Shown here: positions 1 through 43,913 of the stretch, one piece after another | Layout of the letters: each line of letters opens with the position of its first letter | Numbering within the stretch: position 1 is the first letter of the stretch | Origin: Emcibacter sp. | Lineage (GTDB): Bacteria > Pseudomonadota > Alphaproteobacteria > Sphingomonadales > Emcibacteraceae | Direction: 5' to 3' | Assembly (NCBI GenBank): GCA_021774875.1 | Contig: JAJFIP010000047.1 | Span: forward strand, 1-43,913 | Length of the DNA stretch: 43,913 bases | Position numbers and translations under genes: made by a program | Notes under the pieces: generated by a model | Database searches by the model: none | Told to the model about the DNA's origin: nothing | What the model saw: only the letters and a program-made list of their open reading frames with translations

Positions 1-182
1 GCACAGGCCTTAACCTTTTCAGCAAATTCACCGTATGTCCAACGCAGCCCCTGATCACAAACCACAATCATTTCCCGATCAGAATATTTTTCCACCGCTT
101 GATCAAACATATCTCCGATGGTCTGATTGATCAGGGGATGAGTAGTTTCCCCTATGACATGACTTATTAGCTGTGAATTCAT
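1..182 (-). CDS. AMP-binding acyl-CoA synthetase, N-terminal part (truncated by window edge)
   Basis: Only the first 60 or so codons are present; the gene runs off the left edge. The visible residues include TIGDMFDQAVEKYSDRE and a later GLRWTYGEFAEK. This matches the opening of fatty-acyl-CoA synthetases of the AMP-dependent ligase family, which activate a carboxylic acid with ATP and transfer it to CoA. No catalytic motif lies within the visible part, so the substrate is unknown. Two ATGs occur, at 186-188 and 180-182. A GGAGG at 189-193 sits 6 bases before the second, so 182 is taken as the start. The gene points away from everything else in the window and has its own 5' region with a tandem repeat. 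Confidence 0.75.
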   Translation of the reverse strand, partial: MNSQLISHVIGETTHPLINQTIGDMFDQAVEKYSDREMIVVCDQGLRWTYGEFAEKVKAC

Positions 183-228
183 ATACATCCTCCGGGATAT
201 TTTAATATTAAACTCAAAAGCGGCATAC

Positions 229-287
229 TTACCATACATTACTGTCTTGATAAACATTTACCATACATTACTGTTCTTGATAAATAT
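229..287. repeat. Two-copy tandem repeat, unit about 29-30 bases
   Basis: The unit begins TTACCATACATTACTG and continues with a tCTTGATAAA stretch. Copy one is 229-257 and copy two 258-287, with one extra T in the second. It lies in the 166-base gap between the divergent acyl-CoA synthetase gene and the orphan gene starting at 349, so it could hold paired regulator sites for either gene. No protein or RNA gene is visible in this gap. Confidence 0.85.
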
Positions 288-348
288 CAAGGCGAAAACA
301 TCCCTTAAATGATAGCATTTCTCAAGTTTAAGATAGAAGGGATAAATG

Positions 349-672
349 ATGAGTGATTTCATGCACAGACTGGTGGAGGCTCTACGTACCCGCGAACAGT
401 ATCTTGAGGACCATTCCGAACATCCTGTATTTGAGAGTGAAGAAGGAAGCAATTTTAAACGTGATTATGATGTTCTTGTCTCTGAGCTAAAAGCGTTTTC
501 TGACCTCGTCGGGAAATTTAATGAAACCGGTGAAGATTATGACGAACATTTTGAGCGAAAAATAGGTGACGTGCATGAGCAGCTGTCTGTCAAAATCGAT
601 GCCTGGGCCAAGACACTCGGGGCGGAATATGATTTAATCGATACTATGAAACGCAAACACCCGAAGCTCTGA
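349..672 (+). CDS. Hypothetical protein, 107 residues, charged and probably helical
   Basis: I do not recognise this family. The protein is rich in Glu, Asp and Lys, has no Cys, no signal peptide and no membrane segment. Long stretches without Pro or Gly suggest mostly alpha-helical folding, perhaps a small helical bundle, in the cytoplasm. Two adjacent ATGs occur at 346 and 349. An AGAAGG motif at 335-340 is better spaced from the second (8 bases), so 349 is chosen. Its stop lies one base before the end of the oppositely oriented GIY-YIG gene. The reading frame is open throughout, has a good ribosome binding site and looks like real coding sequence, but no function can be assigned. Confidence 0.7.
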   Translation: MSDFMHRLVEALRTREQYLEDHSEHPVFESEEGSNFKRDYDVLVSELKAFSDLVGKFNETGEDYDEHFERKIGDVHEQLSVKIDAWAKTLGAEYDLIDTMKRKHPKL

Positions 673-673
673 A

Positions 674-916
674 CTACCTTAATCTCTTATTGGCAAACGC
701 CTGCCCTGAACCTGTTTTCAGATATTGTTCAAAGGCCTGCGCTTTGCTTTGATCGGCAAAGGCATGATAGCTGGTTATTTCCCACGGAATATATTTGGAT
801 GTATGTGGCGAGTTACCCGAATTATGGGTCGCTAAACGCTGCTTCAGATTTTCGGTATAGCCGATATATTTTTGACTCAGGTGAGAAGTGCTTTGAAGGA
901 GATATACATAATACAT
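674..916 (-). CDS. GIY-YIG domain nuclease, small UPF0213-like type
   Basis: An 80-residue protein made of a single GIY-YIG domain. The first motif is the YVY in MYYVYLLQS, the second the YIG in KYIGYTENLKQR, whose Arg is the usual catalytic Arg. A conserved Glu follows in FEQYLKTGSGQAF, a segment typical of the stand-alone bacterial members (about 80-100 residues). These proteins are thought to be single-domain DNA endonucleases. Their cellular role is poorly defined, and several are suspected to be mobile or homing-like. The gene starts 97 bases downstream of the tRNA-Ala 3' end on the same strand, with a strongly self-complementary element between them. AAGGA lies about 11 bases before the ATG. 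Confidence 0.85.
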   Translation of the reverse strand: MYYVYLLQSTSHLSQKYIGYTENLKQRLATHNSGNSPHTSKYIPWEITSYHAFADQSKAQAFEQYLKTGSGQAFANKRLR

Positions 917-960
917 TCTGTATCCGGTCCTTCTACGCCAAGGCTTCGGACGACACCCTC

Positions 961-1007
961 CGCTCTAATCGATTCCGGGTGGCCTGCCACCCGAAGCTCG
1001 AAGAGCG
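961..1007 (-). other. Nested inverted repeat (possible structured leader) between tRNA-Ala and the GIY-YIG gene
   Basis: An outer pair of 6-base arms (961-966, CGCTCT on the plus strand, with AGAGCG at 1002-1007) encloses an inner 8-base perfect inverted repeat (976-983 CGGGTGGC with 986-993 GCCACCCG). The two internal spacers are 9 and 8 bases, so the whole element can fold as a two-tier stem on either strand. No T-run follows, so it is not an ordinary terminator. It would lie between the tRNA 3' end and the nuclease start on the same transcript. Confidence 0.6.
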
Positions 1008-1013
1008 CAAAAG

Positions 1014-1089
1014 TGGTGGAGCTATGCGGGTTCGAACCGCAGACCTCTTCGCTGCCAGCGAAGCGCTCTCCCAACTGAGCTATAGCCCC
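1014..1089 (-). tRNA. tRNA-Ala (anticodon GGC), CCA encoded
   Basis: Reading the minus strand, the 76-base cloverleaf starts GGGGCTATAGCTCAG and ends TAGCTCC plus A and CCA. The acceptor stem pairs 7 of 7 with one G-U. The D arm is GCTC/GAGC, the anticodon stem CTTCG/CGAAG with loop CTGGCAG giving anticodon GGC, and the T arm TGCGG-TTCGAAC-CGCA. The 3' CCA is in the DNA (complement of 1014-1016). The gene is isolated, not in an rRNA operon. Confidence 0.97.
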
Positions 1090-1164
1090 TTATATGTTTC
1101 ACATCTGTCTACCTGGCCAAAATTTATTCATCCTTGCCAGATTTATCAAGCGGAAAGATAAAAA

Positions 1165-1503
1165 TTATTCTTCTGAATTCGTTGACGAAGGTTTAACAAC
1201 AACATCCGCAACATTTGTATCATCATCGTCACTCAGAACTACGGTATTATCGTCGGCTTCGACAGCAATATCATCAGAATCATCTTCCAATAATTCCTTT
1301 TCATCCAGAAGCTCTTCTTCTGCATCATCCTTCTTTTCTTCGGGCACCAATTCAAGCGGGGTCATCTTGCTTTTCAAAATTACTTCCGGTTTGAACTTAT
1401 GTTCACAGTCAATACATACAATCGGACTGTCATTTCCCAGATCATAAAATCTTGTCCCGCATTTTGGGCACTGTCGCTTGGTTCCCCATTCAGGTTTAGC
1501 CAA
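1165..1503 (-). CDS. TIGR02300 (FYDLN acid domain) family protein, TTG start
   Basis: A 112-residue protein typical of Alphaproteobacteria. The N-terminus has a zinc-ribbon-like set of cysteines, C12-x2-C15 and C30-x2-C33, around the family's namesake FYDL motif at residues 19-22. The C-terminal half is extremely acidic, with runs of Asp and Glu and no obvious fold. The function of the family is not established. The start codon is TTG at 1501-1503: an AAGGAG lies 7 bases upstream, and the start MAKPEWGTKR is the one conserved in relatives, so the unusual codon is well supported. It is transcribed away from aroA, as in many alphaproteobacterial genomes. Confidence 0.92.
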   Translation of the reverse strand: MAKPEWGTKRQCPKCGTRFYDLGNDSPIVCIDCEHKFKPEVILKSKMTPLELVPEEKKDDAEEELLDEKELLEDDSDDIAVEADDNTVVLSDDDDTNVADVVVKPSSTNSEE

Positions 1504-1540
1504 CGTAATTCTCCTTAAGACCTATTCATAAGCTCATTCT

Positions 1541-1655
1541 CAGATGGCATCAATTGCCACGGAATAGATCATCTGTCAAAGCTTATTCGCAGTTGAGGAT
1601 TTTTTTATCCCCTAAATTGAAGTGAAATCCACATATTCACTGGTCTACTGGTCTA
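1541..1655. promoter_or_regulatory. Divergent TIGR02300/aroA control region with inverted and direct repeats
   Basis: The 183-base divergent gap holds three symmetrical signals: TGGCA-N5-TGCCA at 1545-1559, itself inside a CAGATG/CATCTG pair (1541-1546 and 1570-1575); AGTGAA-N9-TTCACT at 1621-1641; and an exact tandem CTGGTCTACTGGTCTA at 1640-1655. The last lies about 32 bases before the aroA start. No clear -35/-10 pair stands out. A role as regulator sites or promoter elements is inferred. Confidence 0.4.
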
Positions 1656-1686
1656 AAATTATGTTATCTGAAACCAAATTATCATA

Positions 1687-3015
1687 ATGAAGACTGCGTT
1701 TATGAATCAACTCATCTCCGAAAAAGCGGACAATCTTACCGGCAGAATAAAAGTCCCCGGTGATAAATCCATTTCCCACCGTGCTCTGATAATGGCAACC
1801 ATGGCCATTGGCCAAAGCCGAATATCCGGACTATTGGAAGGGGAGGATGTGCTGAATACCGCCCGCGCCATGACAGCAATGGGCGCCGATATTTCTAAGG
1901 CTGAAAATGGTGACTGGCTAGTCCATGGTGTTGGTATAGGTGGATTATGTCAGCCGGATATGCCGCTGGATATGGGCAACAGCGGCACAGGCGCGCGGCT
2001 GATTATGGGACTGGTTTCCACTTACCCCCATGAAACGAGCTTCATTGGCGATGGGTCCCTGTCTTCGCGGCCCATGAGAAGAGTGACGAATCCGCTGGAA
2101 AAATTTGGTGCCGAATTTCATGGAGCAAGGGGCATGACCTTGCCCTTGACTGTTTCAGGGATTATGGATCCGCTACCCATCGAATATGAAGTTCCCGTGG
2201 CATCGGCGCAGGTAAAGTCGGCAATTCTTCTGGCGGCACTCAATACTCCCGGCAAAACAACCGTCATTGAACCTGTCCCGACCCGCAACCATACGGAGCG
2301 CATGTTTAAACATTTCGGGGTTGATATAGAGATCAATGGCACCGCCATCACGGTCACCGGACATCCCGAACTTGGCCCACGGGACATGCTTGTACCCTCT
2401 GATCCGTCTTCGGCGGCTTTTCCTGTGATTGCAGCCCTGATAACCCCCGGCTCTGACATCACCATAGAAAATGTCGGCATGAACCCCTCACGTACAGGTA
2501 TCTATACAACGCTCAGGGAAATGGGCGCGGATATTACTTTTGTCAATGAGCGGCTGGAATGTGGCGAATCTGTTGCTGATATTCGTGTCAGATACAGCAC
2601 GCTCAAGGGTATTACCGTTCCCCAAAGCCGCGCTCCCTCAATGATTGATGAATATCCGGTCCTGTGTATAGCGGCGAGCTTTGCCAGCGGCGAGACCGTC
2701 ATGGGCGGCCTTGGTGAACTTCGTGTGAAAGAAAGCGACCGAATCGCGGTTATGGTGAAGGGGTTGCAGGCTTGCGGTGTCACAGTGTTGGAATATGATG
2801 ACGGCATGACCGTCACCGGGGCCACAACTATACCCGGCGGCGCAACAGTTAAAACCCATCTGGACCACCGGATAGCCATGTCATTCCTGATTCTTGGACT
2901 TAGGGCAGACAATTCCGTTACAGTGGATGACGGTACAGTAATCGAAACCAGCTTTCCCGGATTTCAAAGAATAATGAACGGTCTGGGCGCAAATATCGGG
3001 GGAAAATCATTATGA
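1687..3015 (+). CDS. aroA: 3-phosphoshikimate 1-carboxyvinyltransferase (EPSP synthase)
   Basis: Transfers the enolpyruvyl group of PEP to shikimate 3-phosphate, the sixth step of the shikimate pathway to chorismate. The 442-residue protein has full length and the family signatures: [10 protein letters not shown] near the start, [57 protein letters not shown] and [10 protein letters not shown]. The overall style resembles the class II enzymes, but it has Gly in GNSGTG where, from memory, the glyphosate-tolerant CP4 enzyme has Ala. A second ATG at 1702 would remove five residues; neither start has a strong ribosome binding site. Its stop overlaps cmk by 4 bases (ATGA), so the two are translationally coupled and followed by rpsA, a common order in Proteobacteria. 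Confidence 0.97.
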
Positions 3016-3659
3016 CTATCATAGCAATTGACGGACCCGCAGCATCTGGCAAGGGAACTCTGGCCCGCAGACTGGCAAAGCATTTTAATTATGCCTATCT
3101 TGATACTGGTGCCCTGTACCGGGCTGTGGGGCTTGAGGTTAAGCGTGCTGGCGGCAATGCTGAAAATGAGCAGGATGCTCTGAACGCCGCCCGAAAACTG
3201 GCTACTTTAAATATGAATGACCCTGAAATAAAAAGCGAATCAACCGGGGGGCTGGCCTCAAAGGTAGCAGCTATTCCTGCGGTTCGTGATCTTCTGCTGG
3301 ACTTTCAACATCGATTCGCAGAAAAACCACCCGGGGGCAAAATTGGTGCCTTGCTGGATGGTCGGGACATAGGCACTGTTGTATGTCCCGGTGCGGACAT
3401 CAAATTATTCATCACGGCAAGCGTTGAAACCCGCGCAAAACGACGGTTTTTAGAGCAGTTTGGCCCAAAAGGAAGCGATGGTGAATATCAATCGATTCTC
3501 AATGATATGAGGCAAAGGGATGAGCGCGATATAAATCGTGCCGCATCGCCCCTGAAAGCTGCCGAAAACGCACACTTGCTTGATACAACGAATTCGGATA
3601 TAGAAGCCGTGTTCGAACAGGCCTTGCAGCTGATTTCGGACAGATTGACAACCGCCTGA
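3012..3659 (+). CDS. cmk: Cytidylate kinase
   Basis: Phosphorylates CMP and dCMP with ATP in pyrimidine nucleotide recycling. The 215 residues match the usual bacterial length. The Walker A loop [14 protein letters not shown] lies at residues 8-21, followed by the family motif [12 protein letters not shown], then the [13 protein letters not shown] segment and an RDxxDxxR-like [15 protein letters not shown] near residue 175. The ATG overlaps the end of aroA by 4 bases. A possible rpsA promoter lies in the last 15 bases of this gene. Confidence 0.97.
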
Positions 3660-3674
3660 CTCTCCCAATATGGA
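3645..3674 (+). promoter_or_regulatory. Possible rpsA promoter
   Basis: A perfect TTGACA at 3645-3650, inside the end of cmk, is followed after 18 bases by TATGGA (3669-3674), a weak -10. Transcription would start near 3681 and give a leader of about 90 bases before rpsA. The -10 match is poor (3 of 6), so this is tentative. Confidence 0.35.
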
Positions 3675-3716
3675 GGGGTCAAGGTGTTTTGTGCATTCTA
3701 AGTTTAACCGAAGACC

Positions 3717-3732
3717 GCCGGAAACAACCGGC
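3717..3732 (+). other. Small hairpin in the rpsA leader
   Basis: GCCGG (3717-3721) and CCGGC (3728-3732) can pair around a 6-base loop, about 40 bases before the rpsA start. No T-run follows, so it is not a terminator. S1 represses its own translation in other bacteria through leader structure; such a role here is only a possibility. Confidence 0.4.
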
Positions 3733-3774
3733 TGGCCTGATAAAATGATATAAATTGAAAAGAGAAAACATTAA

Positions 3775-5484
3775 ATGACTGCTGAACAAATGGCACCCAC
3801 AGTTGAAGATTTCGCAGCAATGCTGGACGAAGTCTTTGGCACAGACGAAAGATTCGACGGTAAAGTTGTTACCGGAACCATCATCGCCCTCGATAAAGAA
3901 GCGGCAACTATAGATATCGGCCTGAAAGCTGAAGGCCGCGTCATGATAAAAGAATTCGCAAGCCCCGGTCAGGACGCCGAACTTGCCATCGGTGACAAGG
4001 TCGACATTTTTGTCGAACGCATCGAAAACGCCACAGGCGAAGCAATCCTGTCCAGAGAAAAAGCCCGCCGGGAAGAATCCTGGACTGTTCTGGAAAAATC
4101 CTATGAGGACGAGAAACATGTTGATGGCGTTATCTTTGGCCGGGTAAAAGGTGGCTTTACTGTTGACCTGAACGGCGCCGTGGCCTTCCTGCCCGGATCA
4201 CAGGTTGATGTACGCCCCATCCGGGATGTGACCCCGTTGATGAATATCACCCAGCCGTTCCAGATTCTGAAAATGGACCGCAAACGTGGTAACATAGTTG
4301 TTTCACGTCGCGCCATACTGGAAGAAAGCCGTGCGGAACAGCGTGCAGAGCTGATCACATCACTGGCCGATGGTCAGGTTGTTGAGGGGATTGTTAAAAA
4401 TATCACCGATTATGGCGCCTTTGTGGATCTTGGCGGTATTGATGGCCTGTTGCATGTGACCGATATTTCATGGAAACGCATCAACCATCCTTCAGAAATT
4501 CTTAATATCGGTGATACCATTAAAGTACAGATCATTCGCCTGAACCCTGAAACACAACGTATTTCCCTTGGCATGAAACAATTGCAGGAAGATCCCTGGT
4601 CCACTGTTGAGGATAAATTCCCCATCGACACCAGACTTAAAGGCCGCATCACAAATATCACCGATTATGGTGCCTTTGTGGAACTGGAAAAAGGTATCGA
4701 GGGTCTGGTCCATGTTTCCGAAATGAGCTGGGTCAAGAAAAACATTCATCCGGGCAAAATCGTTTCCACCAGTCAGGAAGTAGAGGTTATGGTTCTGGAG
4801 ATTGATTCGGAAAAACGCCGGATCAGCCTTGGTCTGAAACAATGTCTTGATAATCCATGGGAATCATTTGCTGATTCATTCCCTGTGGGCTCTGAACTTG
4901 AAGGTGAAATTAAAAACATCACCGAATTTGGTATGTTCATCGGACTTGCCGACGGCGATGTTGACGGTATGGTTCATCTGTCTGATCTGGACTGGAATAA
5001 ATCCGGTGATGTGGCCCTTGCTGAATATAAGAAAGGCGATACTACCAAAGCGGTTATTCTTGATATTGATATATCCAAAGAACGTATCTCCCTTGGCATC
5101 AAACAATTGACTTCTGATCCGATCAGTACAGTCAGTGGCCTGAAAAAAGGCGGCACGGTAACTTGTAATATTATCAAAGTTACCGAAAACGGCCTTGAGG
5201 TTACGCTGGGCGAAGATGACTCACCTATAGAAGCCTTCATCCGTCGTTCTGATCTCAGCCGTGACCGTTCAGAGCAACGCCCTGAGCGTTTCTCCGCTGG
5301 CGACAAGATAGACGCCATGGTCACCAATTTCGACAAGAAAAGCCGCAAGGTGGGACTCAGTATCAAGGCACTTGAAATATCAGAAGAAAAAGAAGCTGTT
5401 AAGCAGTATGGTTCTTCAGACAGCGGGGCCAGCCTCGGTGATATTCTGGGTGCTGCCCTTGCCGCCAAAAAAGACGAAAAATAA
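3775..5484 (+). CDS. rpsA: 30S ribosomal protein S1
   Basis: A 569-residue protein with six S1-type OB-fold RNA-binding repeats. The repeats are visible from recurring phrases such as NITDYGAFVDLGGIDGLLHVTDISW and NITDYGAFVELEKGIEGLVHVSEMSW, each followed by an RISLGxKQ segment. The first two repeats bind the ribosome in known S1 proteins and the later ones hold mRNA during initiation. The length and repeat count are those of proteobacterial S1. The start follows an AAGAGA about 9 bases upstream. It comes after cmk with a 115-base gap, probably with its own promoter, and ends in a strong terminator. Confidence 0.98.
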   Translation: MTAEQMAPTVEDFAAMLDEVFGTDERFDGKVVTGTIIALDKEAATIDIGLKAEGRVMIKEFASPGQDAELAIGDKVDIFVERIENATGEAILSREKARREESWTVLEKSYEDEKHVDGVIFGRVKGGFTVDLNGAVAFLPGSQVDVRPIRDVTPLMNITQPFQILKMDRKRGNIVVSRRAILEESRAEQRAELITSLADGQVVEGIVKNITDYGAFVDLGGIDGLLHVTDISWKRINHPSEILNIGDTIKVQIIRLNPETQRISLGMKQLQEDPWSTVEDKFPIDTRLKGRITNITDYGAFVELEKGIEGLVHVSEMSWVKKNIHPGKIVSTSQEVEVMVLEIDSEKRRISLGLKQCLDNPWESFADSFPVGSELEGEIKNITEFGMFIGLADGDVDGMVHLSDLDWNKSGDVALAEYKKGDTTKAVILDIDISKERISLGIKQLTSDPISTVSGLKKGGTVTCNIIKVTENGLEVTLGEDDSPIEAFIRRSDLSRDRSEQRPERFSAGDKIDAMVTNFDKKSRKVGLSIKALEISEEKEAVKQYGSSDSGASLGDILGAALAAKKDEK

Positions 5485-5530
5485 GTGTTGAATCCCCTCT
5501 AAGTGATTCACTTGTTTCGATAATTTTATA

Positions 5531-5560
5531 AACCCGTCTGGTTTTCCAGGCGGGTTTTTT
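5531..5560 (+). terminator. Rho-independent terminator after rpsA
   Basis: An 11-base stem (5531-5541 with 5546-5556, one G-T pair) around a TTTT loop, the right arm running into six T residues at 5555-5560. It lies 46 bases after the rpsA stop and separates rpsA from ihfB. Confidence 0.92.
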
Positions 5561-5607
5561 AGACAGAATTACTTATATTTATGATATTATGGCCTAAAAT
5601 GGCAAAA

Positions 5608-5629
5608 AAGTCCTTTTTTTTAGGGACTT
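5608..5629 (+). other. Inverted repeat upstream of ihfB
   Basis: AAGTCC (5608-5613) and GGACTT (5624-5629) flank a T-rich 10-base spacer. A TTGACG at 5634-5639 could be a -35 element for ihfB, but no good -10 lies at 16-18 bases from it. The rest of the 5485-5708 gap beyond the terminator holds nothing else I can identify. Confidence 0.3.
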
Positions 5630-5708
5630 AGACTTGACGGCACAAATAGTCTCTGTCACCCTGCAAGATATTAAAACACTCGGGAAATTCAATTAAAGGG
5701 AAAAAGTG

Positions 5709-5990
5709 ATGATAAAGTCAGAGTTGATTGCACGACTGGTTGAAACCAACCCCCATCTTTATCAACGTGACGTCGAACGAATCGTCAATACCATCTTTGA
5801 AGAAATTACCAATACACTAGCCGATGGAAATCGGGTAGAGCTGAGGGGATTTGGCGCCTTTTCCGTCAAGCACCGCCCCGCACGCATCGGACGCAATCCC
5901 CGCACCGGAGCAACGGTGAGTGTACCGGAAAAACATGTCCCCTATTTCAAAACCGGTAAAGACCTGCGGGAACGGCTGAATAAAAAATAG
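5709..5990 (+). CDS. ihfB: Integration host factor subunit beta
   Basis: A 93-residue DNA-bending protein that pairs with IHF-alpha and shapes DNA for recombination, replication and transcription. It begins [10 protein letters not shown], has the arm region [21 protein letters not shown] with the Pro that wedges into DNA, and closes [14 protein letters not shown], all typical of the beta subunit. An in-frame GTG at 5706 precedes the ATG. AAAGGG at 5695-5700 is 8 bases from the ATG, and relatives start MIKSEL, so 5709 is preferred. The gene follows rpsA after a terminator and precedes lapA, the common alphaproteobacterial order. Confidence 0.96.
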
Positions 5991-6031
5991 TCCCCATCAG
6001 CTTCTGAATTCCGGGGCAGGACAAATATATC

Positions 6032-6340
6032 ATGCGAATCTTCACTCTCGCCGCATTTATCATTTTCACGGCGCTATGCATTATTGTGGCCGTCTCTAAC
6101 AGAAATATTATTTCTTTCAGCCTGCACCCACTGCCTTTCCAGTGGGACATGCCAGTATATCTTTTGCTTTTTGCTGGTATCTTCATTGGCCTTGGGGCTG
6201 GCGCAATGGTGATGATGGCAAAATCCATAAAACAATCACACCATAATCGTCAGCAGACCAAAAAAATCCAGACTCTGGAAAATAAAATTAGTGATTTAGG
6301 AAAGTCGGTTAAAGAACTGACCCCACCTGAAAATTCATAA
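6032..6340 (+). CDS. lapA: LapA-domain (DUF1049) membrane protein
   Basis: A 102-residue inner-membrane protein. Two hydrophobic segments, about residues 4-21 and 41-62, surround a short stretch with the family motif NRNIISFSLHPLPF. A cytoplasmic tail (residues 65-102) is charged and likely coiled. LapA-family proteins in E. coli act with LapB in controlling lipopolysaccharide synthesis; no lapB lies in this window, so the role here is inferred. Its place between ihfB and pyrF is the conserved one. AGGA lies 10 bases before the ATG. Confidence 0.85.
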   Translation: MRIFTLAAFIIFTALCIIVAVSNRNIISFSLHPLPFQWDMPVYLLLFAGIFIGLGAGAMVMMAKSIKQSHHNRQQTKKIQTLENKISDLGKSVKELTPPENS

Positions 6341-6399
6341 AATACTTGTCATTCGATCCGCTTCATGAGAAAAAACAGCCGAACATAGGGAAAACCCAG

Positions 6400-7125
6400 A
6401 TGAATGACCTGACCCCGGCACAACGCATTTTATGTGCGCTGGATACCACCGACCCGGATATAGCATACAGCCTTGCAGAAAAACTTCGTGCTCATGTGGG
6501 CGGGGTTAAGCTGGGGCTGGAGTTTTTCGGTGCCTGTGGCCCGGACGGGTTCGCTCTAGTGGCAAAATCCGCCATGCCAATCTTCCTCGATCTGAAACTG
6601 CATGATATTCCAGTTACTGTGGCCAAATCCATCCACGCGTTAATGCCTCTCAAACCGCTGATCATGACTATCCATACGGCTGGCGGGCCAGCCATGATGG
6701 AAGCCGCGGCAAAAGCCGCCACAAAAGCGGCACAGGATGTGGGCTGCGTGCGCCCGATCATTGTCGGTGTCACTATCCTGACCAGTATGGATGACAGTGA
6801 CTTGCAAGCCGTTGGCCTGTCTACCCCGGTTTCTGCCCAAGTGGTACGCATGGCCAGGCTGGCTGAGCAAAGCGGCCTTGACGGCGTGGTCTGTTCACCG
6901 TTTGAGATTACCGCCATCCGGGAGGCCTGCGGCCCCGACTTTAAACTGGTGGTGCCGGGTATCAGGCCCGCAGGCAGTGCTGTCGGTGACCAGAAGCGGG
7001 TCATGACCCCTGCTGAAGCTGTGACGAAAGGAGCAGATTATATCGTCATTGGCCGACCCATCACCGAGGCCAATGATCCGGTCCGGGCGGCACGGGCTAT
7101 TGCAGAAGAATTGAATCAAAGCTGA
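6400..7125 (+). CDS. pyrF: Orotidine 5'-phosphate decarboxylase
   Basis: Converts OMP to UMP, the last step of de novo pyrimidine synthesis. The 241-residue protein has the catalytic DLKLHDIP motif (Asp-x-Lys-x-x-Asp) near residue 65, and the phosphate-binding end VVPGIRP ... GADYIVIGRPI, which define the family. The frame is open back to a TTG at 6346, but the ATG at 6400 starts at the usual position for the family and follows AGGG, so it is chosen. The stop shares one base with the trpF start (TGATG), which indicates translational coupling. Confidence 0.96.
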   Translation: MNDLTPAQRILCALDTTDPDIAYSLAEKLRAHVGGVKLGLEFFGACGPDGFALVAKSAMPIFLDLKLHDIPVTVAKSIHALMPLKPLIMTIHTAGGPAMMEAAAKAATKAAQDVGCVRPIIVGVTILTSMDDSDLQAVGLSTPVSAQVVRMARLAEQSGLDGVVCSPFEITAIREACGPDFKLVVPGIRPAGSAVGDQKRVMTPAEAVTKGADYIVIGRPITEANDPVRAARAIAEELNQS

Positions 7126-7778
7126 TGCCAAATTTGATAACCACCAAAGTAAAAATATGCGGACTGAGTACCCCGGATGCCGTGCAGGCAGCAGCACAGG
7201 CAGGTGCGTCTCATGTGGGTTTTGTCTTCTATCAAAAATCCCCGCGCTATGTCACGCCTGAACAGGTGGCTGAACTGGCCGTCGCAATTTCTGGTTCTGT
7301 GATTAAAACCGGAGTCTATGTTGATCCAAATGATGATCTGCTTAAAAAGACGGTTGCCCAGATAAACCTGATCCAGCTGCATGGCACAGAATCTCCGGAA
7401 CGGGTGAGGCAAATCAAAAACCGTTTCAGACTTCCGGTGATGAAAGCCATTGCCATTGACTGCCCTGACCATATCACTCTGGCCAAAACATATGAAAATG
7501 TGGCAGATATGCTATTATTTGATGCCAAGGCACCTGCATCGCTAGAAGGCGGTCTGCCCGGCGGCAATGGATTGAGCTTTGACTGGCAGCTTATTCAGGG
7601 TACAGAGTGGAAGATTCCCTGGATGTTGTCCGGGGGTTTGGACGCGGAAAATATTACAGAGGCTATCAGTATAAGCGGGGCCAGAATTGTTGATGTTTCA
7701 AGTGGCGTTGAATCTAGCCCTGGCAAAAAAAGCAGCGCCAGGATTAAGGCCTTTATCAGTAAAGTGAATAATGGATGA
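7125..7778 (+). CDS. trpF: Phosphoribosylanthranilate isomerase
   Basis: Isomerises phosphoribosylanthranilate to CdRP in tryptophan synthesis. The 217-residue TIM-barrel protein starts with [11 protein letters not shown], which holds the general base Cys, and has the general acid Asp in VYVDPNDD. It ends with the phosphate-binding [10 protein letters not shown] and [13 protein letters not shown]. Family members are 200-220 residues. It overlaps pyrF by one base and trpB by four (ATGA). The other early trp genes (trpE, G, D, C) are not in this window, which is usual for the split trp operons of Alphaproteobacteria. Confidence 0.96.
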
Positions 7779-8980
7779 CCAAAAATACCTATCGTTCAGG
7801 CCCTGACAATGATGGCAGATACGGCGATTTTGGCGGCAGATTCGTCTCCGAAACCCTGATGCCGCTTATTCTTGATCTGGAAAAGGCTTACGTTGCATCC
7901 AAAGATGACCCGGCCTTTAAAGCTGAGTTTGACAACCTGCTGGCGGAATATGTGGGCCGCCCGAGCCCGCTATATTTTGCCGAGCGCTTAACAGAGCATC
8001 TGAATGGGGCCAAAATCTATTTCAAGCGCGAAGAGCTGAACCATACCGGCGCCCATAAAATAAATAATTGTATCGGTCAGATACTGCTTGCCCGCCGCAT
8101 GGGAAAGAGCCGTATTATTGCCGAAACCGGAGCCGGGCAACACGGCGTAGCTACTGCCACGGTCTGTGCGCGATTCGGCATGAAATGTGTGGTCTATATG
8201 GGTGAAAAAGACATTGAACGGCAAAAACCCAATGTCTTCCGCATGAAATTGCTGGGTGCCGAGGTGGTGCCAGTTACCTGTGGGTCAGAGAGCCTTAAAG
8301 ATGCCATGAATGAAGCCATGCGTGACTGGGTTGCCAATGTGGAGGATACTTTCTATATCATCGGCACCGCCGCCGGACCTCACCCCTACCCGGAACTGGT
8401 GCGCGATTTCCAATGTGTGATCGGCCATGAGACCCGCGAACAGATACTCGAACGAGAAGGTCGCCTGCCAGACAGTCTGGTGGCCTGTGTTGGCGGCGGG
8501 TCAAATGCCATCGGTCTTTTCCATCCATTTCTGGATGATGACATTGATATGTACGGTGTGGAAGCGGCAGGATACGGCATTGATACCGATAAACATGCCG
8601 CATCACTCACCGGTGGCAAGCCCGGCGTATTACACGGCAACAGGACTTATCTGCTCATGGACGACGACGGACAGATTGAGGAAGCCCATTCCATTTCCGC
8701 TGGCCTCGATTATCCGGGCATCGGGCCGGAGCATAGCTGGCTCCATGAAACGGGCCGGGTAAAATATGTACCGATCACCGACAGCCAGGCCCTTGAAGCC
8801 TTTCAGCTCTGCACCGAATATGAAGGCATTATCCCCGCCCTGGAAAGCGCCCATGCCATCGCCTATGTCATAGAGCTTGCGCCGACCCTGCCCAAAGATC
8901 ATATCATGGTCATGAATCTGAGCGGTCGGGGGGACAAGGATATTTTCACAGTGGCGACAGCCCTTGGTGCAGAGATTTAA
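7775..8980 (+). CDS. trpB: Tryptophan synthase beta chain
   Basis: Joins indole and serine to make tryptophan with pyridoxal phosphate. The 401 residues match the family. The PLP lysine lies in the signature [15 protein letters not shown], near residue 90, and the PLP phosphate is held by the glycine-rich [12 protein letters not shown]. The activating [10 protein letters not shown] and C-terminal [10 protein letters not shown] segments are intact. The start overlaps trpF by four bases, and trpA starts two bases after its stop, so the two subunits are made together as an alpha2beta2 complex. Confidence 0.98.
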
Positions 8981-8981
8981 A

Positions 8982-9806
8982 ATGGCTGTGAATAGAATAG
9001 AACAAAAATTCGCCGACCTGAAAAAAGAAGACCGTTCCGCTTTAGTCACCTTCACTACAGCAGGAGACCCGGACTATGACACAGCCTTAGACATCCTGAA
9101 AGGATTGCCCACCGCCGGGGCAGACATCATTGAACTTGGCATGCCCTTTTCCGACCCCATGGCAGATGGCCCGGCGATACAGGCAGCAAGTATCCGCGCC
9201 CTTAAGGCTGGCATGACTGCGGCCAAAACCTTGCAGATGGTGCAGGAATTTCGCGGCCTCGATCAGACAACCCCGATCATCCTCATGGGCTATTATAATC
9301 CGATCTATATTTACGGCGTTGACAGGTTTCTGGATGATGCACTGGATGCCGGAGTCGATGGTCTGATTATTGTTGACCTGCCGCCGGAAGAGGATGCTGA
9401 ACTTGCGATCCCTGCCGGACAAGCCGGTATGGGCTGTATTCATCTGGCAACCCCCACCACCGATGAAGACCGGCTCGCCCATATCCTTAAAAATGCCACA
9501 GGCTTTGTCTATTATGTCTCCATTGCGGGCATTACCGGAACCAGAGAGCCGGATCTCGCGCCCGTGAAGGCTGCTGTTGATATGATTCGCCGTCAGACTG
9601 ACCTGCCGGTTGCTATTGGTTTTGGCATCAAGACCCCAGAAAATGTGTACAACTTTGCCAAAATTGCCGATGCGGTGGTTGTTGGTTCGGCAATTGTTAA
9701 CATAATTGAGGTTAATATAGATCAGGAAGGACTTGCAAAACCTGAACTTAAGAGTAGAGTCCTTGACTTTGTTGGCACTCTTAGCCTTAGAAAAGGTAAA
9801 GTATGA
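8982..9806 (+). CDS. trpA: Tryptophan synthase alpha chain
   Basis: Splits indole-3-glycerol phosphate to indole, which tunnels to TrpB. The 274-residue TIM barrel has the signature [22 protein letters not shown], holding both catalytic acids (Glu in IELG and Asp in MADGP), and the phosphate loop [11 protein letters not shown]. The frame continues upstream to a TTG at 8964 inside trpB, but ATG 8982, directly after the trpB stop, gives the usual N-terminus. Its end overlaps accD by four bases (ATGA). Confidence 0.97.
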
Positions 9807-10666
9807 ACTGGATTACCAATTTTGTCCGCCCAAAAATACAGGCGGTTCTTAAAACCAAAAAAGATACGCCCGACAATCTGTGGCATAAATGCTGCGGCTG
9901 CGGGCAATTGCTGTATTTAAAGGATTTTCTGGAAGTACAGTCAGTCTGCCCCAAATGTGAATTTCATGATCGTATAGAGCCCACAACACGTTTCAAAAAT
10001 ATGTTTAATGGCGGCGAATATGCTCTGGTCGACGCACCAAAACCAAAAGAAGATCCCCTGAAATTCAAAGATCAGAAAAAATATACAGATCGCTTAAAAA
10101 CCGCCCGCGCTAACAGCGATTTTAATGACGCCATTGCCATAGCTTTCGGCCAGATGGGCAATATGAATGTGGTGGTTGCGCTTCAGAATTTCATGATTAT
10201 GGGCGGCTCAATGGGTATGGCCGTGGGCAATGGTATAATTGCTGCCGCCGAACATGCGGTAGCGAAAAAAGCCCCGCTGGTGCTGTTTACTGCGGCTGGT
10301 GGCGCACGGATGCAGGAGGGCATCCTCTCGCTCATGCAGATGCCACGAACCACCGTTGCTGTTGAAATGGTTAAGGATGCCGGACTGCCCTATGTGGTGG
10401 TACTGACTGACCCGACCACGGGCGGGGTTACAGCCTCATATGCTATGCTCGGAGATGTTCAGATAGCCGAGCCCAACGCGCTGATCTGTTTTGCCGGGCC
10501 GCGGGTAATCAAGGACACCATCCGCGAGGAACTGCCGGAAGGGTTTCAGCGTTCCGAATATCTGCTTGAGCATGGCATGGTCGATATGATTGTCCATCGC
10601 CATGAAATGCGTGACAAGCTGGTGCAGCTGCTTGGCCTGTTGTGCAAACAAACCAAAGCAGCCTGA
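9803..10666 (+). CDS. accD: Acetyl-CoA carboxylase carboxyltransferase subunit beta
   Basis: Transfers CO2 from biotin to acetyl-CoA with AccA, making malonyl-CoA for fatty acid synthesis. The 287-residue protein has the N-terminal zinc ribbon (C30-x2-C33 and C49-x2-C52) followed by the crotonase-like carboxyltransferase core: [42 protein letters not shown] and GPRVIKDT. The trpA-accD-folC order is conserved in Proteobacteria. It overlaps trpA by four bases and precedes folC by five. Confidence 0.98.
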
Positions 10667-10671
10667 ACTCT

Positions 10672-11949
10672 ATGAAATATTCTTCGGATAAGGTTCTGGA
10701 ACGACTCCAGAAGCTTCATCCGAAAAAAATTGACCTCAGCCTTGATCGCATGATGGGCCTGCTGGAAAAACTTGATCATCCCGAGCGAAAACTCCCCCCC
10801 GTCATTCATGTGGCCGGAACCAATGGCAAAGGCTCAACTGTGGCTTACCTGCGGGCAATACTGGAAGCTGCGGGTTTCAGTGTTCATGTCTATAGCTCGC
10901 CTCATCTGGTGCGCTTTGCCGAACGTATCCGCCTTGCGGGCAAGCTGATTGATGAAGATCAGTTGCTGGAAAGTCTGCTCCATTGTGAAGAGATAAACGG
11001 CGATACCCCGATCACCTATTTTGAAATAACTACTGCTATCGCCTTCAGGGCCTTTGCCAACAGCCCCGCCGATGTAGTTCTATTGGAAGTGGGTCTCGGC
11101 GGGCGGCTGGATGCGACCAATGTTATCGACCAGCCCCTGGCCACAATCATAACACCGGTATCGGTGGATCATGAACAATTTTTAGGCGCAGACCTTGGCG
11201 GCATTGCCTTTGAGAAAGCGGGGATCGCAAAAAAGGCCGTACCCCTGATTATGGCGGAACAAAAGAAACCCGCTGCAGCAGCTATTATGGATCATGCCCG
11301 GAAAGTTGGTGCGAAAACCTGTGACTGGTCAGTGGAACGGACTGTCAGCGGATTTGATTATCACGACAGCAAAGGCCACCTGTCTTTACCCCTGCCTGCG
11401 CTGTATGGCCCCCATCAGATTACCAATGCGGGACTGGCCATTGCCTGTCTGCGTCATCAGAACAGATTTGACATAAAACCTGCGGATTTTGCCAGGGGTG
11501 TCACCACCGCCAGCTGGCCCGCACGGCTGCAAAATATAACAGCATCCCGCTATGGCAAGATATTGCCCACGGGCAGCGAGCTATGGCTGGACGGGGGTCA
11601 TAATCCGGCGGCGGGGCAAATTCTAGGTCGTTTTTTTTCGAAGCGCGATACCCGACCGCTTTATCTGATCTGTGGCATGATGGCGGGCAAGGATACCAAA
11701 GGATTCCTGAAACCCCTAAAAGAGCATACCGCAAGAATTTATGGCATTGAGGTCATCGGTGAAAATTGTCAAAGCCCGGATAAGATCGTTGATATGGCCG
11801 AACAGGTTGGCATTAAGGCCAGTACTGCCGCCTCGGTGGAAGATACTCTTCATGCTATCTCAGACAGAAAATCAGTTCGGGTACTGATCTGTGGCTCATT
11901 ATATCTAGCCGGATATATCCTGGCACAGAATGACCTTCTGCCAGCATGA
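10672..11949 (+). CDS. folC: Bifunctional folylpolyglutamate synthase / dihydrofolate synthase
   Basis: Adds glutamate to dihydropteroate and then to folates, using ATP. The 425-residue Mur-ligase-like protein has the P-loop HVAGTNGKGSTVAYLR near residue 47, the substrate segment YSSPHLVRFAERIR, the metal region EVGLGGRLDATN, and LDGGHNP in the C-terminal half. A GTG at 10642, inside accD, could extend it by ten residues, but ATG 10672 follows the accD stop and gives a normal N-terminus. It is the last rightward gene of this run. The next gene is convergent and ends 14 bases away with no clear terminator. Confidence 0.96.
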   Translation: MKYSSDKVLERLQKLHPKKIDLSLDRMMGLLEKLDHPERKLPPVIHVAGTNGKGSTVAYLRAILEAAGFSVHVYSSPHLVRFAERIRLAGKLIDEDQLLESLLHCEEINGDTPITYFEITTAIAFRAFANSPADVVLLEVGLGGRLDATNVIDQPLATIITPVSVDHEQFLGADLGGIAFEKAGIAKKAVPLIMAEQKKPAAAAIMDHARKVGAKTCDWSVERTVSGFDYHDSKGHLSLPLPALYGPHQITNAGLAIACLRHQNRFDIKPADFARGVTTASWPARLQNITASRYGKILPTGSELWLDGGHNPAAGQILGRFFSKRDTRPLYLICGMMAGKDTKGFLKPLKEHTARIYGIEVIGENCQSPDKIVDMAEQVGIKASTAASVEDTLHAISDRKSVRVLICGSLYLAGYILAQNDLLPA

Positions 11950-11963
11950 ACTGATCCCGATAA

Positions 11964-13226
11964 TCACTCTGCCTGAACCACACAATTCCGGCCCTTGTTC
12001 TTTGCTTTATACAGGGCATTATCTGCCATTTTCAGCATGGAACTAAAATCACCTTTTCTTTCGCTGCAAACCCCGATGCTCACCGTTACCCCGATTTTTT
12101 CTTCTTTAAATTCAAGATAATCTTCCGCGATTGCTTGCCGCAATTTCTCAAGAATCACCAGAGCATCATCCAATTCCCTGTCCTGAATGAGCAGGCAAAA
12201 TTCTTCACCGCCAAAGCGGGCAACAACGTCTTTATTGTTAATCCGGCGCATCATATTTTCAGATAGCTTAATCAATATATCATCCCCCACATGATGGCCA
12301 TAGGTATCATTAATATTCTTGAAATGATCAACATCGATCATAGCAACCACAAGTTTTTCCTTGTTCTTTTCTTTACTGATAAATAACTCTTCAACATGTT
12401 CGAGCATATATCTGCGGTTATGCAGACCCGTCAGGGAATCCATGTAAACACTGACTTTCAGTTCTTCTATAAGATTATAAATATCCAGATTTTGTGACAC
12501 CCGACAGAGCAATTCTTCATAGCTGAATGGTTTGTGGATGAAATCATTAGCCCCCAGTTTCAAAAACCTGATAGCACAATTTGAATTATCATGGCTGCTC
12601 ATCCCGATGATTGGCAATTGGTCTTTGCTATATTTTAGCCGTAATCTGTTAATCAGGCTATAGCCGTCAATTTCAGGCATATTATAGTCTGTCATCACCA
12701 GATGAATATTGCGGCCCTGTGCCATCTTGTTGAGGGCAACTTGGCCATTTTCGGCTTCAATTACATTAATCTGCTGGCGTGACAACTGTTCACAAAGTAT
12801 TTTGCGGGCCGTAGTGGAATCCTCTACTACCAAAATATTTATTTGACGATTCAGCAACAGTCGCCGTATCAGGGAAATAGTATAGTCGAGACTCGCAGGT
12901 GATTCTTTTAAAACATAGTCAATAACACCCATGCCATAATAATAATCAAGATTATCCCTGACTTGCTGACCACTGAAAATAATTGATGGTATTTTATTTT
13001 GATGGGTAAGCTCAACAATCTCCCCATCCGGTGCATCTGGGAGACAAAGATCAAGCAGGGCAATAAAAAAATCGCCATCATTCTGTATGATAAACTCTTT
13101 TGCATCATGATAATTTGTGGCAAAAAAACTTTCTATTCCCTCAAGTTCGCTCAATCTATTTCTAATTGCTGTCGAAAAAAACTTGCTGTCTTCAACTATT
13201 AATATCTTCAGGCTTTCGCTGGCCAT
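11964..13226 (-). CDS. Response regulator with two receiver domains and a GGDEF diguanylate cyclase domain (PleD-like layout)
   Basis: A 420-residue cytoplasmic protein. Receiver 1 spans about residues 6-120 with phospho-acceptor D59 (LLDLCLP). Receiver 2 spans about 129-245 with D180 (MTDYNMPEIDG) and the usual Lys in FIHKPFS. The GGDEF domain spans about 258-418 with DSLTGLHNRRY, DVDHFKNINDTYGHHVGD and an intact active site GGEEF at 339-343, so it should make cyclic di-GMP from GTP. The inhibitory-site position five residues upstream reads NNKD rather than RxxD. An upstream TTG would add two residues; ATG 13226 is chosen. It stands between folC and trxA. The layout is PleD's, but orthology to PleD is not shown. 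Confidence 0.9.
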   Translation of the reverse strand: MASESLKILIVEDSKFFSTAIRNRLSELEGIESFFATNYHDAKEFIIQNDGDFFIALLDLCLPDAPDGEIVELTHQNKIPSIIFSGQQVRDNLDYYYGMGVIDYVLKESPASLDYTISLIRRLLLNRQINILVVEDSTTARKILCEQLSRQQINVIEAENGQVALNKMAQGRNIHLVMTDYNMPEIDGYSLINRLRLKYSKDQLPIIGMSSHDNSNCAIRFLKLGANDFIHKPFSYEELLCRVSQNLDIYNLIEELKVSVYMDSLTGLHNRRYMLEHVEELFISKEKNKEKLVVAMIDVDHFKNINDTYGHHVGDDILIKLSENMMRRINNKDVVARFGGEEFCLLIQDRELDDALVILEKLRQAIAEDYLEFKEEKIGVTVSIGVCSERKGDFSSMLKMADNALYKAKNKGRNCVVQAE

Positions 13227-13306
13227 TCTCAAAACTCATTATGATAATAATTATTAATAGTATAGCTGGTAAATTAAAAAGTTATTAAATGCAGAGACAG
13301 TCATAA

Positions 13307-13334
13307 AAAAACGCGGCTGAAAAACCGCGTTTTT
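13307..13334 (-). terminator. Rho-independent terminator after trxA
   Basis: A ten-base stem (13307-13316 with 13325-13334) with GC core CGCGG/CCGCG and an 8-base loop. It is flanked by A runs on the left and T runs on the right, so it can work on either strand. It lies 22 bases past the trxA stop on the minus strand and upstream of the GGDEF gene, which suggests the latter has its own promoter in 13227-13306. Confidence 0.88.
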
Positions 13335-13356
13335 ACTTCTTGCTGGCAATATTGCT

Positions 13357-13677
13357 TTAGCTGTTATCGCTGATCCAGCCTTCCAGATCTGACTTGGAAC
13401 TGCTGCCCACTTTCATGGCTGCCACTTCGCCGCCCTTGAATAATAACAGGGTTGGAATACTACGTACCCCGAAGCTGGTTGGAGTATTGGGGTTTTCATC
13501 AATATTAACTTTGGCAATGGTAAGGCTATCGCCCATTTCACCGGAAATCTGATCCAGAACCGGGGCTATCTGCTTACAGGGGCCGCACCACTCCGCCCAA
13601 AAATCAACCAATACCAGTCCATCAGCATTCAATACCTTGTCCTGAAAATCACCATCTGTGACTGCAATTATGCTCAT
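13357..13677 (-). CDS. trxA: Thioredoxin
   Basis: A 106-residue cytoplasmic disulfide reductase. The active site WCGPC has C31 and C34, preceded by LVDFWAEW and followed by the cis-Pro loop [13 protein letters not shown], as in thioredoxin 1. Length and layout are standard. AAGGA is about 10 bases before the ATG. It follows addA on the same strand with a 94-base gap that contains a good promoter of its own, and a terminator follows. The addA-trxA neighbourhood is conserved in Alphaproteobacteria. Confidence 0.97.
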
Positions 13678-13715
13678 TTTCTAAAAATCCTTATCTAAAA
13701 TATTTCTACTGGCCA

Positions 13716-13744
13716 AATGTAGGAAGCTACCCGCCTCTCGTCAA
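13716..13744 (-). promoter_or_regulatory. Likely trxA promoter
   Basis: On the minus strand TTGACG (13739-13744) is followed after 17 bases by TACATT (13716-13721). Five of six and four of six bases match the sigma-70 consensus. Transcription would begin near 13709 and give a leader of about 30 bases before trxA. A short inverted repeat (CCTCT/AGAGG, 13734-13748) overlaps the -35. Confidence 0.55.
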
Positions 13745-13771
13745 GAGGAAGAGTGAAACAAATCTGTATCA

Positions 13772-16700
13772 TCAGAACTTCACCTGTTCCAAAAGCCCAT
13801 CAGGCAATTCCATCAGCCGGGCAATATCTGTCCATAACAGCATACATTTAATGGTTTTATCAGGATAAATATCAGATAAAACGGCGCGATAAGCGGCCAT
13901 CTGGCGTACATATAACCTGGATACATCATCAACATTCTCTGGCGGGGGTCTATTGGTTTTATAGTCAATAATCAGAATTTCCCGGTCCAGTACCACAAGC
14001 CGGTCCACCTGACCCGATACCGGGGTTGTACCCGCAAGTCCGACTATGGACACCTCGGCACGGCTGGTCGGCGAAAAGACTTGTGAAAATTCTACATCGG
14101 TCAGAATACTGTTGATCTGACCGATAATCTGATCAATATCTGTCGCCCCAAGTTCGTAGGCAGACTGATGCAAAAAATTCCGCGCCACATCCTGCCGTTT
14201 GTTCTCCGGCAGTTCCGGCAATATTTCCAGCAGGCGATGGATCAGACGCCCCCGGTGGAACCGCTGCTGATCCTGATCTTTGAGTTTACCAGACTGCAGC
14301 GGGCTTAACACCGCCGGTTCATCCTCCACCGGGCGAGAGGGGCTTAGGGGTTGCACAGGCGATGGTTCTGGCATCGGGCTAATCTTGGCCCAAGCTGGAA
14401 GTTGTGCTTCTGATTCGCGTTGTATCGGCTGTTCGGGTTTCTCTGCTATCTCTTTTTCCTGTGGGCAGGTCAGGCGTAATGAATAATCATCCCCGCCCTC
14501 AACAACATCATCTATATTTTCAAGAGCCGTACGGACTAAATCATACCAGCAATTTTCACTACGATCCCTTTTGCCTTCCCATCCGGTGATATAAAGTCGG
14601 TCCTCGGCCCGGGTCATCGCCACATATAACAGCCGCAAATATTCCTGATCCCGTATCAGATTAATGTCTTCGCGCCCATTGGCACAGGGGCCTAGTTCAA
14701 ATTCCTTATTTCCGGGCCAGAACAAAAGTTTATTCGACTCTGGACCAGCCCATAATAGACGCGAGCCTTTCGTGGGCTCCTTACAGGTATCGGGCAGGAT
14801 AACGATTGGTGCCTGAAGCCCCTTGGCGCCATGAACTGTCATGATTCTGACCTGTTGCAGGCCCTGTTCCATATCGCGCTTGATCTGCACATCACCGCTT
14901 TCTATCCAGCGGGCAAAACCCTGCAACGCAGAAATATTATTCTGCTCATAGCCCATGGCCAGCTGCAGGAATTCATCTATGGGATCATTGGCCTCCTCAC
15001 CCAGCCTGCTGATCAGCTTTTCCCGGCCGCCTAATGTGGTCAGCAGATTATTATAAAATTCAAATGGCGGCGCAGTATCGGCAAAATTCATGCAGGACAC
15101 TAAAAAATCATGAGCCTTCTGGAAAATTGGCCTTTCCGACTGCCGGGACAGAAGGCTGGACCACAGGCTACCCCCCCGTGCATAAGCAAGATCATATAAA
15201 TCCTGTTCGCTGAATCCGATAAAGGGGCTTTTTAATACCACAGCCAAGGTCAGATCATCGCCGGGCAACAGGACAAAATTTGCCATGGCAAGCAGATCCA
15301 TGACCGCAATCTGTTTGCTCAACTCCATCTTATCCTGTCCGGCAACGGCAATTTTCCGTGCCTTTAACGCCCGGATCATATAGTCGTCAAAAATAGTCCG
15401 CCGTCTTACCAGGATCATAATATCTCCCGGCAGAATTGGTCGCCCTTTTGAGACCAGTATCTCACCGCTGTCCAGCCAGCCTGATATGCGGTCCGCAATT
15501 CTGATGGCAAGCTTCATTTCAGGCGAATGGGAGGGCTGTTGTATGATCGGCGGCTGCCAGTCATCTGGCTCCGGTACCTCAACCGCCTTTTCTGTCGGCC
15601 ATAGCTCCACCAGACCCGCCTCACCCGTGCGTGATGGCCTGTGGATAATTTCCTCATCACTGAATGACAGTGCCTTGCGGCTTTCTGGTGATTCAAATAC
15701 CCGGTCAACCACATTCAACACCGCCGCCGTGGAACGAAATGACAGGGCCAGACTGACATTGTGAAAATTATGATCCACATGGGCAGATTTTTTCTGAAAA
15801 AAGAGCCGGTTATCAACAAATTCTTTCGGGTCTGCCCGCTGGAAGGAATAGATGGATTGTTTGACATCGCCAACAGCAAAAATAGTCCGTATCTCGGCCG
15901 AACGGCCATGGCCGACAAAAAATTCACCTGCGAGGGCCTTAACCACCTGCCATTGTTCCGGATTGGTATCCTGAGCCTCATCTATGAGAATATGGTCAAT
16001 GCCACCGTCAAGCTTAAAGAGTATCCATTCAGCAATACCAGCCATCCCGATCAGGCCGTTCACTTTCAATATCAGATCATCGTAATCCATTACCGCGTGG
16101 CGTTTCTTACTGTCCCTGAAGGCCTCGAGCATGGCCGCACCAATGGTCAGCATGGCCGCACTATTTTCCAGCAAACTCAGAATCTTTAATTTTTCTTCTA
16201 CAGCTTGCAGCCGCACCGCTTCATGGGTCATGGCCTCAATTCCGTCGGGGCAGGATGCGGCTATCTTATCGGGCATCAGTTTTTTGCGGATGTCGCCGCC
16301 CTTGGTCAGATAGGCCAGTTTATACTCATCATAATTTTGGCTGCGCTTCTCGGGCGCGGCTAGCCAATGCGCCATCTTTTCCCCGGTTTTCTGATTTGCA
16401 GGACTTCCCCCAAGCAAGGCTTCCACAGCCAGCCTTAATCCCTCGCTATCAACATTTTTCTCCTCACAGGCGGCCTCAATAATTCTATCTCTATTGTCCG
16501 AAGTCTTCAGACCCAGCATCTTCCTCATGGCGGAAACGACCAGTTTTGGCGATTTAAAGCGGTGCATAAGTTGCTCCAGACCACTTCTCTGGCCTGTCAG
16601 TTCCCTGATAAGATCGGCAAAAGTATTTTCCGTCACCTTTCGTGATATATGATCCAGTGCGCTGGCAAGGGCAGGGTTGATATGAATATCGGCCTCGGCC

Positions 16701-17182
16701 AGGACCGCATCCCGCGCCCGACTTAAATGTTCAAGTGTCGTTCTCTCATCCATAACCTGAAAATGGGGTGCAATCCCGGCTTCCAGAGGAAAGCGCCCAA
16801 GCAGTGATTGGCAGAAAGAATGAATGGTCAGAATTTTCAGACCGCCGGGGACTTCAAGCACACGGGCAAAAAGCTTCCGGGCGCATTCCTGTTGTTCTTC
16901 GGTGGGAAATTCCCCGGTGAGACTCTGTATTTCCGCACATAAATATTGCTGGTCGCAGACCACCCATTTCCCAAGCCTGTCATTAATCCGGTTAGCCATT
17001 TCCGCCGCCGCCGCCTTGGTAAATGTCAGGCATAAAATCCGTTCAGGCCGGGTACCACTCAACAGAACCCGCAACACCCGATTGGTGAGTACAAATGTCT
17101 TGCCCGTACCCGCTGATGCTGCCACCCAGGCAGATGCCCCCGGATCAGAGGCTAGGGCTTGTTCAGTTGTTGGTGCCGTCAT
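13772..17182 (-). CDS. addA: Double-strand break repair helicase-nuclease AddA
   Basis: The 1136-residue large subunit of AddAB, which resects broken DNA ends for RecA-dependent repair. It is a UvrD-type helicase: Walker A AASAGTGKTFVLTNRVL near residue 25, LTFTKAAAAEMANRI, Walker B HILIDEAQDTNPEQW, VGDVKQSIYSFQRADP, RIMTVHGAKGLQAPIV and YVAMTRAEDRLYI. A RecB-type nuclease domain near the C-terminus carries ILIIDYKTNRPPP. All motifs are intact. The ATG overlaps the stop of the downstream addB fragment by four bases (ATGA), so translation of addA is expected to depend on ribosomes finishing addB. That matters because addB has an in-frame stop. Confidence 0.96.
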   Translation of the reverse strand: MTAPTTEQALASDPGASAWVAASAGTGKTFVLTNRVLRVLLSGTRPERILCLTFTKAAAAEMANRINDRLGKWVVCDQQYLCAEIQSLTGEFPTEEQQECARKLFARVLEVPGGLKILTIHSFCQSLLGRFPLEAGIAPHFQVMDERTTLEHLSRARDAVLAEADIHINPALASALDHISRKVTENTFADLIRELTGQRSGLEQLMHRFKSPKLVVSAMRKMLGLKTSDNRDRIIEAACEEKNVDSEGLRLAVEALLGGSPANQKTGEKMAHWLAAPEKRSQNYDEYKLAYLTKGGDIRKKLMPDKIAASCPDGIEAMTHEAVRLQAVEEKLKILSLLENSAAMLTIGAAMLEAFRDSKKRHAVMDYDDLILKVNGLIGMAGIAEWILFKLDGGIDHILIDEAQDTNPEQWQVVKALAGEFFVGHGRSAEIRTIFAVGDVKQSIYSFQRADPKEFVDNRLFFQKKSAHVDHNFHNVSLALSFRSTAAVLNVVDRVFESPESRKALSFSDEEIIHRPSRTGEAGLVELWPTEKAVEVPEPDDWQPPIIQQPSHSPEMKLAIRIADRISGWLDSGEILVSKGRPILPGDIMILVRRRTIFDDYMIRALKARKIAVAGQDKMELSKQIAVMDLLAMANFVLLPGDDLTLAVVLKSPFIGFSEQDLYDLAYARGGSLWSSLLSRQSERPIFQKAHDFLVSCMNFADTAPPFEFYNNLLTTLGGREKLISRLGEEANDPIDEFLQLAMGYEQNNISALQGFARWIESGDVQIKRDMEQGLQQVRIMTVHGAKGLQAPIVILPDTCKEPTKGSRLLWAGPESNKLLFWPGNKEFELGPCANGREDINLIRDQEYLRLLYVAMTRAEDRLYITGWEGKRDRSENCWYDLVRTALENIDDVVEGGDDYSLRLTCPQEKEIAEKPEQPIQRESEAQLPAWAKISPMPEPSPVQPLSPSRPVEDEPAVLSPLQSGKLKDQDQQRFHRGRLIHRLLEILPELPENKRQDVARNFLHQSAYELGATDIDQIIGQINSILTDVEFSQVFSPTSRAEVSIVGLAGTTPVSGQVDRLVVLDREILIIDYKTNRPPPENVDDVSRLYVRQMAAYRAVLSDIYPDKTIKCMLLWTDIARLMELPDGLLEQVKF

Positions 17183-17433
17183 GACGTCTCCTCCGCCTTG
17201 GTCACATCGCCGAGATCATTGCCCTGCCATTCTTTGGTTCGGGCCAGAAGATCATATTCGCCGTAGCCCAGATTATCTGGTCGTGGATTATTCAGATATG
17301 GCGTATCCGGCAGATCAAAGACTGTCACCAGCCTTATCAAGCCATCATAAGCCGACGTTATCACCGCTTCCACATCCATCCTGGTTCGGGAAGTGGCATT
17401 AAAACCGGTAATCTTCGACACATCCTGCCCACA
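17179..17433 (-). pseudogene. addB: C-terminal 84 codons of addB, cut off by an in-frame stop
   Basis: This segment is in exactly the same frame as the upstream addB reading frame, directly after its TAA at 17434-17436. The residues fit the AddB C-terminus of Alphaproteobacteria as I know it: a stretch ending VFDLPDTPYLNNPRP and then YDLLARTKEWQ. Its TGA overlaps the addA ATG by four bases, the coupling expected for an intact addB-addA pair. A GTG at 17419-17421 could start an 80-residue piece, but no good ribosome binding site is seen, so independent expression is doubtful. Most simply it is the separated tail of addB, through mutation, sequence error or readthrough. Confidence 0.8.
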
Positions 17434-20175
17434 TTATAGCTGCCAATAGGACAGGTCACTGACCGGGCCAGCATCGAGCCCGACAAAGTTACCGCTTGCG
17501 GCCATCATGCCTTCCAGTGGCAGTTGTGGGGCATATCCGGCATGAAGCGCACGGGCAGATGGGCTTGCGCCAGTTTTATAGTCAATGATGCTGTAGCTGC
17601 CGTCATTTAAACGGTCAATACGGTCGGCCTTGGCAGTCAGGGTAAAAGCTCCGCCGGGCAGATCAAATACCTGAGTGGCTTTGATTTCCGTTGCCACTGT
17701 TTTTGAGCTCACGCGGCGTTTTTCTTCTTCTTCCACAAACCATTCAGCCACATGAATGAAGCGTGGCCACCAGAAGGCCCGCACTGTTGGCCGATCGAGA
17801 TATGCTTCAAATTTCTTCCGGCCTGTTTTGATTAGCTCCTCAGCCGCAGCGGGGGGCAGATGATCAGAATATTTGCCCATAAATTCATCCAGCGCATCAT
17901 GAATGATCGTGCCTTTATCCGCCGCACCGGGATCGGCATCCAGCGCATCGAGAGTCTTGAGATTCAGGATATAGGCCGCATAAATACTATAGGGATCCTG
18001 CATCCATTTCTGAATTCGGGTCACCGACAGCTTGCGGGGCCGGACCGATACGGGTGGTGATGGCTTCGGCGGTCTAATCTTCTGGGTCTCGGCAGGCTGA
18101 TCCAGTGCGCGGTACCAGTCGAGCCACTGGATCATATCCGTGGCCTGTGCAATCTCCGGGGCGATGGCGTCCATGCGGCTTAACCAGCGGGATTTTACCG
18201 TCGGGGTTCCTTCAATCTTTTCTGATCGGGTAAGAACCACCTGAGCTGCCGATGCGGCCTGAACAAAATCATGGGCGCTCAGGCCGATTTTCCGTTCCAG
18301 TGATGGCAGGCAGAAATCCTTCCGCATGGGACGGCTCATCCACGGGTCAGGCACCGGGTCAGGCGGCCAGCTTCCCTCATTCAGGGATGCCAATATTACA
18401 AGATCGGCCTGCTGAAGACGGGCTTCCAGCGGTGACCAGATATTGAGCCGGGGATGCAGGCCATATTTGGGTCGAACGGTGATGCTGGCCATGAAAACTT
18501 CCAGCAAGGCCGGATAACTATCTGATTTGAGTAGGGGCAGTTTCGGGGCTGCAAGATGTAAATCTTCAATCAATTTGGCCGCCGCCTCACCCGCATCACC
18601 CTGCCATAACCGCTCCGGTCCGGTCCGATCATCAGATGCGCAGAGGCTTTCCGCCATTCGCACATGGCTGATCAGCAAGTCTTCAAAGGAGGTCTGTGGC
18701 TGCCCCATGACCTTTTCGAACGGTGTGATTAGATCGCTGAGCCCTTGCCACCAGTCTTTCAGGGTGTTTTCCCCGGAAGCTGTGTTAATAGCCCGACTAA
18801 GTCCCTGGCAGCCCGCGCCCGGACGCGGCCCGCGCAGAATTTTTTCTTCCAAAATCCGTGCCATTTTGCGAAAGCTTCCCACGTCTTGCCCCCTGGCGGC
18901 AAGCGGATGCTTCAATACAGACAATAATGCCACTGGTGCCAGCCCCTCGCCGACCATCTGCGCGGTTAACCTCAGGAACACTCCGGGCGGGCTGTTTGAT
19001 AACGGGGTTCCAGCACTGTCATCAACATTCAGGCCCCAGCGTTCCAGCTCACCCGCCACTCTACGGGCCAGCTGTCGGTCCTGGGTAACCAATGCAGCAG
19101 TCTTGCCCTCTGTCTCCAGCACTTCACGTAGCATGAGCGCAATCATTCCGGCCTCTTCGCGGGGTCCGGGCGCCTCCAGCCGGATGAAATTGCTGCTGGC
19201 TTGTTCAAGGTCCAGATCAAGACTACGCCAGCAATCAGTTGTTTCCGCAGGGCGCATCACTTCCCGCAGCAGATGATCCCGTGTTGACGGCTCTGCCCCT
19301 GTTGCATTCCAGCTTTTTACCTGATCCCGACCTGCACCGATAGCCGCCAGCAGATTTTTCATGGTCGCCTGCGGGTGAGTATCATCCAGAAGTTGCCAGC
19401 TTGTCTCGTCCATGGCAAGATCCAGTCCGGGCAATACGACCATGCCCTTTGGCAGGCGGGAAATGACTGAAAGCAATTTTGCTGTAGCTGGAATAGAGCC
19501 AGTTGATCCGGCGGCAATTATCGGATGTCTGGGCGGGTTTTCAAGCCATTTCTCCCGCAAGCCGCCCAGAAGAATATTGCGCCGTGCCGCCACATCGGAA
19601 TATCCGGTGGCCGCCAGAATATCCGGCCAATGTTCAGTCAGTATTTTCAGAAAATCCAGTGTCTGCTGCCAATGAGCCGCATATTCCTCAGGGACAATCT
19701 TTTCCAGATCCTTGAAATCCAGCTGCTCGGTCTGTACATGATCCAGAAACTGACCCAAAGAGTGAGCAAGCAAGGCACATTGGGCAGATTCAGGTGGCTC
19801 CTCCCGACGCCTGCCATACCAGCCGGATATTATTTCCATCAACAGCATTTGCCGCATATGGGGTGGAATAGGCGGGGATAATTCCATATCCCAGGTCGCT
19901 TGAGGCAGATTTCCCGACAAAAGAAGATCATCCTCATCCACATCACCAATCGGCTCTATCCGTGGCAACAAAAGGGACTTGCCCCCCACTTCACTGAGAA
20001 AAGCATCCCGCAACGCACGCACGGCCCGCCGGTTGGGTAACAGAATAAGCACATCACTTAAATATAGGGGATCATCACCAAACCGGGCCCGGATACCCTG
20101 TACCAGTCCCGCTACAAATGATGTATGGGGGGGAATCGTATAAAGTTCCGGTGCTTTTTTCAGTCGCCTTGGCAT
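17434..20175 (-). CDS. addB: Double-strand break repair protein AddB, shortened by an in-frame TAA
   Basis: The second AddAB subunit, an inactivated-helicase plus RecB-like nuclease protein. The 913-residue reading frame has LILLPNRRAVRALRDAF in the N-terminal part, a nucleotide-binding-like region without a full Walker A, GPREEAGMIALMLREVL, and LASLNEGSWPPDPVPDPWMSR. The nuclease core DPGAADKGTIIHDALDEF and SIIDYKTG lies just before the end. It stops at SYWQL with TAA, while 84 more codons of AddB-like sequence continue in the same frame; together they give about 998 residues, the usual size. The start ATG 20175 (PRRLKK) is preferred over the longer frame from 20223. It overlaps the end of the murU part by 16 bases. 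Confidence 0.88.
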   Translation of the reverse strand: MPRRLKKAPELYTIPPHTSFVAGLVQGIRARFGDDPLYLSDVLILLPNRRAVRALRDAFLSEVGGKSLLLPRIEPIGDVDEDDLLLSGNLPQATWDMELSPPIPPHMRQMLLMEIISGWYGRRREEPPESAQCALLAHSLGQFLDHVQTEQLDFKDLEKIVPEEYAAHWQQTLDFLKILTEHWPDILAATGYSDVAARRNILLGGLREKWLENPPRHPIIAAGSTGSIPATAKLLSVISRLPKGMVVLPGLDLAMDETSWQLLDDTHPQATMKNLLAAIGAGRDQVKSWNATGAEPSTRDHLLREVMRPAETTDCWRSLDLDLEQASSNFIRLEAPGPREEAGMIALMLREVLETEGKTAALVTQDRQLARRVAGELERWGLNVDDSAGTPLSNSPPGVFLRLTAQMVGEGLAPVALLSVLKHPLAARGQDVGSFRKMARILEEKILRGPRPGAGCQGLSRAINTASGENTLKDWWQGLSDLITPFEKVMGQPQTSFEDLLISHVRMAESLCASDDRTGPERLWQGDAGEAAAKLIEDLHLAAPKLPLLKSDSYPALLEVFMASITVRPKYGLHPRLNIWSPLEARLQQADLVILASLNEGSWPPDPVPDPWMSRPMRKDFCLPSLERKIGLSAHDFVQAASAAQVVLTRSEKIEGTPTVKSRWLSRMDAIAPEIAQATDMIQWLDWYRALDQPAETQKIRPPKPSPPVSVRPRKLSVTRIQKWMQDPYSIYAAYILNLKTLDALDADPGAADKGTIIHDALDEFMGKYSDHLPPAAAEELIKTGRKKFEAYLDRPTVRAFWWPRFIHVAEWFVEEEEKRRVSSKTVATEIKATQVFDLPGGAFTLTAKADRIDRLNDGSYSIIDYKTGASPSARALHAGYAPQLPLEGMMAASGNFVGLDAGPVSDLSYWQL

Positions 20176-21872
20176 ATTTTTTCCACCTTTTCCCGGGCAT
20201 CCGGCGTACCCACATGAAACCATTCGCCGTCATGAATGATCCCTGATAACCGCCCCCTTTTCTCAGCCTGATCAAATTGTCGGCGCAGTGAAAAGACATC
20301 TTCTGTCGTATCTGTAAAACAATCAGCTTTCATGATCAGGATGCCGCCGTAGACATAATCGGCTTGTCTGTCACTGCCACGGGCAGTCAGGCGTCCGTTA
20401 TCATCCCGGTGATAGTCCCCGGCTGCTGAATAACCAAACGCCTTGTCTCGGGGCACCAGCAGCATCAATATATCCATCTTGTCCGCCTGCCAGAAAGATT
20501 GCATCCCATGTAGCATCTGACGTGAACCATCCCGCCAGATCATGTCACTATTAAGAAGCAGGAAAGGTTCATTGCCCAGATATTTCAATGCCTTTTTCAC
20601 TCCGCCGCCGCTGTCCAGAAGCTGTTCGCGTTCGTCTGACAAAGTAAGTGTCAGACGGTGATCATAATATTGGCTGGCAAATTGTTCCACCTGTTCTGCC
20701 AGATAATGGGTATTAATGACCACATCACGCACCCCGGCACAGCAAAGACCATCCAGAGAATAAGAGATCAGTTCTTTTCCCGCGACGGTGATCAATGGTT
20801 TGGGACAATGATCGGACAGGGGCCGCATACGTTTGCCAAGTCCCGCTGCAAGTATCATGGCTTTTTGTGGCATGAAGACCGTGGGCAGGAAAGGTTGCGT
20901 GCGTATTTCAGGTGAAATATGAGCATCCATCCACTGCCTGATGGTCGCCAAAGCCGGATGTTGCAGATTTCGGTTCAACAAAGACCATACTCTGGGGATT
21001 TTATCAAGATATGTGGCCTTGCCGTCCCGCAGGCACAGCCGGGTAAAAATACCGATGATCTTGGCATTTCGCTGGACACCAAGGATAGCATAATCACGGC
21101 GGAATTTATCCTCCTCCGCCCCGGTTGTCTTGATATAGCTGGTGAGCATTTCCTGTTCCAGTGCGGGCGACACATCGCGTCTGGCATCCTGAAGTAGAGA
21201 GACAAGATCATAGGCTTTATGACCAATAGTTGCGTCCTGAAAATCCAGAAGACCGAGCCGCGCAAGGCCATCCTGCTCTGACCGGAGCATCATATTTTCC
21301 GCATGGTAGTCCCTTAATGTCAGACAATTAATGTCATTGGTTACCCATGATAATATCTCCTGCCACAGGCTCAGGAAAACTTCCCTGTCCTTATCCGCCA
21401 AAGGTTTTCCGCTTAACGCAGGCAGATACCAGTCAACGAACAGGCCCAGTTCTTCAAGCAGTAATTCCGCATCATAGCGAGGAATATCTGTTGGCGGGAC
21501 GGCATCCTGCAGATAAACAAGACCGTCTATAGCCAGCTGGTAAAGCATATTTTCCCGTGTTGGATCATCTTCTATCACCCGCGCGAACAGATCGTCCCCC
21601 AAATCTTCCAACAGCAAAAATCCATTGTCAATGTCACTGGCCATCACAAAGGGGGCGGCAAGCCCAATCGCTTGCAGATGGTGTGCCACGGCGACAAAAG
21701 GACGAACATCCTCAAACAGCGGCGGAGCATCCATTAATATGGCACTCTCTTGCCCCCGCTTCAGGCGTTCATATCGACGGAAAGAAGCATCATCAGCCAG
21801 CGGGCTTCTCACTGCTTCCCCCCAGCCATGTTGTTTGAGAAATTCTATACTAAGACGCGTACGATCATTCAT
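20160..21872 (-). CDS. Fused N-acetylmuramate/N-acetylglucosamine kinase (AmgK) and N-acetylmuramate-1-phosphate uridylyltransferase (MurU)
   Basis: One continuous 570-codon frame. Residues 1 to about 330 are an aminoglycoside-phosphotransferase-like sugar kinase with the substrate loop DDASFRRY, the catalytic RDYHAEN (187-193) and the metal motif LLDFQDA. Residues 334-570 are a sugar nucleotidyltransferase with LAAGLGKRMRPLSDHCPKPL, the metal-binding LLNSDMIW and a C-terminal WFHVGTPD. In the cell-wall recycling pathway AmgK phosphorylates MurNAc at C1 and MurU converts it to UDP-MurNAc, bypassing fosfomycin-sensitive MurA. Most Alphaproteobacteria keep these as two adjacent genes; here no stop separates them. 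An internal ATG (20871-20873) lies at the junction without a clear ribosome binding site. The gene overlaps tsaE by 8 bases and addB by 16. Confidence 0.9.
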   Translation of the reverse strand: MNDRTRLSIEFLKQHGWGEAVRSPLADDASFRRYERLKRGQESAILMDAPPLFEDVRPFVAVAHHLQAIGLAAPFVMASDIDNGFLLLEDLGDDLFARVIEDDPTRENMLYQLAIDGLVYLQDAVPPTDIPRYDAELLLEELGLFVDWYLPALSGKPLADKDREVFLSLWQEILSWVTNDINCLTLRDYHAENMMLRSEQDGLARLGLLDFQDATIGHKAYDLVSLLQDARRDVSPALEQEMLTSYIKTTGAEEDKFRRDYAILGVQRNAKIIGIFTRLCLRDGKATYLDKIPRVWSLLNRNLQHPALATIRQWMDAHISPEIRTQPFLPTVFMPQKAMILAAGLGKRMRPLSDHCPKPLITVAGKELISYSLDGLCCAGVRDVVINTHYLAEQVEQFASQYYDHRLTLTLSDEREQLLDSGGGVKKALKYLGNEPFLLLNSDMIWRDGSRQMLHGMQSFWQADKMDILMLLVPRDKAFGYSAAGDYHRDDNGRLTARGSDRQADYVYGGILIMKADCFTDTTEDVFSLRRQFDQAEKRGRLSGIIHDGEWFHVGTPDAREKVEKICQGD

Positions 21873-22359
21873 AGAATATATTTTCCCCTAATCTTGTCTG
21901 CCACGGGCTTTCCCCGATTATTGTCAGTTTTCGTGTCCGGCCATCGGCCAGGATTTCCAATCGTAAAGTGAGAAAGCCCGCTGGTAGGAAGCTGCCTAAT
22001 TTTGCCGGCCATTCAATCAGACTTACCGCAGTATCGAAGGCCTCCTCGATGCCAAGTTCAATGGCTTCTTCCGGGTGGCGCAAACGGTACATATCCATAT
22101 GCCACACGGTCGGGGTCGTCTGATCATCACATGCAGGTTCATAGATCTGTACCAGTGTGAATGTGGGGCTTGGCACTTCATCGGTGTAACCTAACGCATG
22201 GATTATTGCCCGGCATAATTCGGTCTTTCCTACCCCTAACGAGCCATCGAGGGCCACCACATCCCCCCTTTTCAGTAGCGGCGCAAACCGGGCGGCAAAT
22301 TCTTTGGTCGCGGTCAGATCATTTAGTGTAACTTCTGCAAGTAATTCCTGCCCCGGCAT
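21865..22359 (-). CDS. tsaE: tRNA t6A37 biosynthesis ATPase TsaE
   Basis: ATPase that works with TsaB and TsaD to make the threonylcarbamoyl modification on A37 of tRNAs reading ANN codons. The 164-residue protein has the P-loop GSLGVGKTELCRAII, the family motif EVPSPTFTLVQIYE, HMDMYRLRHPEEAIELG and LIEWPAKLG. The frame is open to an upstream start at 22401 inside divL, but ATG 22359 comes one base after the divL stop and gives the normal N-terminus. Its TGA overlaps the amgK-murU start by 8 bases. The tsaE-amgK-murU order is conserved in many Gram-negatives. Confidence 0.95.
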   Translation of the reverse strand: MPGQELLAEVTLNDLTATKEFAARFAPLLKRGDVVALDGSLGVGKTELCRAIIHALGYTDEVPSPTFTLVQIYEPACDDQTTPTVWHMDMYRLRHPEEAIELGIEEAFDTAVSLIEWPAKLGSFLPAGFLTLRLEILADGRTRKLTIIGESPWQTRLGENIFYE

Positions 22360-22360
22360 A

Positions 22361-24856
22361 TTATTCGCTTGCCACGCTGATCTGGTCTTCCATACCGACA
22401 CGGATTGGCAAAATTATTGTGATACTTGTGCCAACATTCAGGTTCGACTGAACTTCTATCTTACCGCCGTGCAATTCGACAAAGCTCTCTACCAGTGACA
22501 GGCCAAGACCTGCCCCCTGATCGGTGAGCGCATTGCTTCCAGTAAAAAATTTTTCAAAAACACTGTCAACTTCTTCAGGTTTTATGCCGACGCCGCTGTC
22601 TTGAACACTGATCATGTAATTCAGATTATCCTGAGATACAATCAGTCTTATGGAACCAAGGCTAGGCGTGAATTTTACTGCATTACTGAGCAGATTATAA
22701 ACGGTGTGCTGAATATGCTTGGCGTCTCCCCAGACCGGCACCAGTTTTTTCGGGCAGTTCAGAGTCATATCTATTTCTTTTACCCTAATCCGCTCTTGCA
22801 TCTGAGCGATCACCTGCTTCATCACATCTGGCAGATTAAACTCGCCAACATCAAGGGTCAGTCCACCCGCTTCAATAACCGACAAATCAAGAATATCGTT
22901 AAACAGCTCCAGCAACTGCCCCGAGGCAGAAAGAATACTATGCATATAGTCATGCTGAACATCGTTCAGTGGCCCCTGATATTCCTTTTCCAGTAATTCA
23001 GAAAACCCAATGATACTATTCAGCGGCGTACGCAGCTCGTAGGACATATGGGCAAGGAAGTCAGTCTTGATTTTATCGGCTTCCTCCAATGCCTGGTTTC
23101 GCTGCCGTAAAACCCGCTCAATGGCAAAGCTGTCGGACACATCAATGAAGGTAATCAGCATGGCACCGTCAGGCAGGGGGACAGCAGAATAATTGAGCAC
23201 ACTATTGTCCTGCCGCTTTAACTGACCCGATGATAATTCTTTTTTCACTTCCCCGCCGACAATCAGATCTTTCAGTTCCCTTATCTGATCGCTGCTGCCA
23301 AAATTGTCGGCACAGGCATCCATCACATCCATGGTGTGGGGGTTTGCATCCAGCATGTCATGATCCAGTTTCCAGATCTCGGCAAAAGCCTCATTATATA
23401 ACTGGAGACAACCGTCAATGCCAAACACCGCCAGTCCCTCATGCAGGTTATTCAGAGTTTCCTTTTGCACTGCAAACAGGGTGTTATAATCCCTCTCAAG
23501 TGCAAAATGGTCGGTAACATCCTCATAAAATATCAGCAGCCCGCCCAGCGGGTGAGGTTGGCTGACCACCCGCAGAGACGTATTATCCGGCAGATGCCAC
23601 ATTTCCTCCACCGGCTCCAGAAGCTGGGTATAGGCTTCGAGCTGCCCGGCTTTCCATTCAGGGAAATTAGCCTGTTCAGGTAACCTGCGGGCCTCGCGCA
23701 TGGCTTCCAACACCTCGCCGTGATGAGGATGACTAAATAATAATCCTTCCGGCAAATGCCATAGGCGACTGAAGGCGCTGTTATAATATTCCAGCCGTTT
23801 GCCAGAGGTAAAAATAGCCACAGCCGTCGATAGTTTATTCAGAGTTTCCGAATGGGATTCCGTATGATGAATGAGTTCGCCCCGGATTTTTTCAAGATCC
23901 GTTATATCCTGGGCATAACCCATGTAGCCCATTCGGTTGTCTCCAATCTGCATGGGGGCATTATGAATATTAACCGCCCGCCGCTCACCCTGAATGACAA
24001 CAAAATGTTTTTCACTGTTGTTTTCGTTAATTTCTCTTGAAATGGCAGCAATATCCTGTGCGTTTTTGCCGCTAGAGCTGGCAACCAGTTCCAACCCGTC
24101 TGAAATAACCTGGGCAGCATTTGTCCCATCCACAGCCTCGACATAGGCTTTATTCACCATCATTAATTTCAGATTTTCGTCCCGCACCCACAGAGGGAAC
24201 CTGATCAAGTCGCCAGCTGTTTCATAAAACTTTAACCGACTGCTTATACCCCTCGCATCCTTACCCTGAAAGGTGGCCATATTTTCCTCAGCCGTGGCCT
24301 CCCGAAACCGGACTACATACCCCTTGGCACTGTTACCATCCAAGAGCGGTTCACCCTTGGCCACTATATTTCTTTTTGACAATGGCAGGAAGAACCGCTG
24401 GCGAAAGTCCTCACCATGAGCCAGGAGTTTATCAATATTTGCTGTCAAGTCATCAAATTGATCATCAGAGAACGCCACATCATGCTGACGTAAACAATCC
24501 AGCTCCTCGTCCGCGCCGTCTATACCGAACCATTGCTTTACTTCATCCAGTGATAATAGCTTCCCGTCTGTATCCCAGGCTAGCGAAACGCCATTTTGAG
24601 ATTTCAGCAACAGGGATTGCATATGAATTTCCCGCTCGGCCAGATTTAAGCTGTATTTAACTTTTCTCCGGTCCCAGACCATCCAGAAAATCAGACACAG
24701 GGTCAGGAAAAGAAACACTCCCAAGTATAAAATCTGCCCATTGTCAGGATTAACGGGAATCAGGGGTGCCGCAAATAAAGGCACAGTACCGCCAAATATT
24801 ATGGCGGCTAAGAGTGCCAGTGTCCCTCTTGCTAATTTTAACGGCCAGATGACCAT
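22361..24856 (-). CDS. divL: DivL-type cell-cycle sensor protein (PAS domains plus tyrosine pseudo-histidine-kinase)
   Basis: An 831-residue membrane protein. Two hydrophobic segments near the N-terminus (about 10-30 and 42-62) precede several PAS-like modules between about residues 90 and 580, for example around MGYAQDITDLEK, LIFYEDVTDHFALERDY and LITFIDVSDSFAIERVL. The dimerisation motif reads HMSYELRTPL: Tyr (residue 606) replaces the phospho-His, the hallmark of DivL, which in Caulobacter modulates CckA and senses the state of DivK. The ATPase domain keeps the N box LLSNAVKFTP, DSGVGI and GAGLGLSL. ATG 24856 follows GGAAGG; an ATG at 24892 would add 12 residues. It heads the tsaE/amgK-murU/addBA cluster, as in other Alphaproteobacteria. 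Confidence 0.88.
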   Translation of the reverse strand: MVIWPLKLARGTLALLAAIIFGGTVPLFAAPLIPVNPDNGQILYLGVFLFLTLCLIFWMVWDRRKVKYSLNLAEREIHMQSLLLKSQNGVSLAWDTDGKLLSLDEVKQWFGIDGADEELDCLRQHDVAFSDDQFDDLTANIDKLLAHGEDFRQRFFLPLSKRNIVAKGEPLLDGNSAKGYVVRFREATAEENMATFQGKDARGISSRLKFYETAGDLIRFPLWVRDENLKLMMVNKAYVEAVDGTNAAQVISDGLELVASSSGKNAQDIAAISREINENNSEKHFVVIQGERRAVNIHNAPMQIGDNRMGYMGYAQDITDLEKIRGELIHHTESHSETLNKLSTAVAIFTSGKRLEYYNSAFSRLWHLPEGLLFSHPHHGEVLEAMREARRLPEQANFPEWKAGQLEAYTQLLEPVEEMWHLPDNTSLRVVSQPHPLGGLLIFYEDVTDHFALERDYNTLFAVQKETLNNLHEGLAVFGIDGCLQLYNEAFAEIWKLDHDMLDANPHTMDVMDACADNFGSSDQIRELKDLIVGGEVKKELSSGQLKRQDNSVLNYSAVPLPDGAMLITFIDVSDSFAIERVLRQRNQALEEADKIKTDFLAHMSYELRTPLNSIIGFSELLEKEYQGPLNDVQHDYMHSILSASGQLLELFNDILDLSVIEAGGLTLDVGEFNLPDVMKQVIAQMQERIRVKEIDMTLNCPKKLVPVWGDAKHIQHTVYNLLSNAVKFTPSLGSIRLIVSQDNLNYMISVQDSGVGIKPEEVDSVFEKFFTGSNALTDQGAGLGLSLVESFVELHGGKIEVQSNLNVGTSITIILPIRVGMEDQISVASE

Positions 24857-24943
24857 GAACCCTTCCACAGACGTTAACGTGGATATAATCATAGACTATC
24901 GGCATAAAAAAGGAAGCCTGTTATATCTGGTCGATTCAGAAAA

Positions 24944-26239
24944 TCAGTAGCGATAATGCTCCGGCTTGAATGGTCCGTCAACACTTACATTTATATAATC
25001 GGCCTGCTCATTGGAAAGTCTGGTAAGTTTGACACCCAGCTTATCCAGATGCAATGACGCAACTTTTTCATCCAGATGTTTCGGCAGGACATACACCTTA
25101 TTGTCATAGCTGGCCGAATTATTCCATAATTCCATCTGTGCCATGACCTGATTGGTGAAAGAGGCGCTCATGACAAAGCTGGGATGCCCTGTGGCACAAC
25201 CCAGATTTACCAGACGGCCCTTGGCCAGAACTATCAGACGTTTGCCATCCGGGAAAATTACTTCATCAACCTGTGGCTTGACTTCTTCCCACTGGTAATT
25301 TTCCAGTGCGGCAATCTGGATTTCAGAATCAAAATGACCAATATTGCAGACTATGGCCCGATCTTTCATATCACGCATATGATCAATGGTGATAATATCC
25401 TTGTTGCCAGTACAGGTGACAAAAATATCGCCAATTCTGGCGGCCTCATCCATAGTGACAACTTCATAGCCTTCCATAGCAGCCTGAAGTGCACATATGG
25501 GATCGATTTCAGTGATCAGAACCCGTGCCCCCTGATTACGCAGGCTGGCCGCAGAACCCTTGCCCACATCACCGTAGCCGCCAATAACAGCAATTTTCCC
25601 CGCAACCATAACATCAGTAGCCCGCTTGATTCCGTCAACCAGACTTTCCCGGCAACCGTAAAGATTGTCAAATTTGGACTTGGTGACGCTGTCATTGACA
25701 TTGATGGCCGGAACCGTGAGCGTGCCTTCCTGTTCCATCTGGTACAGCCGCAGAACACCAGTAGTGGTTTCCTCGGAAATGCCGCGAATATCGTCCAGCA
25801 ATTCCGGAAAATCATCATATATCATCGCCGTCAGATCACCACCATCATCCAGAATAATATTTGGTCGCCAGCCATCGGGGCCAACAATGGTTTCGCGGAT
25901 ACACCAGAGAAATTCCTCCTCCGTCAGACCCTTCCAGGCAAATGTCGGGATAGCCGCCACAGCCATAGCCGCCGCCGCCTGATCCTGAGTTGAGAAAATA
26001 TTGCAGCTGGACCAGCGAATTTCCGCCCCAAGAGCGATCAGGGTTTCCATCAATACCGCCGTCTGAATAGTCATATGCAGACAACCGGCAATACGCGCCC
26101 CTTTCAAGGGTTGGCTCGGACCAAATTCTTCTCGCAATGCCATAAGACCGGGCATTTCGGTTTCAGCAATATTGATTTCCTTGCGGCCCCAGTCGGCCAG
26201 AGAAATATCGGCAATTTTATAATCGGTAAAGTCGCTCAT
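24944..26239 (-). CDS. ahcY: Adenosylhomocysteinase
   Basis: Cleaves S-adenosylhomocysteine to homocysteine and adenosine, clearing the product of all SAM-dependent methylations. The 431-residue protein starts [17 protein letters not shown] and has [12 protein letters not shown], the NAD-binding loop [13 protein letters not shown], the substrate region [28 protein letters not shown] and the C-terminal FKPEHYRY that completes the neighbouring NAD site in the tetramer. A longer frame to 26275 would add 12 residues; ATG 26239 with AGGAAG 11 bases upstream fits relatives. It has its own promoter and lies between ptsH and divL. Confidence 0.98.
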
Positions 26240-26276
26240 GACGTGTTTTTCTTCCTGTAAAAAAATATATGCCACG

Positions 26277-26305
26277 CTTATAACAGCGGATCACTGTCAT
26301 AACAA
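26277..26305 (-). promoter_or_regulatory. Likely ahcY promoter
   Basis: On the minus strand TTGTTA (26300-26305) is separated by 17 bases from TATAAG (26277-26282), with four of six and five of six consensus matches. The start would be near 26270, giving a leader of about 30 bases, too short for a SAM- or SAH-sensing riboswitch. Confidence 0.55.
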
Positions 26306-26363
26306 GCATAAAGAAATGTTTATATTGTTATATGGTATATACAGGAGAATATTTAAGGAATAC

Positions 26364-26657
26364 CTAATCTTCGCCAAATTTATTTTCTATCAGTTTTTCC
26401 AGCGCGTCCAATGCTTTTCTGCCTAAATCACCGGCAGCTTTCAAGGTCACCGACTCGCCCTTGGCCGCCGCCAGCATCATCAATCCCATGATGGAGGTGC
26501 CGACCACTTCTGTCCCGTCTTTGGAGACCAGAATTTCCGTATCGAATTTTTCCGCTACACCGACAAATTTTGCCGATGCCCGGGCATGAAGGCCACGTTC
26601 ATTCTGGATTATGATTTTTCGAATATCGGGTGGCAGGGCAGAAGATCGCTCACTCAC
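26364..26657 (-). CDS. ptsH: HPr-family phosphocarrier protein
   Basis: A 97-residue phosphocarrier of the PTS. The phospho-His is H24 in RGLHARASAKF, and the regulatory serine equivalent to Ser46 is S55 in GTSIMGLMMLAA, the target of HPr kinase. With no sugar permease in the cluster it is more likely a regulatory HPr (NPr-like) than one for sugar uptake. The start is GTG (26655-26657) overlapping the stop of the EIIA gene (GTGA); no other start fits. It is the last gene of the chvI-to-ptsH run; ahcY follows with its own promoter. Confidence 0.94.
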   Translation of the reverse strand: MSERSSALPPDIRKIIIQNERGLHARASAKFVGVAEKFDTEILVSKDGTEVVGTSIMGLMMLAAAKGESVTLKAAGDLGRKALDALEKLIENKFGED

Positions 26658-27061
26658 CTATTATCCCCGGACAATACCTGAGAGGCTATATTTATATATT
26701 TGCGGCCAGAATCCTGTGCCGCATTAATGGCTTCTTCCATGGTGCAAACCATGCGAACACTGGCGAGCTTGATTAGCATAGGCAGATTAATACCGGCAAT
26801 AACCTCTACATTGGCATTTTCCATGATCGAAATGGCAAGATTGGACGGCGTGCCGCCGAACATATCAGTCAGTAATATTACGCCGTCGCCCTGATCTGCA
26901 TCCTTGACCGCATTCAGAATATCCTGCCGTCGCTGTTCCATATCATCATCAGGCCCTATACATATGGACCGGACGGCTTTTTGCGGACCGACCACATGTT
27001 CCATTGCTGAAACAAATTCTTCTGCCAGTCGTCCGTGGGTCACAACTACCATGCCAATCAT
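26654..27061 (-). CDS. PTS mannose-family EIIA component
   Basis: A 135-residue cytoplasmic EIIA of the mannose type. H9 in VVVTHG is the expected phosphorylation site, and LLTDMFGGTPSNLAI and IAGINLPML are the core motifs of the family. In Alphaproteobacteria this stand-alone EIIA receives phosphate from HPr and acts in regulation rather than transport; no EIIB, EIIC or EIID gene is near. AGGA stands 10 bases before the ATG. It lies 21 bases after rapZ and overlaps ptsH by four bases. Often called manX or ptsM; I leave the symbol open. Confidence 0.93.
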   Translation of the reverse strand: MIGMVVVTHGRLAEEFVSAMEHVVGPQKAVRSICIGPDDDMEQRRQDILNAVKDADQGDGVILLTDMFGGTPSNLAISIMENANVEVIAGINLPMLIKLASVRMVCTMEEAINAAQDSGRKYINIASQVLSGDNR

Positions 27062-27082
27062 TTATTTTCCATCCTAGCTCTT

Positions 27083-27979
27083 TCAGGTCTTAAACTTTTC
27101 CAGCTTTAATTCCCTGTGATACAGGTTCGCTTTAAACCCTTTATTATTTATCAACATTGTCATCCTTTCAGCCATAAATACCGAGCGGTGTCGTCCACCC
27201 GTGCAGCCAAAGGCAATCTTTAGATATGACTTGCCTTCCTTCTTATACTCAGGCAAGGAGAAAAAGATCAAGTCACTTATTTTAGAGCAGAATTCGGCAA
27301 ATCTGTCATCCTGTTCCACATAATCCTGTATTTCCTTATCCAATCCGGTCAGGGGTTTCAGGTTCTCCACATAATGAGGGTTGCGTAAAAAGCGCACATC
27401 AAACACCAGATCAGCATCACGCGGCAGACCTCGTGGAAAGGCAAATGAAGAAATCATAATGCTCAAATCACCACCATGCACGCGTTCAAACTGTTGCCTG
27501 AGTATCTGGCGTAATTCCTGAACGCCAAGGTCTGAGGTATCAAAAATAAAATCCGCTTCCGCCCTGAGCACATCCATCATCCGACGCTCACGGACAATAC
27601 CATCTGTGACCTGCCTGCCCCCGGCCAGAGGATGCTTGCGCCGGGTTTCAGTAAACCTTTTGGCCAGCACCTCGTTATTGCTGTCAAAATAGAGGATTTT
27701 TAAAATGATGTCTTCTCGTGCCCTGAGTTCTTCCAGACTTTTATGAATTATTTCCGGTTGAAAATTCCGGGTACGGGCATCAACTCCAATGGCCAGCGCC
27801 GGATGCTGGCCGCTTTCACTATCTGAAAGTACCATATCAACCACATTGGTCAGCAGCGATACCGGAAGATTGTCAATGGCCTCGTAATCCATATCTTCCA
27901 GCACTTTCAATGCCGAAGACTTGCCTGCACCGGAAAGTCCGGTAATCAGGTATAATTTTATGGCCTTGTTGGGTTGCAT
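27083..27979 (-). CDS. rapZ: RNase adapter / nucleotide-binding protein RapZ
   Basis: A 298-residue P-loop protein of the RapZ (YvcJ) family. In E. coli it guides RNase E to the small RNA GlmZ and so controls amino-sugar synthesis. Visible are Walker A LITGLSGAGKSSALKVLEDM, AIDNLP, the Walker B-like FDSNNEVLAKRFTETRRKHPL, and the C-terminal RNA-binding-like part ending IAFGCTGGRHRSVFMAE. Two ATGs occur, at 27985 and 27979. AGGA (27988-27991) is 2 bases from the first and 8 from the second, so 27979 is chosen. It sits in the conserved hprK-rapZ-EIIA-HPr row, consistent with crosstalk between PTS and cell-envelope precursor supply. Confidence 0.95.
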   Translation of the reverse strand: MQPNKAIKLYLITGLSGAGKSSALKVLEDMDYEAIDNLPVSLLTNVVDMVLSDSESGQHPALAIGVDARTRNFQPEIIHKSLEELRAREDIILKILYFDSNNEVLAKRFTETRRKHPLAGGRQVTDGIVRERRMMDVLRAEADFIFDTSDLGVQELRQILRQQFERVHGGDLSIMISSFAFPRGLPRDADLVFDVRFLRNPHYVENLKPLTGLDKEIQDYVEQDDRFAEFCSKISDLIFFSLPEYKKEGKSYLKIAFGCTGGRHRSVFMAERMTMLINNKGFKANLYHRELKLEKFKT

Positions 27980-28016
27980 ACTCATATTCCTAAACTGCGC
28001 TAGGAAAGTGCCGGAG

Positions 28017-28451
28017 TCAATATTTCTGAGATAAAATTCTCAATGCGGCCCGAAGTTTTTCTGGCGCAGAAATCTCATGAGCATAAAAATCAAGACACTG
28101 AATATTCCCGCCTTCCAATGTTATGGTCTTAGCTTCCGGCAGTCTTTCAAGGCGATGAATTTCATCCTGGGCCACCAGACAGAGCACCAGATCAATTTCA
28201 GCCATGGGTTGAAAAGGAACTGCCAGTATCCCCACATTGCGAACTTCAATCATACCGGCAATATTTTCTGGAGTTGCCATCATCAGGCGGTCATTTTTAT
28301 TTCGGGTGACCTCCACATAGTCATCCGCCACCAGTTCCGCACCGAGCGTCATCAATCTGAGGGCCAAATCAGATTTGCCCGACCCGGATGGACCCTTTAA
28401 CAATATGCCTTTACCGTCAAAAAAAATTCCCGTGGCGTGAACAAGCGTCAT
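28017..28451 (-). CDS. hprK: HPr kinase/phosphorylase, short alphaproteobacterial form
   Basis: A 144-residue protein containing only the catalytic domain of HPr kinase, about half the length of the enzyme of Gram-positive bacteria (about 310). It has the P-loop LLKGPSGSGKSDLALRLM (K26 in GKS), LVADDYVEV and the HprK signature MIEVRNVGILAVP. It is expected to phosphorylate the serine of HPr and so gate the PTS relay. The frame extends 40 codons upstream inside chvG, but the extension does not look like the family. ATG 28451 overlaps the chvG stop by four bases (ATGA), supporting this start and translational coupling. Confidence 0.92.
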   Translation of the reverse strand: MTLVHATGIFFDGKGILLKGPSGSGKSDLALRLMTLGAELVADDYVEVTRNKNDRLMMATPENIAGMIEVRNVGILAVPFQPMAEIDLVLCLVAQDEIHRLERLPEAKTITLEGGNIQCLDFYAHEISAPEKLRAALRILSQKY

Positions 28452-30151
28452 GAGATCATATCCAATTTGCCCGTCATGTGGCGTAGTTGGACAATGAATC
28501 GCGCTCCCTTCACTTTTCGGCGATTCTCGGCAATGATCGCCCCGCCATGAGCTTCGACAATCTGCTTGCAAATGCTAAGCCCAAGCCCCGAATGTTTGCC
28601 AAAAGCCTCGTCTTTAGGGCGTTCAGTATAAAAGCGATCAAAAATATCTTCCAGCCTGTCTTCGGGGATACCCTGCCCCTCATCCTCAATCACCACCTGC
28701 ACAGTGTCTTTGGCCTGACCAAGCCTGAGCCAGATATTACTTTCCGGCTGAGAAAAAGAAATAGCGTTATCAATCAAATTACGGAACAACTGTCCAAGCT
28801 GTCCTTCCAGACCGCAAACAGTAAAGGCCTTGTCTGAGTTTTTCTTGTTTTTTAGGTGGGTAATCTCTAAATGCAAGGCTGGACATTTGTCATTCTGGGA
28901 GCTGTCATAAAGATCAACCAATGTTTCCAGCATGGTTTTCAAATTGACCTCCGTCATCTTGCTACGGGATATTTCTGCATCCAGACGAGACACATTGGAA
29001 ATATCGGTAATCAGCCGGTCCAGCCGCCCCACATCATCCTTGATAATGCCAAGTAATTTTACCTTGTCTTCATCGGTCCTCACATCATCGCCCCTGACAA
29101 GGGACAAAGTTTCCACTGCACTCCTGAGCGAGGTCAGCGGATTTTTCAGCTCATGGGATACATCAGCAGCAAAGGCGGCCACTGCATCAATCTGCCGCGC
29201 CAGCGTCATGGTCATGTCTTTTAAGGACCGGGACAGGTCGCCCACCTCATCATTGCGTGAGGAATAGTCGGGAATATCAGCCCCGGTATGGGTTCCGGCA
29301 CTGATCCGGTCCGCAGATTTCGCCAGTAATAAAATAGGCTGGACAATGGTTCTGGCCAGAAACAGGGACAACAGCAGGGTAAGCAAAAGCACAACACCAA
29401 AAAAATTGAGAAAAGTCCTGCGGGTATCTCGCAATGCGGACCGAATATCACGGGTATCCGCAGACAGCAGCACAGCCCCCAGCACCCGTCGAAAGCGTTG
29501 CACCGGAACGGCAACGGTAATAATCTCCGCACCGTCAGATAACTGCCTGATCCGGTATTCGGTATATCCTTCCAACGCACTTTCCACTTCCGGATAATGG
29601 CTGGCTATCTGGTCTTTAACCTCGTGATAAAGTTCTAACTTTTGTCGCCTGTGCAAACTGTCCAGAGCCCGGTTCATATTGTCTGCCAGCCAGTCCCAGA
29701 AAAATCCCAACCCCTCATGCCGGGGCAACAAGTCGATGATCACCGACTGATCAACCGCCAGATCCCGGCTATCAAGCCATAAATTGCCATCCAGACCAAA
29801 CAGCCGGGTACGGTTACTTGTCACACCCACCACCCGGACAATAATCTGTTCTGCTGGTTTGAGGCGTAGTTCGCTCTTGACTGTGGTTGCCGTTGCTGCC
29901 TCACCCAGAGCACCGGCCATCACTTCTGCATCCTTGATCAAGGCGTCAATACGAGACTGGATCATAGTTACCTGATATTGATCTGTATAGAGAATGCCAG
30001 CCGCGAGGAAGCCAAGGGCGATCAGATTAACGGCTAATATCCGAAAGGTAAGCGGCGATACCCGCCGTTTTGAACGCAACAGCTTAACGCTGTCAGCCTT
30101 GTCACTCTCCTGATCCGGTTCAGCTTTCACTATATCGGTATCCGACACCAT
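28448..30151 (-). CDS. chvG: Sensor histidine kinase ChvG (ExoS-type)
   Basis: A 567-residue inner-membrane kinase. A first membrane segment (about 36-56) and a second (about 247-267) frame a periplasmic sensor domain of about 190 residues. A HAMP region follows, then the phospho-His H333 in [13 protein letters not shown], the N box [20 protein letters not shown] and [16 protein letters not shown]. ChvG/ChvI respond to acid and envelope stress in rhizobia and Agrobacterium, where ExoR restrains the kinase; no exoR is seen here. The ATG lies 32 bases inside the end of chvI; a GTG at 30130 is another possible start. It overlaps hprK by four bases. Confidence 0.93.
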
Positions 30152-30836
30152 ATAATGTTTCGATGCAATCGAATTCCGGGTCCACATTGCGGAATTTCTT
30201 TCTTAGCCGTTTGATATGGCTATCGATGGTCCGGTCGTCTACATATACGTCATCGTTATAGGCGATATCCATAAGTTGATCCCGGCTTTTCACATGGCCT
30301 GGACGGTGGCCCAGAGCTTCCAGAATTAAAAATTCTGTCACTGTCAGTCTGACATCTTTTCCATCCCATTCACAGATATGGCGCACCGGATCAAGTTTCA
30401 GTCGCCCCCGAATGAGGACGCCACCCTCATCCTCGCCTTCTGGTCCTGATTTCTGACCCTTTTTCCGCACCGCATCGACCCGGCGCAGAATGGTTCTGAT
30501 ACGTTCGATCAGAAGTCGCTGGGAAAAGGGCTTGGTGATATAATCATCGGCACCCATTTTAAGACCCAGCATCTCGTCAATCTCGTCATCCTTGGAGGTG
30601 AGGAAAATAACCGGAAAGTCATGGCTGGCCCGGAGTCTGCGCAACAGTTCCATCCCATCCATTCGGGGCATTTTTATATCCAGAACCGCAAGATCAGGCT
30701 GGTTGATTGCGAAGCCTTCCAGAGCCGCAGAACCATCTGGGTAGCTTGTCACCTCAAAGCCTTCTGCTTCCAGCGCCATGCTGACTGAGGTCACAATATT
30801 CTGGTCATCATCTACAAGTGTTATTTTGGCAGCCAT
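30120..30836 (-). CDS. chvI: Response regulator ChvI
   Basis: A 238-residue OmpR-type regulator. The receiver domain has the acidic pair DDD at 9-11, the phospho-acceptor Asp in [13 protein letters not shown] (about residue 53) and Lys in DYITKPFS. A linker follows, then the winged-helix DNA-binding domain with [27 protein letters not shown] and [16 protein letters not shown]. It is the partner of ChvG, whose gene overlaps its end. It is divergent from pckA across 278 bases, and in Agrobacterium this system is known to influence pckA, so the shared region is a likely place for ChvI sites. Confidence 0.95.
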
Positions 30837-30920
30837 CAGGTTGTTTTTCCTCTTTTGCGAGCGAATCTTCTGAAGATTAGCATGATTTTTTTGCTATAGT
30901 AAGTCATTCCCGAAAGATAC

Positions 30921-30933
30921 ATCACGCGGTGAT
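30921..30933. promoter_or_regulatory. Palindrome in the chvI-pckA divergent region
   Basis: ATCACGCGGTGAT is a perfect inverted repeat of five-base arms around GCG. It stands about 85 bases upstream of chvI and 180 bases upstream of pckA. A weaker ATGCT-N11-AGCAT pair lies at 30994-31014. The rest of the 30837-31114 gap is AT-rich with no gene. Binding by ChvI or another regulator is only inferred. Confidence 0.4.
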
Positions 30934-31114
30934 TGAATATATTATATATATTTTTCAAAGCTTTAATAAAAGTATCATATTTTTATAAGATTGATGCTTG
31001 ATTTCGAATAGCATATGGGCGATTCCCTCTGGATACAAAAAATATTCTCAACAGACCCTAGAGTTCAACTAAGGCAGAATTGAGAAATAAAAATAATTAA
31101 GGACAATGTGTAGA

Positions 31115-32719
31115 ATGAATAATATCGGCAAATATATTAGCTCTAGCGGGCTGGCCCGGCACAATCTCTCCAGTGATAAAAATATACACTGGAATATGGG
31201 AACGGAAATTCTCTATGAACATTCCATCAAACTGGGTTTGGGCATCGTCGGTAAAGGCGGTGCCCTTGTGGTAGAAACCGGGGTCCATACGGGCCGGAGT
31301 GCCACTGACAAATTCATCGTCAAAGAGGCCAGTTCCAAAGACAATATCTGGTGGGGTAAGGTCAATGCCTCGATCTCCGAAGAAAATTTTGACAAAATCC
31401 ACAGCCAGATCCTGAATTATCTTGAGCAGCGTGATCTTTATGTGCAGGATCTTTACGGCGGCACTGATCCGGCACACCGGATTTCTGTCAGGGCAATCAG
31501 CCCTAGCCCCTGGCACAGCCTGTTTATCCGCAACCTTCTGGTCAGGCCGGACGTTGCCGCGCTTGCGGATTTCCTGCCTGAATTCACCATCCTTCATGCC
31601 CCGGAAATGAAAGTTGACCCGGCAGAGGTTGGCACCAACAGTGAAACCGTGATCACCCTCAATATGGCTAAGAAACTGGTTCTGATCGCCGGAACCTCCT
31701 ATGCCGGTGAAATGAAAAAATCAGTCTTTTCTATCCTCAACTACCTGTTACCGGAACAGGGTATCATGCCCATGCATTGTTCTGCCAATATTGGCAATGA
31801 CGGTGATACTGCCATCTTTTTCGGACTGTCCGGCACTGGCAAAACAACCCTGTCTGCCGACCCTGAACGCCGGTTGATCGGCGATGATGAACATGGCTGG
31901 TCCGATACATCGGTTTTTAACTTCGAGGGTGGCTGTTATGCCAAAGTTATCCGTCTGTCACAGGAAGCCGAGCCTGAAATCTATGCCACTACATCCATGT
32001 TTGGTACGGTTCTGGAAAATGTGGTTATTGACCCTGACACACGCGAGCTTGATCTGGATGACGGCACCAAAGCGGAAAATACCCGCGCGGCCTATCCCAT
32101 TACCTCTATCCCGAACACCACAGAAGGCGGCGTTGGCAGCCCCCCGAAAAATATTATCATGCTGACTGCCGATGCCTTTGGTGTGATGCCGCCCATGGCA
32201 CGATTGACACCGGAACAGGCCATGTATCACTTTATGTCCGGTTATACCGCGAAAGTGGCGGGAACTGAAAAGGGTCTGGGTAAAGAACCCGTGGCAACTT
32301 TCTCCGCCTGTTTCGGCGCGCCATTCATGCCGCGTCACCCGTCCGTTTACGGCAACCTGTTGCGGGAAAAAATTGCCAGACATGAGGTCACCTGCTGGTT
32401 GGTCAATACCGGCTGGACTGGCGGCGTTTACGGTGTTGGTCACCGGATGCCGATCAAATATACCCGGGCCCTGCTGCACGGGGCATTGGACGGCACTCTG
32501 AATGATGTGGAATTTCGCATTGACCCCAATTTCGGCTTTGAAATCCCTTTAAGCTGTCCCGGCGTGGATAGTGCCGTTCTTGACCCGCGCGGAACGTGGG
32601 CTGATGGCGATGCCTATGACGCTCAGGCCGCCCATCTGGTTGGTCTGTTTCGTAATAATTTCACCGAATATGAAACCCATGTGGATGAAAGTGTGAAAGC
32701 GGCTGGCCCTATTCTCTAG
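31115..32719 (+). CDS. pckA: Phosphoenolpyruvate carboxykinase (ATP)
   Basis: Converts oxaloacetate to PEP with ATP, the entry to gluconeogenesis from TCA acids. The 534-residue enzyme has [14 protein letters not shown] near the N-terminus, the kinase-1a loop [33 protein letters not shown], and the ENTRAAYPI and NTGWTGG segments, all standard for the ATP-dependent type. Two in-frame ATGs exist, at 31106 and 31115. AAGGA (31099-31103) is 2 bases from the first and 11 from the second, and 31115 gives the more usual N-terminus. It is divergent from chvI, a conserved alphaproteobacterial arrangement. Confidence 0.97.
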
Positions 32720-32775
32720 TGCCTGATATACTGATAGTTTGTGAAGAATCAACAGGAAAATCAAGTCGCTCAAGT

Positions 32776-33273
32776 ATGAAAAAATCAAAATCATCAACCT
32801 TCCCCCGGTGGAACGGATATGACTCAATGCGCGACCCGATACAGGTCCGCATATGCGATCATGACGGCTGTGACAGCAAAGGTGAATTCCCCGCGCCCAA
32901 ATCACCGGACAGTAAGGATAAGTGGCAGTTCTGCGAAACTCATATTGCTGAATTTAACCGCAGCTGGAATTATTTTGAAGGCCTGAGCAAGGAAGAAGCC
33001 TTTAAGCGGGCGCAGGAAGAAATGCGAAAAGCCAAAGGCTATAAAACCAGCGGGGCCTACGATATGGGCGAAGAAACTTATGGCAAAGACCGTAGACGTT
33101 CAGATGCCCTGACCATCCTTGACCTTGATGATGATGCCACCACTGCCGAGATCAAGACAGCCTACCGCCGCATGGCCAAGCTCTACCACCCCGACACCAA
33201 TCTGGATGACAGTGATGCCGCGATAAAATTCCAGCAGATCATCACCGCTTATGAAGTTTTGACGGTGAAATAA
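32776..33273 (+). CDS. J-domain (DnaJ-like) protein
   Basis: A 165-residue protein with an N-terminal part containing a cysteine/histidine cluster (RICDHDGCDSKGEF and WQFCETHIAEFN), which could bind metal. A C-terminal J domain follows (about residues 107-165) with the essential HPD in LYHPDTN and the pattern LDLDDDATTAEIKTAYRRMAK. Such proteins stimulate the ATPase of a DnaK-type Hsp70; the client is unknown. The layout is a common alphaproteobacterial family of unknown role. The frame is open to a GTG at 32719 overlapping the pckA stop, but ATG 32776 gives the family-like N-terminus. It lies 56 bases after pckA and could be co-transcribed. Confidence 0.9.
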   Translation: MKKSKSSTFPRWNGYDSMRDPIQVRICDHDGCDSKGEFPAPKSPDSKDKWQFCETHIAEFNRSWNYFEGLSKEEAFKRAQEEMRKAKGYKTSGAYDMGEETYGKDRRRSDALTILDLDDDATTAEIKTAYRRMAKLYHPDTNLDDSDAAIKFQQIITAYEVLTVK

Positions 33274-33276
33274 TTT

Positions 33277-33804
33277 TCAGACACTCATACGTTCAACCAG
33301 ATCGTCATATTTGACACCCCAGCTTTTGAATGGGTTCAGCGACAGGTTAGCGTTATAAAATTTCTGAAAGCCCGTGACCTCCGGGCCGATCCATTCGGGC
33401 AGGTTGACTTTTTCATCCTCAGCAGACAGCTCAACCTCCGCGACAATCAAGCCCTTGTTTGCCCCCTTAAAAATATCTACTTCCCAGATATGGTTGCCTA
33501 TGGGATAAATCTCCCTGATTTTTGCGATGAGAGGGTGAGCACAAGCGGCAAATAATACCTCGGCTTCAGCGCCATTGACAGTAGTTTCAATTTCATAGCG
33601 GCCCCTGCCTTTGGCGGGGGTTTTTACGGACAGGATATAACTGTCATCTTTTTGGCGGATACGCACCACATTGCCGCCTTCGCGGGCAATATAGCCCTGA
33701 ATGATCTTATAGCTACGCTCCGGTTTTACATCAGGGTTGGTCAAGAGCAGGAATTTGCGCTCTATTTCCACATTCACCCTTTCCTGTTTACCAAAAATTC
33801 CCAT
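33277..33804 (-). CDS. CYTH-domain protein (inorganic triphosphatase-like)
   Basis: A 175-residue single-domain CYTH protein. The family's EXEXK motif is E13-I-E15-R-K17 in NVEIERKFLL. Other tunnel residues are seen in VVRIRQKDDSYILSVKT, GRYEIETTV and LIVAEVELSAED. CYTH proteins fold as an eight-stranded tunnel that binds triphosphates and metal; short bacterial members often hydrolyse tripolyphosphate, but the substrate here is unproven. It begins two bases after the stop of the aminotransferase gene on the same strand, so they may form an operon, and ends 3 bases from the convergent J-domain gene. Confidence 0.9.
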   Translation of the reverse strand: MGIFGKQERVNVEIERKFLLLTNPDVKPERSYKIIQGYIAREGGNVVRIRQKDDSYILSVKTPAKGRGRYEIETTVNGAEAEVLFAACAHPLIAKIREIYPIGNHIWEVDIFKGANKGLIVAEVELSAEDEKVNLPEWIGPEVTGFQKFYNANLSLNPFKSWGVKYDDLVERMSV

Positions 33805-33806
33805 AA

Positions 33807-34955
33807 TTACAACAAATCCTCCAATGCTGAGAACAGCTTTTCCACATCCTGCTGGTCATTATATACATGAGCAGCAACCCGGATGCTATGTCCGCGAACA
33901 CTGACGAAAATATTCCGGGCGGCCAGAGAATCCCTCAGACCACCCTGCGCACCACCCTTAAAATCAAGTCCAATAAGATGGGGCGAGCGATGTGCCTTAT
34001 CTGCAACTTTCAGCCCCATGTCCTGCGCCTTGTCAGCGATCATATCTGTCAACCCCGACAGGTAAGTGGCTATTGCATCCGCCCCCCATTCATTTAACAT
34101 CTCCAGGGCGTGAATAGCTATGGGCGTAAGCATAAAATTACTACGTTCCCCGACACTAAAACGGTCTGCGCCCGGTCGATATTCCGGTTGATAATCAACA
34201 AGCCTCGCGAAATCCTCCGAGCCCTTACGGGCAATCCAGTTTTCTTCCACTGGCACCCCGTTCTGATGACGCGGAGCCACATAAAGAAAGCCATAACTAT
34301 AGGGGCCAAGCAGCCATTTATAGGTGACGGCAATCATAAAATCAGGGTCCACATCACGCACTGAAAAAGGCATCACGCCCAAAGACTGGGTCAGATCCAG
34401 CACAAGTGCGGCCCCATTTTTCCGGCATGTTTGCCCTACTTTGACCAGATCAACCCGACTGCCATCTGTCCAGTGGGCATTTGGGCAAGCAACAATAGCC
34501 ACATCCTGATCAATGGCATCACATAAGTACGCGGTCCAGTCACCATTCTGCGGGCGGGGGATGGTAACCACCTGTGCCTGATGGGCTTTAGCCATTTCCT
34601 GCCACGGATAAATATGGGAGGGAAACTGATCCGCCAGAACAAGGATTTTTTGCCCCGCTGACAAGGGCAAATTTCGCACCGCTGTGGCCATACCATAAGA
34701 AACGGAAGGTATCAGGGCTATATCCCGAGGCCGGGCGCCGATCATATCCGCCATAAGGGTGCTGGCCCGATCAGGCGGATCAAAAAAATCCGAAATATCC
34801 GTTTCCCATGGATGTAATTTCCGCGCCACCGACTGTTGCCCCATTATGACCGCTTCTTTCATGATCGGTGACATATAGGCAGCATTGAGATAAGTCACAT
34901 GCTCAGGAATATCAAAAAGATGCTTTTTACAGGTAAATACAGATCGTGACGTCAT
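33807..34955 (-). CDS. Class V aminotransferase-fold PLP enzyme
   Basis: A 382-residue pyridoxal-phosphate enzyme of the class V (NifS/kynureninase-like) fold. The PLP lysine is probably K213 in AVTYKWLLGPYSYGF, with the cofactor Asp D187 in LVLDLTQSLG and the substrate region CPNAHWTDGSRVDL before it. There is no cysteine in a desulfurase-type loop, so a cysteine desulfurase role is unlikely. A kynureninase-like or other lyase or transferase activity is possible, and the substrate cannot be read from sequence. AGGA is 6 bases before the ATG. It is divergent from a MAPEG gene across 137 bases that hold two palindromes. Confidence 0.88.
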   Translation of the reverse strand: MTSRSVFTCKKHLFDIPEHVTYLNAAYMSPIMKEAVIMGQQSVARKLHPWETDISDFFDPPDRASTLMADMIGARPRDIALIPSVSYGMATAVRNLPLSAGQKILVLADQFPSHIYPWQEMAKAHQAQVVTIPRPQNGDWTAYLCDAIDQDVAIVACPNAHWTDGSRVDLVKVGQTCRKNGAALVLDLTQSLGVMPFSVRDVDPDFMIAVTYKWLLGPYSYGFLYVAPRHQNGVPVEENWIARKGSEDFARLVDYQPEYRPGADRFSVGERSNFMLTPIAIHALEMLNEWGADAIATYLSGLTDMIADKAQDMGLKVADKAHRSPHLIGLDFKGGAQGGLRDSLAARNIFVSVRGHSIRVAAHVYNDQQDVEKLFSALEDLL

Positions 34956-34978
34956 AAATAATCCTACTTAATTCCAGT

Positions 34979-35046
34979 TGTATGTTACATTAGCCATCAC
35001 AGGCATGAAAGCCAAATCAGGTATTGTACTTAATAATTATGTACAA
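34979..35046. promoter_or_regulatory. Two palindromes between the aminotransferase and MAPEG genes
   Basis: TGTATGTTACA (34979-34989) has TGTA/TACA arms. A longer near-palindrome with perfect TTGTAC (35024-35029) and GTACAA (35041-35046) arms surrounds an AT-rich 11-base centre. The shared TGTA/TACA half-sites suggest one dimeric regulator acting on both divergent genes. No regulator gene adjoins them. Confidence 0.45.
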
Positions 35047-35092
35047 CTGAGTTAGTAAGGTCACAAAACGCAATTATCAAGGATTAATAAAT

Positions 35093-35497
35093 ATGAGTGT
35101 CATTTATCCCATGGGCCTACTGGCCATTTTTACATTATTATATTCAAGCTTAATAATTACCAGCAGATTAAAAGCTGTTAAAGAGGGCGATGTAAAGCCA
35201 AGTTATTTCCGGGAATTTTTAAATGATACCCCGCCTACCTATGTACAGAAAATAACCCGGCAATGGTCAAATTTATATGAAGTACCTGTGCTATTTTATG
35301 CAGTTTGTGTCGCGATTTTAGCTCTCAAAATAGAAGATACGGTCTTTGTCTATATGGCCTATATTTTCTTCGCCCTCCGGCTGGTACAGGCTTTCATCCA
35401 CACCACCTATAATAAAGTTTACCATCGGCTGCTGATTTTTTTCTGCGGTATGGTCACTGTGCTTGCCATGTGGGTACGGCTATTACTGATGGTGTAG
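35093..35497 (+). CDS. MAPEG-family membrane protein
   Basis: A 134-residue inner-membrane protein with about four hydrophobic segments (roughly 3-24, 66-82, 84-102 and 112-132). The family pattern is visible in ITRQWSNLYEVPVLFYAVC and LRLVQAFIHTTYNKVYHRL, where MAPEG proteins keep N, E, P and R/H residues near the membrane face. The family includes glutathione-dependent enzymes and uncharacterised bacterial members; the activity here is unknown. AAGGA is 9 bases before the ATG. It is divergent from the aminotransferase and its stop lies one base from the end of the convergent S9 peptidase gene. Confidence 0.9.
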   Translation: MSVIYPMGLLAIFTLLYSSLIITSRLKAVKEGDVKPSYFREFLNDTPPTYVQKITRQWSNLYEVPVLFYAVCVAILALKIEDTVFVYMAYIFFALRLVQAFIHTTYNKVYHRLLIFFCGMVTVLAMWVRLLLMV

Positions 35498-35498
35498 A

Positions 35499-37448
35499 TT
35501 AGAGATTTTTCTTAAGGAATTTTTCCATTTCCTGAAAAAATTTGATCCGGTGTTTTTGTCGGCTCAGGTGATGATCGCCGTCTTCCAGGGTGATAAAGCG
35601 GATATTTTTCTTCTTTTTCTTCATGGCTTTGGCAAACATCTTACTATGTTTATAATCCACGCTCCTGTCATCCGTTCCATGGAACAGCAACACTGGCACA
35701 TTGATTTTATCAACATGACGGTAAGGGGAAATATCAGAAAGTGAGCCTTCTTCATTACGGATATAAGGTAAATATCTGTCTTTCAGCCCCAAATATTTTC
35801 TGGCATTACGAAAAAATGTCAGCATATCGGTCACCGGGGCAAGGGATACAGAACATTTATAAAAATCAGGTTCCTTGACCAGATTTTGCAAAGCGGCATA
35901 GCCACCGTAGCTGCCGCCAACGATACAAATACGTTTTGGATCGGTATATCCCTCGGCAATCATCCAGCGGGTGCCGTCATTGATGTCATCCAACATCTTG
36001 CCGCCCCATTCATTATGTCCCATTTCTTCAAATTCCTGTCCTTTGCCAGTTGAGCCACGATAATTCATCTGCAACACCGCATAACCACGGGTGGTCAAAA
36101 ACTGCACCCAATAATCATAGCCATAACTATCATGGGCAAACGGCCCGCCATGGGGCATGATAACCGTGGGCAGGTTTTTCGCATTGTCTTCTGAAATACC
36201 CATGGGTAAAGACAGATAGGCTTGAATCTCCAGCCCGTCACGAGCCTGATAAGTCACAGATTTCATCGGCGACAGCTTGTCATCATCAAGACCCGGATAA
36301 ACTTCCGAAAACCAGTCCAGCCTTCCGGAGTTCAAATCCAGAAAATAATAATCCCCCGGGTTTGTTGCCGAATAAACATAAATGATAAATTGTTTCTTGT
36401 CTTTGCTATAGGACGTGATATAGGCTTCATGATCGGGAAAATTCTTATCCAGCATTCTGGATAAACTACGCCATAATTTGCTTTTATGAACGGTTTCTTC
36501 ATTGTCATCCAGATAGGTATAGTCTTCAATATTCCCCGCCTTATCAATATCTATTCCGGTGACATTAGCCCCATCTTTATTGGTAATTTTCTCTATAAAC
36601 TCCCCTTTATCCATGTCATATCTGTAATATGCCTGCTCTCCCTGCTCATCCAGTTTAGTTACATAAATTACCTTTGGATCTGAGCTGAATCCGTAGAAAG
36701 AAAAAGGAATATCATCATCAATAACGTCATATCTGGCGATTGTCTTCCATGACCCTTTCCCTGTCTCCCGATATATAATGCGCGTTTTGGCTTTATAATG
36801 ACTGATACCCAATCTGATGGCACCTTTCTCATCCGCTTTCCAGGCAATAACATTTTCTTTCGATTTCAATACTCTTTTTCTATCACCTGTATGGATATTA
36901 ACCCGGTAAACATCAGGATAATTTATCTTTTCCCCATCAAGGGCCAGCAAAATATGGTCAGAATCATCGGACAGGTAACTGATCACGTTATCCTGAAATT
37001 GTGATACCCACATATACGAACTTATACTCCCCCAATTCCTAACTTTTTGTTTTTTCACCAAATTAATAGGGTTTTTCTTGTCCCAGTCTATGGCAACAAA
37101 TCGCGTTTCTGTGGAATTATTGCCATAGCGTTTGGCAGCAAAACCAATACTAACGGCAAGGCGGTCATTATTTAGCCAACGGAACCATCTAAATTCACCT
37201 CCACCGGATCCTGATACATAAATCTGGCCCTTTTCCGCTGGATCAAGACTTTCGGTGACAAGGGCCATTTGCCCCTTAAAATTTCTTAAAGAAGCCACCC
37301 GTTTACCATTGGGTGACAATTGAACTTTCGTGATATTTCTGAGCTGGCCAAAAGTTTCCGCAGAAATAGAAAATTTCTCTTCTGCGCCATAGGCATGGCC
37401 GACAACAAATGGATAGATTAAAAAGAAAAGAAAAAAAAGACGGCGCAT
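35499..37448 (-). CDS. Secreted S9-family (prolyl oligopeptidase-like) serine peptidase
   Basis: A 649-residue protein starting with a Sec signal peptide (two Arg, then a hydrophobic run, cleavage probably after GHAYGA), so it acts in the periplasm or outside. The first 390 residues look like the beta-propeller that guards the active site. The C-terminal alpha/beta hydrolase carries the nucleophile S513 in VGGSYGGYAAL, acid Asp in HGTDDRSV (about 594) and His in DGDHHLSR (626/627), and the oxyanion-region MPHGGPFAHDSYGYDY. This suits a dipeptidyl- or acylaminoacyl-peptidase type. A GGGGG motif lies 5-6 bases before the ATG. Confidence 0.93.
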   Translation of the reverse strand: MRRLFFLFFLIYPFVVGHAYGAEEKFSISAETFGQLRNITKVQLSPNGKRVASLRNFKGQMALVTESLDPAEKGQIYVSGSGGGEFRWFRWLNNDRLAVSIGFAAKRYGNNSTETRFVAIDWDKKNPINLVKKQKVRNWGSISSYMWVSQFQDNVISYLSDDSDHILLALDGEKINYPDVYRVNIHTGDRKRVLKSKENVIAWKADEKGAIRLGISHYKAKTRIIYRETGKGSWKTIARYDVIDDDIPFSFYGFSSDPKVIYVTKLDEQGEQAYYRYDMDKGEFIEKITNKDGANVTGIDIDKAGNIEDYTYLDDNEETVHKSKLWRSLSRMLDKNFPDHEAYITSYSKDKKQFIIYVYSATNPGDYYFLDLNSGRLDWFSEVYPGLDDDKLSPMKSVTYQARDGLEIQAYLSLPMGISEDNAKNLPTVIMPHGGPFAHDSYGYDYWVQFLTTRGYAVLQMNYRGSTGKGQEFEEMGHNEWGGKMLDDINDGTRWMIAEGYTDPKRICIVGGSYGGYAALQNLVKEPDFYKCSVSLAPVTDMLTFFRNARKYLGLKDRYLPYIRNEEGSLSDISPYRHVDKINVPVLLFHGTDDRSVDYKHSKMFAKAMKKKKKNIRFITLEDGDHHLSRQKHRIKFFQEMEKFLKKNL

Positions 37449-37518
37449 AACATCCCCCGAACAATTATTTTACTATTTGAAGGCGAGTTTATAAGTCTGC
37501 ATACATCTTGTCAAAAGA

Positions 37519-37546
37519 AAAAACCAGCCTGAAACGGCTGGTTTTT
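37519..37546 (-). terminator. Rho-independent terminator after the ArsR-family gene
   Basis: An 11-base stem (37519-37529 with 37536-37546) with core CCAGCC/GGCTGG, a 6-base loop, T residues on the right and A residues on the left. On the minus strand a T-rich run follows it, 25 bases past the regulator's stop, separating it from the S9 peptidase gene. Confidence 0.88.
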
Positions 37547-37570
37547 ACAAAAAATTATCCGGCCTTATAC

Positions 37571-37906
37571 TTATACGGCCTGGGCCAATTCCTCATGACA
37601 AAAAAGATCGTAAGTCAATTTCAGCATCTCTGCCACCCGCGGATCTTTAATGCGATAAAAAATCTGCTGGCTTTCCCTGCGGGTCGCCACTAGTCCCTCT
37701 GCCCGCATGCGGCTGAGGTGCTGTGACAAAGCTGACTGGGAAATATTAAGATTTTTTTCCAGGTCACCAACGCAGGTCTCATTGCCGAGAAGTCGGCTCA
37801 AGATTACCAGTCGATTTGAATTTGCCAGTGTTTTAAGAAAATCTGCCGCTTCAAAAGAATTATGCTGCAGTTTATCGAGGTCAATCATATTTGCTAAATT
37901 AGTCAT
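37571..37906 (-). CDS. ArsR/SmtB-family transcriptional regulator
   Basis: A 111-residue winged-helix repressor. The recognition region reads ISQSALSQHLSRMRAEGLVATRRESQQIFYRI, close to the BigR/SqrR/HlyU branch whose members sense sulfide or redox state with two cysteines. Here C45 (in NETCVGDLE) and C103 (in LFCHEE) are the only cysteines. C103 is in the position used by the sulfur sensors, but the usual first Cys (near residue 37) is Ser, so redox sensing is uncertain. There is no arsenic/metal ELCVCDL box. An inverted repeat about 45-60 bases upstream may be its operator. It is not next to any sulfur gene. Confidence 0.9.
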   Translation of the reverse strand: MTNLANMIDLDKLQHNSFEAADFLKTLANSNRLVILSRLLGNETCVGDLEKNLNISQSALSQHLSRMRAEGLVATRRESQQIFYRIKDPRVAEMLKLTYDLFCHEELAQAV

Positions 37907-37950
37907 CCCATTCTACCATTTTGTTGAATCTGCCAAGTAATTATTTACGT

Positions 37951-37966
37951 GTTTCTTGTGTGAAAC
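37951..37966. promoter_or_regulatory. Inverted repeat upstream of the ArsR-family gene
   Basis: GTTTCTTGTGTGAAAC has five-base arms GTTTC/GAAAC around six bases, 45 bases before the regulator start. A further ATAGT-N13-ACTAT pair lies at 37986-38008. Either could be an autoregulatory site. The rest of the 37907-38042 gap shows nothing else. Confidence 0.35.
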
Positions 37967-38042
37967 TTTATAAATGTTTTTTTATATAGTGTTATTCTTA
38001 TATACTATTTTTCATCTTGCGTGAAGAAAAAAAACTATTCTT

Positions 38043-39533
38043 TTATTTACCGGAATAATAACAGGCTGATTCTACAGCATTTTCCCAATTTTTCTTATGC
38101 AATATAGTCTCATCTGTAACCATTTCCGGTTTCGTAATATTATAATAATGATTAAATATTGACAATTTATTAACCTTGTTAAACAGGCCAACCCCGACAC
38201 CCGCCAGTAGTGCCACGCCCAGAGCCGTTGTTTCAGAAACCTCCGACCGAACCACTTTTAGCTGCATAATATCGGCCAGAAACTGTAGCAGCCACTTATT
38301 TTCCACCATGCCGCCATCCACCTTTAAAGCATCAATAGACATCCCGGTGTCCTGCTGCATGGCATCCAGTAAATCAGCTGTTTGAAAGCCGACAGATTCC
38401 AGTGTCGCCCGTGCGATTTCGGCAATACCCGTTGCGCGGGTGATGCCAAATAAAGTTGCTCTGGCTTCAGGATTCCAGTGAGGAGCACCGAGGCCGGTGA
38501 AGGCTGGCACCATAGTGACGCCGTTACAACTGTCGATAGACCGCGCGAGTTCTTCGGTTTCAGAGGCGGCCCGGATTATCTTCAATCCATCCCTGAGCCA
38601 CTGCACCGCCGAGCCAGCACTAAAAAAACTCCCCTCAAGGGCATAGGCGACTTTGCCCTGCATCTTATATGCCACCGTGGTCAACAGACGGTTCTGTGAC
38701 CGGATAATTTTATCACCTGTGTGCATCATGATAAAACCGCCGGTGCCGTATGTGCATTTGATCTGGCCCGCAGCTAAGCAATTCTGGCCTATCAGGGCGG
38801 CCTGCTGGTCGCCAGCGATGGCGGTAATGGGAATGGATTTTCCGAATAAACTCTTGCCCGTATCGCCAAAATAATGATCACAGGCATGCACCGAAGGCAG
38901 TAATGCTTCCGGCACATCAAACATTTTCAGCAAATCCTTGTCCCATGCCAGATCATGAATATTATACAGCATGGTCCGGGACGCATTTGTCATATCAGTG
39001 GCATGGACCTGCCCTTCTGTCAGATGCCATAAAATAAAACTGTCCACCGTGCCAAAGGCCAGTTCACCCTTTTTTGCTCTGTCCCGCGCTCCTGGCACAT
39101 TATCCAGAATCCATGTTATTTTTGTAGCGGAAAAATACGGGTCCAGTAAAAGTCCGGTCTTTTCACTGACCATATCCTCATAACCGTCCTGCTTCAATAG
39201 ACCACAGAAATCAGCCGTTCTGCGGTCCTGCCAGACAATTGCCGGACAGATCGGCTCACCAGTGCCCCGGTCCCAGATCAGGGTGGTTTCCCGCTGGTTG
39301 GTAATGCCAATAGCTTTAGGTGACACCGCCTCAGGCAAACTGTCCAGAGCTTCCCTGACGGTTTCGATCACGGTTTGGATTATTTCCATACCATCATGCT
39401 CAACCCAGCCATCCTGTGGGAAATACTGGGTGAATTCTTTTTGGTGAGAAGATATAGCCCTGCCCTGATCATCGAATATCATGGCGCGTGTGCTGGTGGT
39501 TCCCTGATCAATGGCCAGAATATAGCTTGTCAT
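38043..39533 (-). CDS. glpK: Glycerol kinase
   Basis: Phosphorylates glycerol to sn-glycerol 3-phosphate. The 496-residue FGGY-family kinase starts with the ATP loop LAIDQGTTSTRAMIFD and has the glycerol-site NQRETTLIWDRGTG, AIVWQDRRTADF, ITAIAGDQQAALIGQ, KCTYGTGGFIMM and LKVDGGMVENKWLLQFLAD. The open frame reaches 39926 on this strand, but the extra 131 residues do not resemble the family and lie over glpD. AGGGAG ends 6 bases before ATG 39533. It is divergent from glpD, with 48 bases between start codons. It has no glycerol facilitator neighbour in this window. Confidence 0.97.
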   Translation of the reverse strand: MTSYILAIDQGTTSTRAMIFDDQGRAISSHQKEFTQYFPQDGWVEHDGMEIIQTVIETVREALDSLPEAVSPKAIGITNQRETTLIWDRGTGEPICPAIVWQDRRTADFCGLLKQDGYEDMVSEKTGLLLDPYFSATKITWILDNVPGARDRAKKGELAFGTVDSFILWHLTEGQVHATDMTNASRTMLYNIHDLAWDKDLLKMFDVPEALLPSVHACDHYFGDTGKSLFGKSIPITAIAGDQQAALIGQNCLAAGQIKCTYGTGGFIMMHTGDKIIRSQNRLLTTVAYKMQGKVAYALEGSFFSAGSAVQWLRDGLKIIRAASETEELARSIDSCNGVTMVPAFTGLGAPHWNPEARATLFGITRATGIAEIARATLESVGFQTADLLDAMQQDTGMSIDALKVDGGMVENKWLLQFLADIMQLKVVRSEVSETTALGVALLAGVGVGLFNKVNKLSIFNHYYNITKPEMVTDETILHKKNWENAVESACYYSGK

Positions 39534-39581
39534 ATGAAACTCCCTGTTGTGAATTCTCCCATAGAGATTAATATACATCCA
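39534..39581. promoter_or_regulatory. 48-base divergent glpK-glpD gap
   Basis: The glpK ATG ends at 39533 and the glpD ATG begins at 39582. The space holds the glpK ribosome binding site (CTCCCT at 39540-39545 on the plus strand) and leaves little room for two promoters, so at least one must lie inside the opposing gene. No operator-like palindrome is evident. Confidence 0.5.
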
Positions 39582-41057
39582 ATGGAAAATGATTTGGAAA
39601 TAAATTATGACCTGCTGATTATCGGTGGCGGTATTAATGGCACAGGCATCGCCCGCGATGCTGCCGGGCGGGGTCTGAAAGTTCTGCTGGTGGAAATGGA
39701 TGATCTGGCCTCTGCCACATCTTCCCGTAGCACCAAGCTGATCCACGGCGGTTTGCGTTATCTGGAATATTACGAATTCCTGCTGGTCAGGAAAGCCCTG
39801 AACGAGCGGGAAATATTGCTGAAAGCCGCCCCCCATATCATTCACCCAATGAAATTTATCCTGCCCCATGAAAAACATCTGCGGCCTAAATGGATGATCA
39901 GAATAGGATTGTTCCTCTATGATCATCTGGGCATGAGGAAAACGCTGGGCAGTTCAAAGCAAATCAAGCTAAAAGATGATAGCCCACTTCACCCCCGCTT
40001 CACCGATGCCTTCACTTACTACGATTGCTGGGTCGATGATGCACGGCTAGTACTACTCAATGCGCTGGATGCCAAAGATCACGGGGCTGAAATCCTGACC
40101 CGGACAAAATTTATTTCGGCTCAGAAGGTTGGCGACCACTGGCAAGCCGAAATATCCGGCAATAGAAATATCACCGCCAAAGCCATTGTTAATGCTGCCG
40201 GGCCCTGGGTGTCAGACATAATAAATGATGGCCTGTCTCTACCCGCCCATAACCGATTGCGACTGGTCAAGGGCAGCCATATTATCGTCAATAAGCTGTT
40301 TGACGGCAATGACTCTTATATTCTGCAAAATAAGGATGGCCGGATTATTTTTGCCATTCCCTATCAGGGCCAATTTACTCTGATCGGCACCACTGACGTT
40401 CCTTTTGACGGCGACCCGGCGACAGTTCATATCTCTGATGATGAAATTGACTATCTATGCCACCATATCAACGCTTATTTTCGCCCCAAGGGCAAGCCCC
40501 TGTCAGCGCAAGATGTGGTCTCCCATTATGCTGGCGTCAGACCGCTTTATGATGATGCCACCAAGGAAGCCAGCGCAGTAACCCGGGACTTTGTGCTGGC
40601 GTTACGTGAGGATGGCGGCGCACCGCTACTGTCTGTCTTTGGCGGCAAGATCACCACTTACCGCCATCTGGCAGAAGAAGCACTTGAAAGACTGGAAAAA
40701 TTCTTCCCCGAAATGGCTGAGCACTGGACTGAAACCGCCCCGCTTCCCGGCGGTAATATCCCGGACATGAAAAAATTTATTCAGCAACAACAAGAAAAAT
40801 ACAGCTGGCTGGATAAGGATCTCTGCACCAGATATGCCCATCATTACGGCACCCGAATTGATGATATGCTGGCGGGCCGGGGGGATGAGACAAGACTGAT
40901 TGGCCCCGGTCTCTATGACTATGAAGCGGAATTTCTGATTAATGAGGAGTGGGCTGTTACTGCTGAAGACATCTTATGGCGCCGAACCAAGCTCGGCCTG
41001 ACATGGTCCGAGGGCGATGTCACACAGCTCGAAAAATGGCTTTCTTCTCACATATGA
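39582..41057 (+). CDS. glpD: Glycerol-3-phosphate dehydrogenase (FAD, aerobic)
   Basis: Oxidises sn-glycerol 3-phosphate to dihydroxyacetone phosphate at the membrane, passing electrons to quinone. The 491-residue flavoprotein begins with the FAD loop [21 protein letters not shown] and has the GlpD signatures [63 protein letters not shown] and [16 protein letters not shown]. The frame is open upstream to 39375 across glpK, and ATG 39534 would abut the glpK start; ATG 39582 gives the usual N-terminus. No strong ribosome binding site precedes it. Its last 10 bases overlap the end of lpdA on the other strand. Confidence 0.95.
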
Positions 41058-42454
41058 ACAGCACGGCCATCTGTTGCCATAGCGGCTTCGCGCACGGCTT
41101 CGGTTTCTGTGGGGTGAGCGTGGCAAGTGTAAGCCAGATCTTCGGCAGTGATGCCTTTTTCCACAGCCAAAGTTAATTCAGCGATCATATTGCCCGCATC
41201 GGCCCCGATGATATGGGCACCAAGAACTTTGTCAGTGGCGGCACTGCTCAGAATTTTGACAAAGCCATCGGTCTGGCGGTTGGCCTTGGCCCGGCTATTG
41301 GCGGTGAACGGGAATTTGCCGACGATATATTCTGTACCATCGGCTTTAAGGGCTTCTTCGGTTTTACCCACACTGGCTACCTCCGGCATGGTATAGATCA
41401 CGCCCGGAATGGCATCATAATTCACATGACCGGCAAAGCCCGCGATAATTTCAGCCACCGCTGTGCCTTCGTCCTCGGCCTTATGGGCGAGCATGGCGCC
41501 GCGCACCACATCACCAATGGCATAAATGCCTTTGACATTGGTCTGGAAATGACCGTCAATTTCCACCTGACCCCGATCGGTCATCTTGATACCGGCTTTT
41601 TCCAGCCCTAGACCCTGGGTATAGGGTTTGCGACCAACCGCCACCAGAACTGTATCGCATTTGATCTGTTCCCCATCGCCACCAGCTGCCGGTTCAACGG
41701 AAACACTCAGCGCGGCTTTAGTTTTCTTGACCGCAGTGACTTTTGATTTCAGCTTGATTTTAAAGCCCTGTTTTTTCAGGATACGCTGAAAAGTTTTGCT
41801 GACCTCACCGTCCATTTCAGGCGTTATCCGGTCCATAAACTCTACCACCGTAACCTCTGCCCCCAGACGTTTCCATACCGACCCCAGCTCCAGCCCGATT
41901 ACCCCGCCACCAATAACCACCATATGTTTGGGAACCCTGGACAAACTCAATGCCCCGGTAGACGACACAATCCGCTTTTCATCAATATCAATGCCGGGCA
42001 GACTCATCACATCGGAGCCAGTGGCAATGACGATGTCCTTGGTCGCCAACTGTCGACCACCACCAGCGCCTAGATCAACTTTGACACTGCCCCGCCCCAG
42101 AATTGTGCCACGGCCTTCAATATATTCGACCTTGTTCTTTTTTAACAGATAAGCCACACCGTCCGTCAGCCCCTTGACGGTTTCATCCTTGGACACCATC
42201 AGTTCGGCAATATCGATGGAGATTTTTCCGGTCTTGATACCGAATTTAGCCATGCCATGCTCGGCTTCCTCATAAAGCTCGGAAGCATGGAGCAGTGCCT
42301 TTGACGGCATACAGCCCACATTAAGGCAGGTGCCGCCAAGAACCCCGCGCATTTCAACACAGGCCACTTTCAGACCCAGTTGCGCCGCCCGGATAGCACA
42401 GACATAACCGCCCGGACCGCCACCAATGATAACCACATCAAAATTATCTGACAT
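41048..42454 (-). CDS. lpdA: Dihydrolipoyl dehydrogenase (E3)
   Basis: The 468-residue E3 component reoxidises dihydrolipoyl groups with NAD. It has the FAD loop [21 protein letters not shown], the redox pair C43/C48 in [16 protein letters not shown], the NAD loop [16 protein letters not shown], the second FAD motif YAIGDVV and the catalytic His-Glu in [11 protein letters not shown]. It lies 9 bases after odhB on the same strand, so this copy serves 2-oxoglutarate dehydrogenase. AAGGA is spaced well before the ATG. The last 10 bases overlap glpD tail to tail. Confidence 0.97.
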
Positions 42455-42463
42455 TTGTTTTCC

Positions 42464-43672
42464 TTATAAATCCAGCACAAGACGTTGGGGGTCTTCCAGA
42501 CATTCTTTTACCCGCACGAGGAAGGTTACTGCCCCTTTGCCGTCCACAACCCGGTGGTCATAACTCAACGCCAGATACATCATCGGCTTGATCACCATCT
42601 GGCCATTTTCAACCATGACCCTTTCCTTTATGGCGTGCATACCCAGAATGCCTGATTGCGGAGCATTAAGAATAGGGGAGGATAACAGCGAGCCAAAGAT
42701 ACCGCCGTTGGAAATGGTAAAGGTTCCGCCCTGCATTTCATCCATACTCAGTTTGCCGTCTCGGGCGCGACCGCCAAGGCGGACAATTTCTTTTTCAATT
42801 TCGGAAAAACTGCGGTCCTGACAATCACGCACGACCGGCACCACAAGACCTGCTGGCGTGCTGGCTGCCACACCAATATGGTAATAATTTTTATAGACAA
42901 TGGCATCATCACGGACTTCCGCGTTGACCTCTGGTATTTCTCCCAGTGCCTGGACACAGGCCTTGACGAAAAACGACATAAAACCAAGCTTGGAGCCATG
43001 TTTCTTCTCAAACATATTTTTATATTGATTGCGCAGTGCGATCACCGCCGACATATCCACCTCGTTATAGGTGGTCAGCATGGCGGCGGTATTCTGGGCA
43101 TCCTTCAGCCGCTTGGCGATGGTCCGGCGCAAGCGGGTCATGGGAACCACTTCTTCACTAGGCTTTATTTCCTGCCGAACTGCTGTCACAGGTGCAGAAG
43201 CCGGGGCCGCAGAAGCCGAAGCACCCACATCCAGGAAGTTTAGGACATCAGCCTTGGTCACTACACCATCCGGTCCGGTACCGATTATCTTGTCAAGATC
43301 AACGGCCTTTTCAGCCGCAACCTTGGCTGCAGAAGCCCGGACACCACCTGATGGTGCTTTTGCCGGTGCTTCCTTGGCAGCAGGTGCCGATTGCGCTTTG
43401 GGCGTTGTTGGTGTATCAGCAACTTTACCATGGGCGGTTTCGTCTATCTTTGCGAGCAGGGCGCCAACCCCGACCGTCTCTCCCTCTTCGGCAACAATTT
43501 CAGACAAGGCTCCGCTGGCAGTGGCATTAACTTCCAGTGCGACTTTGTCGGTTTCCAGCTCACAAATCGGCTCATCAACAGTAACCGCATCGCCAACAGC
43601 TTTAAACCATTTGCCGACGGTTGCTTCGGTCACGGATTCGCCCAGTACCGGAACGTGAATTTCAATGGCCAT
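42464..43672 (-). CDS. odhB: Dihydrolipoyllysine-residue succinyltransferase (E2 of 2-oxoglutarate dehydrogenase)
   Basis: The 402-residue core of the 2-oxoglutarate dehydrogenase complex (also called sucB). It has one lipoyl domain with lipoyl-lysine K43 in [11 protein letters not shown]. An Ala/Pro-rich linker follows, then the E3-binding domain (about 109-146, [12 protein letters not shown] and [12 protein letters not shown]). The catalytic domain (about 170-402) starts [13 protein letters not shown] and ends with the active-site His in [14 protein letters not shown]. The single lipoyl domain and the DxxDG-type end support succinyl rather than acetyl transfer. AGGAG precedes the ATG. It lies between the sucA end and lpdA in one operon. 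Confidence 0.96.
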
Positions 43673-43710
43673 AAGCCCTACTCCTTTTATACTCTTTTGC
43701 TTTCAAGAGT

Positions 43711-43913
43711 TTATTTTAGTTTCAAAGCCTGATCTACCAGGTCTTTCTGTTGTTTAACATGCAAGCTCATCTGTCCTGTTGCCGGGGATGCCGCAGCAGC
43801 GCGTCCAGTATAAATTGCTCTTCCCGGTGCCATTTTGCACTTGGCCAGACTTTCTTCAAGATGCGGTTCAATGAAGGACCATGCCCCCATATTTTTCGGT
43901 TCTTCCTGACACC
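43711..43913 (-). CDS. sucA: 2-oxoglutarate dehydrogenase E1, C-terminal end (truncated by window edge)
   Basis: The last 66 or so residues of the thiamine-dependent E1 of 2-oxoglutarate dehydrogenase. The visible part begins CQEEPKNMGAWSFIEPHLEE, a segment characteristic of the E1o C-terminus, and continues with YTGRAAAASPATGQ before ending at TAA 43711-43713. The rest of the gene lies beyond the right edge. It is followed after 38 bases by odhB and then lpdA, the standard operon order. Confidence 0.93.
   Translation of the reverse strand, partial: CQEEPKNMGAWSFIEPHLEESLAKCKMAPGRAIYTGRAAAASPATGQMSLHVKQQKDLVDQALKLK

Follow-up and report, generated by a model that had tools for sequence, protein, structure and literature searches.

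The only addB copy found by whole-genome search in an uncultured Emcibacter-like bacterium was interrupted by an in-frame TAA. On balance, we take this stop to be a recent nonsense mutation, private to the lineage, which would remove the last 84 residues of AddB and damage its nuclease. A truncating mutation, one of three options offered by an earlier sequence-only reading of this DNA, was favoured over a sequence error. The most likely cause is an ordinary mutation that truncates the gene, or else a flaw in the assembly, rather than any new type of biology. The window analysed (43,913 nucleotides) was an entire contig (G000:C340) of a 3.9 Mb draft genome in 398 contigs. The gene order on its minus strand was tsaE, fused amgK-murU, addB, addA and trxA (Table 1).

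Table 1. Features of the addB-addA region, in positions of the window.
Feature	Position	Strand	Basis
Truncated addB CDS	17437..20223	-	TIGR02786, 973 bits
Part of the PD-(D/E)XK nuclease domain that precedes the stop	17437..18030	-	Pfam PF12705, residues 732-929
Private in-frame TAA stop	17434..17436	-	Not found in any of the 26 aligned genus/family AddBs
Post-stop AddB C-terminus, 84 codons and original TGA (17179-17181)	17179..17433	-	Alignment with relatives
Shine-Dalgarno-like GGAGGAG, 5 nt upstream of the addA ATG	17188..17194	-	Sequence reading
addA, intact, 1136 aa	13772..17182	-	TIGR02784, 1221.5 bits; helicase and nuclease motifs present

Around the stop, the minus strand read TAT TGG CAG CTA TAA TGT GGG. 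Past the TAA, exactly 84 further codons (17433-17182) could be read in frame before a TGA, which shared an ATGA overlap with the addA start codon. The interruption, the continuing frame and the overlap were all as the sequence-only reading had described them. Its description of addB as split held for the stop itself; the gene was, rather, truncated near its end and did not form two obvious genes. Counted from the first ATG (20223), the truncated protein comprised 929 aa; counted from MPRRLK (codon 17, 20175), the likely start, it comprised approximately 913 aa. When read through, the frame spanned 1014 positions from the first ATG and 998 from MPRRLK, the latter being a normal AddB length and the size anticipated earlier. 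Inclusion of the tail raised the score against TIGR02786 (addB_alphas, curated cut-off 486.5) from 973 to 1012 bits, and the tail aligned end to end with AddB of 13 congeners and the wider family. Judged by these matches, the 84-codon tail is a genuine coding AddB C-terminus and no chance ORF, in agreement with the initial proposal.

The stop is, by sequence comparison, private to one genome. At this position, the 13 congeners all encoded Lys and the remaining family members Lys, Ser or His; none of the 26 other genus or family AddB proteins covering the site had a stop there. The C-terminal tail was kept in all relatives covering that region and contained family-invariant residues. The idea that close relatives might naturally end AddB at this point, raised in the sequence-only reading, was ruled out by the alignment. 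AddB itself was detected in 125 of 125 good-quality genomes in an order-wide sample. Genome searches gave apparent stops inside addB of several relatives, which in the aligned relatives fell at query positions 12-18, before the true start. The exception was a distant relative (L063), whose own terminal stop was at position 1004. In one family member (G028:C141:1224-4192), the addB match consisted of two overlapping pieces in different frames, which by its sequence is a frameshift, either real or an assembly error.

The allele resembled the AddB of alphaproteobacterial AddAB (TIGR02786; B. subtilis AddB fold) in its full-length match, the addB-addA order, the ATGA overlap and the combination of a helicase-like N-terminus with a PD-(D/E)XK nuclease. 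It differed in ending 84 codons early. The truncated protein retained the helicase-like, Chi-scanning half, and the nuclease motif residues (H775, D867, D881, K883 and Q900, with D881-Y-K883) were all located before the stop. For a congener with an intact AddB, the AlphaFold model of this protein (mean pLDDT 82.6) had its best fold matches in AddB chains from B. subtilis AddAB structures (3U44/3U4Q/4CEJ), whereas a phmmer search against PDB sequences gave no match for AddB. In this model, the stop would fall directly after the strand 902-910. The truncation is predicted to remove the strand 917-922, the long final helix 932-950 and the conserved YDHLARxKEW segment, that is, the complete AddB C-terminus located beyond the TAA. 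The nuclease domain is probably unstable or inactive without this end. In the AddAB resection model, the 5' strand is degraded by the AddB nuclease (PMC4824097), and this is the activity expected to suffer.

A comparison can be drawn with RecC, the AddB counterpart in RecBCD, which has an inactivated nuclease-like domain (PMC1185551). Both would be Chi-recognising subunits with an inactive nuclease domain, a state we infer for the truncated AddB. In contrast, RecC lost the catalytic residues and kept the fold, while the truncated AddB keeps the residues and loses the end of the fold. Loss of an Fe-S cluster was also considered. In B. subtilis AddB, C-terminal cysteines belong to an Fe-S cluster. 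This cluster matters for structural integrity (PMC4824097). Its loss through the truncation was ruled out, since cysteines of the B. subtilis type were absent from the tail of the AddBs compared here.

Residues private to this lineage were more frequent in the tail (11/84) than in the body of the protein (60/914; p = 0.029), as were changes at family-invariant sites (2/17 vs 2/269; p = 0.019). Private N/S, with p = 0.09, did not reach significance. Just past the stop, two invariant residues were changed, G to C directly after it and A to S, and the family-invariant His of YDHLAR was replaced by Leu. The tail of a stop-free congener (G006) was likewise somewhat relaxed. These sequence differences, together with the clustering of private conserved-site changes at the stop, weakly suggest that the tail is under mildly relaxed constraint, a modest signal carried by three to four key residues. 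As far as it goes, it tips the balance slightly from a lone base error towards a real mutation. Pairwise dN/dS in the tail was approximately 0.15, which indicates that the stop arose recently in comparison with the species split. Neither the AddB body nor AddA evolved faster than in congeners, and this conservation of the body points either to a recent event or to a short protein that still functions.

Under the favoured reading, a recent private nonsense mutation would have created the TAA inside the sole addB copy. Translation would end at this presumably strong terminator and the last 84 residues would not be made. The short AddB would keep its Chi-scanning region and its nuclease catalytic residues and lack the last nuclease strand, the closing helix and YDHLARxKEW; the AddB nuclease, which resects the 5' strand after Chi, would probably be unstable or inactive. 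AddA would still be produced from its own ribosome-binding site, and break repair would then rely on a crippled AddAB together with the RecFOR/RecJ route. Such an allele fits the known pattern of bacterial pseudogenes and truncated alleles caused by nonsense codons, having a private in-frame stop, an otherwise intact ORF and a recognisable downstream frame. Nothing distinctive separates it from them, save that a DNA repair operon is affected. If real and fixed, the mutation would provide a naturally occurring alphaproteobacterial AddB that lacks the end of its nuclease domain, usable to ask whether break repair outside the laboratory needs the AddB nuclease. Otherwise, it would serve as a warning on single-codon interruptions in draft genomes; in either case it is ordinary.

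A miscalled base or bases at the stop, or mixed strains in the 398-contig draft, would mean that addB is intact in the living population. We regard this as less likely than a real mutation, while giving it more weight than the alternatives considered below. The draft was fragmented, and among the 38 tRNA genes found in the genome none was for His, Asn or Ile, showing that it is incomplete despite an estimated completeness of 99%. Moreover, the densest cluster of private conserved-site changes in the whole protein lay at the stop, with four such changes, the stop included, packed into 8 codons, a possible local consensus error. A single-codon interruption in another gene also fits this explanation. 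Against it, the remainder of addB and all of addA contained no frameshift or additional stop. Deviations at congener-invariant sites were as numerous in the AddB body and AddA as in congeners, and this lack of a general excess indicates that the contig is not error-ridden. The H-to-L change, furthermore, is 67 codons away from the stop.

The other interrupted gene was found in a scan of 1.1 Mb of this genome (28%, 880 closed ORFs), which was based on codon bias and covered nonsense interruptions only, so that frameshifts were undetected and short tails could be missed. The two interruptions were the only clear in-frame ones in this part of the genome, a rarity that also speaks against an artefact. 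The second affected a short-chain dehydrogenase (SDR) gene (L164, G000:C380:7284-8039) with a private TAA at 7884-7886. Its 9 congener orthologues were intact, and the nearest congener had Lys at the position of the stop. As in addB, residues after the stop deviated, for example invariant L213, which was changed to S. Two interruptions in 880 ORFs are compatible either with a small number of pseudogenes formed by nonsense codons or with sporadic errors in the consensus.

Alternatively, the stop may be real and the shortened AddB still functional, with a tail that is dispensable in this lineage and drifts while the body remains under selection. This is less probable again than an artefact. It would account for the mild relaxation of the tail next to a body conserved at the usual rate, and for the location of every catalytic motif residue before the stop; the short protein was also still recognised by the NCBIfam and Pfam models. 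However, every relative checked has kept the tail with its family-invariant residues. In the predicted structure, the tail supplies one strand of the nuclease as well as the final long helix, and the fold alignment with B. subtilis AddB extends to model residue 976.

Readthrough of the UAA by a suppressor tRNA or a context signal, yielding some full-length AddB, was the third option of the sequence-only reading and is very improbable. The tail was largely coding-like, as its dN/dS indicates, and the SDR gene provided a second in-frame TAA where the nearest congener has Lys. Against this, none of the 38 tRNAs found carried a UUA anticodon (0/38), though three tRNA families were missing from the draft. 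RNA downstream of the stop folded no better than shuffled sequences (z = -0.99), and the stop was limited to this genome and not conserved in relatives. The relaxed tail and its changed invariant residues argue against readthrough as well. In E. coli, UAA terminates strongly when the next base is U. A wider form of the idea, in which some in-frame UAAs (at least those in addB and the SDR gene, where the nearest congeners have Lys) are read as sense with a low yield of full-length protein, is just as improbable. A changed genetic code, dismissed from the outset, was ruled out: UAA was the commonest stop, ending 417 of the 880 closed ORFs, and two interruptions in 880 ORFs are at odds with such a change.

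The proposal that the stop would affect both subunits through translational coupling was not supported in that form. AddA was intact and had no lineage-specific excess of changes; loss of constraint was not seen, the 98 private residues among 1136 being similar to congeners G013 and G004. Since addA has its own strong Shine-Dalgarno-like GGAGGAG, its translation need not fail despite the early stop in addB, though uncoupling or polarity could lower it. In-frame ATG and GTG codons that might allow a restart occurred in the tail, none of them with a well-placed Shine-Dalgarno sequence by eye. The stop was situated inside a perfect TATAAT string (17433-17438, minus strand), probably by chance; a new promoter at this string was ruled out, as no sigma-70-like pair with a matching -35 box was found.

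RecF, RecO and RecJ were found in this genome, while a search of it for Ku gave no match. Caulobacter without AddAB is culturable but does not process breaks (PMC5443536), so loss of AddAB would be tolerable. Upstream of addB, an AmgK-like kinase and a MurU-like nucleotidyltransferase formed a single fused ORF of 570 aa (20160-21872, minus strand), with TsaE directly upstream. The same AmgK-MurU fusion was seen in congeners and related family members.

Follow-up and report, generated by a model that had tools for sequence, protein, structure and literature searches.

A single reading frame in the window (the whole stretch of 43,913 nucleotides of Emcibacter sp. DNA that was analysed) was found to join an AmgK-type kinase to a MurU-type uridylyltransferase. 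Judging from the sequence, this fused gene very probably specifies a single bifunctional enzyme for the anabolic, Pseudomonas-type recycling of MurNAc, which would convert MurNAc to UDP-MurNAc. The parts of the gene are listed below.

20160..21872, minus strand: fused amgK-murU gene of 570 codons plus stop, with an ATG start and no internal stops.
20883..21872, minus strand: AmgK-type MurNAc/GlcNAc-1-kinase domain, residues 1-330, with homology to 3csv over residues 10-313.
20868..20936, minus strand: linker, residues 313-335, in frame and the least conserved stretch.
20871..20873, minus strand: junction ATG, Met334.
20163..20867, minus strand: MurU-type MurNAc-1-phosphate uridylyltransferase domain, residues 336-570.

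The Pfam models APH and NTP_transferase matched residues 23-247 (84.9 bits, gathering cut-off 23.2) and residues 337-485 (64.6 bits, gathering cut-off 21.2), respectively. Among the NCBIfam models, the best name for residues 56-324 was AmgK (NF045698), with 285.4 bits; because this score lay under the equivalog cut-off of 500 bits, the kinase was filed as an AmgK-type homologue and was not given the formal equivalog name. The top NCBIfam model for residues 339-564 was MurU (NF045697, an equivalog_domain model), at 205.9 bits and under its cut-off of 370. When PDB sequences were searched with phmmer, the kinase part (10-313) was best matched by the Silicibacter protein 3csv, which is aminoglycoside-phosphotransferase-like, and the C-terminal part (336-566) by Pseudomonas MurU (8hhd/4y7t). 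An AlphaFold model of the fused protein, calculated from an alignment of the window protein with four fused relatives (three in full, one partial) and 42 separate proteins, each an AmgK or a MurU, had a mean pLDDT of 93.7 and a pTM of 0.87. Foldseek with this model returned 3csv with a TM score by target of 0.90 and MurU entries with 0.90-0.93. The high pTM suggests that the kinase and MurU domains may hold a fixed mutual arrangement. The first-pass annotation had placed AmgK and MurU in one 570-residue frame; this was confirmed by the Pfam, NCBIfam and PDB matches and by AlphaFold/Foldseek, and its domain limits (1-330 and 334-570) agreed with ours to within a few residues.

The conservation of the residues expected in the two active sites was counted over 37 fused and 73 separate rows of an alignment of relatives.

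21294..21317, minus strand: LRDYHAEN, residues 186-193, which we take to be the catalytic-loop motif of the phosphotransferase fold, with Asp188, Asn193 and, for the classical His, Leu186; conserved in relatives.
21234..21245, minus strand: DFQD, residues 210-213, presumably the kinase metal-binding motif; D210 is present in 37/37 fused and 73/73 separate rows.
20799..20843, minus strand: GLGKRMRPLSDHCPK, residues 344-358, assumed here to be the nucleotide-binding signature of a sugar nucleotidyltransferase; G344, R348 and K358 are invariant in the 37 fused and 73 separate rows.
20544..20546, minus strand: Asp443 (in LNSD), where we expect a metal ligand; Asp in 37/37 fused and 72/73 separate rows.
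20214..20216, minus strand: His553 (in WFHVGT), where we expect the second metal position and PaMurU has Asp; His in 36/37 fused and 58/73 separate rows.

The position of Leu186, which is His in the classical APH motif, was Leu in 36 of the 37 fused rows (the remaining one having a gap) and in 67 of the 73 separate rows. Since the departures at Leu186 and His553 are common to most relatives, both sites are intact in the alphaproteobacterial sense. The statement of the first-pass annotation that both active sites look intact thus held against alphaproteobacterial relatives, with these two residues departing from the Pseudomonas or textbook motifs. Together, the N-terminal part combines the APH fold (Pfam, the 3csv match) with the catalytic and metal-binding Asp of an AmgK (D188, N193 and D210 are conserved), and the C-terminal part combines the nucleotidyltransferase fold with the GxGxR...PK signature of a MurU and an Asp following LN.

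It was considered that an assembly or sequencing artefact, that is, a missed stop or a frameshift, had united two genes, given that the assembly is fragmented (398 contigs) and that the two genes usually lie side by side without being joined. However, a match crossed the junction in one open, stop-free frame in 27 of the 32 genomes of the source family (Emcibacteraceae), at 49-100% identity. These genomes were assembled separately and include the single-contig genomes G011, G017 and G019; chance or assembly error is thereby ruled out, so that an artefact is practically inconceivable and the suspicion of a frameshift or missing stop at the junction was removed. Two further genomes (G009 and G007) carried pieces of the fused gene at contig edges only, and three (G001, G002 and G005) gave no match to it at E 1e-30. 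Separate amgK and murU genes were seen in none of the 32 family genomes, and the join is fixed in this family. In seven pairs of relatives, dN was 0.07-0.31 against a dS of at least 0.31 in both domains (one value being saturated), so that purifying selection acts on the kinase and the MurU domain alike. In addition to the fused gene, G017 has another AmgK-like gene, which stands alone without MurU (44% identity; L098 1501-2511, minus strand).

The first-pass annotation had also allowed that an internal ATG at the junction might release a separate MurU, and such a protein could accompany the fusion product or even be the main product of a genuine fused frame. The ATG at 20871-20873 is indeed in frame, and Met occupies this position in 11 of the 37 distinct fused rows; but it is absent from the other 26, and upstream of the window ATG there is no purine-rich Shine-Dalgarno sequence (duplex energy -2.6). 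A scan of the junction for promoters and terminators found none. In the 25 codons that precede the first MurU strand, an ATG or GTG was present in 26/37 fused rows compared with 68/70 separate rows, and the median best anti-Shine-Dalgarno energy was -2.7 in the fused and -5.5 in the separate rows (Mann-Whitney p 2.6e-7, with kinship among the rows ignored). Because start codons are less frequent and anti-Shine-Dalgarno energies weaker in the fused rows, selection for keeping a separate MurU product is unlikely, and translation of MurU from the junction ATG is highly improbable. Met334 is probably a relic of a former murU start. The linker in which it lies (23 codons) showed 43-78% identity in the seven pairs of relatives, compared with 64-88% in the domains.

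The pathway partners encoded in the same genome were consistent with MurNAc recycling by a single fused enzyme. AnmK was present (281.5 bits, cut-off 24) and MurQ was absent from the genome (32.7 bits, cut-off 302; the assembly is 99% complete), which is the combination of the Pseudomonas-type route. A candidate for MupP was found divergent to glmU.

L138 1474-2154, minus strand: HAD phosphatase, MupP candidate.
L138 2273-3613, plus strand: glmU.

The candidate scored 109.6 bits with the MupP model (cut-off 359) and higher, 198.3 bits, with a phosphoglycolate phosphatase model (cut-off 225); by its position beside glmU, it is likely MupP. In C. crescentus, the locus tags of MupP (CCNA_02390) and GlmU (CCNA_02389) adjoin, as do those of AmgK and MurU, according to PMC13046382 and PMC11980594. 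PMC13046382 assigns the separate alphaproteobacterial AmgK and MurU homologues of C. crescentus to this recycling route, and PMC9790009 indicates that the separate homologues of A. tumefaciens probably belong to it too. Since AnmK and the MupP candidate are present and MurQ is missing, the MurU route is expected in the source genome, and the placement of the fusion in the fosfomycin-bypass route by the first-pass annotation was upheld to this extent.

The fused protein might instead be a bifunctional kinase-nucleotidyltransferase for a different sugar, such as another hexosamine or a hexose. The APH-type and nucleotidyltransferase folds also serve other sugars, and the scores of both domains under the NCBIfam equivalog cut-offs for AmgK and MurU (285 vs 500 and 206 vs 370) count against the MurNAc assignment. 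On the other hand, it is MurU itself that gives the C-terminal domain its top structure matches, AnmK and the MupP candidate are encoded in the genome, and a congener (G005) has a MurQ-NagA-NagK set; a different sugar therefore appears improbable. For the MurNAc enzyme, we infer catalytic activity of both domains, the identity of the substrate and a single product. The N-terminal kinase would phosphorylate MurNAc, and perhaps GlcNAc, at C1; the C-terminal domain would transfer UMP from UTP onto MurNAc-1-phosphate, and the resulting UDP-MurNAc would join peptidoglycan synthesis downstream of MurA.

The neighbours of the fused gene in the window were as follows.

21865..22401, minus strand: tsaE (Pfam TsaE 121.7 bits; TIGR00150 98.2 bits, cut-off 60.1), overlapping the fused gene by 8 bases.
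17434..20223, minus strand: addB of the alphaproteobacterial type (TIGR02786 973 bits, cut-off 486.5); its true start is probably at 20175, as comparison with the sequence of G005 suggests.
22361..24892, minus strand: large sensor histidine kinase of the PAS type, immediately upstream of tsaE, an arrangement also found in G005.

The histidine kinase has no obvious link to recycling. The join probably arose in the conserved tsaE-amgK-murU-addB operon, where a minor frame or stop mutation would have removed the boundary between the adjacent genes, whose stop and start overlapped or abutted; the fused gene would then have been inherited, and lost in one congener, as a single unit.

That congener is G005, which belongs to the same genus and is 94% complete. 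In it, tsaE and addB are separated by a single base and the fused gene is missing (L164, G005:C9:213000-219000, around 304-306); the histidine kinase is conserved, as is the gene upstream of it. G005 retains AnmK and also encodes a MurQ of full length (342 bits with NF003915, cut-off 168), whose gene adjoins those of NagA and a NagK-type kinase (murQ-nagA-nagK, L171) away from the tsaE-addB site. This cluster is the catabolic, E. coli-type route, and its occurrence without the fused gene is what a role of the fused protein in MurNAc recycling would predict; the swap thus fits the proposed role. Among the 32 family genomes, MurQ was found in nine, namely in 2/3 of those without the fused gene and 7/29 of those with it, and an exchange of one for the other over the family was not significant (p = 0.18). 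As 7 of the 29 genomes with the fused gene also have MurQ, the two routes are not mutually exclusive, and because G002 and G001 are just 74% and 62% complete, only G005 is a clean loss. In G011, which has kept the fused gene, about 5 kb separate MurQ from an additional copy of AnmK (L172, G011:C1:3880000-3898000), suggesting an added recycling cluster.

Relatives with both domains were also found outside the family. A concatenated tree of 110 rows contained 73 separate and 37 fused rows; 10 repeated loci, whose kinase-bearing frames were identical to retained ones, were left out of these counts. G031 (L096), in which MurU alone passed the 60-bit threshold though the match crosses the junction, was excluded from the 37. 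In 3 of the 73 separate rows, amgK and murU were far apart; at separate loci a murU start codon was often present 4 bases short of the amgK end. The view that the two domains are normally separate adjacent genes was thus supported, and the proposed search for further fused kinase-transferases yielded them in the source family and in scattered genomes beyond it. Among the matches listed for the order sample (296 genomes), single two-domain frames occurred in at least three genomes of family f4, at least one of family f2 and at least two of family f5; among those listed for the class sample (385 genomes), they occurred in at least five scattered genomes. Full-length matches with one internal stop were rejected as adjacent separate genes sharing one frame. 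No relative of the fused protein was found in viral contigs; 163 plasmid records had a match, all of them below 60% identity, the best 10 of the 163 being inspected.

The 26 fused rows of the source family formed one group (SH-aLRT 94). At least seven changes between the fused and separate labels were needed on the tree, and strongly supported branches force only two of them; owing to long branches, the placement of several scattered fused rows is unsure. More than one origin of the AmgK-MurU join is likely.

The upstream neighbour tends to fuse as well: TsaE was found in one frame with AmgK at 16 of 18 loci (L143-L160), corresponding to 13 of 15 distinct genomes, as L158-L160 repeat the genomes of L143-L145; this proportion is not a frequency, since the loci were picked partly for long frames. 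At L145/L160 (G826, a distant alphaproteobacterium), TsaE, AmgK and MurU share one 792-codon frame, which was confirmed with NCBIfam models. A 748-codon frame at L065 was dismissed as a triple fusion because its N-terminal 164 residues are, by eye, unlike TsaE, and the long frames in G850, G927, G770 and G804 proved to be TsaE-AmgK with MurU in another frame. More speculatively, and at rather long odds, the tsaE-amgK-murU operon could be a repeated fusion hot spot in which several independent welds in Alphaproteobacteria gave a rigid enzyme that passes MurNAc-1-phosphate from the kinase to the uridylyltransferase and is gained or lost as a whole, trading places with the MurQ route.

The kinase resembles AmgK (P. 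aeruginosa PA0596; C. crescentus CC_3535/CCNA_03649) in its phosphotransferase fold, its place in the pathway and its position next to murU, but it is covalently linked to MurU and scores below the NCBIfam equivalog cut-off. The C-terminal half shares its fold, nucleotide-binding signature and place in the pathway with MurU (8hhd, 4y7t; P. aeruginosa PA0597; C. crescentus CC_3536/CCNA_03650), from which it differs in being a fusion domain and in having His553 for the Asp of PaMurU, a His that most separate alphaproteobacterial homologues share. The TsaE-AmgK fusions also unite neighbours of the same operon; however, they join AmgK to its other neighbour and, the triple fusion apart, leave MurU separate. 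GlmU likewise performs two consecutive steps of UDP-sugar synthesis in one protein, but with a different chemistry (acetyl transfer, then uridylyl transfer) and a different pairing of domains.

The founding paper on AmgK and MurU reportedly dates from 2013. A natural AmgK-MurU fusion was not mentioned in the open-access literature searched, including the accessible parts of PMC13046382, PMC5371407, PMC5371409, PMC13041923, PMC9790009 and PMC11980594. As far as this literature was searched, the arrangement is new, and the chemistry and the pathway are known; the typing of one MurU model as equivalog_domain by NCBI hints that databases already know MurU within longer proteins. The fused protein could be used to ask whether MurNAc-1-P is channelled, its gene may serve for one-gene synthesis of UDP-MurNAc and for labelling with MurNAc probes, and the fusion may help in studying why neighbours in the same operon fuse repeatedly. 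If the bifunctional reading is true, these bacteria would possess a naturally occurring enzyme that carries out the fosfomycin-bypass step in the recycling of the cell wall with a single chain.
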